From Algimonas ampicilliniresistens (lineage in GTDB: Bacteria; Pseudomonadota; Alphaproteobacteria; Caulobacterales; Maricaulaceae): a stretch of 64,000 nucleotides of DNA. Positions 1-64,000 of this stretch are shown piece after piece. Numbering within the stretch: the first letter of the stretch is position 1; the number at the start of each line of letters is the position of its first letter. The stretch spans positions 248,001-312,000 of the forward strand of contig NZ_BSNK01000002.1 of NCBI RefSeq assembly GCF_030159955.1, given 5' to 3'. A program made the translations under genes and the position numbers. The notes under the pieces are model-generated. The model did not search any database and was not told the origin of the DNA. It saw only the letters and a program-made list of their open reading frames with translations.

Positions 1-9
1 TTTGCGAGT

Positions 10-909
10 CTATTCGGCATCCTTGCCTAGACCCAGCACACGGTCCGGATGCTGGCCATCAACATAGCCCATAAAGGCCGCGTGGATGTTATAACCCAGA
101 AGCTCACGCACACGTTTCGGCAGGTGTGCAGCTTTGTCTTTCGACACGGACAGCAACATATTTTCGAGGGGCCGCGCCCAACCCGGGCAATATTGCGGTG
201 TGATGATCAGGCGTGGCTTATCCGTCCGGTTTGCACCGCCCCGGTGAAATAAGGTTCCCTTGGCGATCATAAGCGAGCCCGATGGCATGATCGCTTTAAC
301 GACATCCGTTTCGACTCGGCTGGGGCGCGGCATGTCTGGACCCCAAAGATGGCTGCCGGGGATCAACTCAGTCGCGCCGTTCTCATCGGTCATGTCGTCA
401 ATCGCCCAGAAGGTGCTAACCCCATAAGCTGGACGAGGGCGCGGCACCATGATCTGCTCGTCATCAAAATGCCAGTCTTGCACCGTCTCGTCAGGTAAAA
501 GCTGGATCGCCAACATGGCAGAGAGAAGACAGGAGCGACCAAACTCACGTTCTACAAAGGCCATCGCCAGCGGATGCATAGCCAACGCCCCGAACACGTC
601 CGGGTCTTTGTCCACTAGCGCGTAAACCCGGTGAGACCGGAAACCCTCAAAATCGTTCCGGCCTGTTTTCGTGAAGTGAGGTTGTAAGGCTCGACGGATC
701 TTATCGACATCAGCACCGCTCAGAATATTTTCGACAATGACATAACCGTCCCGCTCATAGGCGGTCCAAAGGTCATCGAAGCTACGGTCGTTTAGATAGT
801 CAGCAAGATCAGGCGCACTAACGGGAGCCATATGCTGATCTTGTAGCGGCTTCAGCGCGTCTGCACCCGGTTCGGTCATGACCCGTTTTGTCTCAACTGC
901 AGTCCCCAT
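10..909 (-). CDS. Phytanoyl-CoA dioxygenase (PhyH) family protein
   Basis: This 299-residue protein is a probable non-haem Fe(II)/2-oxoglutarate oxygenase. The iron-binding triad is visible as H147-x-D149 (WHFDDEQ) and H222 (TLFHRGG). R233, in KPRLIITPQY, is placed to hold 2-oxoglutarate. The stretch NGATELIPGSH (177-187) is typical of PhyH proteins. There is no signal peptide, so it should be cytoplasmic. Its start lies inside the 3' end of the upstream cytochrome gene (17-bp overlap), which makes it the last gene of a three-gene operon. The substrate cannot be read from the sequence. The family also contains halogenases and hydroxylases, so the name covers the fold only. Confidence 0.85.
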   Translation of the reverse strand: MGTAVETKRVMTEPGADALKPLQDQHMAPVSAPDLADYLNDRSFDDLWTAYERDGYVIVENILSGADVDKIRRALQPHFTKTGRNDFEGFRSHRVYALVDKDPDVFGALAMHPLAMAFVEREFGRSCLLSAMLAIQLLPDETVQDWHFDDEQIMVPRPRPAYGVSTFWAIDDMTDENGATELIPGSHLWGPDMPRPSRVETDVVKAIMPSGSLMIAKGTLFHRGGANRTDKPRLIITPQYCPGWARPLENMLLSVSKDKAAHLPKRVRELLGYNIHAAFMGYVDGQHPDRVLGLGKDAE

Positions 910-1933
910 CCATGGCCGCGATCCACTCTCGGATCAGGGCAACGCCTTCATCATGGGCGATGCTGCGTCCGAGTTCAGGCATCATCGCGCCCGGATCGGT
1001 GCTGGCCATGCGGTAGGACAGGATGGACCCATCTGGATCACCCGGCACAATCGAAAATGTGTGGCCGCCCGTGCCCGACCCAGCGGCGATTGGTGGTTTG
1101 CAGCGACCTAGAACCAGATCCGATTGCGCTGAGAGTGACAGATCAAGCCCGGACGTATCCGCAGGGCCAACCGGATTGTGACAATGGGCGCAATTGGTAG
1201 CCAGATAGGACCGTGCCCGCACATCCAGTGACAACTCATCGTCGCGATAATCAGCTTGAGCCGTAAACGCGTCGGGCCGCATCACGCCTTCTACGACCAT
1301 TTTAGAGCGGTCACGGAATTGCGGCGCGATGGCTCCCAGTGGATGCAATGCCTTGGTGCTCATATCCGACGCGTGGCAACCCGCACATTGGTTCTCATTT
1401 GGGACAACATAGGCGAAGGGCATGCCTGACAGGGTCAGCGGCACGACGGCCCCCGTCCGCTTTAACCGCGCTTCGGTCTCGCCTTCATTCCAAACATAGC
1501 TGACCGGGTCCCACCCGCTATCCCGACGAACGAGCAAGCGGGTTTCGATCACGCGGTGAGTGGCGAGATTGATCGCATCCCCACCCGAGTCTTCTGAGCG
1601 CACCACACCGTCCGCATTTTCGGGATAGTAAAACGTCTTGGAGATGACTGTTCCAACGGGGAAGTCGAGGCTCCCGTCGGCCAATATGGGCGCGGCGTCA
1701 GGCGTGTAGACCGTCCGAAACTTGTGCGCGTAATCGGTGAAGAGCGGCGCGGAGACGTCATAGGCAACACTGCCGCCGCTAGTCACCAGATGCCCGCGAT
1801 CAAGGCTCACTACATTCCATTCTGCCAAGGTCAGCGGATTGCTCACCTCATGAAATATGATCTTGTCGGGCGCTTGCGAGCAAGCCGCAAGCCTAAAGGC
1901 TCCGATGGCCGCTATGAGCGCGAGACGTTTCAT
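893..1933 (-). CDS. Diheme c-type cytochrome lipoprotein, SO2930/TIGR03806-like
   Basis: This is a 346-residue exported protein with a lipobox ending at C18 (RLAACSQ). Two haem-attachment motifs are visible, CAGCH (183-187) and CAHCH (248-252). The architecture and spacing match the SO2930-type diheme cytochrome family, which occurs as a two-gene pair with a beta-helix protein. That partner lies immediately upstream with a 4-bp ATGA overlap. The function of the pair is not established; electron transfer coupled to an unknown periplasmic or surface substrate is inferred. An Arg inside the hydrophobic part of the signal (GAFRLAAC) is unusual. Confidence 0.85.
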   Translation of the reverse strand: MKRLALIAAIGAFRLAACSQAPDKIIFHEVSNPLTLAEWNVVSLDRGHLVTSGGSVAYDVSAPLFTDYAHKFRTVYTPDAAPILADGSLDFPVGTVISKTFYYPENADGVVRSEDSGGDAINLATHRVIETRLLVRRDSGWDPVSYVWNEGETEARLKRTGAVVPLTLSGMPFAYVVPNENQCAGCHASDMSTKALHPLGAIAPQFRDRSKMVVEGVMRPDAFTAQADYRDDELSLDVRARSYLATNCAHCHNPVGPADTSGLDLSLSAQSDLVLGRCKPPIAAGSGTGGHTFSIVPGDPDGSILSYRMASTDPGAMMPELGRSIAHDEGVALIREWIAAMDGDCS

Positions 1934-3123
1934 CCGTCCTTGAGCGTCACTTCGGCCAAACGCGGCAGTGTGCAGCGATGTGGTTCAGTCTCGACCCGCA
2001 TATTTTTGGAACCATTGGCGAGGTCCGCATTAAAGACCTCGGCTTCGGGCTCTTCAATACAGATCATCGGATCATCTTCGCCGCGAACAAAGCCGTCCCA
2101 AAGCACGTGCGGGAAGCGTCCGGTCAGGCCGAACTTCACAGTCTTGGCCGCTTTCAACTCCATCCCGTCCGGCTTATGGCCGCCGCCTGAGAGCGTATTA
2201 GAATGGACGTGGATGCGATCCGGATAGGGATCGAACGTGTCGGAGAAAGAGCTGTCCGCGAAGTTGCTGGAGTAGACTGAGGCAATAATGATGTTGGCCG
2301 TCCGGTTGTCGCGAATACGGTTTTCGAAAATCTCAACATCGTCATGACTGTTTACAACGACCCCTGAGCCCGCCGGAATGCTGGCCACGGGCGTACCGGG
2401 ATGGCCGAAATTGCCGCGGTCATTTTCGTAAACGTCATTATCATAGACGCGCACGCGCGCACCGGGCTGGGTTAACCCGGGCATGTTGAAAACAAGAATG
2501 CCGCCCGTATTATCCGTTGCGACATTACCGTAGACATCGGCGTCCTGCGTATTTTCAATCTCAATTCCGGCGACATTGCGTTCGGCACGGCTGTTGCGCA
2601 CGATCACGCCCTTACTCTGACCGACGTAAATCCCTGCATCTGACGCGCCAATTGCAACCACACCTTCGATCAGCACATTGGTCGTCTGTACCGGGTAAAG
2701 ACCGTAGGCACCGTTTTCGGTCTTCGCTTCACCCGTCCATTCGACGCGGACGCCGCGAATGGTCACACCGTCCGTATCATTGATCTTAATCGCGTCACCT
2801 TTGGCATCCTCAACTGCGAAATTCTCCAGCACGACATTGTCGCCTGTGATGAGCAGACCTTCAGCGCCTGCAATCTGCCCTTTGAAGGAAAGGATGGACT
2901 GATCCATGCCTTCACCGCGAATGGTCACGCCTTCTGCCGTTAATGACAGACCGCGATCAAGACTGTGTGTTCCAGCCGGAATGGTAATGACATCGCCCGG
3001 TTGCGCATCAAGCAGAGCCAGTTGCAACGTGTCCTGATACGCCGTGTCGGTGATAGCTTCTGGTTCAGCCTGCGAACAGGCCGCGAGACAGAGCGCCGTT
3101 CCCACGATAAGATATTTACGCAT
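1930..3123 (-). CDS. Parallel beta-helix repeat lipoprotein, TIGR03805-like
   Basis: This is a 397-residue exported lipoprotein (MRKYLIVGTALCLAACSQ, acylated Cys about residue 16). The body is a right-handed parallel beta-helix, with repeated turns such as GVTIRGEGMD, NVVLENFAVEDA and GVIVRNSRAERN, resembling the pectate-lyase/CASH fold. A longer reading starting at 3303 is possible. I chose the ATG at 3123 because it has a strong ribosome site (GGAGG about 7 bases upstream) and gives a clean lipoprotein signal. It is the first gene of an operon with the diheme cytochrome and the PhyH protein. Known members always pair with that cytochrome, and their function is unknown. Confidence 0.85.
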   Translation of the reverse strand: MRKYLIVGTALCLAACSQAEPEAITDTAYQDTLQLALLDAQPGDVITIPAGTHSLDRGLSLTAEGVTIRGEGMDQSILSFKGQIAGAEGLLITGDNVVLENFAVEDAKGDAIKINDTDGVTIRGVRVEWTGEAKTENGAYGLYPVQTTNVLIEGVVAIGASDAGIYVGQSKGVIVRNSRAERNVAGIEIENTQDADVYGNVATDNTGGILVFNMPGLTQPGARVRVYDNDVYENDRGNFGHPGTPVASIPAGSGVVVNSHDDVEIFENRIRDNRTANIIIASVYSSNFADSSFSDTFDPYPDRIHVHSNTLSGGGHKPDGMELKAAKTVKFGLTGRFPHVLWDGFVRGEDDPMICIEEPEAEVFNADLANGSKNMRVETEPHRCTLPRLAEVTLKDG

Positions 3124-3886
3124 GATTGATCCTCCCCCCAATGATAATGAAGCGAAGCCCGCCAAGGTCAAGAGAGAGGCCGCATCATCTGCGGGCGGAT
3201 ATAAGCAACGCTGGCAGCGTATCTTGGCACGCTCAACTATTGGAGCGGGCGTCCTATTCCTCGCGGTGCATGCACTCGGACTTACCTTTGCTGTCATGCC
3301 CATTCAGGGCACGCTCAACATGATGATGCGGCCCGACGGGACGAAACTGCGACACGACTGGGTGCCCTTGGAGCAAATCTCACCCCATCTGGTGCGCGCA
3401 GTGATCGCAGCGGAAGATTCGCGGTTTTGTGAGCATGGCGGGATTGATTTTGACGCGCTGGAAGAGGCGATCGAAGATAATCAAGCGGGCGGACGGCTGC
3501 GTGGCGGCTCAACCTTGACGCAGCAAACCGCCAAGAATGTATTTCTCTGGAATGGCGGCGGCTATGCCCGAAAAGCGGCAGAGGCGTGGCTCGCCCTTTA
3601 TATCGACAGTATCTGGACCAAACGCCGGACGATGGAAGTCTACCTGAACATTGCCGAATGGGGCGACGGCATTTTTGGGGCAGAAGCCGCAGCCCAGTTG
3701 CGTTTTGGCAAATCAGCAGCGGACTTGTCCCGCGAGGATGCCGCGCTGCTCGCTGCCGTGTTGCCGAGCCCGAACAAATGGCGCGTCAATCCGCCGGGCG
3801 CTTATGTGCGGGGCCGCGCAAATACGCTGACGCAGCGCGCCCAGGTTGTCGAGAATGAGGGCTTAGATCGCTGCGTTTTAAAGTAA
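3122..3886 (+). CDS. mtgA: Monofunctional biosynthetic peptidoglycan transglycosylase
   Basis: This 254-residue GT51 enzyme polymerises lipid II into glycan strands at the periplasmic face of the inner membrane. A cytoplasmic tail is followed by one transmembrane anchor (about 36-60). The catalytic motif is EDSRFCEHGG with E98 as the catalytic Glu, followed by GGSTLTQQTAKN (128-139) and KRRTMEVYLNIAEWG. The C-terminal part AALLAAVLPSPNKWRVNPP is also typical. There is no transpeptidase domain, as expected for MtgA. The ATG at 3122 is the first in-frame start that keeps the anchor without running far into the divergent gene. It overlaps the divergent start codon in a single CATG. The ribosome site is weak, so a later TTG start is an alternative. 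Confidence 0.9.
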   Translation: MIDPPPNDNEAKPAKVKREAASSAGGYKQRWQRILARSTIGAGVLFLAVHALGLTFAVMPIQGTLNMMMRPDGTKLRHDWVPLEQISPHLVRAVIAAEDSRFCEHGGIDFDALEEAIEDNQAGGRLRGGSTLTQQTAKNVFLWNGGGYARKAAEAWLALYIDSIWTKRRTMEVYLNIAEWGDGIFGAEAAAQLRFGKSAADLSREDAALLAAVLPSPNKWRVNPPGAYVRGRANTLTQRAQVVENEGLDRCVLK

Positions 3887-3901
3887 CAGGCGCGAGCCAA
3901 G

Positions 3902-5098
3902 CTAGCTCAAGACGCTCAGCAACGCGTCAGCGACGCCGGGAATGTTGCTCGCATTGGCCCCAGCAATATTTATGCGGCCCGAATTGGTCATATAGATCGC
4001 ATGATCTTCGCGCAGACGGATGGCCTGATCTTTAGTCACGGGCAACATGGAAAACATACCGTTTTGGGCGACCACGGCCCGCGCTATGGCTTCGCCGCCT
4101 TGCACATTGAGCGCTTCTGACAAGAGCTGTCTCAGACCATTAATACGCTCCCGCATTTCGGTCAGCTCGTCCATCCACATCCGTTTCAAATCGCCATTGC
4201 CCAGAATTCGTTCGACAATCTGCGCGCCGTGATCGGGCGGCATAGAGATCAGTGTCCGTTGAATCGCTCCAAGCCGGGATTGAATAACAACCGCCTCATC
4301 TGGATTGTTGCAAACGACGGCCAGCAAGCCGACCCGCTCTTTATAGAGGCCGTAATTTTTAGATGCTGATACGGTAAATAGGCTTTCTGCACAGTCCCGA
4401 ACCACTAGCCGCAATCCGTAACCATCATCTTCAATCCCGCGACCCAGGCCCAGATAGGCCAGATCAATGAAAGGAACGAGCCCGCGCTCATTCATAAACG
4501 GTACCAATCGGTCCCATTCCGCATGCGACAGGTCCGCCCCCGTCGGGTTGTGGCAACAGCCATGCAGCAGGACGAGATCGCCGGGCTTGGCGTTGGCATC
4601 CAGATGCGCCAGCATATCGTCGAAATCGACGCCGAGCGTGTCGCGATTATAATAAGGATAGTTCTGTAGCTTTAGTCCGGTCGAACCGATGAGCGGAATA
4701 TGGTTGGCCCATGTCGGAGTTGAGACCCAGACCGTTGCGTCCGGTGCAGCCGCTTGGACAAGCTGTGCGCCAAGACGCAGCGCGCCCGATCCGCCCGCCG
4801 CCTGCGACGAGGCAATACGACCGCTGCCTAGCACCGGGTGATCGGTCCCAAGAACCAGTTCGAGCATGGTTTCGCGAAACCCGACGCGCCCTGTCGTGCC
4901 GACATAGGTTTTGGTTTTCTCCTCGCCGAAAATGATTTCTTCAGCCGTCTTGACCGCCCGCATAATCGGAACCGTTCCGGCAGCGTCCTTATAGACACCA
5001 ACGCCGAGATCGACCTTGTCCGTGCGCGTGTCCGCTTTGCATTGCTGCATCAAAGCCATGATAGCGTCAGGTGGAAGGGAATCGAGACGGTCAAACAT
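3902..5098 (-). CDS. Aromatic/aspartate amino acid aminotransferase (class I)
   Basis: This 398-residue PLP enzyme belongs to the aspartate/aromatic aminotransferase group (AspC/TyrB type). The PLP lysine is K247 in SASKNYG. The cofactor-binding HNPTG is at 183-187, D212 should contact the pyridine nitrogen, and R375 (SGRINIAG) should bind the substrate alpha-carboxylate. Length and motif spacing fit the family. It is cytoplasmic and probably interconverts glutamate with oxaloacetate or aromatic 2-oxo acids; which of these cannot be decided here. It stands alone, tail-to-tail with mtgA. Confidence 0.9.
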   Translation of the reverse strand: MFDRLDSLPPDAIMALMQQCKADTRTDKVDLGVGVYKDAAGTVPIMRAVKTAEEIIFGEEKTKTYVGTTGRVGFRETMLELVLGTDHPVLGSGRIASSQAAGGSGALRLGAQLVQAAAPDATVWVSTPTWANHIPLIGSTGLKLQNYPYYNRDTLGVDFDDMLAHLDANAKPGDLVLLHGCCHNPTGADLSHAEWDRLVPFMNERGLVPFIDLAYLGLGRGIEDDGYGLRLVVRDCAESLFTVSASKNYGLYKERVGLLAVVCNNPDEAVVIQSRLGAIQRTLISMPPDHGAQIVERILGNGDLKRMWMDELTEMRERINGLRQLLSEALNVQGGEAIARAVVAQNGMFSMLPVTKDQAIRLREDHAIYMTNSGRINIAGANASNIPGVADALLSVLS

Positions 5099-5193
5099 AG
5101 GGGCGCTCTAGCCCAATCCGTCGCAGCCAACCAGTAGGGTTCGAATCCAAATTTATGGTTTCACTAGACATGCCCGTCGGTTAGCGCGGAGCT

Positions 5194-6501
5194 ATGCAAA
5201 AAACGGCGCAACATATTCTTCTGTCTATCCTGATCGGGGTAAATCTGTCGGCCTGTCGCTCGGACACATCCGACTCGGACGATACGTCCGCCCCCACGAC
5301 CGAAACCGCATTCGATGCCGCGTCTGTTTGGGCCACACTTCGAAACGACTTTGATCTTTTCTATGCCTATCGCGACGATCGTGGCTTTGATGCCGATGCC
5401 TATCTCGACAGAGTTGGGACGCTGGTTAGCGCGGCGCCAGACCGCGCCACCTTCCGCCGTCAACTGCACCGCGCCACATACGCATTTACCGATCCGCATC
5501 TCGGCTTCGGACCTGCAGAGGATGGCGATTTTAATATTATCCCAACTTCATCCGACTTGCAGATCGATCACCGCGCGGGACAATATTACGTCGCCGATGT
5601 GCGAAGCGACTCCGCCGCCTATGAGGCCGGCATTCGACCCGGTTGGATTTTAAATACTGCCGATGAGCGACCCATTCAGGATCTCGCCGCCGCTGTGTTT
5701 ACGGATTTGATCGACACCCCATCTGACGCGCAGTTAGATTATGCCGGGACGCTCTTGGCAAATGGACGGCGCGTTGGAGATCGGTCGCTAGTATTTCTAA
5801 CCCCGGAAGGCGAAACGCAGCGGCTAGACCTCGCCAATCCAAGAGAGCAAGCGCGGGCTGTCATGGCCCGTCCGGCTATTGAAACACAGCGTATCGCGAC
5901 CCCAGACGGATCTATGATCGCGGTAATACGGATCAATAATCGGCTCGGCGACAATGATCTCATCACCGGGTTCGACGCTGCTATGGCCGAGGTGATGGAA
6001 GCCGATGGACTGATCCTCGACCTTCGAAATACGCCGAGCGGTGGAAATTCAGAAGTAGGCCGTTCCATCATGGGACATTTCACCGATAGAGTGCGGCCCT
6101 TTCAAATCCATACGATCCCGTCTCTTGAACGGGAATTCACCGTCCCGCGCCGTTTCGTCGAACAGGTCACTCCGCGCAGTCCCAACTTTGACCCGTTCCG
6201 GACCGTTGTCCTAGGCGGGCATTGGACTGGCAGTATGGGCGAAGGCATTGTTATTGGGATGGACGCGCTGGGCGTGCATAGCATCGCGTCCGATATGGGC
6301 GATCTGCTGGGCGCAATGAGCAACTTTTCCTTTGCGGACCAGACGATCACTCTGTCAATTCCGACCGAAGCTCTATTCCATGTTGACGGTACGCCGCGTG
6401 AGGATTTCGTGGCTGACCAATCTCTCACTTCTGCCGACAGCGATGAAAATGCAGGCGATCCGGCTTTGGAGGCCGCCTTGATCTATCTTCGTGATCAATA
6501 G
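5194..6501 (+). CDS. S41-family (tail-specific/C-terminal processing) peptidase lipoprotein
   Basis: This 435-residue protein has a lipobox at C21 (VNLSACRS) and an acidic, Asp/Ser-rich linker after it. A PDZ-like segment (about 130-175; VADVRSDSAAYEAGIRPG) is followed by the S41 peptidase core. The core shows GLILDLRNTPSGGN (272-285) and the nucleophile motif WTGSMGEG with S347. It probably acts as a membrane-anchored periplasmic serine protease. The residues after the nucleophile differ slightly from the usual SAAE, so activity is likely but not certain. A GGAG lies very close to the ATG. No operon partner is evident. Confidence 0.85.
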   Translation: MQKTAQHILLSILIGVNLSACRSDTSDSDDTSAPTTETAFDAASVWATLRNDFDLFYAYRDDRGFDADAYLDRVGTLVSAAPDRATFRRQLHRATYAFTDPHLGFGPAEDGDFNIIPTSSDLQIDHRAGQYYVADVRSDSAAYEAGIRPGWILNTADERPIQDLAAAVFTDLIDTPSDAQLDYAGTLLANGRRVGDRSLVFLTPEGETQRLDLANPREQARAVMARPAIETQRIATPDGSMIAVIRINNRLGDNDLITGFDAAMAEVMEADGLILDLRNTPSGGNSEVGRSIMGHFTDRVRPFQIHTIPSLEREFTVPRRFVEQVTPRSPNFDPFRTVVLGGHWTGSMGEGIVIGMDALGVHSIASDMGDLLGAMSNFSFADQTITLSIPTEALFHVDGTPREDFVADQSLTSADSDENAGDPALEAALIYLRDQ

Positions 6502-6623
6502 CGCCGCCCGACCCTAGCCAGAATCGACATTAGCCCTTGGCGTGTCGTCGGGCATGCGGCAAGTGAACGTCTAGACGACGCGTGCCATCAACCGGCCGCG
6601 AGGGGAGACATCCAGGGGATATA

Positions 6624-8105
6624 ATGGAAACTTTCGCCAGCTTAATGGAAACCTTTAACGGAATTGTCTGGGGTCCCCCCATGATGATCTTGTTATTAGG
6701 AACCGGCTTATTCCTGACGATCGGGATGCGATTCCGGTCGATCACAAAGATCATTTACGGTTTCAGTCAACTGTTCAGGAAACGCGGCGCAAACACTGAC
6801 GATGGTGATGTGTCGCCGTTCGCGGCTTTGATGATGGCCCTGTCGTCCACCGTTGGGACGGGCAACATTGCCGGTGTCGCGGCCGCAATCGCCATTGGCG
6901 GACCGGGTGCGGTCTTCTGGATGTGGGTGACGGCGATCCTCGGCACTGCAACCAAATATTCCGAAGGTGTGCTTGCGGTGCGGTATCGCGAAATCGATGC
7001 CAACGGGAACCGCGTTGGTGGACCGATGTATTATATCAAAAACGGCCTCGGCCCGAAGTGGCTGTGGCTGGCGGGGGCCTTCGCCTTGTTTGGCATGATC
7101 GGCGCGCTTTCAACCGGCAACGCCGTCCAAGCCAACTCCATCGCTGATGCGCTGCAAAGCCAATATAGTTTCGATCCGCGTTGGGTGGCTGTGGTCCTCT
7201 CGCTCCTCGTTGGGGGCGTCATTTTTGGCGGTATCACGCGGATCGGCGCTGTCGCCTCCCGCCTCGTACCGTTCATGGCCGTGCTATATATCTCTGCCGC
7301 TCTAATCGTTATCCTTGCTAATTTCGGCAATGTTCCTGCCGCCTTTGGCCTAATCTTCAAAGGGGCTTTCGGCGCACAGGAAGCCGGAACGGGCATCACG
7401 ATCGGCCTGATGATGTTGGCCATGCAAAAGGGTATCGCCCGCGGCCTATTTTCTAACGAGGCCGGACAGGGATCCGCCCCTATCGCCCATGCGGCAGCGC
7501 AGAATAATGACCCTGTCAATCAGGGCATGATCGCCATGCTCGGCACGGTGATCGACACATTGATCATCTGCACGCTGACAGCCTTGGTTATCCTGACGTC
7601 CGGCGTGGTCGGCGCGGACTGTCTGGCCAGCCCAGCCATCTTGGAAATCCTTGAAAGCGGCTCAACTCCAGCAGGATGTGAGATTGGTGTTCCGCTAACT
7701 GCGGCCGCATTTGAATCAACACTGGTCGGGTTTGGCGCGCATATCGTGACGATCAGCCTGTGTATCTTCGCCTTCACCACCATTATCGGCTGGTCCTATT
7801 ATGGTGAGCGGTGCACGGCTTTTCTGTTCAAAGAAAAATCTATTCCTGTCTTCCGCGTCTTCTGGGTGGTCGCCGTATTTGCGTCGACCTTCGCACTGGC
7901 GTTTGAAACCGGTGAAGACAATATGGTGGTCGCTACCTTCTGGCTCATCGCGGATAGTTTGACAGGGCTGATGGCTCTACCCAATCTGATTGGCTTAGCC
8001 TTGCTCTCACCAATCGTCTTCAAGCTGACGAAAGATTATTTCGACAAGCTGAAGGAAGCCAATGACGGTTTGATTGATCAGGACGACCTGCCGCGCGGCA
8101 GCTAA
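6624..8105 (+). CDS. Sodium:alanine/glycine symporter, AGCS family
   Basis: This is a 493-residue inner-membrane protein with about ten or eleven hydrophobic segments. Family signatures are clear: GTGNIAGVAAAIAIGGPGA followed by FWMWV, the GGPMYYI block, and GIARGLFSNEAGQGSAPIAH. AGCS proteins import alanine or glycine with Na+. I placed the start at the ATG at 6624 because AGGGG sits five bases upstream; an in-frame ATG 42 bases earlier lacks this. The gene is single and ends at a strong intrinsic terminator. Confidence 0.93.
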   Translation: METFASLMETFNGIVWGPPMMILLLGTGLFLTIGMRFRSITKIIYGFSQLFRKRGANTDDGDVSPFAALMMALSSTVGTGNIAGVAAAIAIGGPGAVFWMWVTAILGTATKYSEGVLAVRYREIDANGNRVGGPMYYIKNGLGPKWLWLAGAFALFGMIGALSTGNAVQANSIADALQSQYSFDPRWVAVVLSLLVGGVIFGGITRIGAVASRLVPFMAVLYISAALIVILANFGNVPAAFGLIFKGAFGAQEAGTGITIGLMMLAMQKGIARGLFSNEAGQGSAPIAHAAAQNNDPVNQGMIAMLGTVIDTLIICTLTALVILTSGVVGADCLASPAILEILESGSTPAGCEIGVPLTAAAFESTLVGFGAHIVTISLCIFAFTTIIGWSYYGERCTAFLFKEKSIPVFRVFWVVAVFASTFALAFETGEDNMVVATFWLIADSLTGLMALPNLIGLALLSPIVFKLTKDYFDKLKEANDGLIDQDDLPRGS

Positions 8106-8123
8106 GATCCACACCCAATCCAT

Positions 8124-8156
8124 GAAAAAGCCCGCCTCACTGAGGCGGGCTTTTTT
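8124..8156 (+). terminator. Intrinsic terminator of the AGCS symporter gene
   Basis: A ten-base GC-rich stem (AGCCCGCCTC pairing with GAGGCGGGCT) with a three-base loop is followed by a run of six T. It lies about 25 bases after the symporter stop codon. Because A's precede the stem, it could also work on the opposite strand for the convergent gene. Confidence 0.9.
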
Positions 8157-8182
8157 GATGCCGTTACATCAGGACGCTATCG

Positions 8183-9445
8183 TTAGCGTTGTCGCCGGCT
8201 CTCATAAATGACCGTCCGTGCGTCAGAAGAGGCGCCAGGAGCCGTATAAGCGGGACCAGAATATGATCGGTTGGGCTGGCCACTTTTGCCAAGCCGGGTT
8301 GTCGTCGCGCCATGCGCATAAGTGCCTTGATAGCCCGACGTGTAACCGGTGGAATAAGCAGGCTGTCTGACCGCCAGAGTCCCATGCGTTACCGCAGGAA
8401 TATGGGTTGTCGTGGCAGTATGCGTCGTCCGATATGTCACAGGCGCGCTGGACTGAACTGTCGTGCGGTGGTGGATCTGTTGTTGATTCTGGCCAACAAG
8501 ATGACCGGACTTATGGATACTCGTCGATGACGATGGATAGACTGTGTGGCCGGAAGATCGGTGCGCGATTCCCGAAGACGCACCCGGTTTACAGACGACA
8601 CGACGCCATTCGTAACGCGATTCAGACACCAATCGACGGCCGTCAACTTGGCCATATTCCGCCGGAACCTCAACATAGGCCTGACCGCCCGGATGGATGA
8701 TGTCTTGTATTTCGATGGACTGATACTCGGCTGGGACCGGCACTTTATGGACGCCGCCCGGATCTGTCACAACTTGCTGCGTGATCGCCTGATAGGCTGG
8801 CGGGACGGGTGTGCGCTGTATCTGCCCGGGACTTGTCATTACTTGACGGGTAACGGTCACACTGTCGCCAGGCTCTTCAACCAAGCACCAGATTTCACAC
8901 ATGGGCCCACATCGGCTTCCGCCAGTTTTACCGTATTGCGTGGTCGAACTATAGCCGCGGCCACCAACGCCAGCGTCGGCAGTTGAATGAATAATATAAC
9001 CTTGTGCACGAAGTTTGGCCGGATTGCCGCGCTTCCAGACCAACCTCGGCGCGCCCGTTTGCACAGTCTCGGTCACAGACTTGAAGTGTGGGTGGCTTAC
9101 GGAGAGCTTGTCATAACCCGGACGGGTCATCACATGTTTAGTCACGGTCGAATAGGTCGGCTGCCGCACAACATAACGCACGCTCGGCTCTTTCACCATA
9201 ATGGACTCGGTCCTCGAGCGCAGTTGCGGTTGCTGCACATGGAGACGTTTATGCGCTTCGCGCGTCACGACACGTTCCGTGGTCCGTTCATATTGAGCGG
9301 GAATTTCGACGCGCGCATAGCATTCACCCACCGCCGGGTTTGGCGGTAGCAGGTCTGGTTTATAGGCAGGCTGCTGCGTTCCAGCGAGCGCAGGGCCAGC
9401 TAGGAGCAGGAATGTTGTGCCTAAAAGGGCGCGGCGGTACGTCAT
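8183..9445 (-). CDS. Secreted repeat protein with VPAEY-type repeats
   Basis: This 420-residue protein has a signal peptide (cleavage near LAGPALAG, about residue 21). The start of the mature part (AVGECYARVEIPAQYE) resembles the periplasmic repeat region seen in some OmpA-related proteins. About eight degenerate repeats of roughly 23 residues follow, with consensus near V-P-x-x-Y-Q-x-x-x-x-Q-V-x-x-x-P-G-G. Examples are PVPPAYQAITQQVVTDPGG and PVPAEYQSIEIQDIIHPGG. A cysteine-bearing insert (SRCGPMCEIWC) sits between repeats four and five. The last quarter is Ser/Thr/His/Gly-rich and probably disordered. No catalytic motif or OmpA peptidoglycan domain is present. A structural envelope role is likely; the exact function is unknown. 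Confidence 0.75.
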   Translation of the reverse strand: MTYRRALLGTTFLLLAGPALAGTQQPAYKPDLLPPNPAVGECYARVEIPAQYERTTERVVTREAHKRLHVQQPQLRSRTESIMVKEPSVRYVVRQPTYSTVTKHVMTRPGYDKLSVSHPHFKSVTETVQTGAPRLVWKRGNPAKLRAQGYIIHSTADAGVGGRGYSSTTQYGKTGGSRCGPMCEIWCLVEEPGDSVTVTRQVMTSPGQIQRTPVPPAYQAITQQVVTDPGGVHKVPVPAEYQSIEIQDIIHPGGQAYVEVPAEYGQVDGRRLVSESRYEWRRVVCKPGASSGIAHRSSGHTVYPSSSTSIHKSGHLVGQNQQQIHHRTTVQSSAPVTYRTTHTATTTHIPAVTHGTLAVRQPAYSTGYTSGYQGTYAHGATTTRLGKSGQPNRSYSGPAYTAPGASSDARTVIYESRRQR

Positions 9446-9509
9446 CTCCGTCCTCCGGACGTGGTGAAGTCAATATGCGACAATTTACCTTGTAAGGTCC
9501 AGACCAAAC

Positions 9510-9863
9510 CTAAGATGAACGACGTCGACTTAATTTCGATAAAACTCTTGAAAAATACGCCCCAAAACTGGCTCCAATCAAATTGGCGACCGCATCGAAT
9601 AGAGAGGCTGTCCGCCCGAAATGCGTGATTCCCTGCGCAATTTCGACGCCGATGCCGAACAAAGCGGCCAATAAAATGACGAAAACCAGTCTTATCTTCG
9701 GCCAACCCAACGCGATGAGAAACGCTAACAGGCCATATGCTAGAAAATGCTGAACCTTGTCGGCATAAAGCGGTCCCTGAAAATCCGTGGCCGGCTCGAG
9801 TGAAAACACGAGTATGGCAATCGCCAGAAGTACAGCCGAAAGTCGAAAAAACCAAATCATCAC
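9510..9863 (-). CDS. VanZ-like family membrane protein
   Basis: This 117-residue protein has about four transmembrane segments. The VanZ-like pattern is visible: DKVQHFLAYGLLAFL, then GVEIAQGITHFGRTASLFDAVANLIGA. The start is GTG at 9863, followed directly by an ATG at 9860 that could equally be used. Outside the teicoplanin-resistance operon, VanZ-like proteins have no firm function, so no resistance role should be inferred. Confidence 0.8.
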   Translation of the reverse strand: MMIWFFRLSAVLLAIAILVFSLEPATDFQGPLYADKVQHFLAYGLLAFLIALGWPKIRLVFVILLAALFGIGVEIAQGITHFGRTASLFDAVANLIGASFGAYFSRVLSKLSRRRSS

Positions 9864-10038
9864 AAGTTGCGCTTTGGCTGTTTGAAACGGCGCTGCAAAG
9901 ACGCAATCTTGTCTGAAATGCGAATTTCATGTTCAGAGATGCCTCCCAATACGCGCGCGATTAAGCTAGAATAGGGTTAAGCCAGGGTAAATGTGGCAAC
10001 TTTGTGGCGAACACGCCAACGAATGATGAGGTCTATGA

Positions 10039-10314
10039 ATGGAATGTCTTAATCCGAAGGACGTCGCCGAGCGATTAGCCGGCTGGACGGGCGGTGATGA
10101 CTTCATCACCAAAGTCTTCAAATTTGACGATTTCGTGCAAGCCTTCGGCTTTATGACTCGGATCGCGATCATCGCTGAAAAAATGGATCATCACCCGGAA
10201 TGGTTCAACGTTTACAACCGTGTCGATGTCACATTGACCACCCATGATGCGGGCGGCGTGACCCAGAAGGACGTGACTTTAGCCGAAGCGATGGAAGCCG
10301 CCGCTTCGTCCTGA
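10039..10314 (+). CDS. phhB: 4a-hydroxytetrahydrobiopterin dehydratase
   Basis: This 91-residue pterin-4a-carbinolamine dehydratase has the characteristic [20 protein letters not shown] block (53-72) and the ending [19 protein letters not shown]. It regenerates the pterin cofactor after aromatic amino acid hydroxylation, in the cytoplasm. No phenylalanine hydroxylase gene is in the window. The length is normal for the family. Confidence 0.92.
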
Positions 10315-10387
10315 AACGTAACTAGACGCTGCGTCTAACATATATTGCGCCTTGTTCCCGTTGCACTGCCGCGACAAGAGATCGACC

Positions 10388-12280
10388 ATGTCCAAACTTT
10401 TACGCCTCTCCGCCACGACGGCTCTTTGTAGTCTTGCGCCTTTGTCCATTGCCTCGGCCCAAACCTTAGAGGCCTCGTCCAATACGGAGGTCCGTTCATT
10501 TTCTTGTCCAGAAGGCCGTGTCAGTTTGATTGGAGACACAACGCGCTGCGCCCTATCTGACAGTCTAGATCGGCTAATCACGGATTTTGAAGCTGCAGAG
10601 CTCGTCAACAATCCAATCACGGCGGGGGAAAAAGGCGATCGTGATGCTCTGCGCAGCTTACCCGATGTCAGCGATGCGGCTCGAACGGCGGATTATGATC
10701 GCCTGCAAGCCCTCAAACGCCGGCATACAGCGCTACGCCGTTCGCCTGAATTTTCAGGATTCAATGCGGCACAGCGGCTAAATTACGAGATGATGGACTT
10801 TCTGCTCGATCAACGACAGCGGCTCATTCCGTTCGATTCCTCGCGTATTCCTTTTGTGAACGATTCCGGCTTCTTCAATGAGATGAGCTACGTGTCGCGC
10901 CAGACACAATTCAACCGTGCCAAAGATTTTGAAGATTACGCCGCGCGCCTAACGCAATTGCCACGCTATTTCGCGCAACATCGAGACAACATGCAACGCG
11001 GGATTGATGACGGATTCACGGCCAGCGCAGATATTCTGCCCGGCGTCATCGATGTCGTCAGATCTCTATCGCAAGGGCCCGCGACGGAGCATCCACTCTT
11101 TGCGCCCTTCCTGAATTTTCCTGACACGATCGACGAAACTGAGAGATCCCGTTTGACCGAACTCGGAACGGCTGCGGTCAATATATCTGTCCTGCCCGCT
11201 TATTCCGATTTGCTGAAATTCTTTGAAGAAGTGTATGCCCCCTCGGCTCGCGTCGATGCCGGTGTCGGATCCAGTGAAGAAGGCCGCGACTATTACCGTG
11301 CTCTTGTGCGTAATTTTACGACGCTCGATCTGTCCCCTGACGAAGTCCATGACATTGGCTTGGCTGAAGTGGCGCGCATCCGCACGGAAATGGATACGGT
11401 CATTGAGCAGAGTGGCTTTGACGGCAGCTTTGCGGACTTCCTCGATTTCCTACGCACGGATCCGCAATTCTATGCCCAGTCGGAGCAAGAGCTATTGATG
11501 CGCGCCGCATGGCTAGCAAAACGGATCGACGGCAAAATGCCAGAGTTTTTCGGCACACTACCGCGTCTATCCTATGGCGTGATGAAAGTGCCGGACGAAA
11601 TTGCGAAAAATTATACGACAGGTCGTTATTGGGGCGGATCCCCAGATGCCGGGCGGGCCGGTTTTTATGTCGTCAACACTTACGATCTGGCGATGCGACC
11701 GCTTTATAATCTTCCTGCTTTGACAGCGCATGAGGGCGTACCCGGCCATCATCATCAAATCGCCCTAGCGCAGGAACTGGAAGATATTCCAGATTTTCGG
11801 AAATCGCTTTACGCAACCGCTTTTGGCGAAGGTTGGGGTCTTTATTCGGAGAAACTGGCCGCAGAGATGGGTCTCTACGAAACACCTTATGAACGGTTCG
11901 GGCAGCTGACCTATGAAATGTGGCGCGCCTGCCGTCTGGTGGTCGACACGGGTATGCATTGGAAAGGTTGGTCTCGCGAACAGGCAGAAGCCTGCTTCTT
12001 GGAAAATTCAGCCCTATCGAAGAGCAACATCCGGACCGAGGTCGATCGCTATATCTCTTGGCCGGGACAAGCGCTCGCCTACAAGATTGGGGAGCTGAAA
12101 ATTCTTGAACTTCGTAGCCGGGCCAAAGAGGCGCTGGGCGAGGATTTCGACATTCGCGCCTTCCACGATGCTGTCTTGGAAAATGGGAGCGTCCCACTTT
12201 CAATTCTAGAACGACAGATCGATCGGTTCATCGCTCAAAGCCGCCGCGAAGCGAATGAAGCCCGCGCTACCGACGACTAA
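10388..12280 (+). CDS. DUF885-family exported putative metallohydrolase
   Basis: This 630-residue protein has a signal peptide (cleavage near SIASA-QT, residue 24). The DUF885 signature HEGVPGHHHQ starts at H448 and is followed by AFGEGWGLYSEKLA (E481), giving the His/Glu pattern expected of a zinc site. The C-terminal portion (YISWPGQALAYKIGELKI) is also typical. Members are thought to be peptidase- or esterase-like hydrolases, but few have been tested. The ATG at 10388 is preferred over one 36 bases earlier because it gives a clean signal peptide and a nearby AAGAGA-type ribosome site. Confidence 0.85.
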   Translation: MSKLLRLSATTALCSLAPLSIASAQTLEASSNTEVRSFSCPEGRVSLIGDTTRCALSDSLDRLITDFEAAELVNNPITAGEKGDRDALRSLPDVSDAARTADYDRLQALKRRHTALRRSPEFSGFNAAQRLNYEMMDFLLDQRQRLIPFDSSRIPFVNDSGFFNEMSYVSRQTQFNRAKDFEDYAARLTQLPRYFAQHRDNMQRGIDDGFTASADILPGVIDVVRSLSQGPATEHPLFAPFLNFPDTIDETERSRLTELGTAAVNISVLPAYSDLLKFFEEVYAPSARVDAGVGSSEEGRDYYRALVRNFTTLDLSPDEVHDIGLAEVARIRTEMDTVIEQSGFDGSFADFLDFLRTDPQFYAQSEQELLMRAAWLAKRIDGKMPEFFGTLPRLSYGVMKVPDEIAKNYTTGRYWGGSPDAGRAGFYVVNTYDLAMRPLYNLPALTAHEGVPGHHHQIALAQELEDIPDFRKSLYATAFGEGWGLYSEKLAAEMGLYETPYERFGQLTYEMWRACRLVVDTGMHWKGWSREQAEACFLENSALSKSNIRTEVDRYISWPGQALAYKIGELKILELRSRAKEALGEDFDIRAFHDAVLENGSVPLSILERQIDRFIAQSRREANEARATDD

Positions 12281-12288
12281 ATCCATAT

Positions 12289-12317
12289 AAAAAAAACCGC
12301 CGGAAAAACCGACGGCT
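12289..12317 (-). terminator. Intrinsic terminator (minus strand)
   Basis: Read on the minus strand, a CCGTCGG/CCGGCGG stem with one G-U pair and a five-base loop runs into eight T. It lies about 130 bases downstream of the stop of the first lipoprotein-barrel gene. On the plus strand, downstream of the DUF885 gene, it lacks a U-run. Confidence 0.65.
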
Positions 12318-12408
12318 TAAAACGAAGGAACTCCGACGTCCGGCCCGGACATGCCTTCTTGGAGACATATCGCAAGAACCGGGGCCGGAGCATTCCCAGT
12401 CTAAATAG

Positions 12409-12428
12409 TCCCCGAGGACCCTCGGGGA
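12409..12428 (-). other. GC-rich perfect hairpin in the 3' untranslated region
   Basis: TCCCCGAG and CTCGGGGA form an eight-base perfect stem with a GACC loop, 20 bases after the stop of the 12448-13296 gene. There is no T-run, so it is more likely an mRNA 3'-stability element than a terminator. The real terminator appears about 100 bases further on. Confidence 0.5.
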
Positions 12429-12447
12429 TCTAATCAGGTGAGATCCT

Positions 12448-13296
12448 CTAGAAGCGGTAACGACCGCGAAGCATCAGCGGCACAGATACGCGTGAACCGT
12501 CATTGTTCAGTCCTTGGAACTTACCAGGACCGAAGGCAGACCCGCCATCACGTCCACCCGTCCAACGGATGCCGCTTTCGATGCCGACTGTGCTGTAGCG
12601 TGTCAGCGGTGTTTCCAGTCCGACCAGACCAGCTGCCGTTGGAACCCAACCCGAGTCGCTGAACGCGAGCGTGCCTGTTCCGATTGCAGCACCACCCTTA
12701 GTCGCGTTTTCCATGAAAATGGCATCTTGGTAAGCGGCACCGACGCGGCCCTCAACATAGGGACGGACAGTCCGGATCAGTGGAGCACCGGTTGGATTGA
12801 AATATTGACGCAAACCAAGCTCGACGCCGGTTGACTTATAATCTGACATTGACCCTGCGAAAGCATCACCATCGATTGTGCCAAAGTTTTGGATCCCAGC
12901 GCTTTCAGCCTCGTCAAGGAAGGCCATCGCAGTGACTTTTCTGTTTGGCGACAATGCATAAGAACCGCCCAATTCGTAACGAATGCCGTCTTCGTAAGCA
13001 TCTTCGAAACCAACGTTAGGAACATTCGCATTGACGTATGTCGCTTCGTCACCCGTCACAATGTCGCCACCAACATTGTAAGACTTGCCGATGCCGCCTT
13101 CAATATTGAAACGGGACAGGCAATTGCCATTAGCCAGCGCAACATGTTGCGGGCCACAGCCTCGTGGCGTTGGGTTCGTGTAACCACTATAACCCGACGA
13201 TTGATAACCGGAGCTATGTCCCCCGATACCTAAAAAGGAGCACCCCGAAAGTGATATGGCGGCGACCCCAAGAAGCAGTTTGCGCATGATCTTCAT
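12448..13296 (-). CDS. Lipoprotein with C-terminal outer-membrane beta-barrel, paralogue 1 of 3
   Basis: This 282-residue protein has a lipobox (LSGCSFLG, Cys at residue 19). A short Gly/Ser/Tyr-rich linker is followed by a domain of alternating hydrophobic strands that ends VPLMLRGRYRF. A terminal Phe after a strand is the usual BAM insertion signal. The strand pattern GVELGLRQYFNP, PYVEGRVGAAYQD, GVESGIRWTGGRD recurs in the two genes immediately upstream, so all three are paralogues. No named family was recognised. A start nine bases later (MRKLLLG) is an alternative. The lipid anchor plus barrel combination is unusual. A minus-strand terminator follows at 12289. Confidence 0.7.
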   Translation of the reverse strand: MKIMRKLLLGVAAISLSGCSFLGIGGHSSGYQSSGYSGYTNPTPRGCGPQHVALANGNCLSRFNIEGGIGKSYNVGGDIVTGDEATYVNANVPNVGFEDAYEDGIRYELGGSYALSPNRKVTAMAFLDEAESAGIQNFGTIDGDAFAGSMSDYKSTGVELGLRQYFNPTGAPLIRTVRPYVEGRVGAAYQDAIFMENATKGGAAIGTGTLAFSDSGWVPTAAGLVGLETPLTRYSTVGIESGIRWTGGRDGGSAFGPGKFQGLNNDGSRVSVPLMLRGRYRF

Positions 13297-13437
13297 CCCT
13301 GATCCGTCAGTCCCGGAACGGCACTATGCCACTGGAACCATCTCTTACGAGCCCAACCTTGCAACACGTGTGCCAGACTGTGCCGGAATGAATCAGTTTC
13401 TTGAATTTTTTTCATGATCGACAGTGTCTTCGCCCAT

Positions 13438-13471
13438 GAAAAAGCCCGCTCCAGTCAACTGAAGCGGGCTA
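13438..13471 (-). terminator. Intrinsic terminator of lipoprotein-barrel paralogue 2
   Basis: On the minus strand, AGCCCGCT pairs with AGCGGGCT across a loop, followed by five T. It lies about 24 bases after the stop codon at 13495. Confidence 0.85.
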
Positions 13472-13494
13472 ATACGCTGAAATACTAGATATTT

Positions 13495-14820
13495 TTAGAA
13501 GGCCAAACGACCTCGCAAGGTCAATGGAATTGTTACCCGATCTTCTGACGGAGCGCCTGAATCCATGCTCCCGCGCCAGCGTACGCCGGATTCTATACCA
13601 ATTGCAGCCCGTGGACTGACCGCCATTTCTGCGCCGAGTGTTGCAGCGGCTGTTGGGCTCCATCCGCTATCGACGAAGCGGCGGGTACCGTAGAAACTGC
13701 CATCATCATTGAAGGTCTGGGTGAATTGGACGTCATTATTGTGCGTAAAGCCCCCTGACGCGCCGACATAGGGACGGAAGCTAGGGTCATGACCGACATA
13801 TTGGCGCACACCGCCTTCAATCGTGGTCAGTTCTAAGTCAGAAAAAGTCCCGTCCAATTCGCGCGGGGCGGTTCCTGGCTGCGGCGTAAACACCCCACCT
13901 GCCCACGTGCCGGGCTCAACAGTCGTATAGCTCTCAACGGTCTGACCTTCAGACTGGCTATGGCTGATCGAACCCAAGAGCGTGGTGCTCGGAGAGATGT
14001 CTTTAGCCAATGCTAGACCAATAGTCTTTGCATTGCCGAAAGCGTCATCATAGCCGATCGGATCAATTTCGCCGACACGTGTGTCGATGGTGAAGTCTCC
14101 ATCTGGAGGTCCATCAGATTTCTTTGTGAAAATTTCACCCGAGGAATTCAGCTCAGTCCCAACAAACACTTCGAGACCGAACGGCATCGCACTGCCGCCA
14201 CTGACACGACCGCCACCACAGCAGATGGGCTGCCGGACTTGCGGGACCAAATAGGGCGCTGGATAAGGTTGCGGCACATAGATCGGCGCGCCCACGACAG
14301 TCTGGACGCCAGCGCCTTGGCCGTAAGGGGCTTGGCCATATTGACCGGAAATTTGCTGCGTGCTGACTGCGGCACCATAGGGTGCGGCGGCGCCCAGCGT
14401 CGTTGCTGTGGCTTGATATCCGCCCGCCACTGTTGCGCCGGCCCCATTAAAGCCGGCCATGTTCGGCGCCGCCATCTGAGCGTTCATTCCATAGGACTGA
14501 GCGGCGTAACCTTGAGCCATAGCCTGACCGGGCATGCCTTGAGCCGAGGCCATTTGAGGCGCATAACCCTGAGCCCCATAGCCCTGAGCGCCATAGGCTT
14601 GCGCGCCATATTGGGCTCCATAGTGTTGACCGCCATAGACGCCGCCTACACATCCCACGCCGCCTTGCGCATAACCGTATTGATAGCCTGTCTGCTGATG
14701 GCCGTAACTGGCCGCGCCAGCATTATAACATCCGGGTTGTGCCGTATAATGGCCGCTCCCGCCCAACCAGGAACATCCCGATATTGCTGCTGCCGAAAGT
14801 GCTAGAACTGCGAGCCGCAT
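13495..14820 (-). CDS. Lipoprotein with C-terminal outer-membrane beta-barrel, paralogue 2 of 3
   Basis: This 441-residue protein has a lipobox (AISGCSWLG, Cys 16). A long low-complexity Tyr/Gly/Ala/Gln region (about 17-200) contains repeated YGAQ units, then PQ-rich sequence and two adjacent Cys (PICCGGG). The C-terminal part (about 215-441) is a beta-barrel-like domain ending VTIPLTLRGRLAF. It shares the VRQYVG, PYVGASGGFT, DSGWSPTAAATLG and GIESGVRW blocks with its neighbours. A perfect AAGGAGG seven bases before the ATG suggests strong translation. It has its own terminator. Function is unknown; an abundant envelope protein is likely. Confidence 0.7.
   Translation of the reverse strand: MRLAVLALSAAAISGCSWLGGSGHYTAQPGCYNAGAASYGHQQTGYQYGYAQGGVGCVGGVYGGQHYGAQYGAQAYGAQGYGAQGYAPQMASAQGMPGQAMAQGYAAQSYGMNAQMAAPNMAGFNGAGATVAGGYQATATTLGAAAPYGAAVSTQQISGQYGQAPYGQGAGVQTVVGAPIYVPQPYPAPYLVPQVRQPICCGGGRVSGGSAMPFGLEVFVGTELNSSGEIFTKKSDGPPDGDFTIDTRVGEIDPIGYDDAFGNAKTIGLALAKDISPSTTLLGSISHSQSEGQTVESYTTVEPGTWAGGVFTPQPGTAPRELDGTFSDLELTTIEGGVRQYVGHDPSFRPYVGASGGFTHNNDVQFTQTFNDDGSFYGTRRFVDSGWSPTAAATLGAEMAVSPRAAIGIESGVRWRGSMDSGAPSEDRVTIPLTLRGRLAF
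14559..14640. repeat. Short tandem coding repeat (YGAQ units)
   Basis: Degenerate 12-18-base units encode a run of about five YGAQ/YGAQG motifs in the linker of lipoprotein-barrel paralogue 2. The units differ at synonymous positions, so the repeat is old rather than a recent slippage product. Confidence 0.7.
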
Positions 14821-14930
14821 CCGCCGGCCTCCTTCAGGTCGCTATTCCGCCGCAAAGACGCGTCGAAACAGTTTCATTTCAGTCCGCATTAACCCTAACA
14901 GGCTTAAGAAAAGGTTCTCAAACACCGAAC

Positions 14931-14956
14931 AAAGCCTTAACAACACAAGGCTTTTT
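14931..14956 (-). terminator. Probable terminator of lipoprotein-barrel paralogue 3
   Basis: AAAGCCTT and AAGGCTTT form an eight-base perfect stem with an eight-base loop, about 25 bases after the stop at 14980. The U-run on the minus strand is weak (TTTGTT), so efficiency is uncertain. Confidence 0.5.
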
Positions 14957-14979
14957 GCCACTGAGGCGGGGTTGGTTGC

Positions 14980-16320
14980 CTAAAAGTTGAAGCTACCGCG
15001 CAGGGTCATAGGCACAGCAATATTTGTGTCGCCTTTAGTACCATTGGCATAATCGCGCGCGCCTTCGACACGTAAACCTGTCTCAAAGGCAAACGCCGTC
15101 TTGGGTGTTACCTGCCACTCAACACCCGCCTTCAGACTACCCGACGGCACCCATTGAGATTCATATAAATCAACAGTGCGGGTCGTCGGTGTCGCGGGAT
15201 TGGCATCAAGATCATATCCCGCAACATCCAGATCATAATACTCATTGGCCGGATCATTATAGACAGATGAGTAGGATAATTGGCGCTGATCGATGGTGAA
15301 GGACACGTCATTATAGCGTGATGCCCCGGCCGATGCGCTCACAAACGGTGTAACCGTACGACCGGTCGACTGACCGGCAACAGGGTTGAAGTAGAGACGT
15401 CCCCCGGCTTCCAGATCGATCCGCTCCATATCGGAGAAGTCATAGGAATACTCGGTGATCAGCTGTTCCGTATTAAAGACGGTTCCTGTGGATGTTCCGA
15501 CCAGCACCCCACTTTCATAAAACTGATTGGTCGTGCGCTCGTAAACTGTGCCTTCGATTGAGGCTGTATCGCCGCTGTTACCCTCAGACCGGGTGTATCC
15601 GGCGCGCGCAAATACGGTCGCCCGGTCGCCGAGGATAAATTCGCCACCTACGCCGATTGTCGACGGAACCGACCAAGCGTCATCAAGCGAGATGGACGGC
15701 ATCGAAGTTTCATCCCATTTTTCGGGAGTGGTCGGTAAGCGGGAATTGACGAAATATTCTTGTGTAGAGATCTGACCATCCGTGATCGACCCGCTTACAA
15801 TCGTCTCATTATAGACGTCAGGGTCATAGCCTGTGAGCGGCTGCACTGGGAACTTCCCGTAATCGAGCACATTCCCAGAAATGCTATGCTCAGCTCCGAG
15901 GTCGAGAAAGCCACGGAAGTTCGGCCGTCTCAGGCGTGGACCACGCGCGACCTGTTGCGCGGGAGCATGAACATTGCCGGACGCATGGCTACCATAGCCG
16001 CCCGTTGCGTACTGGGCCTGTGACTGATCATAGGCCGACGGATTACCGAACTGCGGTTGTTGCGGAAAACCACCCGCATAAGAATTGGCGCCTGGCGTCG
16101 CGACTGAGACCTGAGAGGGATGGCAGCCCGGTGGGATCGGGGCCTGAGCATAGGGGATTTGGCAAGGGTCGGAAAAGCCCGCACTAGCCGTCCCCGATGA
16201 TCCCGCATAATAGCCCTGCGACGGTCCACTAAAGACACCGCCGAGCGTATCACCAAAACCACCTATATAAGAGCAACCGGACAGGAGCGCCGCCGACAAA
16301 GCCAATCCTGCAAGACGCAT
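14980..16320 (-). CDS. Lipoprotein with C-terminal outer-membrane beta-barrel, paralogue 3 of 3
   Basis: This 446-residue protein has a lipobox (LLSGCSYIGG, Cys 16), a Gly/Ser/Gln/Pro linker (about 20-130) and a barrel-like domain. The domain starts near RRPNFRGFLDLGAEHS and ends VPMTLRGSFNF. Shared blocks with the two downstream genes include the PFVSASAGASRYND-type strand, SQWVPSGSLKAGVEW and the final VP-TLRG-F. The three genes lie head to tail in the same direction with separate hairpins, pointing to tandem duplication and divergence. No enzyme motif is seen. The ribosome site is GGGGGA. Confidence 0.7.
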   Translation of the reverse strand: MRLAGLALSAALLSGCSYIGGFGDTLGGVFSGPSQGYYAGSSGTASAGFSDPCQIPYAQAPIPPGCHPSQVSVATPGANSYAGGFPQQPQFGNPSAYDQSQAQYATGGYGSHASGNVHAPAQQVARGPRLRRPNFRGFLDLGAEHSISGNVLDYGKFPVQPLTGYDPDVYNETIVSGSITDGQISTQEYFVNSRLPTTPEKWDETSMPSISLDDAWSVPSTIGVGGEFILGDRATVFARAGYTRSEGNSGDTASIEGTVYERTTNQFYESGVLVGTSTGTVFNTEQLITEYSYDFSDMERIDLEAGGRLYFNPVAGQSTGRTVTPFVSASAGASRYNDVSFTIDQRQLSYSSVYNDPANEYYDLDVAGYDLDANPATPTTRTVDLYESQWVPSGSLKAGVEWQVTPKTAFAFETGLRVEGARDYANGTKGDTNIAVPMTLRGSFNF

Positions 16321-16538
16321 AACGTCCCCCGCCTAGTCAAAAAACAGGCGGGCAGACCCCGCCATGGTTAATGGCTTGTGGCGCGTCTTGCTTAACAAGC
16401 GGTTTAGCTCAGAACAATTCGCTACGCGATTGTTTGACCCCCTCAGTCAGGCGCGCCAGTCGAATGACACAGATCGACTGAAGGATTGAACCTCCGCCCG
16501 CTTGACGGCATCGGGACACGGGGGCATCGCCTGTCGCC

Positions 16539-17378
16539 GTGGCCCGTATCCTTCTTATCTCCTCTTTCACAGCGACCAGCCATGTTGGCGCTGTGGTGAG
16601 CGCCTTCGTCTTGCGCCGGATGGGCGTAAATGTGACGGTTCTGCCCACGACCCTGTTCGGACGCCACCCGGGCTGGGGCGCGCCTGGCGGCGCGATCATC
16701 CCGACCGAGCAATTGGCGGATATGTGGGCAGCGGTTCTACTACAATCTGAAACGCAATCCCTACCCTTCGACGCCATAATGACAGGCTATATGGGTGAGA
16801 CAGGTCATGTGGAACTGGCAGCCAGCATCATTGATCGGCTGCAGCCGGGACTCGTCCTCGTCGACCCCGTTATGGGCGATGGCAGTCGGTCCGAGGAGGG
16901 ACTTTATATCGGGGAAGACCGGGCTGAAGCGATTTGCGACCTTCTAATACCACGTGCGCACATCGCGACACCGAACTTATGGGAGTGGCGTTACATCACG
17001 GGCAATCTATCAGAAACGCCGGATACCCCGCCCCGCCCTCTGGCTGGCGTGCGGGAAACATTGGTAACGTCCGTGGCCGATGCAGACCGGATTGGGGCCT
17101 GTCTTTTTGAAAGAGATCGCCATCACACCGTTATGCATGAACGCTATGATGGTGTTCCCAATGGCGGCGGCGATACGTTAGCGGCCGCTTATCTAGGCCA
17201 ACGCTTGCGCGGTATAGAGCCTTGCGAAGCGCTTGGCCGTTCGGTCTCAGCTGTCTTCGCCATTATGGGCGCAGCGGACACTATAGATGCTGGTGAACTG
17301 CCGCTGATCAGAGCTCAGAGATTTCTTGATCCAGACGGCGGTGCGCCAGAGCTGACAGTAGAGACCCAAAATGACTGA
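16539..17378 (+). CDS. Pyridoxal kinase-like (PfkB/ribokinase superfamily) protein
   Basis: This 279-residue cytoplasmic kinase of the PdxK/PdxY type has DPVMGD at 109-114 and the anion-hole/catalytic-base motif NGGGDTLAAAYL, with D212 as likely base. Relatives phosphorylate pyridoxal or related vitamin B6 forms. Hydroxymethylpyrimidine kinases share the fold, so the substrate is inferred. The start is GTG at 16539. The 3' end overlaps the next gene by eight bases. It is first of a four-gene same-strand run with a serine hydrolase and two thioesterases. Confidence 0.8.
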   Translation: MARILLISSFTATSHVGAVVSAFVLRRMGVNVTVLPTTLFGRHPGWGAPGGAIIPTEQLADMWAAVLLQSETQSLPFDAIMTGYMGETGHVELAASIIDRLQPGLVLVDPVMGDGSRSEEGLYIGEDRAEAICDLLIPRAHIATPNLWEWRYITGNLSETPDTPPRPLAGVRETLVTSVADADRIGACLFERDRHHTVMHERYDGVPNGGGDTLAAAYLGQRLRGIEPCEALGRSVSAVFAIMGAADTIDAGELPLIRAQRFLDPDGGAPELTVETQND

Positions 17379-18531
17379 CAGGCTGACCCCAGATCTTCCT
17401 ATAGCGGGCCTCGTCGCACCCGGTTTTGAGCCTGTCCACGACGCGGTATTGGAAAATTTCCGATCGGAAGATGAGTTGGGATGCCAAGTGGCGATTTTCC
17501 GCAACGGTGATCCGCTTGTCGACCTGTGCGCTGGCTGGGGCGACCGTAAGCACGAGACAGAGGTCACACCCGAAACGCTTTTTTCTGTCTATTCCTCTGG
17601 AAAGACGATGGCCGCATTGGTCATCGCCTATCAAGTTGAGCAGGGTCTGCTCGACTATGAACAGTCGGTCGCAGAGATTTGGCCGGAATTTGTAAGCCAC
17701 GGGAAAGCATCGCTGACTCTCGCTCAATTAATGAGCCATCAATCCGGCCTGTGCGGCATCACCGACCCAACATTTCAGCCGCAGGATTGGATCGATTTCG
17801 ACAAAGTCATCGGCGTCCTTGAAGATCAAGAGCCACTTTTCGAGCCAGGCAGTCAAAGCGGTTACTCGCCAATCACTTTCGGGTTCCTAGCCGGAGAAGT
17901 GGCGCGGCGGGTCGACCCACAAAATCGTCGTCTTGGCCGGATATTGGCTGAAGACTTGGCCGGACCCGCACAGGCGGATGTTCACATTGGTCTCGATTCC
18001 AGCGATCATGACCGCGTTGCACAAAACGTGAAGCCTCGTGCCGCCGCAGATTTGGGGCCGCTGACGGAAGCCAAGCGCATCGCCTTTCTCAAACCCTGGT
18101 CGTCTCCGTCCCGCATATCCGGCGAACAATGGCGCGAAGCCGAGATGGCCGGGTCCAATTGTCAGGCCAGTGCCGCCGGGATTGGTGCTATGATGGGGGC
18201 GTTTGCGACGGGGCGCGTGGCCGACCGCCAAATCCTCAGCCCGGCTGTTCGCGAGGCTGCCACCCGATCCCGGATTATGGGCCCTGACGCCGTCCTGCCC
18301 TTTACCATCGACTTTGCCGCTGGCGTCATGCGCAATGCGCCGAACTATAATTATGGCCCAAATCCGGACGGCCTCGGCCATTCGGGCTGGGGCGGATCAG
18401 CCGTGTTCGCAGATCCAAAAACTGGGCTTCACGGCGCTTATGTGATGAACCGTCAGAATAAATATCTCATGGGTGACCCCCGTGCCAATCGCATCATTGA
18501 TGCGGCCTTTGCAGCGCTAGGCGCGCTTTGA
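17371..18531 (+). CDS. Beta-lactamase-fold serine hydrolase (class C/EstB-like)
   Basis: This is a 386-residue cytoplasmic protein (no signal peptide) of the class C beta-lactamase/esterase fold. The nucleophile motif is S75-S-G-K78 (VYSSGKTM), the second motif is Y165-S-P, and a C-terminal GHSGWGGS block corresponds to the KTG/HxG region. The Y-S-P in place of Y-x-N and the lack of a signal peptide point to an esterase or amidase rather than a resistance enzyme. It overlaps the kinase gene by eight bases and precedes two thioesterases. Confidence 0.85.
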   Translation: MTDRLTPDLPIAGLVAPGFEPVHDAVLENFRSEDELGCQVAIFRNGDPLVDLCAGWGDRKHETEVTPETLFSVYSSGKTMAALVIAYQVEQGLLDYEQSVAEIWPEFVSHGKASLTLAQLMSHQSGLCGITDPTFQPQDWIDFDKVIGVLEDQEPLFEPGSQSGYSPITFGFLAGEVARRVDPQNRRLGRILAEDLAGPAQADVHIGLDSSDHDRVAQNVKPRAAADLGPLTEAKRIAFLKPWSSPSRISGEQWREAEMAGSNCQASAAGIGAMMGAFATGRVADRQILSPAVREAATRSRIMGPDAVLPFTIDFAAGVMRNAPNYNYGPNPDGLGHSGWGGSAVFADPKTGLHGAYVMNRQNKYLMGDPRANRIIDAAFAALGAL

Positions 18532-18546
18532 AATAGATCGATCGAC

Positions 18547-19065
18547 ATGGACATGGATGAAAAACTGAAACTATTTTGGGATGTCGGCGCAACGATGATC
18601 GCCAGCACACCACACGCGACTGAACTCGGCATTCAATTCGTCGCCATCGGTGAAGGGCAGGCAACTCTGTCCTTACCCTATTCGACGAAACTGATCGGCG
18701 ATGCGCGCACCCGTGTCGTCAATGGCGGAGCCGTCACAACTTTGCTGGATCAAGCTTGCGGCCTGGCCGCTTTTACCGGGTTTGACACATTGGGCGCACT
18801 GGCGACCTTATCCTTACGCATTGATTATCAGCGCACCGCCAAACCCGGTGAAACCATTATTGGTATCGCCGAATGCTACAAGACCACCAAACATGTCGCC
18901 TTTCTGCGCGCCATTGCCCATGACGGTGACGAAACGGACCCCGTGGCGACAGCGCAAGCCACGTTCATGAGTACGGGTCCGAGACTGAGTTTCGAGGACG
19001 CAATTAACGCCCGTATGGAAAAAGCGGCCAAGCGCAAACAAGCCGAAGAAGGTCTTCAGCCATGA
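18547..19065 (+). CDS. PaaI-family hotdog thioesterase
   Basis: This 172-residue single-hotdog protein has the PaaI pattern VVNGGAVTTLLDQACGLAA (60-78), in which the Asp should support water attack on an acyl-CoA thioester, and a TLSLRIDYQRTAKPGE strand pair. The C-terminal tail is Lys/Ala-rich. It ends in an ATGA overlap with a second thioesterase of the same family, so the two are translationally coupled and may form a heteromer. The acyl substrate is unknown. Confidence 0.85.
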   Translation: MDMDEKLKLFWDVGATMIASTPHATELGIQFVAIGEGQATLSLPYSTKLIGDARTRVVNGGAVTTLLDQACGLAAFTGFDTLGALATLSLRIDYQRTAKPGETIIGIAECYKTTKHVAFLRAIAHDGDETDPVATAQATFMSTGPRLSFEDAINARMEKAAKRKQAEEGLQP

Positions 19066-19502
19066 GCCAGTCCAAAACAGACACCCCATTAAGCGCCATG
19101 ACTCAGATCCGGGATCGGCTGGCGAATATTCCCTATGCGACAACGCTTGGCATTGAGCCGCATTTCATGGGCGAGGAATTCACTCTGATCCTGCCTTATA
19201 AAGACAGTAACATCGGCAATGCCACCCTGCCCGCCTTGCATGGCGGCGGTATTGGCGGATTCATGGAAGTCTGCGCCATTGCCCAGATCATTCTGAGCAA
19301 CCCTGACCGAGAGCTACCCAAGCCGATTGGGATCAATATCGATTATCTGCGCCGCGGACGCCCTGTCGACACCTATGCCCGCGCGCAAATTTTCAAGCAG
19401 GGTGCACGGGTCGCCAATATTCGCGTTCGCGCTTGGCAGGACCGGTTTGACACACCCATCGCCGCGCTTTCTGGCCAGTTCCTGCTCGGGAAAGAAAGCT
19501 AG
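19062..19502 (+). CDS. PaaI-family hotdog thioesterase (second copy)
   Basis: This is a 146-residue hotdog-fold protein. The active-site segment reads LHGGGIGGFMEVCAIAQ, so the position usually held by Asp is Glu here. The strand IGINIDYLRRGRPVD matches the family. It overlaps the upstream paralogue by four bases. Pairs like this are common in alphaproteobacterial genomes; the substrate is not identifiable. Confidence 0.82.
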   Translation: MSQSKTDTPLSAMTQIRDRLANIPYATTLGIEPHFMGEEFTLILPYKDSNIGNATLPALHGGGIGGFMEVCAIAQIILSNPDRELPKPIGINIDYLRRGRPVDTYARAQIFKQGARVANIRVRAWQDRFDTPIAALSGQFLLGKES

Positions 19503-19506
19503 GTAG

Positions 19507-19536
19507 AAAAAAGCCCCGGCCGTTAGGCCGAGGCTT
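19507..19536 (-). terminator. Intrinsic terminator between convergent genes
   Basis: An 11-base stem (AAGCCCCGGCC against GGCCGAGGCTT, one G-U on the minus-strand RNA) with a GTTA loop leads into six T on the minus strand. It serves the SapC gene and may also slow plus-strand transcription from the thioesterases. Confidence 0.85.
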
Positions 19537-19560
19537 CAAAGATTGAGCTGAAATGGGGGC

Positions 19561-20349
19561 TTACTTCTTAGCAGCTTTCGCTTGCTTCTCGCCGTCGAGA
19601 CGCAGGGTCATATTGACCAGACGTTGCCAGTTACTCAGCGAAATCAGGTGAGCATGCGCCACAGCCAGCAGACCGCGATCATTTAGGCTCTTCAGTGTTT
19701 CAGTCGGAAGATTGCGCAGTTTCTCTTCGGAAATCGCGAAATAGTCAGCGATTTTTTGACGCTCGGCTGGTGAGCCATCGGCGTTCTGCCCTTGGAAGTT
19801 CATTTCCTTTGATTCGAACAGGTCCAATTTCTTGAACTCTTCGACCATATTGTTCGTCGCCTGACGATCACGTTCGAAACCCTGTAGAAACTGGAACGCT
19901 TCTTTCGTGAAGCCCGACGTGTCGTCGCCCTCAAAGAATTTTTGGGTCGGGGACTTTTTAGTCACGCAATCCGCATCTTCATCGACGCAGACGACGAAAC
20001 GGTCGTTCGACTGATCGCCAGCGAGTACAAAAGGATATCGGCGAGCAAAGCTCGGCATATAGAAATCCTGATTGAATTGACCGTCTTTCACAAACAGGTT
20101 CTCATCAGTGCGAATACCCATAACAGCCAAAGGCGCGCGCTCTTCACCCGCGAAAATGACCGGATAGCTAGCTGCGGCTGATCCAAATTCTGGCGCAGTG
20201 ATCGGCATGAAATGGCTCTTCGCCATGAACTCAAATGGGTTGGACACAGCCTTGACGCCGTAGCCCGCATGTTGCTCACGGTTCAGGGGAACCGGCTTTT
20301 TATAGAACATGACATTACCAGTCACAGTAGATTGCTGCTTTTCAGCCAT
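19561..20349 (-). CDS. SapC-family protein
   Basis: This 262-residue protein of the SapC family is named after a surface-array locus of Campylobacter fetus and is common in aquatic alphaproteobacteria. Family blocks include FMAKSHFMPITAPEFGSAAASYP, seen here as FMAKSHFMPIT and SYPVIF, then MPSFARRYPF, FLQGFERDRQAT and LAVAHAHLISLSNWQRL. No signal peptide or transmembrane segment is apparent. I used the ATG at 20349 (GAGGCGACA upstream) rather than a start 114 bases earlier that adds an unrelated tail. The molecular role is unknown. Its own terminator follows. Confidence 0.85.
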   Translation of the reverse strand: MAEKQQSTVTGNVMFYKKPVPLNREQHAGYGVKAVSNPFEFMAKSHFMPITAPEFGSAAASYPVIFAGEERAPLAVMGIRTDENLFVKDGQFNQDFYMPSFARRYPFVLAGDQSNDRFVVCVDEDADCVTKKSPTQKFFEGDDTSGFTKEAFQFLQGFERDRQATNNMVEEFKKLDLFESKEMNFQGQNADGSPAERQKIADYFAISEEKLRNLPTETLKSLNDRGLLAVAHAHLISLSNWQRLVNMTLRLDGEKQAKAAKK

Positions 20350-20553
20350 TGTCGCCTCTTTATCGGAAGGAAGGAATGAGCGGTGCGTCAGTCCCGTTCG
20401 TGTTGCGCCGCCATCTGAATTCGATGAAGCCAGCGCCTTAGCGGAACCCTTTGTCCCCATCAACCGGGCTTTTCAGGTCAGTCATCCAGACCAGACCGTC
20501 TTCGGAACCCATTGGCCTTTGCTATAGCGCTGCCCATCCCCTATCTGTCACTT

Positions 20554-20991
20554 ATGGGATCGCACAGTATTCAGGAACGATTGCAGGCCGCACGCGAAGT
20601 CTGCGAAGACAGTGGCGAGCGGTTTACGCCGCTACGAGAACATGTGCTTGAGCTCGTGATCGAAGATGGCGGCGCGGTGAAAGCCTATGATTTGCTCGAC
20701 CGCCTTAAACCTGATCGCGGCAGCCCCAAACCTCCGACCGTTTACCGCGCGCTCGATTTTCTATCCCGGCTCGGTTTGGTCCACCGGGTCGAAGCCCTCA
20801 ATGCCTTCATCGCCTGTGATCACAGCCATGAGGGCGATTTGGCGGAGTTTTTCATCTGCGAGAGCTGCAGCCGCGTGGAAGAGCGACACGCGCACGACCA
20901 TTCTGACTGCAAACCAAAAGGGTTTCAGATCAATCGCAGCGTGATTGAACATTACGGAACCTGCGCAAACTGCGCTCAGGCCGCAGCGTAA
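20554..20991 (+). CDS. zur: Fur-family transcriptional regulator, Zur-like
   Basis: This 145-residue regulator has the Fur-type winged helix (about 10-80; TPLREHVLELV, PPTVYRALDFLSRLGLVHRVE). The metal-binding dimerisation part carries CDHSHEG, structural-zinc cysteines FICESC and CANC, and EERHAHDHSDC. The length and the H/C pattern resemble zinc-uptake regulator Zur more than Fur. It should repress zinc-uptake genes when zinc is bound; none is adjacent. The ATG at 20554 gives the usual family N-terminus. Zur rather than Fur/Mur/PerR is an inference. Confidence 0.8.
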   Translation: MGSHSIQERLQAAREVCEDSGERFTPLREHVLELVIEDGGAVKAYDLLDRLKPDRGSPKPPTVYRALDFLSRLGLVHRVEALNAFIACDHSHEGDLAEFFICESCSRVEERHAHDHSDCKPKGFQINRSVIEHYGTCANCAQAAA

Positions 20992-21008
20992 GGTCGAAAG
21001 AGACAGCG

Positions 21009-21932
21009 ATGTTCAAAACAACGTGGGCGGGCGACTGCTCGGCATGGGAGTGTGACGAGCTCGGCCATCTCAATATGTCGTTTTATTTCGACAAGTTCGA
21101 ACAAGCCCGCATGGGATTGTTCATCCGGCTTGGCTTGGCGGAAGCCTTCACCCCAGATGCGGTCTCAACCGTCCGATCTCGCGATGTGCATATCAAATAT
21201 TTAGCCGAAGCCCGTCCGGGCCAACCCTTACGCATTGAGAGCGCCCTGTTGACGCTTGAAGAGGGCACAGCGCTGGTCGGTCACGTCATGTATCACCGTG
21301 ATGGTCGGATCGCTGCGACGCTGCGTGAGCGGGTCGAACATGTCTATCTGCCGACCCAAAAATCTTTCGCGTGGCCGTCACGCCTACGCCGCGCTGCCGA
21401 TGACTTCACTGATCAACTCCCGGCCCCTGCCAGGCCGCGTAGTCTATCACTCGACATAGACCTTCCGGCGTTCAACGCCGAGACACTGGCGGAGGCCGGA
21501 GCGCCGTCCATCGGGGGCGGTGTCTTTCGCACGACCGAAATCATGCCCGCCGGTCATGTACCCTTTTCACAAATATTTCGCCGCATCACGACATCGCTCG
21601 GCTGGTATGAAGGCGGGTGGCCGGAATTTTTCGACCCCGACTATGCGGCCAGTGGAGGTTCGGCCGTTGTGCTGGAAATCCGTCTGGTGATGCACCGCTT
21701 CGCTGAGATCGGTATGGCCTATGAACTCCACCCCGCCGTTGTCGGGGCTAAGGACTATATCCGGACCATCATGCACAATATCGTTGAGCCCGGCAGCGGT
21801 GTATCCATCGCGTCCGGCTATGCGGCCGGCGGTCTGTTCAATTTGAACACACGCAAGCTAACTAAGCCAACAGAGGCGCAGATCGCCGCGCTGAGCGCCG
21901 TTACGATCCCTGCTCTGGCTCCGTCCGACTGA
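21009..21932 (+). CDS. Double-hotdog acyl-CoA thioesterase-like protein
   Basis: This 307-residue protein has two hotdog domains. The first (about 1-125) has CDELGHLNMSFYFDKFEQAR, similar to 4-hydroxybenzoyl-CoA thioesterase-type enzymes. The second (about 165-300) has FSQIFRRITTSLGWYEGGWPEF and VLEIRLVMHRFAEIGMAYELHP. It lies 17 bases after the Zur-like gene in the same direction. Its 3' end overlaps that of the convergent alpha/beta hydrolase by 32 bases. The substrate is unknown. Confidence 0.75.
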   Translation: MFKTTWAGDCSAWECDELGHLNMSFYFDKFEQARMGLFIRLGLAEAFTPDAVSTVRSRDVHIKYLAEARPGQPLRIESALLTLEEGTALVGHVMYHRDGRIAATLRERVEHVYLPTQKSFAWPSRLRRAADDFTDQLPAPARPRSLSLDIDLPAFNAETLAEAGAPSIGGGVFRTTEIMPAGHVPFSQIFRRITTSLGWYEGGWPEFFDPDYAASGGSAVVLEIRLVMHRFAEIGMAYELHPAVVGAKDYIRTIMHNIVEPGSGVSIASGYAAGGLFNLNTRKLTKPTEAQIAALSAVTIPALAPSD

Positions 21933-22791
21933 GCACATCGCGCAAAACATCTGTGGCAAATTCGGGTTGCTGTAACGGAAACAAATGGGTCAGGTCTTCA
22001 CCGAACTCAACAGAAAGCCGGGGTTGCAACCGTTGCACAGCCCGGCGCAAACTGGCCGTACTTACCCGGCCATAGCCTCCCGCGAAAACCAGTTTCGAAT
22101 TGTCCGGCAGCTGCGGAATGTTGTGAAACGCATTGTGACCCTGCGCCGTGTAGATCGCTTGTTCCCAGCTTGGGTCGCACGCCAGACGCACCTGACCCTC
22201 GTCAGTTTCGATTAAACCGCCTTCAAGATAGTCTCGTAAGGTTGGATCAGAGACTCCCCGAAACGCCCCCCTTCCTTGATAGCGACTGAAAGCTTCTTCG
22301 AGGCTATCAAACACGGCTTTGCGCTGACCTGCCTTGCGCGCAATCGGAAGCCGCCGTTTCGTGTGGGCGCGCCAGAACGCTGCACGCGCTAATATTCGAA
22401 ATGGGGCCGGGACCAGAACCGGGTCAAAGCCTACATAGCCTGAAACTTTGTCACGGATATTCGGAAGGGCGAGGATCGCACTGACCGCGCCGTAACTATG
22501 TCCTGCAACAACAGTAGGGGCGCTAACATGGGCGGCGAAAAACTCTTTAATGTCGTCCGCGAAGATTTGCCAATTCGCCAAGCGAGCCGGGTCAGTCGGC
22601 AGGGTTGTCAATCCATGTCCGCGCAAATCGAGCGCGATGGCATGGACATTTAACGGGTCGAGTATGGCCCTATAGCTTTGCGCGTTAAAACCATTGGCGT
22701 GGCAGAAGACCAGACGCAGCGGCGTCCCCGGATCGCCAAACCGCAGCGCGGACAGGCGTCCATTCGGCAAATCAAAGAAAGTGCGTTGCAA
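21901..22791 (-). CDS. Alpha/beta hydrolase
   Basis: This 296-residue cytoplasmic alpha/beta-hydrolase has nucleophile S99 in the elbow AGHSYGAVSA. The oxyanion-region motif is FCHANGFNAQSY, and DLRGHGLTTLP is the usual strand-4 segment. The likely catalytic His is in the C-terminal EDLTHLFPLQQP. It sits five bases after a crotonase gene on the same strand, suggesting a small acyl-CoA or ester metabolism operon. No specific substrate can be assigned. Confidence 0.85.
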   Translation of the reverse strand: MQRTFFDLPNGRLSALRFGDPGTPLRLVFCHANGFNAQSYRAILDPLNVHAIALDLRGHGLTTLPTDPARLANWQIFADDIKEFFAAHVSAPTVVAGHSYGAVSAILALPNIRDKVSGYVGFDPVLVPAPFRILARAAFWRAHTKRRLPIARKAGQRKAVFDSLEEAFSRYQGRGAFRGVSDPTLRDYLEGGLIETDEGQVRLACDPSWEQAIYTAQGHNAFHNIPQLPDNSKLVFAGGYGRVSTASLRRAVQRLQPRLSVEFGEDLTHLFPLQQPEFATDVLRDVLSRTEPEQGS

Positions 22792-22796
22792 GCGGG

Positions 22797-23483
22797 CTAG
22801 CCGATCTTGAGGTCGAGATCGTCCTCAATGGCCTGCTTCAACACGGGCATCAGTGTTTGATGGCCACGTGGCTTGTTGATCGCAAAGGCATGTAGGCTGA
22901 CCGTTTTGAAAAACCCGACCGCCTTGGCGATGGCCGCATCAACATCATCTGTCGCTTCGTCGAGATAGCCAACATCCACAGCCGCTTCGGGCTCAAACAT
23001 TTCACCATTGATAAATGCGCGAGAGAAATAACGTTGGTTTAGCCGTGGCATCGCCAGCTCTCGTCCGAAATTATGCATAGGCAGACCCTTCGCGGTCTCA
23101 GGCAAACCGACTTGGAACGGGCCGTTTCGGCCAATGCGGAAGTCGGCGGCCAGAAACAGGAAAGCTCCCAGCGCGACGATATGGCCATCACCCGCCACAA
23201 TAATCGGCTTGCGGGTTTCCATCATACGCACGGCAAATTCAGAGCCGCGTTTGACCAGCTGCACCGCCGTATCGCCGCCCAACATCAATTCTTTGAGATT
23301 ATATCCTGCCGAGAAAATCCCGTCCCGACCTCGTAGCACGATGATCTTGGCCTCACTGTCGGCACGGTCCATGGCAGCGTTGACCGCATCGAACATAGCA
23401 TTGGAAAAGGCGTTGGCTTTGCCATCATCCAATCGGATTGTGGCGACATCATCCGTCAGGTCGTAACTTAGCAAATCAGTCAA
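22797..23483 (-). CDS. Crotonase/enoyl-CoA hydratase family protein
   Basis: This 228-residue crotonase-fold protein has DGIFSAGYNLKELM (54-67), the CoA-binding/oxyanion block, and DGHIVALGAFLFLAADFRIG in place of the usual G-AxGGG. The catalytic glutamates of classic enoyl-CoA hydratase are not clearly placed, so the reaction may be hydration, isomerisation or thioester cleavage. It lies between a PaiB gene (15-base gap) and an alpha/beta hydrolase (5-base gap), all on the minus strand. Confidence 0.82.
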   Translation of the reverse strand: MTDLLSYDLTDDVATIRLDDGKANAFSNAMFDAVNAAMDRADSEAKIIVLRGRDGIFSAGYNLKELMLGGDTAVQLVKRGSEFAVRMMETRKPIIVAGDGHIVALGAFLFLAADFRIGRNGPFQVGLPETAKGLPMHNFGRELAMPRLNQRYFSRAFINGEMFEPEAAVDVGYLDEATDDVDAAIAKAVGFFKTVSLHAFAINKPRGHQTLMPVLKQAIEDDLDLKIG

Positions 23484-23498
23484 GATCGTCTCTCCATC

Positions 23499-24083
23499 TC
23501 AGCGAGCCATTTCAGCCGCGAAGGCCTCCTCGCCCCCGGCGCGGGCGGCGTCAATAATACGTTTTTGTATAGCCGGGCTCTTATTGCCGGACATTTTCCG
23601 GAAAGCGCGAATGGTTTCGATCTCCATCTTAAACGCGATGATGCCGCGCCGAATGCGCGTGACATAGTCTGGGGCATCAGACACCGCCCACCCGCTATCG
23701 CCTTCATAGACCCGGCTCAGCTCATCCAGATGCGGAATGACGTCAGACTCCGGCAGGATTGAAAATCGGCCCCGCACTTGAACCGATGTATAATTCCAGG
23801 TCGGCACACTGGCTGACGGATCATCATAAAGCGTGGCCGAAACATAGCCATGCGGCCCAGAGAAAACAGCCAAACCCGTCCCGCCATCAAGGCTGTCACA
23901 AATCGGATTGCTCCGCGCGAGATGGCCATAAAGCGCCCCCTGCGTGCCTTCATCTTTGAACAGCAAAGGCAGATGCGTGGCGTCCAGCCCGTCCGCCACT
24001 AACAGCGCGAAAGAATGGTCCGCCATGATCCGTTGCACAAAGTCAGGATCAGCGTCGGTATAATAGGGTGGAGGGTAAGCCAT
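23499..24083 (-). CDS. PaiB-like FMN-binding regulator/split-barrel protein
   Basis: This 194-residue protein starts MAYPPPYY, a hallmark of the PaiB (FMN-binding negative transcriptional regulator) family. A split beta-barrel follows (LYGHLARSNP; VFSGPHGYVSATLYDD; VPTWNYTSVQVRGR). Bacillus PaiB represses sporulation and protease genes; in most bacteria the role is unproven and the protein may simply bind flavin or haem. It is first of a three-gene minus-strand run. Confidence 0.87.
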   Translation of the reverse strand: MAYPPPYYTDADPDFVQRIMADHSFALLVADGLDATHLPLLFKDEGTQGALYGHLARSNPICDSLDGGTGLAVFSGPHGYVSATLYDDPSASVPTWNYTSVQVRGRFSILPESDVIPHLDELSRVYEGDSGWAVSDAPDYVTRIRRGIIAFKMEIETIRAFRKMSGNKSPAIQKRIIDAARAGGEEAFAAEMAR

Positions 24084-24249
24084 GCGCCCGTTTAACCTGA
24101 TCCTGACGTTATGACACGCGCTGCGCTATCAATTGGCGTGTCGGAAATGTGATCTAAGCCAACACTCTGGCAACATCCTTCTATTACGGCGCTTTGAATG
24201 CTCTGCTCGTCGCGCTATGGCGCGACAAATTTCGCGTGAAGGCCTTCTC

Positions 24250-25473
24250 ATGTCCAAGCCCAAAAAAGTCGTCCTCGCCTATTCTGGCGGCCTCGATACA
24301 TCGATCATCCTGAAATGGCTGCAGGAGGAGAAGGGCTGCGAAGTCGTGACCTTCACCGCCGATCTGGGACAGGGTGAAGAACTGGAACCCGCGCGCCGCA
24401 AAGCCGAAGCCGCCGGCGTCAAGGAAATCTATATTGACGATTTGCGCGAAGAATTTGTGCGTGACTTCGTTTTCCCGATGTTCCGCGCCAATACAGTCTA
24501 TGAAGGTCTCTACCTGCTCGGTACGTCCATCGCGCGCCCGCTTATCTCTAAACGTCAAATTGAGATCGCGCATGAGGTCGGCGCTGATGCCGTCTGTCAC
24601 GGCGCGACCGGCAAGGGGAATGACCAGGTCCGGTTCGAACTAGCCTATTACGCGCTTGATCCGGAGATCAAAGTTATCGCGCCCTGGCGCGAATGGGACC
24701 TAAACTCGCGCACTAAGCTGCTCGAATATGCTGAAACGCACGGCATTGAAGTCGCGCTCGACAAGCGCGGCGAAGCCCCGTTCTCGGTCGATGCCAACCT
24801 GTTACACACATCCTCGGAAGGCAAAGTGCTAGAAGATCCGAACGACGAAGCCCCGGAATTTATCTATCAACGGACCGTCAGCCCACAGGATGCGCCCGAC
24901 ACGCCGACTATAATTGAGATCGGGTTTGAACGCGGCGATGCCGTCTCAATCGATGGCGAAGCGATGAGCCCGGCAACCCTGCTGACCAAACTCAATGAGC
25001 TCGGCGGCGCAAACGGCATTGGCCGCCTCGACCTGCTGGAAAACCGCTTTGTCGGGATGAAGTCACGCGGTGTTTATGAAACGCCCGGCGGGACCATCCT
25101 ACTCATGGCGCACCGCGGTATTGAGCAAATCACGATGGATAAGGGCGCAATGCATCTGAAAGACGAGCTAATGCCGAAATATGCCGAGCTGATTTATAAT
25201 GGCTTCTGGTACTCACCAGAGCGGGAAATGCTGCAAGCCGCCATCGACGCGTCGCAGGAACTCGTGACCGGGACCGTTCGCCTGAAGCTCTATAAGGGCA
25301 ATTGCGACGTCATCGGACGCGCCTCCCCCTATTCGCTCTATAGTCAAGAACACGTCACCTTCGAAGAAGACGACGTCTATGATCAGGCGGATGCAGGCGG
25401 ATTCATCAAGATCAACGCCCTGCGCCTGCGCCTGCTGAAAGCGCGCGACCGCAAGGCCGGGAAAAACAGCTAA
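24250..25473 (+). CDS. argG: Argininosuccinate synthase
   Basis: This 407-residue cytoplasmic enzyme joins citrulline and aspartate using ATP to form argininosuccinate in arginine synthesis. The ATP pyrophosphatase P-loop [10 protein letters not shown] is at about 9-18. [16 protein letters not shown] and APWREWDL, and [20 protein letters not shown]-like C-terminal blocks, are all conserved. The length is normal. The ATG at 24250 follows GAAGG by seven bases; an earlier start would add 39 unrelated residues. It is monocistronic, tail-to-tail with the MBL hydrolase three bases away. Confidence 0.97.
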
Positions 25474-25476
25474 GGC

Positions 25477-27039
25477 TTAGTGCCCGCTGTCATCAGCGGG
25501 GTACCACTCTTCAGTCGCAGGATCATGTATAAGGCGGAAGCTTTGCCAACGCTGCTTGCCGCGCGGCTTCTCCAGCATAAAGCTGATTTCCATGCGATGG
25601 CCATCCGTGCGGAGTGTAATCGCGCCGTAAACGCCGACATTGCGTTTTTGTAGCTTTTTCTGAAGCGCACTACGACCTTTGATTTTGTCCTTTAGCGCCG
25701 TGCGCTCTTGTGAAGCGTCGCGGCCATCATCTTCTATCTCATCGATATCGACATTGAGTGACTGAATATCTTTGTCCAAACGGGCCAAACGTGTGAAATC
25801 CTCCTTCACTCCGCTTTCCCGGGTAGAGCGTAGGATCTCCGTGCAGAAGATCATCGGCGCATCACCCCGCCCGTGCTTTCCTAATCGACCCAAAAGATCA
25901 GGTCGCGGATGCGCATGGCTTTCTTCGTCACCGGACGAGACGACGTAGGCAAAAGCCTCAACAGCTTCGAGAAATTCATCAGTCACATCCGACGCACCGT
26001 GATGACAGCATTTCATCATATCGGCGCGCAGAACCCGGCGTGCTTCCCTGACTGTATCAGATAGCGGGGCAGCGGGGTTGTTGATATCGCCATAATGGCG
26101 CAGCAAATAATCCTCTGCTGGTCGATTGAGGTCGCCGCCAAACAGCAGGCTGAACATACCGATGTCGAGCTTGAGCAGAACAGAATGACCATTCTTGGTC
26201 TTGCCAGTGTTCTTCGCGCTCGAGCCAATATCACTGCCGAACCAACGCAAAGCGGGCTGTCCGCCCCTCCGCTCCGGCACGGGACCGATCACGCGAATTC
26301 GGGCATCGCCTGAGTCAGCTGGAGAAAATCCTGGTAGGTAAGTGTGTCCGCCCGCTTGCACCCCATGTCCAACCGCCAGCATTTCCACCGGCCCAATCCT
26401 GTCCGACTCCAAAGCTGTCCAGATTAGCTTGGGATAGCGTTTGCGACCCCGGACTGTGGCATCCGCATAGATATTGCGGGCATCTTCATCGTTCACCGCA
26501 AGGTCGGTCAGATACCTGCCGGAGCTATCTGATGCCCCGAGTAACTCGTCCCCGGCGCGCTCCAAAAGACCATTGTGCCAGACCTTGTCAAAGCCGAATT
26601 TTGCATTGTCGAACACAGCTTGAAAGCCACCGTAATGGTCATGATCCGGATGGGTCATAATGGCCCCAGCAAAGTCAAAGCGCGCTTTCAGCTTGCCAAA
26701 TCGCCACTTGATCAACCGGGCCATATTGCTCGACTTACCGGCATCAATAATGATGATGCGCTCTTCATTGCCTGTCTCAGCCGATGTCAGGATTGCGCCA
26801 TCACCTTGGCCGACATCTACGAACAGCACTTCAAGTGGTCGGGTGTCTGTCGTCTCTTCCGTCTGGATATAATAGGTCTTCGCGCCCCATTTGATCCGAG
26901 ACCATCCATCAGACCTGTCTTCAACGATATTAAGTACGTCGCCCCATCGCACATCCCTGACTTTGCTTCGCTTTTCAGGACCTGGATAAAGCCAGATTGT
27001 CTTGCCCTTGGGGTGCCAGCGAACAAACTTGGTTGTCAT
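25477..27039 (-). CDS. SH3-like plus ComEC/Rec2-type MBL-fold hydrolase
   Basis: This 520-residue cytoplasmic protein has an N-terminal SH3b-like segment (about 1-66; WLYPGPEKRSKVRDVRWGD). A metallo-beta-lactamase domain of the ComEC type follows: VLFVDVGQGDGAIL (71-84), IIDAGKSS, H130-P-D-H-D-H135 metal site, LLFGGDLN and MKCCHHGASD. The region 440-490 is a charged, likely coiled-coil segment, followed by a small C-terminal domain. There is no signal or ComEC membrane channel, so DNA uptake is not implied. A nuclease or other phosphodiesterase is plausible. The ATG at 27039 has GAGGG upstream; a longer start is not supported. Confidence 0.8.
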   Translation of the reverse strand: MTTKFVRWHPKGKTIWLYPGPEKRSKVRDVRWGDVLNIVEDRSDGWSRIKWGAKTYYIQTEETTDTRPLEVLFVDVGQGDGAILTSAETGNEERIIIIDAGKSSNMARLIKWRFGKLKARFDFAGAIMTHPDHDHYGGFQAVFDNAKFGFDKVWHNGLLERAGDELLGASDSSGRYLTDLAVNDEDARNIYADATVRGRKRYPKLIWTALESDRIGPVEMLAVGHGVQAGGHTYLPGFSPADSGDARIRVIGPVPERRGGQPALRWFGSDIGSSAKNTGKTKNGHSVLLKLDIGMFSLLFGGDLNRPAEDYLLRHYGDINNPAAPLSDTVREARRVLRADMMKCCHHGASDVTDEFLEAVEAFAYVVSSGDEESHAHPRPDLLGRLGKHGRGDAPMIFCTEILRSTRESGVKEDFTRLARLDKDIQSLNVDIDEIEDDGRDASQERTALKDKIKGRSALQKKLQKRNVGVYGAITLRTDGHRMEISFMLEKPRGKQRWQSFRLIHDPATEEWYPADDSGH

Positions 27040-27170
27040 GATGAGCCCTCTCTCAAAACGGCTATAGCACAATACAACCTTTACTTGAACTCGACATTTC
27101 ATCCCGCGCCGTTGTGGCCTTTACACGGGACATCTTCCCTATCAGGATCACCTTTTAGGGGGACCGGATC

Positions 27171-29003
27171 ATGATTTCACGACGCGACTTTCTCAATGGG
27201 GCTCCGATTGCGATCGGGGCAGCTATGACTCCCGGCTTACTCACGGCCTGTGCTGAGACAGGTGTGACAGACACATTCGCTTTGCCAAGTGGGTATTATC
27301 CGCCGACCAAGACGGGCTTGCGTGGTAGTCATGACGGATCGTGGGAGCCGATGCATGATGTCGTATCGGGTATAACGATCGAGCACGGTGCCCCCGAAGA
27401 TGATTATGATTTGATTGTCGTCGGCGCCGGGATGAGCGGATTAGCGGCGGCTTGGTTTTACCGCGATGCGCGACCCGATGCGCGCATCCTCATTCTCGAC
27501 AATCACGATGATTTTGGCGGCCATGCCAAGCGCAATGAATTCGATGTCGGCGGTAAGTTTCGCCTTGGCTATGGCGGCACGGAAGCGATCGATACGCCAA
27601 GCCATTACCCCGATGAAGCCAAGCGGCTGTTGCAAGAGATCGGGATCGAGGTCGACCGCTTCTACACCTATTTCGATCAAGAGTTCTGGGACCGCGAAGG
27701 CCTGTCAAAATCGATCCTGTTCGACGCGGAAACATTCGGTACGACCAAGCTGGTCCCCGGCTACGGATCTCGTCCTTGGGCAGACTTCGCCGCCGATATG
27801 CCAGTCAGCGATCAGGCCAAGCAGGAATTTATCCGCCTGCAAACCTCGACCGAGGATTATATACCAGACCTGTCGACCGACGAGAAATACGAGATCCTGC
27901 GCAAAACCTCCTATGAAGACTTCCTGCGTAATTATGCCCGCGCGCCGGAAGAGGTAATCAATATCTATAAGCGCTGGGGGATGAGTTTCTGGTGCGTCGG
28001 CATTGATGAAATCCCGGCGACGCTGATTCAGAATTATGATGGCGGCATGCCGGGCGTGACGCACACATTACCGCGTACGGGCACGCGCAATGATGACCCC
28101 TATATTTTCCACTTCCCGGACGGGAATGCGTCCATCGCGCGCCTCATGGTTCGCAGTATGATACCGGACGCTATGCCGGGGTCCACTATGGAAGATGTGG
28201 TACTGGCCAAAGCCGATTACACGGCACTGGACCGCCCCGATCAAGCTGTTCGCATCCGCCTGAACAGCACGGCGGTCAAGATGAACAATCTGCGCGACGG
28301 TGTGGTTATGACTTATATGCGAGACGGTAAGCAACATACTGTGCGCGCCGCGCATATGGTCATGGCGGGCTATAATATGGCTCTGCCCTATCTGTGCGAC
28401 GAGCTGCCGGAAACGCAGCGCGAGGCGCTACTCTCCGTGCCAAAAATTCCGTTGGTCTACACGAAGGTCGCCGTGCCGGACTGGCGTCGATTCAAAGAGA
28501 TTGGCACAGATTTCGTCTATTATACGGACGGGTTCTTCAAGCAGGTCGAGTTCGCCTATCCCGTCTCCATCGGGGGCTATGACGCCGTCGGCTCACCGGA
28601 TGAGCCTTTAGTCCTGCATATGTGTCACGTGCCTTGGGTGCCGGATACGAAGGGGCCTGCGCAATGGCGTGAAGGGCGAATGCGCATCCTCGGCACACCG
28701 TTTGAGACCTTTGAGGGCCACGTCAAACACCAACTATCGCAAGCGCTTGCCGATTATGATTTCGATCCCGAGCGGGATATTTCCGCGATCACCGTCAATC
28801 GCTGGCCGCATGGTTACGCCTATTCGTCAGAGCTGATTTGGGAACCGGACTATGCCGATGAAGAGGACAAACCCTGGGTCATTGGCCGCAAGCCTGTTGG
28901 GCGCATTCATGTCGCTAATTCGGACGCAGGCGCCAAGGCCGACACGGGCGTTGCTATGGGTCAGGCGCACCGCGCGATAACGGAAATATTGACCTCAGCC
29001 TAG
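27171..29003 (+). CDS. Tat-exported FAD-dependent oxidoreductase, spermidine dehydrogenase-like
   Basis: This 610-residue flavoprotein has a twin-arginine signal (SRRDFL at 3-8) and a possible lipobox (LLTACAE, Cys 27). The N-terminal YYPPTKTGLRGSHDGSWE is characteristic of a family that includes spermidine dehydrogenase. The FAD dinucleotide fold is VVGAGMSGLAAAWFY (83-97), followed by NHDDFGGHAKRNEFDVGG. The C-terminal HVANSDAGAKADTGVAMGQA-like block contacts FAD. It should fold with FAD in the cytoplasm and work in the periplasm. The amine substrate is inferred from the family only. Confidence 0.82.
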   Translation: MISRRDFLNGAPIAIGAAMTPGLLTACAETGVTDTFALPSGYYPPTKTGLRGSHDGSWEPMHDVVSGITIEHGAPEDDYDLIVVGAGMSGLAAAWFYRDARPDARILILDNHDDFGGHAKRNEFDVGGKFRLGYGGTEAIDTPSHYPDEAKRLLQEIGIEVDRFYTYFDQEFWDREGLSKSILFDAETFGTTKLVPGYGSRPWADFAADMPVSDQAKQEFIRLQTSTEDYIPDLSTDEKYEILRKTSYEDFLRNYARAPEEVINIYKRWGMSFWCVGIDEIPATLIQNYDGGMPGVTHTLPRTGTRNDDPYIFHFPDGNASIARLMVRSMIPDAMPGSTMEDVVLAKADYTALDRPDQAVRIRLNSTAVKMNNLRDGVVMTYMRDGKQHTVRAAHMVMAGYNMALPYLCDELPETQREALLSVPKIPLVYTKVAVPDWRRFKEIGTDFVYYTDGFFKQVEFAYPVSIGGYDAVGSPDEPLVLHMCHVPWVPDTKGPAQWREGRMRILGTPFETFEGHVKHQLSQALADYDFDPERDISAITVNRWPHGYAYSSELIWEPDYADEEDKPWVIGRKPVGRIHVANSDAGAKADTGVAMGQAHRAITEILTSA

Positions 29004-29849
29004 GGTCTGCAATCCGGTCCGGTAACTTCGTCCTACAGGAAGCCGGACGCCAGTGGACAGGTTGGCGTCGGTCGGGCCGACATCGCGCAGATGATCCCGC
29101 ACCGTCAGGTGTGAGCGGTGCAGTCGCACAGGCTCGACCCCGGCTTCGGACAAGAGCGTTTGCAATTCTGACAAAGTGAGCCGAACGAAATGGCGTCCGC
29201 TTTCCGTATGCACCTCAACGTAATTCCCTGCGGCGCTGGCATGGACAATCTCATTGGCGGGAACGAAGATCTGACGGCCACCCGATTTCAGGGTAAGACG
29301 CCCCGTCATCTGCGCGTCTTCGCGCGCCGCCCGGCGTTCTTCGTCCAGCACGGCGATATGGCGAGACGTGATAAAAACACCAAGCATGCTGAGGAAGGTG
29401 AACAGATCTTTGCGCATTTCATAAGCCCAAGGCTCAATCCGCAGCAGGCCGAAATCATAGTGGCCCTGGGCAATGAATGGCCAAACCGCGTGACGCATCG
29501 CGACCATCAGGAGAATATGCCCGACTGTGAACAGTAGAAACGCCGCAGCATAATTGGGCAATCGACGCCCCCAATTCGACAGGCTGAGTGGAAATCTGTT
29601 CAGCCAAATCGGGATCAGAGCCGCCACCGCAATCAGCGCGATATGGGAGCTAGCTTCATACAACCACTGCGCCGTAATACTGCCCGGCTCATGCGGCCCG
29701 CCCTGCCGCGCAATTTCCATTTGCTCAGTCGTTCCCTCAACGATCAGTGAGAGCGTCAGAAACACCAGCACGATAACCCAACTATGGAGGTCCGCACGTC
29801 GGTCTATCGGATTCTGTGTCCTCTTCGTCATAGGTGTTCTCTCGCCCAT
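28995..29849 (-). CDS. Membrane-anchored LytTR-family transcriptional regulator
   Basis: This 284-residue protein has four transmembrane segments (about 23-39, 68-84, 98-118, 148-166), a short charged linker (DEERRAAREDA), and a C-terminal LytTR DNA-binding domain (about 183-284). The domain shows AAGNYVEVHT, RLHRSHLTVRDHL and LPVGRSYR. There is no receiver domain, so it probably senses a membrane signal directly. The start may be 29849 or an ATG at 29831. It is divergent from an acyltransferase gene. The 160-base spacer carries direct repeats that could be its binding sites. The 3' end overlaps the flavoprotein gene by nine bases. Confidence 0.85.
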   Translation of the reverse strand: MGERTPMTKRTQNPIDRRADLHSWVIVLVFLTLSLIVEGTTEQMEIARQGGPHEPGSITAQWLYEASSHIALIAVAALIPIWLNRFPLSLSNWGRRLPNYAAAFLLFTVGHILLMVAMRHAVWPFIAQGHYDFGLLRIEPWAYEMRKDLFTFLSMLGVFITSRHIAVLDEERRAAREDAQMTGRLTLKSGGRQIFVPANEIVHASAAGNYVEVHTESGRHFVRLTLSELQTLLSEAGVEPVRLHRSHLTVRDHLRDVGPTDANLSTGVRLPVGRSYRTGLQTLG

Positions 29850-29888
29850 AGCTCAGCACCCCGTCCAGACCCTTTGTCCCTGTGACAG

Positions 29889-29948
29889 GTTGTTCATCCC
29901 AGACTCGCGTTGTTTGATCCCAAACTCTCAGCGTTTCGTCACACCCGG
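29889..29948. promoter_or_regulatory. Direct repeats in the LytTR/acyltransferase divergent promoter
   Basis: Two close copies, GTTGTTCATCCCAGACTC at 29889 and GTTGTTTGATCCCAAACTC at 29909, start 20 bases apart. A weaker third, GCGTTTCGTCACACCC, starts at 29931. A spacing of about two helical turns on one face of the DNA is what LytTR proteins bind. That they regulate either flanking gene is inferred. Confidence 0.5.
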
Positions 29949-30009
29949 CTCTCATCGAGGGAATAGAACGGGAATGAGGTCAGGACACACGCTGAAGGAC
30001 CTCAAGACA

Positions 30010-31203
30010 ATGACAACGCGACGCTATGACCTCGACACGCTGCGCATCGGCGCTTTTGCCCTGCTCATTTTTTATCACATCGGCATGTTCTATGTGAGCT
30101 GGGGCTGGCACGTGAAAAGCGTCCATGCGGGAGAGGCGGCTGAGCCGCTCATGCGCCTGCTCAATCCCTGGCGATTGTCGCTTCTGTTTCTAATATCGGG
30201 CGCTGCGCTGCGCTTCGCGATTGATAAAACGGACGGGCTAGGTCGGTTTGGCCGGACCCGGACCAAGCGTCTATTCTTACCCTTGCTGTTCGGTATGCTG
30301 GTTGTTGTGGTCCCGCAAGCCTGGCTACAACTCATCGAATCGGGTGAAGTCTCACAAGGATTGATCGCTTTTTATCCGGGCTACCTCACGGATGCTTACT
30401 CGATCACAACGCCGACGTGGAACCACCTTTGGTATGTCGCTTACATCCTCGTCTATACGCTTCTATTGTTGCCAGTCGCACGGCCTCTCAGCCGATTGAG
30501 CGACACGATTGAGCCCGCGCTCGCGAAAGTTCTGTCGGGCCGTTGGGGCTGGTGTTTGCTGCTCGCGATTGTTTTTGCCCCACACATGTTGATCCGTCTG
30601 ACATTGGATGCCCGTTTTCCAACGACGCATGACCTGACTGGTGACTGGGCCAATCATGCACACAGCGTCACTTGGCTTCTGACCGGTTATGTCATCGCCA
30701 AATCATCCGCAGTTTGGGTGGCCTTGCGATCAGGCCGATGGGCATTTTTGACCCTCAGTATTGGATTAGGTGCCGTCTTAACGGTTGCCTGGAACAATTG
30801 GGACGCCGTCGCAGAGGCTGAAACTTGGTTATGGCCTGCGCGCGTGGGACGCGTTCTCTATCTGACCGCCGTCATCTTGACCTTGCTGGCTTGGGCGCAA
30901 CAACTGGCCGCGCGAGAGTGGCGGGGACTGCGCTATCTGACCGAGGCTGTCTTTCCCTATTATATTTTGCACCAGACGATTATCGTAACGGTTGGGTTTT
31001 GGCTAACCCGCCAGAGCTTGAATGTTGGCGTTGAATTTGGGCTTCTAACGGCGGCCACGGTTGGTGGCTGCGTCATCGGTCACGAAATCATTCGCCGCGT
31101 ACCCATCCTACGTCCGCTGTTCGGACTGAAGCCTTTACAGACATCCGCCTTTCGCTTCGAAAGTAAGAGTTCTAATCCCTCGCCCCAGCGGCAGTCGACC
31201 TAA
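30010..31203 (+). CDS. Acyltransferase-3/OpgC-type membrane acyltransferase
   Basis: This 397-residue protein has about ten transmembrane segments and starts RRYDLDTLRIGAFALLIFYHIG, the usual acyltransferase-3 N-terminus with the functional His in the first helix. FLISGAALRFAI, TPTWNHLWYVAYILVYTLL and the late FPYYILHQTIIV block are typical of the OpgC-like subgroup. It may acylate or succinylate an envelope sugar. GAAGGA precedes the ATG at 30010. An ATG 36 bases upstream is an alternative. It is divergent from a membrane LytTR regulator, its likely controller. Confidence 0.85.
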   Translation: MTTRRYDLDTLRIGAFALLIFYHIGMFYVSWGWHVKSVHAGEAAEPLMRLLNPWRLSLLFLISGAALRFAIDKTDGLGRFGRTRTKRLFLPLLFGMLVVVVPQAWLQLIESGEVSQGLIAFYPGYLTDAYSITTPTWNHLWYVAYILVYTLLLLPVARPLSRLSDTIEPALAKVLSGRWGWCLLLAIVFAPHMLIRLTLDARFPTTHDLTGDWANHAHSVTWLLTGYVIAKSSAVWVALRSGRWAFLTLSIGLGAVLTVAWNNWDAVAEAETWLWPARVGRVLYLTAVILTLLAWAQQLAAREWRGLRYLTEAVFPYYILHQTIIVTVGFWLTRQSLNVGVEFGLLTAATVGGCVIGHEIIRRVPILRPLFGLKPLQTSAFRFESKSSNPSPQRQST

Positions 31204-31700
31204 TCAGCGGTTGGTACTTGATCGAGAAAGGCGACCGGCGCGCTGTTGTCGACTGGCAGGACCATAGTCGCAAAGGTCGGATCAGGCTGTGTCGCGCGGA
31301 AAATCTGTCCCAGCAAAAGCATTAGAACGACGCCTGACAGGAGCCCCATCAAGAAGGGTTTACGCGCGGCAACCACATTGTCTGGCATCTCTTCGTCAAT
31401 CCGAGTTTTGATCCGAGACAGAAAAGACGAACGTTTGAGCGGCACAGGCTCCGCCTCAATGTCAACCGCTTGATCGACGATAGGCTGGAGCGGCGCTTGG
31501 GTCGGGGCGTAAGATGATTGCGATAATGTGACGGCGGGATCAGCTGATGAACGCGGCCCACGAGCACCATCCGGAGTGACCGCGCGGCGAGGGTCAAAAT
31601 TGACATCCTGCTGGATGATTGGATCAGACACAGGATCCGACCGCGTCCAAGTGGCGGACGTATCGGACTGCGGCTCTGACTGTGGCGGTACTTTCGTCAC
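31200..31700 (-). CDS. Single-pass membrane protein of unknown function
   Basis: This 166-residue protein was not recognised. The first 100 residues are polar, Pro/Ser/Asp-rich and probably disordered. A cluster SSFLSRIKTRIDEEMPDN is followed by one hydrophobic helix (about 114-134; FLMGLLSGVVLMLLLGQIF) and a 30-residue tail. The positive residues before the helix suggest an N-in topology. The 3' end overlaps the convergent acyltransferase stop by four bases. Confidence 0.7.
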   Translation of the reverse strand: MTKVPPQSEPQSDTSATWTRSDPVSDPIIQQDVNFDPRRAVTPDGARGPRSSADPAVTLSQSSYAPTQAPLQPIVDQAVDIEAEPVPLKRSSFLSRIKTRIDEEMPDNVVAARKPFLMGLLSGVVLMLLLGQIFRATQPDPTFATMVLPVDNSAPVAFLDQVPTAD

Positions 31701-31832
31701 GATGCGCTCTCTCGTTCCGGCCGGGTTAACCCCGGTTGCAAGAGTGACCCTTCAAGCATGGTCCAACTAAGACGGCGTTAAGGCGCAGTGTAACTAAGCA
31801 AAAAATCGATGCCAGACGGTTGCACGCGACGC

Positions 31833-33128
31833 TTAATTCGCATCTTTTTCTAACCAATCCTTGTAGCGTTTTGTTTGCACGGCTTGGTTCTTTTGTTGCA
31901 CCAGAGACGCCAGCACGGGATTGAATCGGCGCTTGGGGTCTTGTCCTCGGCTCATGCGGCGCAAATTGGCCTTAGCCACAGCCATATTCGCTAGACTGCG
32001 GAGCGCCGGGTTCTTCCAACTCACAGTCTGAACGGGACCGCTATCCGTGCTGCCTGCCTGCCAACGGTTCGGGAGGTCGGGCGTGATAATCAAAGCCCGT
32101 GCCAGACCGATCAACTCGACGCCTTTCGAGCCGATCACACGGTCGGCCGTATCGCGCTGAGTGATACCGCCCGTCACCATCAAAGGCATGCTGGCCACCT
32201 CCGCCATTTGTTCAGCAAAGCTCAGGAAATAAGCTTCGCGATCATGTGTCGACTGGCTGACGCGCCCGTCTTGGCTCTCGCCCATCATCGCGGAGCTTTC
32301 ATAAGTGCCGCCAGAGACCTCGACAAAATCGACAGCCTCTGCGCCGAGCCATTCCACGACCTGTGTCGCATCGCGCACGTCGAAGCCCCCTTTCTGGAAA
32401 TCTGCGGAATTGAGTTTCACACCGACGATAAAGTCTGAACCAACGCGGTCACGGACGGACCGCACAATTTCGAGCAGAAGCCGCGCCCGGTTTTCCAACG
32501 CACCGCCCCATTCATCCTCACGCATATTGGTCAGCGGCGACAAGAATTGCGCCAGCAGATAACCATGCGCGGCATGAATTTCGACGCCGTCAAAACCGCA
32601 AGACTTGGCGGCCAAAGCGGATTCGCCAAAGCGCGCGATCAAGCCCCGGACTTCATCCCCTGTCATGGCCCGCGCCGGGGCAAATAATTTCGACAGAGTC
32701 TCCGAGCCCATATCGAGACGTGAGTCCGACGCGCTGACCGCCTCCACACCCTGCGCGGCGTATAGCTGTCGTCCGGGATGGCTGATCTGCATAATAAGCG
32801 ACGCGCCGCCGGACTTTCCGGCTGCGGCCCAATCCTCAAATCGAGTGCGAATATCAGGATTGTCGAGCGTCCCCTGACGCAGCACGATTCCGCCCGGACC
32901 GGTCATGGCCGTGGCGTCCACCATGACATTCCCGGTGATCAGCATGCCAGCGCCGCCATCGGCCCAGGACTGGTATAGATTGACTAGCGCCTCACCCGGC
33001 ACTTGCCCCAGCCCTGAGGCTTGATCAGCCATATTCTCTTCCATCGCCGCCTTAGCGATCCGGTTCGGCACAGTGTGGCCGCAAGGCAAAGTGAGCGGTG
33101 TGAAGAGATCGGGTATAGTATCAGACAT
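31833..33128 (-). CDS. NADH:flavin oxidoreductase, old yellow enzyme family
   Basis: This 431-residue TIM-barrel flavoprotein has the N-terminal LFTPLTLPCGHTVPNRIAKAAM. The substrate-binding pair is H185/H188 in GVEIHAAHGYLLAQFLSPLTN, followed by NRARLLLEIVRSVRD and the phosphate-binding LMVTGGITQRDTA. It lacks the extra FeS/FAD domains of 2,4-dienoyl-CoA reductase. It likely reduces an activated C=C bond with NAD(P)H in the cytoplasm; the substrate is unknown. It is a single gene. Confidence 0.9.
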   Translation of the reverse strand: MSDTIPDLFTPLTLPCGHTVPNRIAKAAMEENMADQASGLGQVPGEALVNLYQSWADGGAGMLITGNVMVDATAMTGPGGIVLRQGTLDNPDIRTRFEDWAAAGKSGGASLIMQISHPGRQLYAAQGVEAVSASDSRLDMGSETLSKLFAPARAMTGDEVRGLIARFGESALAAKSCGFDGVEIHAAHGYLLAQFLSPLTNMREDEWGGALENRARLLLEIVRSVRDRVGSDFIVGVKLNSADFQKGGFDVRDATQVVEWLGAEAVDFVEVSGGTYESSAMMGESQDGRVSQSTHDREAYFLSFAEQMAEVASMPLMVTGGITQRDTADRVIGSKGVELIGLARALIITPDLPNRWQAGSTDSGPVQTVSWKNPALRSLANMAVAKANLRRMSRGQDPKRRFNPVLASLVQQKNQAVQTKRYKDWLEKDAN

Positions 33129-33157
33129 GACCGCGCCTCTAGACGCTAAGTCCCCAA

Positions 33158-33186
33158 AGAAAAAGGCCCCGCAAGTGCGGAGCCTT
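33158..33186 (-). terminator. Intrinsic terminator after the FMN-binding stress protein
   Basis: On the minus strand, AAGGCTCCGC pairs with GCGGGGCCTT (one U-G) around an ACTT loop and runs into a T-rich tail. It lies about 20 bases after the stop codon at 33208. Confidence 0.8.
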
Positions 33187-33207
33187 CATTCGCATATTGC
33201 GGGGCCG

Positions 33208-33735
33208 TTACGCTGCGATGATCTTGCTTTTACCGACATCGGGCAGTGTGTCGGTCAAATTGGCTTTGGCAGTTTCATAGACGAATTTCAGCGGGTTGCC
33301 AGTCGACGCCCAAACGCCTGCCGTGATCGGCACAAATTTCAGCATCAACATTTTCGGATCGTCTTTCCCGCCTGGATACCAGCTCGCGGCGATGGGATTC
33401 CAGAAGCGCTCGATGAGGGCCGCATCGTCTGTGACGGGGTATAGCGTGCCCTCAATACAGGCTTGATAGTCTTTACCGATATGGGTGGCCATGACGGTCG
33501 CGCCAGGGTCGCTCAGCACAGCTTTGCCAAGATCAGACGTGTTGTCAGAGAAGAAATAAATCGCGGAGCTGCCACCTTGCTCAGCCGTCTCGATCGTTTG
33601 CTTGTCGATCTGCGGGGCCATCGGTTGCATATGTTCGCTAGAATTCGGCGAGCCCAGCATAACGCAGCGCGCGCTCTTGAGTTCTTCGAGTAGTTGGATT
33701 CGGGGTTCAGTTTCAAATTTTGACAAGTCAGCCAT
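33208..33735 (-). CDS. Pyridoxamine 5'-phosphate oxidase-like FMN-binding protein (general stress type)
   Basis: This 175-residue split-barrel flavin-binding protein resembles the general stress protein 26 group. Matching segments are ARCVMLGSPNSSEHMQPMAP, AIYFFSDNTSDLGK and ATVMATHIGKDYQACIEG, and it ends with WNPIAASWYPGGKDDPKMLMLKF. It is cytoplasmic; the enzymatic role is not defined and true PdxH activity is unlikely. The ATG at 33735 has AAGGAG eight bases upstream, which decides the start over a TTG two codons earlier. Confidence 0.85.
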   Translation of the reverse strand: MADLSKFETEPRIQLLEELKSARCVMLGSPNSSEHMQPMAPQIDKQTIETAEQGGSSAIYFFSDNTSDLGKAVLSDPGATVMATHIGKDYQACIEGTLYPVTDDAALIERFWNPIAASWYPGGKDDPKMLMLKFVPITAGVWASTGNPLKFVYETAKANLTDTLPDVGKSKIIAA

Positions 33736-34052
33736 GAGCAATCTCCTTCTCGGATAGGGTTAGGTGTTCGAGAAAAATAACGTCCACGGCCATAGGATCG
33801 TTCCTGCGACAAATCGTTCGTTTGTGAGCGTAAGGAGTCGGACCTCACCTCAACCACGTTATTATCGACGGCGCATTCGGCGCGCACCTGACCATGCTCG
33901 GCATTTACACACCGACTGGCCCAGAGATAGACAGCGCAACGAGCCCGATGCTGTTCATCATGGCCCTCACTAGTTTCGCCCTCGCCGCCTTCGTCTGGTG
34001 GGATCGCGCGCGAAGACCGCCTGACTAAATGCCAAGCACAGTTGGGTCGGAG
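33736..34052. other. 317-base interval with only a possible small gene
   Basis: The stretch holds the promoter and ribosome site of the FMN-binding protein and one candidate 44-residue reading frame on the plus strand (listed separately). No tRNA, hairpin terminator or repeat was seen. Confidence 0.5.
33894..34028 (+). CDS. Possible small single-pass membrane protein (44 aa)
   Basis: ATG to TAA encodes a short polar start (MLGIYTPTGPEID), a hydrophobic helix (about 19-35; MLFIMALTSFALAAFV) and a positively charged end (WWDRARRPPD). This is a credible membrane-protein layout. No good ribosome site is visible directly upstream; a GGAG lies about 65 bases earlier without a suitable start. It could equally be chance. 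Confidence 0.3.
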   Translation: MLGIYTPTGPEIDSATSPMLFIMALTSFALAAFVWWDRARRPPD

Positions 34053-34325
34053 CTAGCCCTGCTTCGGCTTGCGGTTTCGCCACGCCTTTAACAGCCCATA
34101 CCCGCTGATAATCAACCAGAAGACTTCAATCACAAAGCTGGCGAGGTTGAAGGTGAAATAGAGCGACACCATGATCAGCAGGGCGCCCAGCCCGTTGATC
34201 GCGGAGAAACGCCAATCTGCGGCGGGCAGCCGGTCCGTTTGCACACCCCAATAGGCGACCAGGATCAGGGCCACGCCGATCAGGCCAATTAAGTCTGGAA
34301 AGCTCATAAGACTATGCATAATCAA
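34053..34325 (-). CDS. Small membrane protein, CBU_0592-like
   Basis: This is a 90-residue protein with three hydrophobic segments: LIGLIGVALILVAYWGVQ, FSAINGLGALLIMVSLYF and NLASFVIEVFWLIISGYGLL. The pattern matches a widespread small family named after Coxiella CBU_0592, often loosely annotated as permease. Function is unknown. A start at 34307 (MSFPDL) would remove six residues. It follows a lipoprotein gene by five bases on the same strand and is probably co-transcribed with it. Confidence 0.7.
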   Translation of the reverse strand: MIMHSLMSFPDLIGLIGVALILVAYWGVQTDRLPAADWRFSAINGLGALLIMVSLYFTFNLASFVIEVFWLIISGYGLLKAWRNRKPKQG

Positions 34326-34330
34326 TCCCG

Positions 34331-34894
34331 CTATTTGCGGGTGTAGTAAACAAGATGTTTGGTCTGCGCGCCCGCATCATCGGTCAGCATAAATGCGACG
34401 ACAGACGTGTCATCCCCCGTCTGGGCGAAAGTGATGCCGTGAAAATAGGCCGTACCATCCTCCATAGCGACAAGCGGTCGATCAACCACACCCTCTGGCT
34501 CTTGGTAGGCAACAAGGTCTGCCCCAAAATGCCGATTCCGATATGTCAGGCTTCCATCATTTAGAATGAAGGAGGATAATTCATACATCGACACGGCATC
34601 AGTTTCGGGGGCGCGGATACGGACGAGACCTGGCATGTGTCCATTATGAGCCGCCATGACGCGGTGTTCGACAATACCGCCAAACACCTCTCCCTCCCAC
34701 AGTCCGACGAACCAGTCTAAATCGTCCAGCGATGCATCAGGCGGTGTGACGCCTTCGGTCAGGAAGCGAATATCGGGGTCAACCGCCTCACTATCTTGGC
34801 CGTTGGCCGAACACGCGACCAAGACGAAAGACAGGATCACGGCCAAGGTAGCAGCCATGGTCAGTAATGGAATACGCGTCAAAGCTCTGTGCAT
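34331..34894 (-). CDS. Lipoprotein with DUF6265-like domain
   Basis: This 187-residue exported protein has a long signal ending in a lipobox (FVLVACSANG, Cys 28). The mature part opens with LDDLDWFVGLWEGEVFGG, which resembles small beta-barrel proteins of the DUF6265 group. EHRVMAAHNGHMPGLVRI and LTYRNRHFGADL follow as successive strands. No catalytic motif is evident. It lies between an AlkB gene and a small membrane protein, all in one direction with gaps of 12 and 5 bases. Confidence 0.7.
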   Translation of the reverse strand: MHRALTRIPLLTMAATLAVILSFVLVACSANGQDSEAVDPDIRFLTEGVTPPDASLDDLDWFVGLWEGEVFGGIVEHRVMAAHNGHMPGLVRIRAPETDAVSMYELSSFILNDGSLTYRNRHFGADLVAYQEPEGVVDRPLVAMEDGTAYFHGITFAQTGDDTSVVAFMLTDDAGAQTKHLVYYTRK

Positions 34895-34906
34895 AGGGTG
34901 TCTCGA

Positions 34907-35524
34907 TTAAGATGGATGGACGCGTCGCATGGTCAGATTAATGCGTCCACCTTTAGGGACCAGCGCGCTTTCACCATAAAAAACGCGACTGACCCCATGA
35001 TAGCAACGTCGCGCCGAGCCAGCGAGCACCACGACATCGCCGGAGAACAACTTGACTCCCGCCGTTGTCCCGCCCCGCTTTTCTCCGCCAATCTTGAATA
35101 GGGCTGGGTCGCCTAGGCTGACCGAGACCACTGGAGCATTCAAATCCAGCTCATCCTGATCCACATGCAGACCCATCTTCGCGCCATCCCGATACCAATT
35201 GATAAGACAAGCTTCAGGCAGGTCGGGCCAATCAGACACGTCTTCCCATAAGTCTCGCAGAAGCTTTGGCAGGTCCGGCCAAGGCGCGCCCGTCTTCGGA
35301 TGGGTAACCTCATAACGGTAGCCGTCGTCTTTATCTGTGACCCAGCCAAGCGGGCCAAAATTACTCATCACGACGGAAAGGGGCGTTCCCGTGCGCGGCA
35401 TGGTTGGTTGGTAAAAGGGGGCCTGTTTCACACCCGCCTTCACAGCTTCAATTAACAGCGCTTGCTGCGCTGGATCGAAATAGAGCGGGTAATGAGCAAA
35501 GCCCGGTGGGAAAGATTGGGCCAT
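34907..35524 (-). CDS. alkB: AlkB-type alpha-ketoglutarate-dependent dioxygenase
   Basis: This 205-residue Fe(II)/2-oxoglutarate oxygenase repairs alkylated bases by oxidative demethylation. Iron ligands are H120-x-D122 (GLHVDQDE) and H176 (CYHGVSR). The 2-oxoglutarate arginine is in GGRINLTMRR (194/200). INWYRDGAKMGLH is the usual nucleotide-recognition strand. The ATG at 35524 sits one base after the upstream stop, so it is translationally coupled to the zinc-peptidase-like lipoprotein gene. A longer reading into that gene is not supported. Confidence 0.92.
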   Translation of the reverse strand: MAQSFPPGFAHYPLYFDPAQQALLIEAVKAGVKQAPFYQPTMPRTGTPLSVVMSNFGPLGWVTDKDDGYRYEVTHPKTGAPWPDLPKLLRDLWEDVSDWPDLPEACLINWYRDGAKMGLHVDQDELDLNAPVVSVSLGDPALFKIGGEKRGGTTAGVKLFSGDVVVLAGSARRCYHGVSRVFYGESALVPKGGRINLTMRRVHPS

Positions 35525-35525
35525 A

Positions 35526-36947
35526 TCAGCCCGGTAAGGCGATCCGGACGATCCGGCCGTCCGCTTCAACAGTATCGAGCCCCACCGCCGCCAATAAGGA
35601 TTGCAATTGGGCCATCGCATTCTCGACTGGTTCTGTTGTTAAGCGGCGCAGATCTGCGACAATCTCTGCCTTCGCGCCCAGTTCCGTCATGGCAGCGAAG
35701 TAATCATCTGCACCATATTGCGCCAGATCTTCGCTGCGTGTGATGAGGGTAGACCAGAGGTCATAGAGATCATGTTCCGGCAGAGCGGCGTCAGACATAA
35801 TCGCGATGATTTCGCCGCAATCATACGCCCCAACACGGCCCGCACGCATCGTCTCCTCCAAGGTTCGGCCTTTCAGCCCGTCTGCGCAGCGCACGAACGT
35901 AGCGGCAAGGCTGGCCTCATAGCTCGCCGCATCCCGCAACCCCCGATCAATGAGTATGCGGCCCGCCATAGCATTGGCCGCCCCCTCATGAATCCAGGCT
36001 ACCTCTTGCCCGCCTATCTTACCGTTTTGATGCTGAAATAAATGTGCGGCTTCGTGGGCAAAGAACCATCGGAAATGTCCACGCACCTGCTCATTCGGAT
36101 CACGAAGAGCCGAACCAGAGGTTTCTAACGCCAGGACACTGCCCGGCAGCGCACCACCACTGTTAGAGAGGCCCTGACCTTCATAGCCACGAAAAGCGAA
36201 CAGGACTGTGGCGCGGTCCGATAGGCTATAGCCGAAGCGATCACTCAGCGCCTCAAAAATGGTCGACAGTTCGCTATCAAAACTATCCCGCAACCAAGCA
36301 GGCAGGCCCGGATCAATCACGCCCGAAAACGCATCGCCTTGTACGATCGTCGCATCACCGAGATAGATATATTCCCCGGACCCATCGATCATGATGTCGG
36401 CTTCGCCCTGATAGCGTTCACCGCGAACTAGCAATGTCCGGTTCGATTTGACCGTCATCGGGATTGCCACTTGTTCGCCCGACCAAGCCCCCAAATTCCC
36501 ATTCAACGCCTCGATCGAGGCCAGTTCGTCGCCGGGTAGCAGTTCAAATTGACCCGTAAACAAAGCGATGCCGCCGTCCGAAAACGGAATAAACGGCGTA
36601 TAGTCCCCTCGGATATAGCCGGAATAGGGCGTGACGGACAGCTCAACCGATGTGGCGTCATCGGTGGGAATGATTGTGTCGAACCCGCCGACCCGATCAA
36701 ACATCGCTTGGTCGTCTCGGACCGAGAAAGTTTCGCGGCGGTAATCGCCATTGGATCGGGAGAAGAAGATCGGTTTGGATTCGGTCAGTTCGACATCCAA
36801 TGTCCATGCATCCTGTTCGCCATCGGTCAGGACCAGAGAGATGGGCGGCGGTGCAATATCGTCTTCGGATTGTTCTGGGGTCTCCACAGCCGCTGGGCCG
36901 CAGGCAGATAACAGGCTGAAGGTTAGGACAAGTCCAGATTGTTTCAT
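35526..36947 (-). CDS. Lipoprotein with gluzincin-like HEAAH zinc site
   Basis: This 473-residue protein has a lipobox (LLSACGPA, Cys 16) and an acidic linker. An N-terminal beta-rich region (about 35-210) is followed by a helical domain. That domain carries H298-E-A-A-H302 (FFAHEAAHLFQHQNG) and E321 in WIHEGAANAMAG, the spacing of a gluzincin metalloprotease. A periplasmic or surface membrane-anchored peptidase is likely; no named family was recognised. It is first of a probable four-gene operon with alkB. Confidence 0.7.
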   Translation of the reverse strand: MKQSGLVLTFSLLSACGPAAVETPEQSEDDIAPPPISLVLTDGEQDAWTLDVELTESKPIFFSRSNGDYRRETFSVRDDQAMFDRVGGFDTIIPTDDATSVELSVTPYSGYIRGDYTPFIPFSDGGIALFTGQFELLPGDELASIEALNGNLGAWSGEQVAIPMTVKSNRTLLVRGERYQGEADIMIDGSGEYIYLGDATIVQGDAFSGVIDPGLPAWLRDSFDSELSTIFEALSDRFGYSLSDRATVLFAFRGYEGQGLSNSGGALPGSVLALETSGSALRDPNEQVRGHFRWFFAHEAAHLFQHQNGKIGGQEVAWIHEGAANAMAGRILIDRGLRDAASYEASLAATFVRCADGLKGRTLEETMRAGRVGAYDCGEIIAIMSDAALPEHDLYDLWSTLITRSEDLAQYGADDYFAAMTELGAKAEIVADLRRLTTEPVENAMAQLQSLLAAVGLDTVEADGRIVRIALPG

Positions 36948-37230
36948 GTCAGCACCCCTCCAGATTTCTCTCTGCCTGAGTATGATTCTTAAACTGGCAC
37001 GGCAAATTTCATTTTTGCAAGGTCCGGATTACCGACAAAACTAAGAAGATTGTGGCAAAAAACATTGTCACCACACGGCATAGTCTGTTTGCAGGCTGCA
37101 CCAGACCTGCCTTCTTCGTTGAAAAGTCCTGCCGCACTCACTAGGGACCGTTCCACTATCCATAATGCTCTGAAATCTATATCGCATTTCCGTCTCCTGT
37201 CGCTTTCAGGACCGCATATCGAGGCCATCA

Positions 37231-40200
37231 ATGGCGGCTAAAACATGCATTATAATTTTGGGCATGCATCGCAGCGGCACGTCCGCTCTGACGCGCCTTT
37301 GTGCGCTCGCTGGGGCGACATTGCCGCAAGACCTGCTGCGCAGTCGGGCTGGCAATAAAACCGGCCATTGGGAATCCAAAGCGATTGCCGCTTTTCACGA
37401 CGAAATGCTGGAAGCTGTCGATCAGAGCTGGGATGATTTCAGACCTGTTGAATTTACAGACACTCAACGTGATCAATATCAGGAACGTTTCTGTACATTG
37501 GTCGAACGCGACTTTGGTGATGCAAAGCTGATCGTGCTCAAAGAGCCGAGAATGTCCCGCTTCGCGGATCTTACTCTCTCAGCCTTAGAGTCGATGGGAT
37601 ACAGGGTCTGCATTATGCATGCCGTGCGACATCCGGTTGAAGTTGCCCGCTCGCTTCAGACGCGTAACAAGATACCGATACCGCTTGGCAGTCTCTACTG
37701 GCTACGCCATGTCGTCGATGTCGAGACGGCGCTCGCCAAACGACCTCATAGTGTTCTGCCCTATGATCAGGTCATGAATGATAGTGTTGGGACAATTCGC
37801 CGTTTTTTCTCGGATCACGATTTGCCTGAGTTGCCAGAACGCTTTGAAAAAGACGCCGCTGAATTTCTCGATCCCTCTCTGCGACATCACAGGGTGACCG
37901 AGTGGACAGTCACGCCAGACCTGAGGGCGTGGTTGCAACCAGTCTATGATGGGCTGCTGTCCAACGTTCCGAAACCGCCAGACGGTGAAACCCTAGAAAA
38001 AGTTACGGCGATTGGGAATGTCCTAGAAGCGTCGAGCGGGCCTTTGCACGCGCTGCGCGAACAGTTTGATACTCAATACAAAAAGCGTGTCAGGTCCGAT
38101 GCAAGGGTCAAAACGCTTAGGGTCGAGGCCACCATACGCGCGAGCCAGTTGGAAGAAGCAAAAGCGTTTAACGACCATGTCGTTCAGAATGTGACGCAAC
38201 TCCAATCGGAATTGAAAACTGTCCAATCCGATCTGAGCGAGGCCGGAAACAAGCTGGTCGCAAAACAAGCGGAATTGTGGGATTTGTCGAAAACGCTGGA
38301 CCATGTGCGCGCACAAGCCGCTGGCGCAAAAGACCGCGCTAAAAAGAGACAGGACGTTCTGAAGACTCAGTTGGAAACGGCTCAAAGCACAATCCTGCAA
38401 CTTGAAACAATGGCGGAATTTGAGGCGGCTCGCGCATCGGCGAGTGCCGATCATATTGCCGCGATGCAGGCGTCGACATCTTGGCGGATCACCAAACCCG
38501 CGCGCGATTTGACCCGGCTTTGGCGCAATAAAACCCGCTTGATCGTTGGCATGATGGCCGGTCTGCACGCGCGGCAACTCATGCAATCCGAAGATATTGT
38601 AGCGTCTGCCGACGCGTCTCGGTCTCCGTCAATCCGTGATGCGCGGAGAGCTCTGCAACGCAATCGACCGACCATCATGGATGCAAAATGGCTGCATAAA
38701 GAGGCTCAAGCGGTTGCCGATGCAGACCTCCCTCCGATCACGGTAAGCGCCGTCACTTATAATTCCGAGCGCTGGTTACCGAAATTCTTCAAATCTCTCG
38801 TCGCGCTCGATTACCCGGCCAGCAAGCTCTCCATCCATTTCGTTGATCATGGCTCAAGCGACGGCACCATTGAGCAAATTGAAGCCTTTATTTCAAACCA
38901 AGGTGACCATTACCGATCGCTACAACTCTCACCGCGCGACAATCTTGGCTATGGCGCCGGAAACGATCACGCGATCCGGTCCAGCGATGACGATTTCGTT
39001 CTGGTCACGAATGTCGATATTGAGTTTTATCCGACATCACTCCGTCGCTGCGCCGCAGTCGCGCGCGCCGATGCAGAAGACGTAGCCTGCTGGGAATTTC
39101 GCCAGATGCCCTATGAGCATCCGAAATATTATGACCCGGTCACACTGGAGACAAATTGGAACGCCCATGCTTGCGTTCTCATGCGCCGATCAGCCTATTT
39201 AGACGTCGGCGGCTATGACACAAAGATCTTCATGTATGGTGAGGATGTGGAGCTGTCCTATCGATTCCGCGCTGGTGGGTACCGATTGCGTTATGTGCCC
39301 GACGCCACCGTCCTACATCATGTTGAGCTGGATAATGCTGACTTAAGACCCAACCAGCTTTCGGGCTCCACAGCGGCCAATGTTTTGCTGCGCTATCGGT
39401 ATGGTTCACCGATGGATATTGCCGCTGGTGAAGCGCTGCTGCAGGCTTCGTTCAAAAATGAAATCGACCCGTCTCGTGCCGTCGCGCTCGAAAAAGCCAA
39501 ACAGATACTGCGCGACAATCGCTGGCATTTCTGGCGGCGACGCGTCTCTGCCTCACTCCGTCGCAAGGGACAGATATTTTTCCCGTTCAACGAATTTGAT
39601 TATGACGTGGCCCGGGTTGGGGCCGACATCCCAACGAAACCATTTAGGAAAACGGAGTTCAAATCCCTACCGCTGGTCTCGATTATCACACGGACTCACG
39701 GGCCATCTGACGCGCATCTTCGTAATGCCATCGCCTGCGTGCTCAATCAGACATACCCGAACATCGAACATATCATCGTCGAAGACAGTACTGATGATGG
39801 ACGAGAATTGGTTGAAGCCGCAGCCGCGCAATTTGGTGAGCACCGTATCCGCTACGCCAAAAGCCCCGGCAAAGGACGATCAGAATGCGGCAATCACGGC
39901 GCGTCATTGGCGCGGGGAGACTGGCTCTGCTGGCTCGACAATGATGACCTACTCTTTGCTGATCACGTCGAGACTTTGGTCCGCGCCGCGCAAGATCAGC
40001 CCAAAGCCGTTGCGTCTTACGCACTGGCCTGGGATGCGCATTCTGAAATGGTCAACGATGATCCTCTGATGCATCAGTTTGAGCTGCCCGATAGTCACCG
40101 GCGACCCTTTAATCGCCAGACGTTGATGCGCGAAAACTTCATCCCGATTCAATCGATCTTATTTCGCAAGAACTTGTTTGAACGGTTCGGCGGGTTCAAT

Positions 40201-40524
40201 CCTGAATTTTCGCAGTTAGAAGATTGGAACCTCTGGATCCGATACGCTCAAGTTGGACCGTTCGTATTCACGCCAAAAGTCACATCGATCTACCTAACTC
40301 CAATGGATCAATCGGAAAGACAGCGCCGTCACGATATGTTGCATGACGCCTATGATCCCGTCAGTCAGGCCAATGCGAAAGATGTCGCTAAGATTAGGCA
40401 ATCATTGAAATCGACGCCTAAATCCGCCCCCAAAACGGCATCGAAGCGCGCGAAGACGCAAATGAAAAACCGGCGGAAGAACCCGTCAAAACAGACGCAG
40501 CGTTCGCGGTCTTCTTCGTCATGA
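37231..40524 (+). CDS. Sulfotransferase - coiled coil - double GT2 glycosyltransferase fusion
   Basis: This is a 1097-residue multidomain protein. Residues 1-260 form a sulfotransferase-like domain with a P-loop for PAPS, GMHRSGTSAL (11-20). About 290-400 is a long coiled coil. About 495-740 is a first GT2 domain (ITVSAVTYNSERWLPKFF; VTNVDIEF; GEDVELSYRFR). About 810-1060 is a second GT2 domain (VSIITRTHGPSDAHLRNAI; WLDNDDLLF; SQLEDWNLWIRYAQ). The last 40 residues are Lys/Ser/Arg-rich. It probably assembles and sulfates or decorates a surface glycan. GAGG lies six bases before the ATG, and its stop overlaps the exporter permease start (ATGA). Confidence 0.85.
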   Translation: MAAKTCIIILGMHRSGTSALTRLCALAGATLPQDLLRSRAGNKTGHWESKAIAAFHDEMLEAVDQSWDDFRPVEFTDTQRDQYQERFCTLVERDFGDAKLIVLKEPRMSRFADLTLSALESMGYRVCIMHAVRHPVEVARSLQTRNKIPIPLGSLYWLRHVVDVETALAKRPHSVLPYDQVMNDSVGTIRRFFSDHDLPELPERFEKDAAEFLDPSLRHHRVTEWTVTPDLRAWLQPVYDGLLSNVPKPPDGETLEKVTAIGNVLEASSGPLHALREQFDTQYKKRVRSDARVKTLRVEATIRASQLEEAKAFNDHVVQNVTQLQSELKTVQSDLSEAGNKLVAKQAELWDLSKTLDHVRAQAAGAKDRAKKRQDVLKTQLETAQSTILQLETMAEFEAARASASADHIAAMQASTSWRITKPARDLTRLWRNKTRLIVGMMAGLHARQLMQSEDIVASADASRSPSIRDARRALQRNRPTIMDAKWLHKEAQAVADADLPPITVSAVTYNSERWLPKFFKSLVALDYPASKLSIHFVDHGSSDGTIEQIEAFISNQGDHYRSLQLSPRDNLGYGAGNDHAIRSSDDDFVLVTNVDIEFYPTSLRRCAAVARADAEDVACWEFRQMPYEHPKYYDPVTLETNWNAHACVLMRRSAYLDVGGYDTKIFMYGEDVELSYRFRAGGYRLRYVPDATVLHHVELDNADLRPNQLSGSTAANVLLRYRYGSPMDIAAGEALLQASFKNEIDPSRAVALEKAKQILRDNRWHFWRRRVSASLRRKGQIFFPFNEFDYDVARVGADIPTKPFRKTEFKSLPLVSIITRTHGPSDAHLRNAIACVLNQTYPNIEHIIVEDSTDDGRELVEAAAAQFGEHRIRYAKSPGKGRSECGNHGASLARGDWLCWLDNDDLLFADHVETLVRAAQDQPKAVASYALAWDAHSEMVNDDPLMHQFELPDSHRRPFNRQTLMRENFIPIQSILFRKNLFERFGGFNPEFSQLEDWNLWIRYAQVGPFVFTPKVTSIYLTPMDQSERQRRHDMLHDAYDPVSQANAKDVAKIRQSLKSTPKSAPKTASKRAKTQMKNRRKNPSKQTQRSRSSSS

Positions 40525-41336
40525 ACTTTTTACGGAGCCGAGTCCCGTCCGCCACCATCACGGTGCAAATGACCCGCCGGGCGATTTTGCAACGCTATCG
40601 CGGATCGTTTTTAGGACTGGCTTGGGCCTTCCTAACACCCATCTCGATGCTGGTTGTTTATACGTTCATTTTCACCAAGGTCTTTACCGTGCGCTGGGGC
40701 GCGGATGTGAGCGCAGACGGCGTCGGCGATCTGGGGACCTTCCAATTTGCTGTGCTGTTATTTGCGGGCCTAAGTCTCTACGCCTTTTTCAGCGAAGTCG
40801 TCCTCACCACCGGCACCGCGATCACAGACAATGTGAACCTCGTGAAAAAGGTCGTCTTTCCATTACGCGTTCTGCCCATCGTCAATATTTTCAGCGCCTT
40901 GTTCCAGCTACTTGTCTCGCTGCTTATCCTGATACTGTTCCAGTTGATTCTGACCGGTTTTCTGCCATGGACAGCCCTGCTCTCACCTCTCGCAATTTTG
41001 CCGCTGGTTGTTCTCGTCGCAGGCTTGGGATGGTGGCTATCGGCGCTTGGCACATATATTCGAGACATTAATCAAATTCTGACCCCGCTCGTGACAGCGC
41101 TGCTATTTTTAGGACCCATCCTCTATCCGCTCTCCTCCTTCTCGGAAGGTGTGAGACCTTGGCTCTCGCTCAACCCGTTGACCATTCCGATCGAAGCTTT
41201 CCGCGACATGATGATCTGGGGCGTGTGGCCGGACTGGACGGCATTGGCGATCTATATGGGTGTTGCCACCTTGCTGGCGATCACGGGGTGGATGGGCTTC
41301 ACCCGATTACGGCCTGGATTTGCCGATGTCCTCTGA
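40521..41336 (+). CDS. wzm: Polysaccharide ABC exporter permease (Wzm/TagG type)
   Basis: This 271-residue inner-membrane protein is of the ABC-2 polysaccharide/polyol export type. RRAILQRYRGSFLGLAWAFLTPI is the typical N-terminal interface helix, and about six transmembrane segments follow. LNPLTIPIEAFRDMMIWG is the conserved C-terminal block. With the next gene it should export a lipid-linked O-antigen or capsule-like glycan. Four-base overlap upstream and an 11-base overlap downstream indicate one operon. Confidence 0.9.
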   Translation: MNFLRSRVPSATITVQMTRRAILQRYRGSFLGLAWAFLTPISMLVVYTFIFTKVFTVRWGADVSADGVGDLGTFQFAVLLFAGLSLYAFFSEVVLTTGTAITDNVNLVKKVVFPLRVLPIVNIFSALFQLLVSLLILILFQLILTGFLPWTALLSPLAILPLVVLVAGLGWWLSALGTYIRDINQILTPLVTALLFLGPILYPLSSFSEGVRPWLSLNPLTIPIEAFRDMMIWGVWPDWTALAIYMGVATLLAITGWMGFTRLRPGFADVL

Positions 41337-42693
41337 TCCCGCTCAGCCTTCGATGCCGTCTGACCTCGATTCTGCCGCGATCACGGTTCGGAATGTTTCC
41401 AAGAACTATCGACTTTATAGTCGCCCGACACAAAGATTGGCCGAGGCATTATTCTCTCGGAAAAAATCATACCGAGAATTTCGCGCGCTGAGCGACATCA
41501 GTTTCGATGTTCAGCCGGGTGAAACGCTCGGCATTGTCGGACGCAATGGATCTGGAAAATCGACCCTATTGCAAATCATCTGCGGGACATTGCAGCCAAC
41601 ATCCGGATCAACGACAGTTCGAGGTCGCATTGCGGCGCTGCTGGAACTGGGCGCCGGGTTCAATACAGAATTCACGGGTCGCGAGAATGTCTATTTAAAC
41701 GCCACAATACTCGGCATGAGCCAGAAAGAGATTGATGAGCGTTTCCCGGCCATAGAAGCGTTTGCTGGCTTGGGCGACTTTATCGATCAGCCCGTAAAAT
41801 CCTATTCGTCTGGCATGTTCGTGCGCTTGGCTTTTGCGACGGCCATCCATTCCGATCCTGACGTTTTGATTGTCGATGAAGCCTTAGCCGTCGGCGACGA
41901 AGCGTTTCAGCGTAAATGCTTCGCCCGGATCGAACATATTCAGGCCAGCGGGGCGACGGTTCTGTTCGTCTCACATGCACCGAGCAGCGTCTTGCAGCTC
42001 TGTTCCCGCGCGATCCTGCTGGATGATGGGGAAATGCTGATGGACGGCGAGCCCAAAACAGTCATCGGTCAGTACCAGCGGCTGATGAACGCAAGCGGAG
42101 AGCTTGCCACATCTGTCCGTGAAGAAATTCTCAATGTGAGTGAGCCCAGCCAAGCAGACAACGAACCAGCGCCCAAGGCTGAGGTGGAACATGCTCCGAA
42201 CCTCGATTTCTTCGACCCCCATCTCGTTCCGCAATCCACGGTCGAATATGACACGGAAGGCGCGCAAATTCATGACATGCAGATTCTCAACGCGGACGGA
42301 CAGCGCGTCAATCAGCTCGCAATGGGGCAGAACTATACGCTGAGCTATCTGGTGAGTTTCACTGAACCCGCCGAGAATGTCGGCTTTGGCATGTTGATAA
42401 AATCTGTTGGCGGTTTGGAGATTGCAGGAGCCACAACTTCGCGGTCCAAGCATCGGCTCCTGCCCTCCGTCGTATCCGGCGACAAGCGGCGTGTCCGCTT
42501 CCCATTCGCATGCAACCTTGTTCCAGGAACCTACTTCTTTAATGGCGGTGTCACGCGAGAGATCGACGGTGAAATGATCTTCATGCACCGAATTCTCGAT
42601 GGGGCCGTCTTCAAGGTCGCTTTATCTGAGGATGTCTATGCCACCGGTCTTGTCGACATACTGACGGGCGAACCTCAGATTGATAATCTGTAA
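41326..42693 (+). CDS. wzt: Polysaccharide ABC exporter ATPase with C-terminal glycan-binding domain (Wzt type)
   Basis: This 455-residue protein has an N-terminal nucleotide-binding domain (Walker A GRNGSGKST near 72-80, signature SYSSGM near 160, Walker B VLIVDEALAVGDEAF near 180). A linker of charged residues follows, then a C-terminal beta-sandwich (about 300-455) like Wzt domains that recognise the O-polysaccharide end. PTSGSTTVRGRIAALLELGAGF is typical of this subfamily. The ATG at 41326 lies within the permease end; another at 41353 is possible. It is the last gene of the plus-strand glycan operon. Confidence 0.9.
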   Translation: MSSDPAQPSMPSDLDSAAITVRNVSKNYRLYSRPTQRLAEALFSRKKSYREFRALSDISFDVQPGETLGIVGRNGSGKSTLLQIICGTLQPTSGSTTVRGRIAALLELGAGFNTEFTGRENVYLNATILGMSQKEIDERFPAIEAFAGLGDFIDQPVKSYSSGMFVRLAFATAIHSDPDVLIVDEALAVGDEAFQRKCFARIEHIQASGATVLFVSHAPSSVLQLCSRAILLDDGEMLMDGEPKTVIGQYQRLMNASGELATSVREEILNVSEPSQADNEPAPKAEVEHAPNLDFFDPHLVPQSTVEYDTEGAQIHDMQILNADGQRVNQLAMGQNYTLSYLVSFTEPAENVGFGMLIKSVGGLEIAGATTSRSKHRLLPSVVSGDKRRVRFPFACNLVPGTYFFNGGVTREIDGEMIFMHRILDGAVFKVALSEDVYATGLVDILTGEPQIDNL

Positions 42694-42711
42694 ACGCGAA
42701 GAGGCGGCCGC

Positions 42712-43122
42712 TCACTCAGCGTCTAGCCTTTGCCACCCTACCTTATTGACCGTCTCTGAAATCAAGGTTCCATTGTCGAGCCGGATTGATAGCGCCACAT
42801 CATGATAGGATAGTGCGTGAGCCACAGTGCCACGCTCATAAGCGAACGCCGTATCCGCCCCGACAAGCTCTGACGACCAAGATAGGCGGCCGCCATCAAA
42901 AACCCATGTCCCTCTTGGCGTCTCACCGGGATTCACGTCGCGGAGATAGCGCAGGCTTTGGGTCAGTGCGGCGGACTCGCGATCCGCCTGCTGAAGTCTC
43001 GCCGTCAGCCGCTGAATATCGAGCTGTGTTTGCATCAGCGGCAACAGCCCGGCGGTCAGGATCACCAAGGCGACCAAGACCTCAATCGTTGTAAATCCGT
43101 CCTCTGAGCCGGATCGCCTCAT
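42712..43122 (-). CDS. gspI: Type II secretion minor pseudopilin, GspI-like
   Basis: This 136-residue prepilin-like protein has a leader ending at G9 (EDG/FTTIEVLVALVIL) with Glu at +5 of the mature protein and a hydrophobic helix. The small size and short periplasmic part fit GspI, but PilV-like assignment is also possible. It is last in the operon, after gspD (four-base overlap), not in the usual place between gspH and gspJ. Confidence 0.7.
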   Translation of the reverse strand: MRRSGSEDGFTTIEVLVALVILTAGLLPLMQTQLDIQRLTARLQQADRESAALTQSLRYLRDVNPGETPRGTWVFDGGRLSWSSELVGADTAFAYERGTVAHALSYHDVALSIRLDNGTLISETVNKVGWQRLDAE

Positions 43123-45350
43123 GGCTGATCGGCGGCACTGTCAGACTGGTTGCGCGGCGTAACGAACACGGGCGTTCGACGTGGCATCAAGGTTTTGGAT
43201 TGTTCATCCGTATCATTGAAGCTGCGATTCACCGATGCCGCCAGCGCTTCTACAGCCCGCGCGCGATCATCCGCCGTATCGAGAATATAAGGCGTGATCA
43301 TAAATAACAGGACCGTATCGGATTCATTGAGCGTTTCGGTGCTAAAGAAGCGACCCACAATCGGGATGTCCTTCAAGAACGGCACACCCGATCCACCTTC
43401 TGTGTAGCGGTTCTCAATCAAGCCGCCGAGAATGGCCGATTGTCCGTCCTGCAAGGTCAGTTCAGACGTAATCGTTCGGCTAGAAATAATCGGCGAAGCG
43501 ATGCCTTGGTTTGGGTTTTCCTCCGCCGATGACACTTCCTGACTGATCTCTATATCGATCCGGTCTGCCGACAGAACGGTCGGAGACACTTCAAGCAGAA
43601 CACCGGTTTTCCGATAATCGACAGATTGGAGAATATCCGTATTGCCCCCGATCAGTGAATCACTGGCCGTTTGTGAGGTGATGACTGGCACATCCGTGCC
43701 GACTTGGATCGAGGCGCTGGCACCGGATTTAGCCACAACGCGCGGCGTCGACAGCACATTGATCTGATTGCCGGACGACAAAGCGCCCACATTCACATTG
43801 CCATCCGGATCGGAATAACGACCCGTGAGCCCCCCCGTTGCCAAGCCAAGCCCGCCAAGCGTCCCAACCGTATAGCTTTTGGTGCCAACTTGACGCATTA
43901 AGAACTCTACACCGGAGCGCGTATCGGCGGTCACAGTCACTTCGGCGATCGTGACTTCGATCAGAACTTCTGGGGGTGGTGTGTCCAGTTGACGAAGCAA
44001 GGATAAGAGTTGCGCGTAACGATCCGCTGACGCGGTGAAAATAATGCGATTACTCTGCTCATCGGCGACAAAACCGCCAACTTGCACCGGACCTAAACCA
44101 GACTCTTCGTCGTCAGATCCGTTTTGGGTTGTTGTCGTGCTGGTTTGGACTGGGACAGGTTGTGCCGTGCCAGCCCCCTCTCCCAATAGCGGGCTTATGA
44201 GCGTAATCAGGTCACCCGCCTTATAATAAAGCGCTTGGTATATGCGGGCGGATTCGGATTCCGCATCCACATTTGCAGCGTTTTCGAGACGTAAGGCTGA
44301 CTCAACCGCATAATCCAAAAGCTCGTCTGTCTTGGCAAAGATAACCAGCTGATTGGTGAACGGGATAGCCCGCATCGTGATAGGCCGGTACACATTCGCA
44401 GACGTTGTCGACGAAAACCCTTCCGTCGTCAGAAGGCTGTTGACCGTGGTGGCAAGCTCTTCGGCTTCCCAATTTTCGAGCTTCAAGGTCGCGACTTGCT
44501 GACCCCCGAAGCGCAACTCATCCAGCTCATTAATGATCGCAAGTGCCCGGTCGACTTCCCTGGGAAGGCCCGTCAGGGTCAGCGCATTTGTTGACGGGTT
44601 GGGTAGAATTGTGAGCTTGTCAGCGTCTGTGAAAGCTTGTTTGAGAATACCAACGATCTCATCAACCGAAATCGCGTAAAGTTCGACGAATTGCACCACA
44701 GGTCGCAATCCGTTCGGCACGGAGCTGCGCGCGCGAGAGCGGATAAAGCGCGGAGCCTGTTGCCGTAATTCATCTTCCATCACCGCGCGGACTTGGCCAT
44801 CGCTATAATAAATCGCCACGCCATAGTCACGAAGCGCGGCAGACGCAGAATCGAACAGATCAATTTTGCGCACATTGTTCGCAGACCGGAACGCGACAAT
44901 GGACTCCAAATCAATCACGCCGGGACCGAGAACAAAGCCGAGACCGAGAATTTCGCCATAAACGGAATTGATAAATTCCGGAACCGATTGCTGTGGCAGT
45001 GAGACCGTCAAGCGCGTCGAATCCAGACGAGGGCGTTCGACCTTGAAACTAGGCTTACTTGACCGAACACCGGTCGTCAGGCTCGGAATATCTCGCCGCA
45101 CCTGTGGCGGTTCATAGGCAGTCGGATCTCCTGTCGTAGGCTTATAGACGTCCGGCTCAGGCGATAAGGAATCTGCCGAAAAATATTGGAGTGGCGCGCT
45201 ACCTTCAAGATTGGTGATGGGCGGCGCTTTTGGTTTTTCCGTCGGCGGCTTAAGATTAAGCGAGGCACAGCCGGAGAGCGCCATCAGCGAAACGCCAAGG
45301 CAGAGCAGCCCTTTGGAAAGGTATCTAGAAGAAGTGGTCAACTGTGCCAT
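43119..45350 (-). CDS. gspD: Type II secretion outer-membrane secretin
   Basis: This 743-residue lipoprotein secretin (MALSGCASL, Cys 28) forms the outer-membrane channel of the type II system. N-domains (about 110-400) include NALTLTGLPREVDRALAIINELD. The secretin core (about 450-720) includes VLIEVTIAEVTV, VPVITSQTASDS, GVLLEVSPTVL and SGVPFLKDIPIVGRFFS. A Thr/Gln/Asp/Glu-rich low-complexity segment lies between N-domain repeats. The lipid anchor could allow pilotin-independent targeting. It overlaps gspI by four bases. Confidence 0.92.
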   Translation of the reverse strand: MAQLTTSSRYLSKGLLCLGVSLMALSGCASLNLKPPTEKPKAPPITNLEGSAPLQYFSADSLSPEPDVYKPTTGDPTAYEPPQVRRDIPSLTTGVRSSKPSFKVERPRLDSTRLTVSLPQQSVPEFINSVYGEILGLGFVLGPGVIDLESIVAFRSANNVRKIDLFDSASAALRDYGVAIYYSDGQVRAVMEDELRQQAPRFIRSRARSSVPNGLRPVVQFVELYAISVDEIVGILKQAFTDADKLTILPNPSTNALTLTGLPREVDRALAIINELDELRFGGQQVATLKLENWEAEELATTVNSLLTTEGFSSTTSANVYRPITMRAIPFTNQLVIFAKTDELLDYAVESALRLENAANVDAESESARIYQALYYKAGDLITLISPLLGEGAGTAQPVPVQTSTTTTQNGSDDEESGLGPVQVGGFVADEQSNRIIFTASADRYAQLLSLLRQLDTPPPEVLIEVTIAEVTVTADTRSGVEFLMRQVGTKSYTVGTLGGLGLATGGLTGRYSDPDGNVNVGALSSGNQINVLSTPRVVAKSGASASIQVGTDVPVITSQTASDSLIGGNTDILQSVDYRKTGVLLEVSPTVLSADRIDIEISQEVSSAEENPNQGIASPIISSRTITSELTLQDGQSAILGGLIENRYTEGGSGVPFLKDIPIVGRFFSTETLNESDTVLLFMITPYILDTADDRARAVEALAASVNRSFNDTDEQSKTLMPRRTPVFVTPRNQSDSAADQP

Positions 45351-45401
45351 CGTATCATGCCGTATGCCATTTATAGGCCCTTACCCGGATCGGAGCGCGA
45401 A

Positions 45402-45887
45402 TCAATCTGCGGCCGAGAAGAAGATTTGTGTGGAGACGTCCCCATCAGACTTTCGAAACTCTGCTTTGGACGGACTTAACGCGATAAGGTGGAAGGATCT
45501 GACGGTTTCCCCGACAGCAAGTTTCAAAAAACCCTCTTGTGTACGGACGTACGCATAGGGCTCGCCATTTTCAACGACGACAGCAGAAATACGAGGGACC
45601 GCATTTTCAGGATCAATATCGCCGACAGTATCTGGACCTGAATTGTCAGGGTTCGGGGCATTGGGATCCACCGCGCGTCCGATGCCAGAGGCCTTGATTT
45701 GATCCGCAGCCTCCGTCGTATCCACTTCGGTCAAATTGGGTAAAGATGGCGCGAAAGGTTGCGCGGAGAGGCCAGCCATTTGCGACGCTCGCGAAACATA
45801 GGCGCCATATAAACCAGCGAGAACCGCAAGACCCACCGCATAGACCAGCAGCGTTCGGGTCGTGAAACTATAGGCGGGCGAGATCAT
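45402..45887 (-). CDS. Type II secretion inner-membrane component, GspC/PilP-like
   Basis: This 161-residue protein has one N-terminal transmembrane helix (about 11-29), a Pro/Asn/Asp-rich linker, and a small beta domain (VPRISAVVVENGEPYAYVRT; GFLKLAVGETVRSFHLIAL). The domain resembles the HR domain of GspC or PilP, which docks onto the secretin. It lacks the PDZ or coiled-coil end of classical GspC. Position just upstream of gspD supports this role. Confidence 0.65.
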   Translation of the reverse strand: MISPAYSFTTRTLLVYAVGLAVLAGLYGAYVSRASQMAGLSAQPFAPSLPNLTEVDTTEAADQIKASGIGRAVDPNAPNPDNSGPDTVGDIDPENAVPRISAVVVENGEPYAYVRTQEGFLKLAVGETVRSFHLIALSPSKAEFRKSDGDVSTQIFFSAAD

Positions 45888-46444
45888 GACGCGCTCTGCC
45901 CGTCATTGCGAGCCAAGGCCTGCAACTGCATGTTCACTTGCTGCGCCGAATTCCAACGGAAAGCGCGGATATGGATTCGTGTCGAATGTTCGGCGAGTTC
46001 ATGCATACAGTCCGATAGAGTCAGCAAATCTGTCTGACCGCGCAGTCCGGCTTCGATTTCAAAAATCTGCCCCTCAACGTCCGGAGCCTCAGATTCTAAC
46101 ACGAGGTTGGCATTTTTTATCCCGCACTGATCCAGCAGCCCCACCAATTCCAGCTGCAACTTCGCGGAATTGAGCCCCGTCGTCCCTTCATTTAAGATTT
46201 CAGACTGCGCTTGATTGAGTAAGGTTTGACCCTCTTGCAAGAGACGCGTTGGATCTTCGCCGTTAGCTATTTGCACCAGTTTGGAATGTTGCGAACGCAA
46301 CAGTTGAAGATCCATCTTCTTTTGCTGAACATGCAAACTCAGACGATCAAACATGAAGAAAAGAGCGAGCGCTGCCAAGGCCAGCAAGCCACGGCGAGCC
46401 ATCGGTGTCAGTGTCAAAGCTTGGGAGAAACGCGTGTCGCTCAT
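45884..46444 (-). CDS. gspM: Type II secretion inner-membrane component, GspM-like
   Basis: This 186-residue protein has a short cytoplasmic start, a transmembrane helix (about 18-33), a coiled coil (VQQKKMDLQLLRSQHSKLVQ), and a ferredoxin-like periplasmic domain. The architecture and its place after the GspL-like gene (four-base overlap) identify it as GspM. Sequence similarity to classical GspM is low. Confidence 0.65.
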   Translation of the reverse strand: MSDTRFSQALTLTPMARRGLLALAALALFFMFDRLSLHVQQKKMDLQLLRSQHSKLVQIANGEDPTRLLQEGQTLLNQAQSEILNEGTTGLNSAKLQLELVGLLDQCGIKNANLVLESEAPDVEGQIFEIEAGLRGQTDLLTLSDCMHELAEHSTRIHIRAFRWNSAQQVNMQLQALARNDGQSAS

Positions 46445-47541
46445 GGCGCGCCCTCCGCACGGTCAACCGCACTATTCTGCTGCAGCGCACCAACACCAAC
46501 CAAGGTCGCTTCCACGGCCCAGTCCCCCATTCGAATCGATGGAAACACGCTGACTTCTCGTAAGGCTGGAGTCGCTTCAAGCTCTCGTACCCATTCGACC
46601 TGATTGATGGGCTCACTAACCCTAAAGGTGACCGCTAGGTTTGAATCCACAAGAGAGGCAGATTGGATTGTTCCTTGCGCCGCCGCCACCCGAGTCAAAA
46701 TCGCGCTGAAGCCCGGTAAGGGTGAGACGACATTAAGACGCTCCGCATAGGTCTCCAGTTCCGTCTGTATCTGACCGAGTTGCGTCGCCGCCAAACGTTT
46801 GGGGCCAAGCTCTTGCTGCAAAGCGGTCACATCGTTTCTGAGCGACGATGTCTGCTGTGAGATCACCAGAAGGCTGACCAGATGAAAAGCGAGCAGCGGC
46901 AGAATAATCCAACTGGCTAGGACTGCGACCGTCATAGGCCGCAATGATTTGAGCGTAGAGATAAGAGGGCGGCGATTATTGCTGCGCAGTGTTTCTGTTG
47001 CCAAGTTGACAGGCGTGGCAGCCGGGACACTTGCGCCACCAATTTCGACAGCCCCTTGCAAGCTAGACTGAAAAAGCCGCCAATCATGTGTCGTCGGCCG
47101 ATGCGGCCACCAGCGGCTTTGTTGCAAATTGCCACTGACCCAATGCTGCCCCTCAAACCCGTCGATACAGTCTCGTAAAACGATACCGTCAGCCGCTGGA
47201 TGCAAAATCGTTTCTGGAACGCAGAGACGGGACGGCAGACCGGTCTTGTCTTCAACAAAGGCCCGGTCCCAGCTCCATGCCTGCGCCGCACCGTCTTCGA
47301 TTACGATATAGAGGCCAGGATCTTCAAACGGCGCTTTGGCGAGCGCCTGTAGTTCCGCCGCCTGGCGCTGGCGCTGAGCCGAGAGCTTCTTGTCCAAACG
47401 GATCAAATTAAACGCACAAAGACCCCGAGACAGGACGATTTGTTGTCCGGACACACTCTCACGCCACGGTGCGTCGCCCAGCGGCTGCTGAACCCCGTCC
47501 TTGGACAGTGTGGTCCGTGTTGGTTTGATCACCCCGTTCAC
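46441..47541 (-). CDS. gspL: Type II secretion inner-membrane component, GspL-like
   Basis: This 366-residue protein has a cytoplasmic domain (1-195) that would bind GspE, a transmembrane helix (about 203-224), a coiled-coil part (TSSLRNDVTALQQELG), and a periplasmic ferredoxin-like domain (about 265-350; FSAILTRVAAAQG). The layout equals GspL or PilM-PilN. It sits directly after gspK with no gap and overlaps gspM. Confidence 0.7.
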   Translation of the reverse strand: MNGVIKPTRTTLSKDGVQQPLGDAPWRESVSGQQIVLSRGLCAFNLIRLDKKLSAQRQRQAAELQALAKAPFEDPGLYIVIEDGAAQAWSWDRAFVEDKTGLPSRLCVPETILHPAADGIVLRDCIDGFEGQHWVSGNLQQSRWWPHRPTTHDWRLFQSSLQGAVEIGGASVPAATPVNLATETLRSNNRRPLISTLKSLRPMTVAVLASWIILPLLAFHLVSLLVISQQTSSLRNDVTALQQELGPKRLAATQLGQIQTELETYAERLNVVSPLPGFSAILTRVAAAQGTIQSASLVDSNLAVTFRVSEPINQVEWVRELEATPALREVSVFPSIRMGDWAVEATLVGVGALQQNSAVDRAEGAP

Positions 47542-48576
47542 TTAATTTGACTCTGGCACACCTGAATAGGCCCGGAAAGACTCGACTACATCCGGGGCGC
47601 TTTCTTCCAGTTGGGCGAGGATTGGTCCAGCTGGAACCTGTCGGCGTAAACGTACTGAAAATGGATCCGTTTCCGTGGGTCCGCGGGCGTCAACGTCAAA
47701 TCGTAGAGCCGACAGCGCCCCAGCCGGAATGATGGTTACGGACATTTTGATCCCGCCTGCGCCGATCCCCTCAAACAGATCATAAAACCCGTACCGACTT
47801 TGCAGCTCGTTCCATGCGACGGCTTTATCATTTGGATTATCTGGGAATCTACCGCCAAAAAGAAACGCCGAGATGTCTGGACCCGAAAGAGCGATATTAG
47901 ACGGCATGCCTAGCCCTCCGGTAAACAAGGATCTCAGCCGTTCGCGATCTCGACACAGATCCGTGTCGCCCCAAATATTCAGCGAGCACACTTCATCCGG
48001 GTCCTGAATGCCTGTCCGTGACGGAATAATCAGCCTCTCTTCAATATCGATTGGCGATGGGGTCTTTGATTCGATGTAGTCGATCAGTGTGTCAACAGCG
48101 GCGTCTCTGCGCCCCGTCGGTATATCCGCGCGTTCAGCAATGAATCTGAGGAAGTTTCTATTCCTGAAATTGAGATCGATCTTCCCGACCTCGTCCTGAA
48201 CCACAATGAGCGCCGGCGCGAGACGACCATCCGTTATATTGGGATAATTCGGGGTCCAGATGAAAGGGACGCCATCGACCCGCCAAGGGCTTTCTGGGGC
48301 CCTGGCATTGTAACGGGCGACTTCATCCGCAAAACCAAAGCCCGCCTGACGTCCGACAGCTTCCAACATTGTCCGCCAAACCACATCCTCTTCCAAATTC
48401 TGTCTGAGAATGTCGGTTCGTACATTGGCCTGCGACAGACGGATATCGACCTGAGCCACGCGGACGCGCTGAAGACCGCTGGCGATTACATAGGAGAGCA
48501 GGACCAAAACGGTCAGAGCCAGAGGCAACGCAAAGCCCGCCTCATTCGTCTTTGGAAACTTATTTCGGAACATCAT
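47542..48576 (-). CDS. gspK: Type II secretion minor pseudopilin GspK
   Basis: This 344-residue protein is the largest pseudopilin, at the tip of the pseudopilus. The processing site is G14/F15 (NEAG/FALPLALTVLVLL). It lacks Glu at +5, as is usual for GspK. KIDLNFRNRNFLRF, DTLIDYIES and SLNIWGDTDLC match the large insert domain. It overlaps gspJ by 17 bases. Confidence 0.88.
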   Translation of the reverse strand: MMFRNKFPKTNEAGFALPLALTVLVLLSYVIASGLQRVRVAQVDIRLSQANVRTDILRQNLEEDVVWRTMLEAVGRQAGFGFADEVARYNARAPESPWRVDGVPFIWTPNYPNITDGRLAPALIVVQDEVGKIDLNFRNRNFLRFIAERADIPTGRRDAAVDTLIDYIESKTPSPIDIEERLIIPSRTGIQDPDEVCSLNIWGDTDLCRDRERLRSLFTGGLGMPSNIALSGPDISAFLFGGRFPDNPNDKAVAWNELQSRYGFYDLFEGIGAGGIKMSVTIIPAGALSALRFDVDARGPTETDPFSVRLRRQVPAGPILAQLEESAPDVVESFRAYSGVPESN

Positions 48577-49246
48577 AGACCGCCAAGGTCATTGATCGCG
48601 ACTTATCGAATAAATGTATTGCGTTCGGCAGCGTCGGCGATACCGAAACCTCATTCACACGGTCAGACCGGGGGATCTGTGTAACGGGCCACTGCTCGAC
48701 CAGCCGACCCGAATCCGTGGCGAAGCGGAACACGGTGCCGCGCGGAAACTGACGCGGCCATGTCACGTCCATATCGCCAACAAGGAGGCGTATTTGTCGG
48801 CCTGATTGACTGTCGACCCAGTTCAATTGGAACGGTTCCACCGCGCCGCGCCCATCCAAAATATTCCGAACTTCACCCGTCACAGTCGCTTCACTACCTT
48901 GAAAAACCGGATCGCGTTGTTGCTGCCGCCATTGTGCGGACGTCATTAAAGGGGCTCGGCGGTCATTGAGCGCCGGCTGCCAGCCGGATTGGCTCAGCAA
49001 GGGGTCGACATAGACATGATCAATCAAGGCCTGCATCTGTAGATCAAGGTAAAAGGCCTCTCCGCGTCTTTCGAAATGATCCTCCAACCGTAAATGTCCG
49101 CGTTGTGAGGCGACCAGCGTATCGGTTAGTACGACCAGAAGCAGCGAGGATATGGCGAGGACAACCAGCGCTTCAATCAGAGAAAACCCCGCATCTGACG
49201 TCGACGGCTCTGTTGGGGCCTTCAGGATTTCGGACGGCTCAGACAT
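48560..49246 (-). CDS. gspJ: Type II secretion minor pseudopilin GspJ
   Basis: This 228-residue prepilin-like protein has a 20-residue leader ending G20 (SDAG/FSLIEALVVL) and Glu at +5. The periplasmic domain includes FQLNWVDSQSGRQIRLLV and ends with strands typical of GspJ. Its start overlaps gspH by eight bases. Its place before gspK agrees with J-K pairing in the tip complex. Confidence 0.8.
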   Translation of the reverse strand: MSEPSEILKAPTEPSTSDAGFSLIEALVVLAISSLLLVVLTDTLVASQRGHLRLEDHFERRGEAFYLDLQMQALIDHVYVDPLLSQSGWQPALNDRRAPLMTSAQWRQQQRDPVFQGSEATVTGEVRNILDGRGAVEPFQLNWVDSQSGRQIRLLVGDMDVTWPRQFPRGTVFRFATDSGRLVEQWPVTQIPRSDRVNEVSVSPTLPNAIHLFDKSRSMTLAVYDVPK

Positions 49247-49649
49247 TGAACGTGACCCGACAAGTTACTGGCTCAACCCGAAATCTATACCGCGTGCCAT
49301 TCAGGTCGTAGGAGCCAACTGTATCGAGACAAGAGCCGTAAGCCCGCGCGCCAGCATTGATAGGGAAATAGATTTCTGCATCATCCGGCGCGCGTCGCTG
49401 GGCGACCAATATCTCGTTAAACCGTATGAGATGACCCCGATTGGCGGCCTCAGCGCGCGTGAGCTCAACCACTTCAATAATATCGGAATGCACCGTTTTA
49501 TACTTGGTGCTTTGCAACGGTTTGCGCAGATTGATCCCAACAATCCCGGCCAGAAGCGAGAAGATCATCAACACGACGATGACTTCGATCAGCGAATATC
49601 CCGCATCTCGTCTTGCGTCTGTCCCCATATCTTTCGGGGAGGGGCGCAC
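49239..49649 (-). CDS. gspH: Type II secretion minor pseudopilin, GspH-like
   Basis: This 136-residue prepilin-like protein has a leader ending G17 (RDAG/YSLIEVIVVL) and Glu at +5. VVELTRAEAANRGHLIRF is typical of the GspH/FimT family. Its first base is the last base of the gspG stop codon. GspI identity is less likely because of the FimT-like block. Confidence 0.78.
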   Translation of the reverse strand: MRPSPKDMGTDARRDAGYSLIEVIVVLMIFSLLAGIVGINLRKPLQSTKYKTVHSDIIEVVELTRAEAANRGHLIRFNEILVAQRRAPDDAEIYFPINAGARAYGSCLDTVGSYDLNGTRYRFRVEPVTCRVTFNV

Positions 49650-50137
49650 TACCCTTCGATGTCGGCGTTCAGACCGGTGCCGCCCGGCGCATTGTCAGCG
49701 CCCAGTGAATAGACGCGAGGCGCAGCGTAAATATTGTCAGCCGGAGGCGGAACATATTGAAATGGCTGGCCCCACGCATCGGTCGGGACACCGCCGTCAA
49801 GATAGGGGCCCCGCCAAAGCGGACCCGCATTCATCGGCTCGATCAAAAGCCGGAAGCCTTCTTCTTGTGTTGGGTAACGCCCCACATCCATCTGCATCAT
49901 ACCCAGTGAAGCTTTGAGCTGTTTGGCTTGGGAGAGCGTGGCAACCGTCTTGGATCGGTCGACATGGCCCGTCAGGCGCGGGCCCACTATAACCGTGAGA
50001 GTGGAGATAATTGCCAGAGCAATCAAAATTTCCATCAATGAATATCCCGCCTCACGGCTTGGTTTTTCAGGCTTTTGCGATGGATTGGAGTTTTCGATTA
50101 TCTTGTCCGTCTGCAGATCGCGCACATCTTGGAACAT
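49649..50137 (-). CDS. gspG: Type II secretion major pseudopilin GspG
   Basis: This 162-residue protein has an unusually long 31-residue leader (ending REAG/YSLMEILIALAII, Glu at +5). The diagnostic block DVGRYPTQEEGFRLLIEP is followed by GPYLDGGVPTDAWGQPFQY and the calcium-binding ending SLGADNAPGGTGLNADI. It is the main subunit of the pseudopilus. A 93-base gap separates it from gspF; no terminator is seen there. Confidence 0.95.
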   Translation of the reverse strand: MFQDVRDLQTDKIIENSNPSQKPEKPSREAGYSLMEILIALAIISTLTVIVGPRLTGHVDRSKTVATLSQAKQLKASLGMMQMDVGRYPTQEEGFRLLIEPMNAGPLWRGPYLDGGVPTDAWGQPFQYVPPPADNIYAAPRVYSLGADNAPGGTGLNADIEG

Positions 50138-50230
50138 GGGATTCCCTCTTTTGATGCTGTCGGGCTGGATTGATTAATAGTTGCACGGCCCAGACTTGGC
50201 AAATGACGAAATCAGCCGGGTTACACGGAC

Positions 50231-51433
50231 TTAGTTGAAACCAACATCGTACAGGCTAGTCATGGCCGTCACCATAGAGATCACCACGACGCCAATAATC
50301 GTAGAAATGAGGAGAATGGCGATCGGCTCAGCCAGTTTTCCAAGTCGAGTTGATCGCGCCCGGACCGATTTGTCGAGAATATCGGTCGCCAGCAATAACA
50401 TCTCGCCCATATTCCCGGCCTTGGCGCCTACCGCGGCAAGGTTCAGCACAACCGGATCAAGGTCCGGGACTTTACACAATGCTTCATCAAGCGCCGTACC
50501 GGCCCGAAGGTCTCGCGCAAGATCATCAAACGCCGCACGGTTGCGAGAGCTACGGATCACATCGCGTGCGAGCGTGACAGAATCCAGCAAGTTTGCCCGG
50601 GCTTCTAGTGATAAACCGACCGTCCGGGTCCAATCAGCGAGTTCGCGCTGACGCAGCAACGGGCCGACAATTGGAAACCGTTGCAAACCGCTGGTGATTC
50701 GCGATCGTCGCGCGGGGTTCCGCCAAGAAAATACAAGGAACAAGATCAACGCGCCAAGCGCGAGCGCCACGATCAAACCATAGTCTTGCAGGCCTTGCGA
50801 CAGGCCAAAAATGACACCCGTAAGCCCTGTAAAGCTGTCCGCATCCTCTCCCAACATCCCGCGGAAGCGCGGAACGACGAAAAGGAACATGAACAGAACC
50901 GCGACGAGACCAACCACCATCAAGAAACCCGGATAGGTCAAAGCCCCGCGTAATTCGGTTTTCAACTCCTCTTGAAATCGGAGCTGATCCGCGAGAATGC
51001 CCAAGGTCTGAGGTAAGGCGCCCGTTCGTTCACCAAGAGAGACGAGGTTCGGAACAATCGTCGGCATTTCAGGAAAATATTCGCGTAAGCCTTCTGATAG
51101 GCTGGCGCCGGATCGCAGGAGGCGAGAAAGATTTTCCAGCTTTTCAAGCATGATCTGATGGTCAACCATTCGGGACAACGATTCGACCGCATCCAGCAGC
51201 GGGATGCCGGCCTTTAGAAGGACGGCAAGCTGTTGAATTAGCTGGTAATAATCTGTGCTTTTCGGTGCGCGGCGTTTGAGCTGGCGCTCACGGGTTTCAA
51301 CGGGTTCCAGCGTATACACGCTGATGCGCCGTTCCGCCAAAGTTTGTAATGCCGACGACATGCGGCTTGAATCGATCGTGCCGCTGACATCTTGGCCGTC
51401 TTGGGACAGGCCCTTATAGCGGAAAGCGGCCAT
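50231..51433 (-). CDS. gspF: Type II secretion inner-membrane platform protein GspF
   Basis: This 400-residue protein has two repeated GspF helical domains (about 70-190 and 275-395), each followed by transmembrane helices. QLAVLLKAGIPLLDAVESL and WTRTVGLSLEARANLLDSVTLA are the two repeat signatures. It anchors the GspE ATPase and pseudopilus assembly. It starts two bases after gspE. Confidence 0.94.
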   Translation of the reverse strand: MAAFRYKGLSQDGQDVSGTIDSSRMSSALQTLAERRISVYTLEPVETRERQLKRRAPKSTDYYQLIQQLAVLLKAGIPLLDAVESLSRMVDHQIMLEKLENLSRLLRSGASLSEGLREYFPEMPTIVPNLVSLGERTGALPQTLGILADQLRFQEELKTELRGALTYPGFLMVVGLVAVLFMFLFVVPRFRGMLGEDADSFTGLTGVIFGLSQGLQDYGLIVALALGALILFLVFSWRNPARRSRITSGLQRFPIVGPLLRQRELADWTRTVGLSLEARANLLDSVTLARDVIRSSRNRAAFDDLARDLRAGTALDEALCKVPDLDPVVLNLAAVGAKAGNMGEMLLLATDILDKSVRARSTRLGKLAEPIAILLISTIIGVVVISMVTAMTSLYDVGFN

Positions 51434-51435
51434 AC

Positions 51436-53214
51436 TTAGCTTCGCTGAACCGTTCGGCGTCCGAAGACGCGACCGATTTCTTCGAGCGTTGTCTCACCTT
51501 GGCTAGCTTTTAAGAACGCGTCTTCCAGCATAGTCCGATAGCCAAATTTCCGCAGCACTTCGAGTTTCATCGCGTCGCGGATATTCCCCTGCAGACCAGA
51601 TTGAACCAACCTATGGACATCGACCAGTTCGAACACACCGATCCGGCCTTTATAACCGGAGCCATCGCAGACCTCGCAGCCAACGGCATCGAAGACACCG
51701 GTCGCGTCGGGTAGGCTTGGGTCAAGCGGGACATCCTTGACCATTTCTGCAATCAGATGCGCGTCGTCCGCGCTAGCCGGGCGCCGGCAGCTTGAGCAAA
51801 TGCGGCGAAGCAGACGCTGTCCCAACACACCCCGAAGAGCGGCGGACAGTAGAAATGGTTCGACGCCGAGATCAACCAAACGCTCGATGGCGCCACTGGC
51901 TGAGTTAGTGTGCAGCGTGGAGAATACCAAGTGGCCGGTCAGAGCGGCCTGAATCGCGACTTCCGCTGTTTCGCGGTCACGAATTTCGCCGACCATGATA
52001 ATGTCCGGATCCTGTCGTAGCATGGCTCGCAAGCCATTCGAAAAGGTCAGGCCGATTTCGGAGTGAGCTTGGACTTGATTGACCCCGTCCAAATCATACT
52101 CAACCGGATCTTCAATCGTGATAATTTTCGTATCACCGCGATTGAGGTGTTCGAGTGCGCGGTAAAGGGTTGTCGACTTACCAGACCCAGTCGGACCTGT
52201 GACCAGAAACAGCCCGTTTGGGAGTTCAATGATACGCCGGAAGGCATCCAGCAGTGAGCCGCGCAACCCTAGACCCTGCATATCCGGCAATTCCGATTTC
52301 TTTCGTAACAGACGGATGACGACACTTTCTCCCTCGGTCGCAGGCAAGGAAGACACACGCAGATCAACCTCTTCGCCAGAAACGCGGATGGTCTGGCGGC
52401 CATCTTGGGGTAGACGACGCTCCGCAATATCCATTCCGGACAAGATTTTGATGCGCGTGACAACACTGTCAAACATAGAGCGAGAATGGGTGCGTTTATC
52501 GGTCAGCACGCCGTCAACGCGAAGACGGGTTTCAAATCCAGCGGGCCCGGGCTCAACATGAACATCTGAAGCATTGCGGTCTAAGGCTTGTGAAAACAGG
52601 CCATTAACGAATTCGATAACGGGCGCTTCTTCCGCTAACTCTCGTAAGCGCGCGAGATCGGCGTGAGATTGAGAAGGATCCGGTGCCTCATCTCCAATTG
52701 AGATTTCGGTCAGGACAGAATCGACCATCGGACCCGTTGCGACCCATAGACGAAGTCCCGCCACCTGACGACGAGCGAGTTCTTCTAATAAGGTCGGATT
52801 TGTTGGATCCCGCAGCGCTGCATTGAGCGTCGGGCCCGTTTCCGTCTCAGCGGATTCCTTAAGTTCAGGATCAAACCAGATGAGCGCATCGACAGAGATT
52901 AGCCAACTCATCGGAAGTTGCAAGATCTGAGCAGCTTGTCGGACTTGTTCGGCATTGGGGGCGTCGGTCGACCCTATATCGAGAATGGACGCCCCTAGAA
53001 ATGTGGCGGCTGACCTGACGAGGTCAATCTCTCGCGCCAAGCCAAGCTTTGTCGCGGCCTGAATCAAGCCGCCGCCAAACTCCTGTTTAAAGGATTCAGC
53101 TTCTGCAAGTGCCGCTGAAGCCAGCACATTGTCGGCGGTGAATTGTTGTCCCAGCGTATTGTAAGGCGCTGCCTTAAGCGGGCTAGCCTGACCTGTCACT
53201 GCGGCACGTGTCAT
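51436..53214 (-). CDS. gspE: Type II secretion ATPase GspE
   Basis: This 592-residue cytoplasmic ATPase powers pseudopilus assembly. An N-terminal GspL-binding region is followed by RLPQDGRQTIRVSG, Walker A GPTGSGKST (340-348), Asp box and Walker B (DPDIIMVGEIRDRETAE), His box (TGHLVFSTLHTNSA), and a four-cysteine zinc motif (C473/C476, C513/C516). It is first of the eleven-gene secretion operon. A 210-base spacer upstream holds the promoter and the terminator of the divergently placed next unit. Confidence 0.95.
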   Translation of the reverse strand: MTRAAVTGQASPLKAAPYNTLGQQFTADNVLASAALAEAESFKQEFGGGLIQAATKLGLAREIDLVRSAATFLGASILDIGSTDAPNAEQVRQAAQILQLPMSWLISVDALIWFDPELKESAETETGPTLNAALRDPTNPTLLEELARRQVAGLRLWVATGPMVDSVLTEISIGDEAPDPSQSHADLARLRELAEEAPVIEFVNGLFSQALDRNASDVHVEPGPAGFETRLRVDGVLTDKRTHSRSMFDSVVTRIKILSGMDIAERRLPQDGRQTIRVSGEEVDLRVSSLPATEGESVVIRLLRKKSELPDMQGLGLRGSLLDAFRRIIELPNGLFLVTGPTGSGKSTTLYRALEHLNRGDTKIITIEDPVEYDLDGVNQVQAHSEIGLTFSNGLRAMLRQDPDIIMVGEIRDRETAEVAIQAALTGHLVFSTLHTNSASGAIERLVDLGVEPFLLSAALRGVLGQRLLRRICSSCRRPASADDAHLIAEMVKDVPLDPSLPDATGVFDAVGCEVCDGSGYKGRIGVFELVDVHRLVQSGLQGNIRDAMKLEVLRKFGYRTMLEDAFLKASQGETTLEEIGRVFGRRTVQRS

Positions 53215-53367
53215 AATGAGGTGGCCCGGAATTAAACAAAGCCAAGAGGAATGCCCGGCTCAGCAGATACGCTCTGCCTGTAATACTGACCTACTTAGTC
53301 TGGCTGATGGAACCCGACAAGCTCGCGATTCTGTCCGAGCTTGGATGGATGAATTATATTTTTACAT

Positions 53368-53398
53368 AAAAAAAGGGCCGCTCCGAGGAGCGACCCTT
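53368..53398 (-). terminator. Intrinsic terminator of the abundant secreted protein gene
   Basis: On the minus strand, AGGGTCGCTCC pairs with GGAGCGGCCCT (one U-G), followed by seven T. It lies about 27 bases after the stop at 53425 and separates this gene from the gsp operon. Confidence 0.85.
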
Positions 53399-53424
53399 CC
53401 ATAGACTAGGCTATGAGAGACGGA

Positions 53425-54972
53425 TCAGTCGTCACCGTCGCCATATTCAGCGTTACCTGTACCGTTACCGAAGCCGGTAACAACAGAGCTAACAGGTGAA
53501 GACTGCAGACGATCACAATCGAGCGACGATGTCGCGCCGATGAAGTTGAATGCAAAGTCCGCACGGCCGTAGTTGCCGAAGACAGACGTCAGTTCCACAT
53601 CCGTGAAGGACATTTCTGCACCGCTAACAGTTACAGTACCGTTGATTGGCAATGTTGCGTTCGGCAGACCAGCTGAAGAGTTGGTCATGGAAGCAAAGAT
53701 GCCATCTGTTTGCGAGTTGGCGAAGTTTGTGACGCGGAAGACATTCCGACGTGTCACTGTGCCGTCGCCGACCCAGTCAAACGTACCACACTGGCTACCA
53801 GCATACTGAAGCTTGTCGAGAAGACCGCCGTTTGCACGTGTGATGTTCTCAGTTGCCAGACCTGCAGCTGCGCCTGTGAAGGAAACAGTACCGGCCGTAG
53901 CAGTTGGCTGAATTTCCTGCAGTGTGTCAGAACCAGTGACGTCGATTTCAATAGCCGCAACATTCGGGCCAATCGCAGCAGGATCGTATGTGAATGATGC
54001 TGAACCAGCTGTTAGAGCGTTCGTTGCACCGCCAGCAGCGCGAAGGCCAACGCCTTGGACACCAGTAGAAGAGTCAACCGCAACAGTCAGAGAGACTACA
54101 CCGATTTCAGCAGGGACACCCGCTAGGAAGCCAGTCGCAACATCTTCAGCTGCCAACAATGTTGGGAAAACTGGACGCGGAGCGCCTGTGTTGGTTGGGT
54201 CAAAAGCGATGCTGATGTTACCGATAGTCGCTTCGTCTGCGTCATCGTTGATGCCGCCATTGTTAGCATTCGAGCTAGCAAGACCGACAGAGCGTGAATC
54301 AACTGCTGTGTTGAAGTTTTGGAACGCCGTAGCAACCAGAAGCGAGTCGAATGGACCCGTTTCGTCTGATGCGACAGTGACTTGGTAAGCATCGACACAT
54401 GTCGCAGCTGGCGTTGCAAGAGTGACAACACCCTGTTCAATCGCCGTGTTGCTTTCAGTCGAGAGCGTAACGCGGAAGTTCAAAGGACCTGCGCATGTTG
54501 CTGTTGAGTCGAAGACGATGCTAAAGTTGTCACCGCCAGTTGTCGCAGATGACAGGAAGCGAACTGATGAGTCGCCAACTTCACCCGTACGGTTTGCACC
54601 GTCGAACTGAACCGTTGTGCCGTTGAAAACCGTCGCAGTACCACCGGTACCATTGATGAGGTCATCAGCGTCAACTTGCGTTGCGAAAGTACCGTTCAGG
54701 ATTTCGAGAACGATGAAATAGTTGTTGGCGCTAGCAATAACGTTGTTTGTTGTAACGTTCAGAGCGAATGTACCTGCATTGGCAACAACGTTTTGTGGAC
54801 GTTCTTGAGCCAGGACAATCGGTGCTTCGATCAGATCACTTGCAACAAGGGCTGCACCGCCTGGACCAGGCGCACTTGGTGAAGTGGCGGCAAGGCTAAT
54901 GCTCAGCGCTGACGCGTTGCTAGCCATGAGAGCGGCCACTGCAGTGCCCGCCAAAAGTCTATGGAATTTCAT
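53425..54972 (-). CDS. Probable abundant secreted/surface protein
   Basis: This 515-residue protein has a signal peptide (cleavage near SNASA-LS, about residue 22). The mature part is rich in Ala, Thr, Val, Asn, Gly and Ser and poor in Lys, with predicted beta-rich sequence throughout and four to five Cys (ATCAGP, ATCVDA, SQCGTF, LDCDR). The C-terminal tail is Gly/Asp-rich and acidic. Codons such as GTT, GCT, GCA, ACA and CGT are used far more than in neighbours. With a GGGAG ribosome site and a private terminator, this suggests very high expression. No family was recognised. An S-layer-like coat protein or type II secretion substrate is inferred from composition and position. Confidence 0.65.
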   Translation of the reverse strand: MKFHRLLAGTAVAALMASNASALSISLAATSPSAPGPGGAALVASDLIEAPIVLAQERPQNVVANAGTFALNVTTNNVIASANNYFIVLEILNGTFATQVDADDLINGTGGTATVFNGTTVQFDGANRTGEVGDSSVRFLSSATTGGDNFSIVFDSTATCAGPLNFRVTLSTESNTAIEQGVVTLATPAATCVDAYQVTVASDETGPFDSLLVATAFQNFNTAVDSRSVGLASSNANNGGINDDADEATIGNISIAFDPTNTGAPRPVFPTLLAAEDVATGFLAGVPAEIGVVSLTVAVDSSTGVQGVGLRAAGGATNALTAGSASFTYDPAAIGPNVAAIEIDVTGSDTLQEIQPTATAGTVSFTGAAAGLATENITRANGGLLDKLQYAGSQCGTFDWVGDGTVTRRNVFRVTNFANSQTDGIFASMTNSSAGLPNATLPINGTVTVSGAEMSFTDVELTSVFGNYGRADFAFNFIGATSSLDCDRLQSSPVSSVVTGFGNGTGNAEYGDGDD

Positions 54973-55287
54973 GATATCTCCCAGTAATTCCTAGTCACTT
55001 GATTAAGAGGGTGCTGTTGGCGTCCCCGTTCGTGATTGCAGACCGCATAGGGACCCGCACTCAGAGAGGCACTAACGAAGCCTATCGCCCCCGTCAAACG
55101 GCTTTTTCATGAACTTTCGTCTCTTCGCAGATTAAACTTAACGTAGATCAATCAGTTCGTTGCTGACTTGGGTTGATAGATTTCATCTTGAGACGATGGA
55201 CGCAGGCCAACAGGTCAAGTTTGTCGAAGCCGGCTATTATAAAGGCTCGATAAATAAAGATCAGCCGACCTCGATGACACCAAAGCC
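54973..55287. other. 315-base upstream region of the abundant secreted protein
   Basis: This contains the strong ribosome site (GGGAG, six bases from the ATG) and an AT-richer promoter-proximal stretch around 55125-55190. A short plus-strand reading frame here lacks a ribosome site and runs into the glycosyltransferase gene in antisense, so it is not listed as a gene. No RNA gene was recognised. Confidence 0.45.
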
Positions 55288-57528
55288 CTATCGATCAATG
55301 CGAATGGCGAAATCCTCGCCGCCTAGTGTCAAATTCGGTGAATAATAGGGGTCTTTAGCCAGCTCAGGCCCCCAGCGCCTAACCAGCGTGTCTATTTCAG
55401 AATTAAAACGAGCGACTTTGGCAGGATCGTCTTCGGCCCCACGCGTCGTACTTTCAAAATGATAAAGCTCCGCGAAAGGTGTATAAACGTTCAAATAACC
55501 CGCCTGCCTTACGCGGAGACAGAAATCGACGTCATTGAAGGCCACTTTCAGGTCGACTTCATCCAATCCGCCGACTTTATTATATACGTCACGTCGAACA
55601 AACAGGCACGCCGCCGTCAAGGCCGACAGGTTTTGCACCACATTTGGTCGGTAGAAATAGCCCCCTTCATTCCGGTCCAGAGATCTGTGACCATGACCAA
55701 CCAGGCCGCCAATTCCGAGAATGACGCCGGCATGTTGAATCGTGTTGTCCGGATAAAGGAGACGTGCGCCAACACAGCCAACTCGGTCCTGAATTGCCCA
55801 ACCCACCATTTCTGAAATCCAACCGCTCGAAATGGCTGCAATGTCATTATTTATAAGCGCTAAAATTTCGCCGTCGGATTGGGAAACCGCCCAGTTGTTG
55901 ATAGCTGAGTAATTAAACGGATGCGGGTATTTGATCACACGGGCAATGCCGTCTTCGTTGAGATTGTCAAAATAGCGAAGGGCGTCTGGGTCAGTCGAGT
56001 TATTGTCGACCAGAAGGATCTCAAAGTTCGGATATTCGTCCTGCTCACAAATTGAGAGAATGCAATTCTTCACCAAATCAGCCCGGTCGCGTGTCGGGAT
56101 GATGAAAGACACTTTCGGCAACCGCTCCGGCAGGGCGGGCTTTACCCGAAGACAAGGGCGGTTTTCCATCGGCAAAACCTCAGCAGCCATGCCGCGTCGT
56201 TCAATATGGTCCTGCACCGCATGGACCGCCTCAATACTATTGCCCGCACCTAATGTGCGGCCCAGCAGATCAAACGGACTCCGGGTTGGGTCGCCTGCCT
56301 TGCGGTTATGATAAAGAACCTTTGGAATGTGCACGATCGCCTCGTCGCGGGCGACATGGTCCCAGATTCGCAAAGTCAGATCATATTCTTCACTGCCAGG
56401 ATGCTTGTCGCTCCAACCGCCAACGCCGCGAACGTGGCGCAGACGATACATCGTCAGATGGCTAAGATAATTCATCGACCGGAATAATTCGGGCGAGAAA
56501 TCTGGTTTGAAATGTGGCTCTGATCGACGGCCGTTTGAATTGATGCGGTCTTCATCAGAATAGAAAATGTCTCCATCCGGACGATCGCGGGCCGTCAGCA
56601 CGAGCGTCGCCAAGGCGTGTGGTGCGAGCTGATCTTCCGGATCGAGACGCGCAATCCATTCCCCCGTGGAGACGGATAGCGCCGCATTGCACCGTGTAGA
56701 ATAAAGACCGCCAGTCTCGCTATGGGTCAGCTTGATACGAGCATCTCGATCCGCCCAGTTTTTCAACTTTTCTTGCGTTCTTTTTGGGCAGGAGATGTCT
56801 GTTGCCAGGCAAAGCTCCCAATTCTGATAGAGCTGATCCGTCACGCTTGAGATCGCCTCATTCAGCAAGGCCGGATCGGGATCGACCACAGGCATGATCA
56901 GGCTGACAATAGGGGGCGCAGCCAAATCCGCCAATTCCGCCTCGATCTCAAGTCGGTCATGGCTTGAGTGGTAGTCAAATGTCTCTCGCCACAATGTATA
57001 GCGATCCCCATCATTGCGGGGCGAAACATTCGGATTGATCGAGAAAAAATGGCGACCCTGCACCAATGACTTGCCGGATCGAACCATACGGTCGAAATTC
57101 TGGACTGGCCCCTGCATGAACAACTTGGCCGCTTTGACCCCGGCGAAAACGCCAAAATGTGCCTTATTGAGCCGCTTAAGCCTTAACTTGGTAATCTCGA
57201 ACGAACCTTGCTCGTCTGTCGGGTCCAATCGGATCCGGCGCGGCGCATGGCGCAACATGGTCGTGACGCTAAAGCGCGACCGACCCGTTTTAAAGAGTTT
57301 CGCCGATTCTAGTTCGTTAAAGCCATTGCCAAAATCGAAGTAGAGGCGCGGATAGAACGGCTTGTCCGACGCAATGCCGACTGAAATCCGATACCAACCC
57401 TGCTGAATGTCCGGAATGTCTTGCAGTTCGAAAAAAGGGTCTGACCCCAACGACCGCCAACCGCCACCCTTGGGGGCTAGCTGCGAGGTTACCTCGGCCT
57501 GCCGCAGATCAAACGTGCACTTTGTCAT
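55288..57528 (-). CDS. Double-domain GT2 glycosyltransferase
   Basis: This 746-residue cytoplasmic protein has an N-terminal beta-rich domain (about 1-120; GWYRISVGIASDKPFYPRLY) that may bind sugar. A first GT2 domain follows (about 203-420; IVSLIMPVVDPDPALLNEAI; YSDEDRINSNGRR), then a second (about 469-710; VSFIIPTRDRADLVKNCIL; LLVDNNSTD; LINNDIAAIS; FNDVDFCLRVRQAGY). It lies next to the abundant secreted protein and 13 kb from the glycan exporter. A role in surface glycan or glycoprotein synthesis is inferred. Confidence 0.88.
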   Translation of the reverse strand: MTKCTFDLRQAEVTSQLAPKGGGWRSLGSDPFFELQDIPDIQQGWYRISVGIASDKPFYPRLYFDFGNGFNELESAKLFKTGRSRFSVTTMLRHAPRRIRLDPTDEQGSFEITKLRLKRLNKAHFGVFAGVKAAKLFMQGPVQNFDRMVRSGKSLVQGRHFFSINPNVSPRNDGDRYTLWRETFDYHSSHDRLEIEAELADLAAPPIVSLIMPVVDPDPALLNEAISSVTDQLYQNWELCLATDISCPKRTQEKLKNWADRDARIKLTHSETGGLYSTRCNAALSVSTGEWIARLDPEDQLAPHALATLVLTARDRPDGDIFYSDEDRINSNGRRSEPHFKPDFSPELFRSMNYLSHLTMYRLRHVRGVGGWSDKHPGSEEYDLTLRIWDHVARDEAIVHIPKVLYHNRKAGDPTRSPFDLLGRTLGAGNSIEAVHAVQDHIERRGMAAEVLPMENRPCLRVKPALPERLPKVSFIIPTRDRADLVKNCILSICEQDEYPNFEILLVDNNSTDPDALRYFDNLNEDGIARVIKYPHPFNYSAINNWAVSQSDGEILALINNDIAAISSGWISEMVGWAIQDRVGCVGARLLYPDNTIQHAGVILGIGGLVGHGHRSLDRNEGGYFYRPNVVQNLSALTAACLFVRRDVYNKVGGLDEVDLKVAFNDVDFCLRVRQAGYLNVYTPFAELYHFESTTRGAEDDPAKVARFNSEIDTLVRRWGPELAKDPYYSPNLTLGGEDFAIRIDR

Positions 57529-57855
57529 ACAATCAGAGCGAGCCGTACCAACATGTTTTACGCGGGCAAGTCACAAATATTGGCCCATCCCGCAATCGGA
57601 CCCACATAGACGCTTGATTAAGGTGAGTCACCTGTCCTCATCTGTCATCTGCTTTACCGCCCATCAGCGGGTTCATTTCCCCTGTTTGGTACAGCCAATC
57701 CGACAAAATCTCCCCCCTTGCCCTTGCAGGTGTGATTCTCTCTCCCATATCGGCGTAGAACGCTCCCGCCGGGCCTAAATCCGGGACGTGCGGGGACTCG
57801 CATCATATTGATTTCGTTGGGCGCTGGGAGCCAGGCCCGAAAGAGGAGCAAACTT
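57529..57855. other. Divergent promoter region of the GT2 gene and dnaK
   Basis: This 327-base spacer contains the heat-shock promoter listed separately, the dnaK leader with its AGAGGAG ribosome site, and the upstream region of the minus-strand glycosyltransferase. No CIRCE inverted repeat was found. Confidence 0.6.
57721..57751 (+). promoter_or_regulatory. Sigma-32 (RpoH) type heat-shock promoter of dnaK
   Basis: CCCTTGCAG at 57721 and CCCATATC at 57744 are separated by 14 bases, close to the alphaproteobacterial RpoH pattern (CCCTTGAA, 13-14 bases, CCCCATTT). Transcription would begin near 57758, about 100 bases before the dnaK ATG. Confidence 0.7.
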
Positions 57856-59775
57856 ATGTCGAAAGTGATCGGTATCGACCTCGGCACAACCAATTCTTGT
57901 GTCGCTGTTATGGATGGCGACAAGCCAAAGGTTATCGAAAATGCAGAAGGTGCACGCACGACCCCGTCCGTTGTCGCCTTTACTGAGGATGGCGATCGGC
58001 TGATCGGCCAGACCGCCCGTCGCCAAGCGGTGACTAATCCGGAAAACACCTATTATGCGGTCAAGCGCCTGATCGGTCGCCCCTTCACCGATCCGGCCGT
58101 CAAAAAGGACGCCAAACTGGTTCCTTATAAGATCGTCAAAGGTAAGAATGGCGACGCTTATGTCCAAGGTCGCGACAAGGCTTACAGCCCCGCGGAAATC
58201 AGCGCCATGACGCTGACCAAGATGAAAGAAACGGCAGAAGCCTTCCTCGGCGAAACCGTCACTCAGGCCGTTATTACGGTCCCGGCCTACTTTAATGACG
58301 CCCAGCGCCAAGCCACCAAAGATGCTGGCAAAATCGCGGGTCTGGAAGTGCTACGCATCATCAACGAGCCCACAGCCGCTGCGCTGGCTTACGGCCTCGA
58401 CAAAGACGAAGGTAAAACCATCGCGGTCTATGACCTCGGCGGCGGCACATTCGATGTCTCAGTTCTGGAAATCGGCGACGGCGTTTTCGAAGTGAAAGCG
58501 ACGAATGGCGACACTTTCTTGGGTGGTGAAGACTTCGACATGCGCATCGTCGAATATCTCGCTGACGAATTCAAGAAAGAGCAAGGCATCGACCTGAAAA
58601 CCGACAAGCTGGCGCTACAACGCCTGCGCGAAGAAGCCGAAAAGGCGAAGAAGGAACTGTCGACCGCGTCTACTTACGAGATCAACCTGCCCTTCATCAC
58701 AGCCGATGCGACAGGGCCAAAGCACCTGAACATGAAGCTGACCCGCGCGAAGCTGGAAAGCTTGGTTGAAGACCTGATCAAACGGACGATTTCACCGATC
58801 AAGAAAGCTTTGGCCGATGCCGGTTTAAAGCCATCTGACGTCGATGATGTTGTGCTGGTCGGCGGCATGACCCGTATGCCAGCCGTGCAAAAAGCTGTGT
58901 CCGATTATTTCGGTAAAGAGCCGCATAAAGGCGTGAACCCTGACGAAGTCGTTGCCATGGGCGCGGCCATTCAGGCTGGGGTATTGCAAGGCGACGTCAA
59001 AGACGTTCTGCTGCTCGACGTGACTCCACTTTCGCTCGGTATCGAAACCGAAGGCGGCGTGTTCACACGTATGATCGACCGCAACACAACGATCCCGACG
59101 AAGAAGAGCCAAGTCTTCTCAACCGCCGCTGACAATCAGTCAGCCGTGACCATTAAAGTCGCGCAGGGCGAACGTGAAATGGCGGGCGACAACAAACTTC
59201 TCGGTCAATTCGATCTGGTCGGCATTCCGCCAGCACCGCGCGGCATGCCGCAAATCGAAGTCACCTTTGACATTGATGCTAACGGCATCGTCAATGTGTC
59301 GGCCAAGGACAGCGCAACCGGAAAAGAACAGCAAATCCGGATCCAAGCTTCTGGCGGTCTGAATGACGACGATATCGATGCGATGATCAAGGACGCCGAA
59401 GCCAACGCTGAGGAAGACAAGAAGCGTCGCGATATGGCCGAAGCCAAGAACCAGGCTGAAGCGATCGTGCACAAGGCCGAGTCTGATCTCGCCGAGCATG
59501 GTGATAAGGTCGACGAAGAAACTAAGACAGCCATCGAAGAAGCGGTTGCCGAAGTGAAAACCTCCGTCGAGTCGGACGATGCTGCAGGCATTACCGATAA
59601 GGTGCAGATCCTGACCGCAGCGCTCATGAAAATGGGTGAGGCGATCTACGCTACCGCCGCCGCCGAGGAAGAAGCCAAGGCCAAGGACGCAACGAAGCCG
59701 GGCGACGATGTCGAAGAAGATGACGACATTGTCGACGCCGAGTTTGAAGACGTCGACGACGAAAACGCGGCCTAA
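57856..59775 (+). CDS. dnaK: Chaperone protein DnaK (Hsp70)
   Basis: This 639-residue Hsp70 chaperone has [16 protein letters not shown] at the N-terminus, [30 protein letters not shown] and [12 protein letters not shown]. The substrate-binding domain (about 390-505) includes [17 protein letters not shown], followed by the helical lid. The acidic tail ends [18 protein letters not shown]. The ATG at 57856 has AGAGGAG about eight bases upstream. A heat-shock promoter precedes it and a hairpin terminator follows. It works with DnaJ encoded two genes downstream. Confidence 0.98.
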
Positions 59776-59788
59776 AGCTAAGCGAATA

Positions 59789-59816
59789 GGCCTCGCCGGA
59801 AACGGCGGGGCCTTTT
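59789..59816 (+). terminator. Hairpin terminator/attenuator after dnaK
   Basis: GGCCTCGCCG pairs with CGGCGGGGCC (one U-G) around a GAAA tetraloop and is followed by four T. The short T-run suggests partial read-through into the methyltransferase and dnaJ. Confidence 0.8.
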
Positions 59817-59858
59817 GCTAGGCGGCGACGTTTTAACTGTCCGCTGCTCGCTCAGACC

Positions 59859-60713
59859 ATGGGGCCATCACCACATATTCAAGCCTTTGGGGCTTATGCG
59901 CTTCCTCCCGCACGCGAACGCGTGCGGGTCAAGGCGGATGGCTGTTCTGACACACGCATTGGCCGCTGGATTATCAGCGCGCGGCGAAAACGGGCCATTA
60001 AAGGCCTGACCGAGCCCTTTGACGTGAACGTTGCGCCGGGTGTGAAAGCCCGCCTCTATCCCTCTGGCAATCGTTGCGAAAAGCGAGCTTTAGCAGGGGT
60101 TCAAGTCTGGGACTTAACCGAGCGTAATGCCCTACGTATGGCCGTGAATTCTGACTCTGGTTCTGATGAAGGTCCGTTCACTTTTTTTGACGTCGGCGCC
60201 AATGCCGGGCTCTATTCCCTGTTCGTCAACGCTTATGCGAAAACAGCCAAACGTCCTGTGCGATTAATCGCCGTGGAACCTAGCGCCGAAATGGCCTCAC
60301 GGCTTGTAGTCAATGCGGACGCATCCGAGGCTGATGTCGAGTTAATCCGGTCGGCAATTTCCGATGCGCCCGGAGAAGCGTGCTTGTCGGATGGCGGGAA
60401 TAATCGCGGCGAAGCGCAACTTTCCGATCAAGGTGAGCAGGTTAAAGTCGAGACTTTAGTGGGTCTTTGTGACCGGCTTAGCGTCACCCACATCGACGCA
60501 ATGAAGCTCGACATTGAAGGTCATGATGAACGCGCGCTACGCGCCTTTTTTGACCAAGCCCCAGAAGCGCTGCATCCGCAATTGCTGATTGTTGAGACAG
60601 CAGCTCTCAGCGGCGATCCAGTGATTGAACTGGCCCAAGCCCATAATTATTTCGTGGCAGATGCCACCTCCCTCAATGCAATTTTGAAGAAGTCTGACCA
60701 TGTCCAAACGTGA
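59859..60713 (+). CDS. FkbM-family SAM-dependent methyltransferase
   Basis: This is a 284-residue cytoplasmic protein. The SAM-binding motif is FFDVGANAGLYSLFVNAYA (109-127), with acidic VEPSAEMASRL (139-149) and the FkbM-type MKLDIEGHDERALRAF (215-230). FkbM proteins usually O-methylate sugars or polyketides. The N-terminal 60 residues are basic. It is placed between dnaK and dnaJ, and its last 14 bases overlap the dnaJ start, so it is co-translated with dnaJ. The substrate is unknown. Confidence 0.82.
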   Translation: MGPSPHIQAFGAYALPPARERVRVKADGCSDTRIGRWIISARRKRAIKGLTEPFDVNVAPGVKARLYPSGNRCEKRALAGVQVWDLTERNALRMAVNSDSGSDEGPFTFFDVGANAGLYSLFVNAYAKTAKRPVRLIAVEPSAEMASRLVVNADASEADVELIRSAISDAPGEACLSDGGNNRGEAQLSDQGEQVKVETLVGLCDRLSVTHIDAMKLDIEGHDERALRAFFDQAPEALHPQLLIVETAALSGDPVIELAQAHNYFVADATSLNAILKKSDHVQT

Positions 60714-61857
60714 CTATTATGAGGTGCTCGGCGTGTCGCGCGATGCGGACGCTAAACAGCTAAAGTCCGCCTTCCGCAAAGCCGCTATGGCCTGCCACCC
60801 AGACCGCCACCCAGACGATCCGGGAGCCGAAGCTCGGTTTAAAGAATTAAATGAAGCCTACGGCATTTTGTCTGACGAACAAAAACGCGCAGCCTATGAC
60901 CGGATGGGTCATGCGGCGTTTGAGGGCGGCGGCATGGGCGGCGGCGGCTTCCAAGATTTCGGTGATATTTTCAGCCAGATCTTTGGTGGCGCCGGCGGCG
61001 CGAGTGGGTTTGCCGATATGTTTGGCGGTCGCGGTGGGCGACGCGCCCAGTCTGTCGCGCGTGGGTCGGATCTGCGCTATGAAATGGAAATCACGCTGGA
61101 AGAGGCCTTCCGCGGTAAAGATGTTGAGATCGAAGTCCCGATTGCCGAAGATTGCGAACGTTGCGACGGCATGGGGGCCGAGCCAGGCGCATCCGTCGAG
61201 CGTTGCGACACATGTGGCGGCGCAGGCCGGGTCCGCACGCAACAAGGCATGTTCACCATGGAACGCCCCTGTCCAACCTGCGGCGGTCAGGGCGAATATG
61301 TGTCTGACCCTTGCCGTGAATGTGATGGTCAGGGACAGGTCAGACAAGCCACTGAACTGGATGTTTCTATTCCAGCCGGCGTAGAGGACGGCACCCGTAT
61401 CCGCCTCTCCGGCCAAGGCGATCAAGCGCCAAAACGGGGTGCCACGAACCGACAGCGCGGTGATCTCTATCTATTCGTTTCCGTGAAACCGCACGACATG
61501 TTCGAACGCGAAGGGGCGAACCTGTTCATGCGCGCACCCGTCCCCATGACCGTCGCAACTCTGGGCGGTGAATTGGAACTACCAACCATTGATGGCGGCC
61601 GCACCAAGATCAAAATTGAAGAGGGTAGCCAAGGCGGCAAACGGGTTCGCCTACGCGGCAAGGGTATGAGCGTTTTGCGCAGCCAAAGCCGCGGCGATAT
61701 GTATGTCGAACTCGCTGTCGAAACGCCGTCGCGCCTGTCCGCTAAGCAGCGAGAATTGCTGGAAGAATTTGCCGAACTGTCCGGCGACGAGATCAGCCCG
61801 GAAAGCAAAGGCTTCTTCGATAAAGCCAAAGCCTTCTGGGACGAGTTGGTTGATTAA
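60700..61857 (+). CDS. dnaJ: Chaperone protein DnaJ (Hsp40)
   Basis: This 385-residue co-chaperone has a J domain (1-70) with the HPD motif at 33-35 (ACHPDRHPDD) and a Gly/Phe-rich region (73-115). Four zinc-binding CxxCxGxG-type repeats start at C152, C169, C191 and C205, followed by the C-terminal substrate-binding domains. It stimulates DnaK ATPase and delivers clients. The gene overlaps the FkbM methyltransferase by 14 bases, which is not the usual direct dnaK-dnaJ arrangement. Confidence 0.97.
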   Translation: MSKRDYYEVLGVSRDADAKQLKSAFRKAAMACHPDRHPDDPGAEARFKELNEAYGILSDEQKRAAYDRMGHAAFEGGGMGGGGFQDFGDIFSQIFGGAGGASGFADMFGGRGGRRAQSVARGSDLRYEMEITLEEAFRGKDVEIEVPIAEDCERCDGMGAEPGASVERCDTCGGAGRVRTQQGMFTMERPCPTCGGQGEYVSDPCRECDGQGQVRQATELDVSIPAGVEDGTRIRLSGQGDQAPKRGATNRQRGDLYLFVSVKPHDMFEREGANLFMRAPVPMTVATLGGELELPTIDGGRTKIKIEEGSQGGKRVRLRGKGMSVLRSQSRGDMYVELAVETPSRLSAKQRELLEEFAELSGDEISPESKGFFDKAKAFWDELVD

Positions 61858-61877
61858 GCGGCGTTGAGATCGCTCGG

Positions 61878-62372
61878 ATGTTCAGCCTAGCCCGCCTGTC
61901 CCAGCGCACGCTGTTCACAGGTCTCATGTCTGGTCTCGCCACTCTGTTTGGCAGCTCTCTGGCCGCGCGGCGCATTGTCGGACAGGCCGACGTCCTGACC
62001 GACGTGATTAAAATTGGCGGTGTTATTGCTGTCGGAACGGTGGTGCTCAGTTTCATTTTTTGGACCGTGACCCATTGGCGAAGAAAGGGTTCAGTCCGTG
62101 CGCCTATTCGGGGAGCAATCGCAGGGCTGCTTACGGCGCTCTGTGTCATCCCGCTTCCGGTCTTTGCGTGGAAACTGAAATCGGATGTTCTGGCTGCCTA
62201 TGCCAATGACCAAACTCACCTCATCGCCGCTTTTTTTGAGGCGCTGCCGGCCGCGATAGGGACGGGTCTGCTGACCTTTGAGGTCATGACCAAAGCGTCT
62301 CTAATCGCCATGGTTCTCAGCGTGGGTCTTGGTTATTCTGTGTCGCGCTGGGGTCCGGACCGGGCCGTCTAA
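61878..62372 (+). CDS. Membrane protein of unknown function
   Basis: This 164-residue protein has about four hydrophobic segments (near 8-24, 42-62, 81-97, 135-155). No family was recognised. It follows dnaJ by 20 bases in the same direction and may be the last gene of that transcript. Its 3' end overlaps the convergent avidin-like gene by 56 bases, so both carboxyl ends share DNA in opposite strands. Confidence 0.65.
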   Translation: MFSLARLSQRTLFTGLMSGLATLFGSSLAARRIVGQADVLTDVIKIGGVIAVGTVVLSFIFWTVTHWRRKGSVRAPIRGAIAGLLTALCVIPLPVFAWKLKSDVLAAYANDQTHLIAAFFEALPAAIGTGLLTFEVMTKASLIAMVLSVGLGYSVSRWGPDRAV

Positions 62373-62760
62373 ACGTCGCCGCACCAGCCGTGATCGAGCG
62401 CCAGAGATCTTCGATCTCATCCTCTTCCGCAATGTCGCGCGTATGCTGCCAGAGTGTACGAATGAACTCGCCCTCTTCGTCCGCGCTCAACTGACCCGAC
62501 CAGCTCGTGATCGAGCCAAAGCTGGTAAAGTTGACAGAAAATGCCACCACATCGCCCTGCGCCCAACCCGTCAGAGCGAATTGACTCTCCGCATCAGGTT
62601 TGCCGAGTTCCGTCTGATAATACCCGCTTAGTGAGCCGTCTTCAGCGACTGAGATTTGAACTGCCGACCCGGCTTCATTAATCCAGAGACCGTCTAGATC
62701 GTTTGCATAAGCGGCTTCACACCCGCCTAGCAGGATGGCCATGAGGGCGATTTTACGCAT
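62317..62760 (-). CDS. Avidin/streptavidin-family biotin-binding protein
   Basis: This 147-residue exported protein has a signal with a possible lipobox (LLGGC, Cys 14) or a signal peptidase I site (AAYA-ND, residue 19). The mature part aligns by eye along streptavidin: GLWINEAGS, DGSLSGYYQT, FALTG, VAFSVNF, ITSWSGQ, RTLWQHT, EDLWRSI and AATFRR. Equivalent biotin contacts kept are N28 (N23), S32 (S27), Y48 (Y43), S83 (S88), T85 (T90), W87 (W92), W104 (W108) and W120 (W120). Changes are T50 for S45, F78 for W79, H106 for L110 and A128 for D128. It overlaps the antiporter gene by eight bases and is probably translationally coupled to it. Confidence 0.8.
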   Translation of the reverse strand: MRKIALMAILLGGCEAAYANDLDGLWINEAGSAVQISVAEDGSLSGYYQTELGKPDAESQFALTGWAQGDVVAFSVNFTSFGSITSWSGQLSADEEGEFIRTLWQHTRDIAEEDEIEDLWRSITAGAATFRRPGPDPSATQNNQDPR

Positions 62761-64000
62761 AGGTGAAACCCAGTACGAGATAGGCTGCGACAGTCACACC
62801 CCCGGCCAGAAGCGCGTAGGGCAGTTGAGTCCTAATATGGTCGATATGATCGGAGCCCGATGCCATTGAGGCTATGATCGACGTGTCACTGGTGGGACTA
62901 CAATGGTCGCCAAAGACGCCGCCGCCAATAGCTGCCGCAATGGCGAGTGAGGGATCGATACCGTAGCTAGCCGCCAGAGGCACGGCGATCGGGATCATGA
63001 TGGCAAACGTGCCCCAACTGGTCCCTGTCGAGAACGCGACGAAACAGCTAATTAAAAAGACAAGCGCGGGCATCAAAGCTGGAGACAAGAAGGCCGATGT
63101 GACCTCTGCCGTAAACACGCCCGTACCCAGCGTTCGGCACAGGCTGCCGAGCGCAAAGGCGAGCAGCATCAAGATGGCCAGCGGCAGCATGCCGCCCATG
63201 CCCTTGATCGCTGTGTCGGCGCTTTCACGGACGCCCAGCACACCTTGCGCCTTATAGAGAATGATGGCGAGCGCCACGGCGATTGAGGTCGAATAGAGTA
63301 TGGCAGACGAGCCCGAACCGTCCTGCATCCGCGCGAACCAGCTATCGCCTTCACCGGTCATAATCAGGAATATCGGCACTAATACGACCATTGTCAGGAT
63401 CGGCATGATCATGTTGAGCGCCCGCGGGGTTGCGCCGGGCGCAGGCGGAATGTCTGAAGCCTCATCCGAGATCATCGGGACAGCGCCCTCACGCAATAAT
63501 GTGCCCCTCGCTTCCGCTGTTTTCATCTCACCAATGTCGCGACGCGTCAGAATGACGACCAACAATATAACAATGATCAGCATAGGGTAGAAGTTGAACA
63601 GGGCCGCTTGGATTAATTGCGAGAAGGGCTGGCTCAATCCTTCAGCGGCAATCAATCCCATTAGATAGGCCCCCCAGGCATTGAATGGGATCAGCACGCA
63701 AGACGGGGCAGACCCCGTATCGGCAATCAAGGCCAGTTTTTCGCGCGGCATACCGAGCTTGTCTGTCACAGGCCGGAACAGAGTCCCGACCGTCAGGATT
63801 GAAATATTGCTTTCTATAAAAAGAAGCAGACCCATGCCCAAAGCGAACAGTTCCACCAGAACTCGCTGGTCTTTTGATTCCGCGCTCTTCACGCGCCGAT
63901 CCAGCCATGCCAGCAATCGTTCGATAAAACCCGCCACGCCGCCTGAACGCTGGATCAGCGCAATCAACGCCCCAATCACGAGCGTGAAAATAATGACTCG
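62753..64000 (-). CDS. NhaC-type Na+/H+ antiporter (5' end outside window)
   Basis: At least 415 residues of a polytopic membrane protein are visible; the reading frame stays open to the window edge, so the N-terminus is missing. NhaC-family features include FIESNISILTVGTLFRPV, DTGSAPSCVLIPFNAWGAYL, FSTGTSWGTFAIMIPIAVPL and GGGVFGDHCSPTSDTSIIASMASG. It probably exchanges Na+ for H+ or carries a related solute at the inner membrane. Its stop overlaps the avidin-like gene. Confidence 0.9.
   Translation of the reverse strand, partial: RVIIFTLVIGALIALIQRSGGVAGFIERLLAWLDRRVKSAESKDQRVLVELFALGMGLLLFIESNISILTVGTLFRPVTDKLGMPREKLALIADTGSAPSCVLIPFNAWGAYLMGLIAAEGLSQPFSQLIQAALFNFYPMLIIVILLVVILTRRDIGEMKTAEARGTLLREGAVPMISDEASDIPPAPGATPRALNMIMPILTMVVLVPIFLIMTGEGDSWFARMQDGSGSSAILYSTSIAVALAIILYKAQGVLGVRESADTAIKGMGGMLPLAILMLLAFALGSLCRTLGTGVFTAEVTSAFLSPALMPALVFLISCFVAFSTGTSWGTFAIMIPIAVPLAASYGIDPSLAIAAAIGGGVFGDHCSPTSDTSIIASMASGSDHIDHIRTQLPYALLAGGVTVAAYLVLGFTYA

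Follow-up and report, generated by a model that had tools for sequence, protein, structure and literature searches.

A distinct clade of avidins with a changed ureido site, usually encoded beside an NhaC-family transporter gene, in Algimonas and its relatives

The stretch of DNA analyzed here (the window) comprises 64,000 nucleotides of the Algimonas ampicilliniresistens genome, and near its end an avidin-family gene overlaps the end of an NhaC-family transporter gene on the reverse strand; on its other side it faces a convergent open reading frame (ORF) that separates it from dnaJ (Table 1). The part of the transporter inside the window scores 178 bits against PF03553 (cut-off 23), and the NhaC equivalog TIGR00931 (NCBIfam), scored on this in-window part of the protein, gives 58 bits against a cut-off of 370. 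Homologues of the convergent ORF stand beside dnaJ in many relatives; its product looks by eye like a small membrane protein, and no family was found for it in Pfam or NCBIfam. An Rfam scan of the whole window gave no match.

Table 1. Features of the avidin locus and related ORFs (window positions unless a locus label is given)
Feature	Position	Strand	Basis or remark
Avidin-family gene, 147 codons plus stop	62317..62760	-	ORF list, Pfam match, relatives
Avidin domain, residues 22-130	62371..62697	-	Pfam match; model with eight strands within residues 24-131
Signal peptide with possible lipobox LLGGC (residues 10-14), Cys14	62719..62760	-	Sequence; Cys at this column in 29/37 relatives
F78 codon (W79 position of streptavidin)	62527..62529	-	F in 37/37 relatives
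A128 codon (D128 position of streptavidin)	62377..62379	-	A in 14, S in 23 of 37 relatives
NhaC-family transporter gene, 5' end beyond the window	62753..64000	-	PF03553, E 3.5e-52; relatives
Overlap of the nhaC end with the avidin start, 8 bases, ATGCGTAA	62753..62760	-	Exact; pattern [AG]TGNNTAR kept in 27/34 loci
Convergent ORF between dnaJ and avidin	61878..62372	+	3' end overlaps avidin 3' end by 56 bases
FkbM-family methyltransferase gene between dnaK and dnaJ	59859..60713	+	TIGR01444, 62 bits (cut-off 37.7)
Carboxylesterase-like ORFs	L032 1388-2713; L045 5087-6367; L067 4518-5861; L064 4238-5737; L038 1461-2765; L042 7370-8665		

The window protein is a genuine member of the avidin (streptavidin) family, as the initial annotation had claimed. 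It matches PF01382 (Avidin, Pfam-A) with an E value of 2.4e-21 and 76.7 bits (cut-off 24) over positions 2 to 115 of the 116-position profile, and the streptavidin and xenavidin chains of solved structures align to it over about residues 20 to 137 (phmmer). A profile built from 37 relatives matches avidins, streptavidins, zebavidin, tamavidin, and wilavidin, and an avidin-family search of 14 named control genomes found none positive; the window protein scores 41.1 bits with the streptavidin equivalog NF047623 (NCBIfam), below the cut-off of 300. Its AlphaFold2 model, calculated with 41 aligned sequences, has a mean pLDDT of 88.6 and eight strands (24-27, 33-38, 43-49, 61-68, 71-78, 83-94, 97-108, and 123-131), the last preceded by a helix at 112-118; this model predicts an eight-stranded antiparallel avidin barrel. 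Compared with three near relatives, the gene has dN values of 0.11 to 0.20 and dS values of 1.5 to 2.2, the latter near saturation, and is by this measure under purifying selection. A chance ORF or pseudogene was rejected on the grounds of the Pfam match, the spread among relatives, and dN/dS.

The host genome contains a single avidin. In the host family, an avidin is present in 52 of the 138 genomes, including 17 of the 19 from the host genus, and among 399 genomes sampled from the host order there are 41 carriers, 36 of them in this family. Gene neighborhoods were compared at 51 loci, which represent every avidin genome of the family but G017 (51 of 52). A phmmer search with the window protein located the avidin in 47; the remaining four (L048, L050, L080, and L081) hold distant avidins only and stand outside these 47. 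The pocket alignment used below has 37 rows, that is, 37 of the 47 loci, and leaves out L035, L070, L058, L044, L056, L051, L052, L057, L047, and L049. Among named genomes, a single-sequence scan found no relative, and a scan with the family alignment found 44 avidin loci. Thirty-six of them are labeled as Algimonas, Litorimonas, Hellea, Robiginitomaculum, or their relatives, and the other eight as a Pseudomonadales bin, Flagellimonas, a Nitrospirae bin, Methylomonas, Pseudomonas, a Verrucomicrobiales bin, Albibeggiatoa, and Sphingomonas; an alignment of 41 rows combines the window protein with 40 of the 44, leaving out L099, L102, L111, and L118. The avidins of Flagellimonas, the Nitrospirae bin, Methylomonas, and Pseudomonas (L112, L113, L117, and L120) have D or N at position 128; a signal peptide is not evident in them by eye, and they are perhaps cytoplasmic. 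Among the titles and abstract openings searched, no avidin is described in Algimonas, Litorimonas, Hellea, or Robiginitomaculum or beside NhaC, although the supplement of PMC8033661 may list some; this article names an avidin of a Maricaulis sp.

Export, also put forward by the initial annotation, is supported by the signal peptide and looks general among the relatives. Lipid anchoring of the window avidin is probable, as LLGGC fits a lipobox and the relatives back this motif with a cysteine in 29 of 37; the cysteine has no counterpart in 8 of the 37, so that lipidation, which had been suggested for the window protein, is not universal in the clade. Rhizavidin is dimeric with disulfides, and disulfide-forming barrel cysteines mark avidins of its type. 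The window protein has no cysteine after residue 14, in agreement with the earlier statement that it is unlike the disulfide-bearing dimeric avidins, and barrel cysteines are absent in 35 of the 37 relatives; a rhizavidin-type disulfide protein was therefore rejected.

For the pocket counts, we used a list of 16 streptavidin positions that we take to be the biotin contacts. This list is borne out in part by PMC5398887. All eight pocket residues that the initial annotation described as kept (N28, S32, Y48, S83, T85, W87, W104, and W120) are present in the alignment and invariant in all 37 relatives, and T50 is threonine in 36 and serine in 1. A tetramer, to which the initial annotation alludes, would be a conjecture from W120. 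Invariance is concentrated in the pocket: of the 23 invariant positions among 111 in the domain, 10 fall on the 16 pocket positions and 13 on the other 95 (one-sided Fisher test, 8e-5). The three replacements named earlier are there as well. F78 is the equivalent of W79 according to the ungapped xenavidin alignment, a replacement with a known precedent in bradavidin (PMC5398887). H106 occupies the L110 position of streptavidin, at which 29 of the 37 relatives have leucine; judged from these sequences, H106 is particular to near relatives of the window avidin. The third replacement, A128, concerns the aspartate or asparagine usual at position 128/118 (not strictly defining for PF01382), which is absent from all 37 clade relatives.

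Among the eight loci labeled as other groups, seven have D or N at position 128, and L085 has S. In the loci left out of the alignment, the residue is S in L035, L070, and L058, as well as in L044, which has a damaged end; avidins of other kinds from the host family have D (L056, L051, L052, and L057) or S (L047 and L049). The proteins of L051, L052, and L057 (genus g18) are a different avidin with two cysteines (23 and 107) and D128, and nhaC is not nearby. A tree of 51 avidins has long branches and few firm forks and was not used for counting losses of D128. By alignment, alanine or serine at position 128 is an unusual feature of the clade. In streptavidin, the D128A replacement costs 4.4 kcal/mol (PMC4888747), which by arithmetic is roughly thousandfold; given this cost, a pocket with alanine or serine may still bind biotin well yet release it faster.

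The changed position may instead mean that the pocket is now tuned to a different ligand (dethiobiotin, biotin sulfoxide, a biotinyl compound, or some other molecule). This would fit with the constancy of A or S at position 128 throughout the clade, set against D or N in seven of the eight other-group loci, and with E115 and D70, which are invariant in the clade and neither of which is matched by streptavidin in the structure-chain alignment; furthermore, seawater contains dethiobiotin and biotin at similar levels (PMC9561691). However, the remaining ureido and thiophene contacts are kept, and 41 of the 52 avidin carriers are without the bioB that is required for using dethiobiotin. We consider such retuning unlikely.

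The host is a predicted biotin auxotroph. Its genome has nothing over the curated cut-off for bioB (a weak match only, E 9e-8), no match for bioD, and no bioA, for which the best two matches score 237 and 221 bits (cut-off 405) and are, according to NCBIfam, 4-aminobutyrate transaminase and acetylornithine transaminase. The best bioF match has 367 bits against a cut-off of 426; genuine bioF genes beside bioD in G033, G054, and G125 also fall below this cut-off, at 341 to 351 bits. The host protein is nevertheless probably a relative of bioF rather than bioF, since a protein in the same score band exists in G054 besides its bioF beside bioD. Five further bioF matches in the host genome score lower. 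Biotin ligase (TIGR00121, 118.8 bits; cut-off 83.1) and BCCP (over its cut-off) are present, whereas the BioY transporter family PF02632 is missing from the host genome and was found in 2 of the 138 genomes of the family.

Avidin-bearing members of the family seem mostly unable to make biotin. bioB scores over its cut-off in 64 of the 138 genomes; with the split gene of G078 added, it is present in 11 of the 52 genomes with avidin versus 54 of the 86 without (Fisher test, 1.8e-6), and in the 96 genomes that are at least 90% complete, in 8 of 33 versus 48 of 63 (Fisher test, 1e-6). bioD is found in 1 of the 52 avidin genomes, being thus missing in 51, compared with 23 of the other 86. The association with bioB persists without the bioB-rich genus g12 (p 6e-4), but it may reflect shared ancestry, because stratification by genus leaves a p value of only 0.08. 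Auxotrophs also manage without avidin, since 63 of the 86 avidin-free genomes have no bioD and 32 have no bioB. One genome, G033, combines avidin with bioB, bioD, and probably bioF. In another carrier, G059, two short adjacent bioB-like pieces (C3:348782-349181) are perhaps a decaying biotin synthase gene.

The coupling of the avidin gene to a transporter gene, described by the initial annotation, is an exact 8-base overlap with an antiporter-family (PF03553) partner, and it recurs among relatives. Of the 47 loci, 34 have nhaC upstream of avidin in the same orientation; in 27 of them, nhaC has the terminal pattern [AG]TGNNTAR, and an ORF starts 8 bases before its end (in L035, one of the seven exceptions, the sequence is masked there). 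The ORF that starts in the overlap is avidin itself in 20 of the 27 loci and another ORF in 7. By eye, all seven of these begin in a signal-like manner; five are carboxylesterase-like, and two are of no Pfam family (one of the two was tested). Altogether, a carboxylesterase-like ORF stands between nhaC and avidin in six loci, five times starting in the overlap, and the one put to Pfam belongs to PF00135. The ORFs between nhaC and avidin in L040 (5366-6007) and L060 (5220-5945) are related to each other, and that of L040 is the one tested against Pfam. Of 10 intact nhaC copies without avidin behind them, 1 keeps the overlap pattern. This copy, in the avidin-free genome G054 (L127), ends in GTGTCTAA, perhaps the trace of a lost downstream gene. 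The overlap suggests joint translation of nhaC and avidin.

The same arrangement raises the possibility of a dedicated biotin importer, in which the lipoprotein would catch biotin and the NhaC-family protein would move it across the inner membrane, after an exported carboxylesterase has freed biotin from esters in some genomes. The frequency of the gene pair and its exact overlap, the intervening carboxylesterase-like ORFs, and the lack of BioY in 136 of the 138 genomes would all be in keeping with it. On the other hand, known members of PF03553 are antiporters of ions or carboxylates, and nhaC orthologues lie next to and convergent with dnaK-dnaJ without any avidin in G054, which has bioB and bioD, as well as in three small genomes (G015, G020, and G021); its solitary occurrence in the likely prototroph G054 argues that NhaC has work of its own. 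Conversely, in G032 and G038 nhaC is elsewhere, and the gene that precedes avidin in the same orientation, about 0.4 kb upstream, encodes a TonB-dependent receptor. We regard the importer as quite unlikely, and a role of NhaC in biotin handling is unproven. It would be a similarly long shot that a lipoprotein avidin, coupled in translation to the NhaC-family transporter, forms with it an uptake system that stands in for BioY in a biotin-dependent marine family, with D128 given up for handing the vitamin on. The two TonB-dependent receptors, both in Hellea-type genomes (L062 of G032, 2942-5185; L058 of G038, 6429-8555), look like siderophore receptors and have some 22% likeness to each other across the first 159 residues; receptor and avidin as one system were set aside for these reasons.

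We lean, with modest confidence, toward an exported, probably lipid-anchored envelope avidin that reversibly captures and stores biotin, perhaps dethiobiotin too, for a cell that does not synthesize it. The protein would be exported to the cell envelope, probably held there by its lipid, and would catch biotin and perhaps dethiobiotin; the loss of D128 would loosen its grip enough for release, and the captured biotin would be a store for the avidin-making cell itself, which is predicted to be unable to make its own. The "biotin trap" of the initial annotation fits as regards capture but would be half the story, because a predicted auxotroph must get the vitamin back. Family, kept pocket, D128 loss in the clade, export signal, nhaC overlap, missing late biotin-synthesis genes and BioY, and the presence of ligase and BCCP are computed; biotin binding, release through the loss of D128, the anchoring membrane, and the cell as beneficiary are what we infer. 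A precedent comes from Rhizobium etli, a biotin auxotroph: its rhizavidin mutant loses growth on subculture and regains it with biotin or the gene, a phenotype that the authors read as biotin storage (PMC8914248); by analogy, in a marine bacterium that depends on biotin, an avidin in the envelope would act as rhizavidin does. Counting against storage are the prototroph-like G033 with its avidin, the auxotrophs that have none, the p value within genera, the eight relatives without a lipobox cysteine, and the regulatory region. For the latter, we assumed TTATMKATAA as the BioR consensus palindrome, and no BioR-like palindrome of this form occurs upstream of nhaC in the 34 loci (32 with at least 300 bases upstream, two shorter).

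An exported avidin could also serve to deny biotin to competitors and starve them, a function that has been suggested for streptavidin and the avidins of eggs, and roles in competition and defense are discussed in PMC8033661. Biotin denial is, however, improbable here: the host itself is predicted to need biotin, a probable lipid anchor would hold the protein on the cell, and a strong ureido contact has been lost from the pocket. Probably, the avidin helps its own cell to capture and retain the vitamin and is not there to starve competitors.

The role of bacterial avidins for their makers is not fully understood (PMC8033661), and the single bacterial avidin mutant that we found in the literature is that of rhizavidin (PMC8914248). 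In the host family, avidin is common, under purifying selection, usually provided with the same gene partner, and accompanies missing biotin synthase and BioY; a nutritional role can be put to a direct test, as there are named type strains of Algimonas, Litorimonas, and Hellea. In addition, a natural avidin without D128 could serve as a reversible biotin binder.

The window protein is thus an avidin of a distinct clade that is exported, mostly lipoprotein-like, changed at the ureido site, usually neighbored by a transporter gene, and hosted by predicted auxotrophs. It shares with streptavidin, chicken avidin, and xenavidin the family (PF01382), the predicted fold, the pocket residues N, S, Y, T, S, T, W, and W, and W120, the residue lent by a neighboring subunit in those proteins. 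Unlike streptavidin and avidin, its clade has A or S for D128/N118 and F at the W79 position, and the protein is a probable lipoprotein. BtuG is unrelated to avidins as a protein. A surface lipoprotein that binds vitamin B12 (PMC6143338), it would embody the same idea of a vitamin-catching lipoprotein. Bradavidin is likewise alphaproteobacterial, with phenylalanine at W70/W79 and tryptophan at F79/W92, but it keeps Asp107 at the 128 position (PMC5398887). Rhizavidin differs from the window avidin, whose barrel has no cysteine, and co-occurs with biotin transport genes (PMC8914248), whereas the window host is without BioY; the two are alike as avidins of biotin-auxotrophic alphaproteobacteria, auxotrophy being predicted for the window host.
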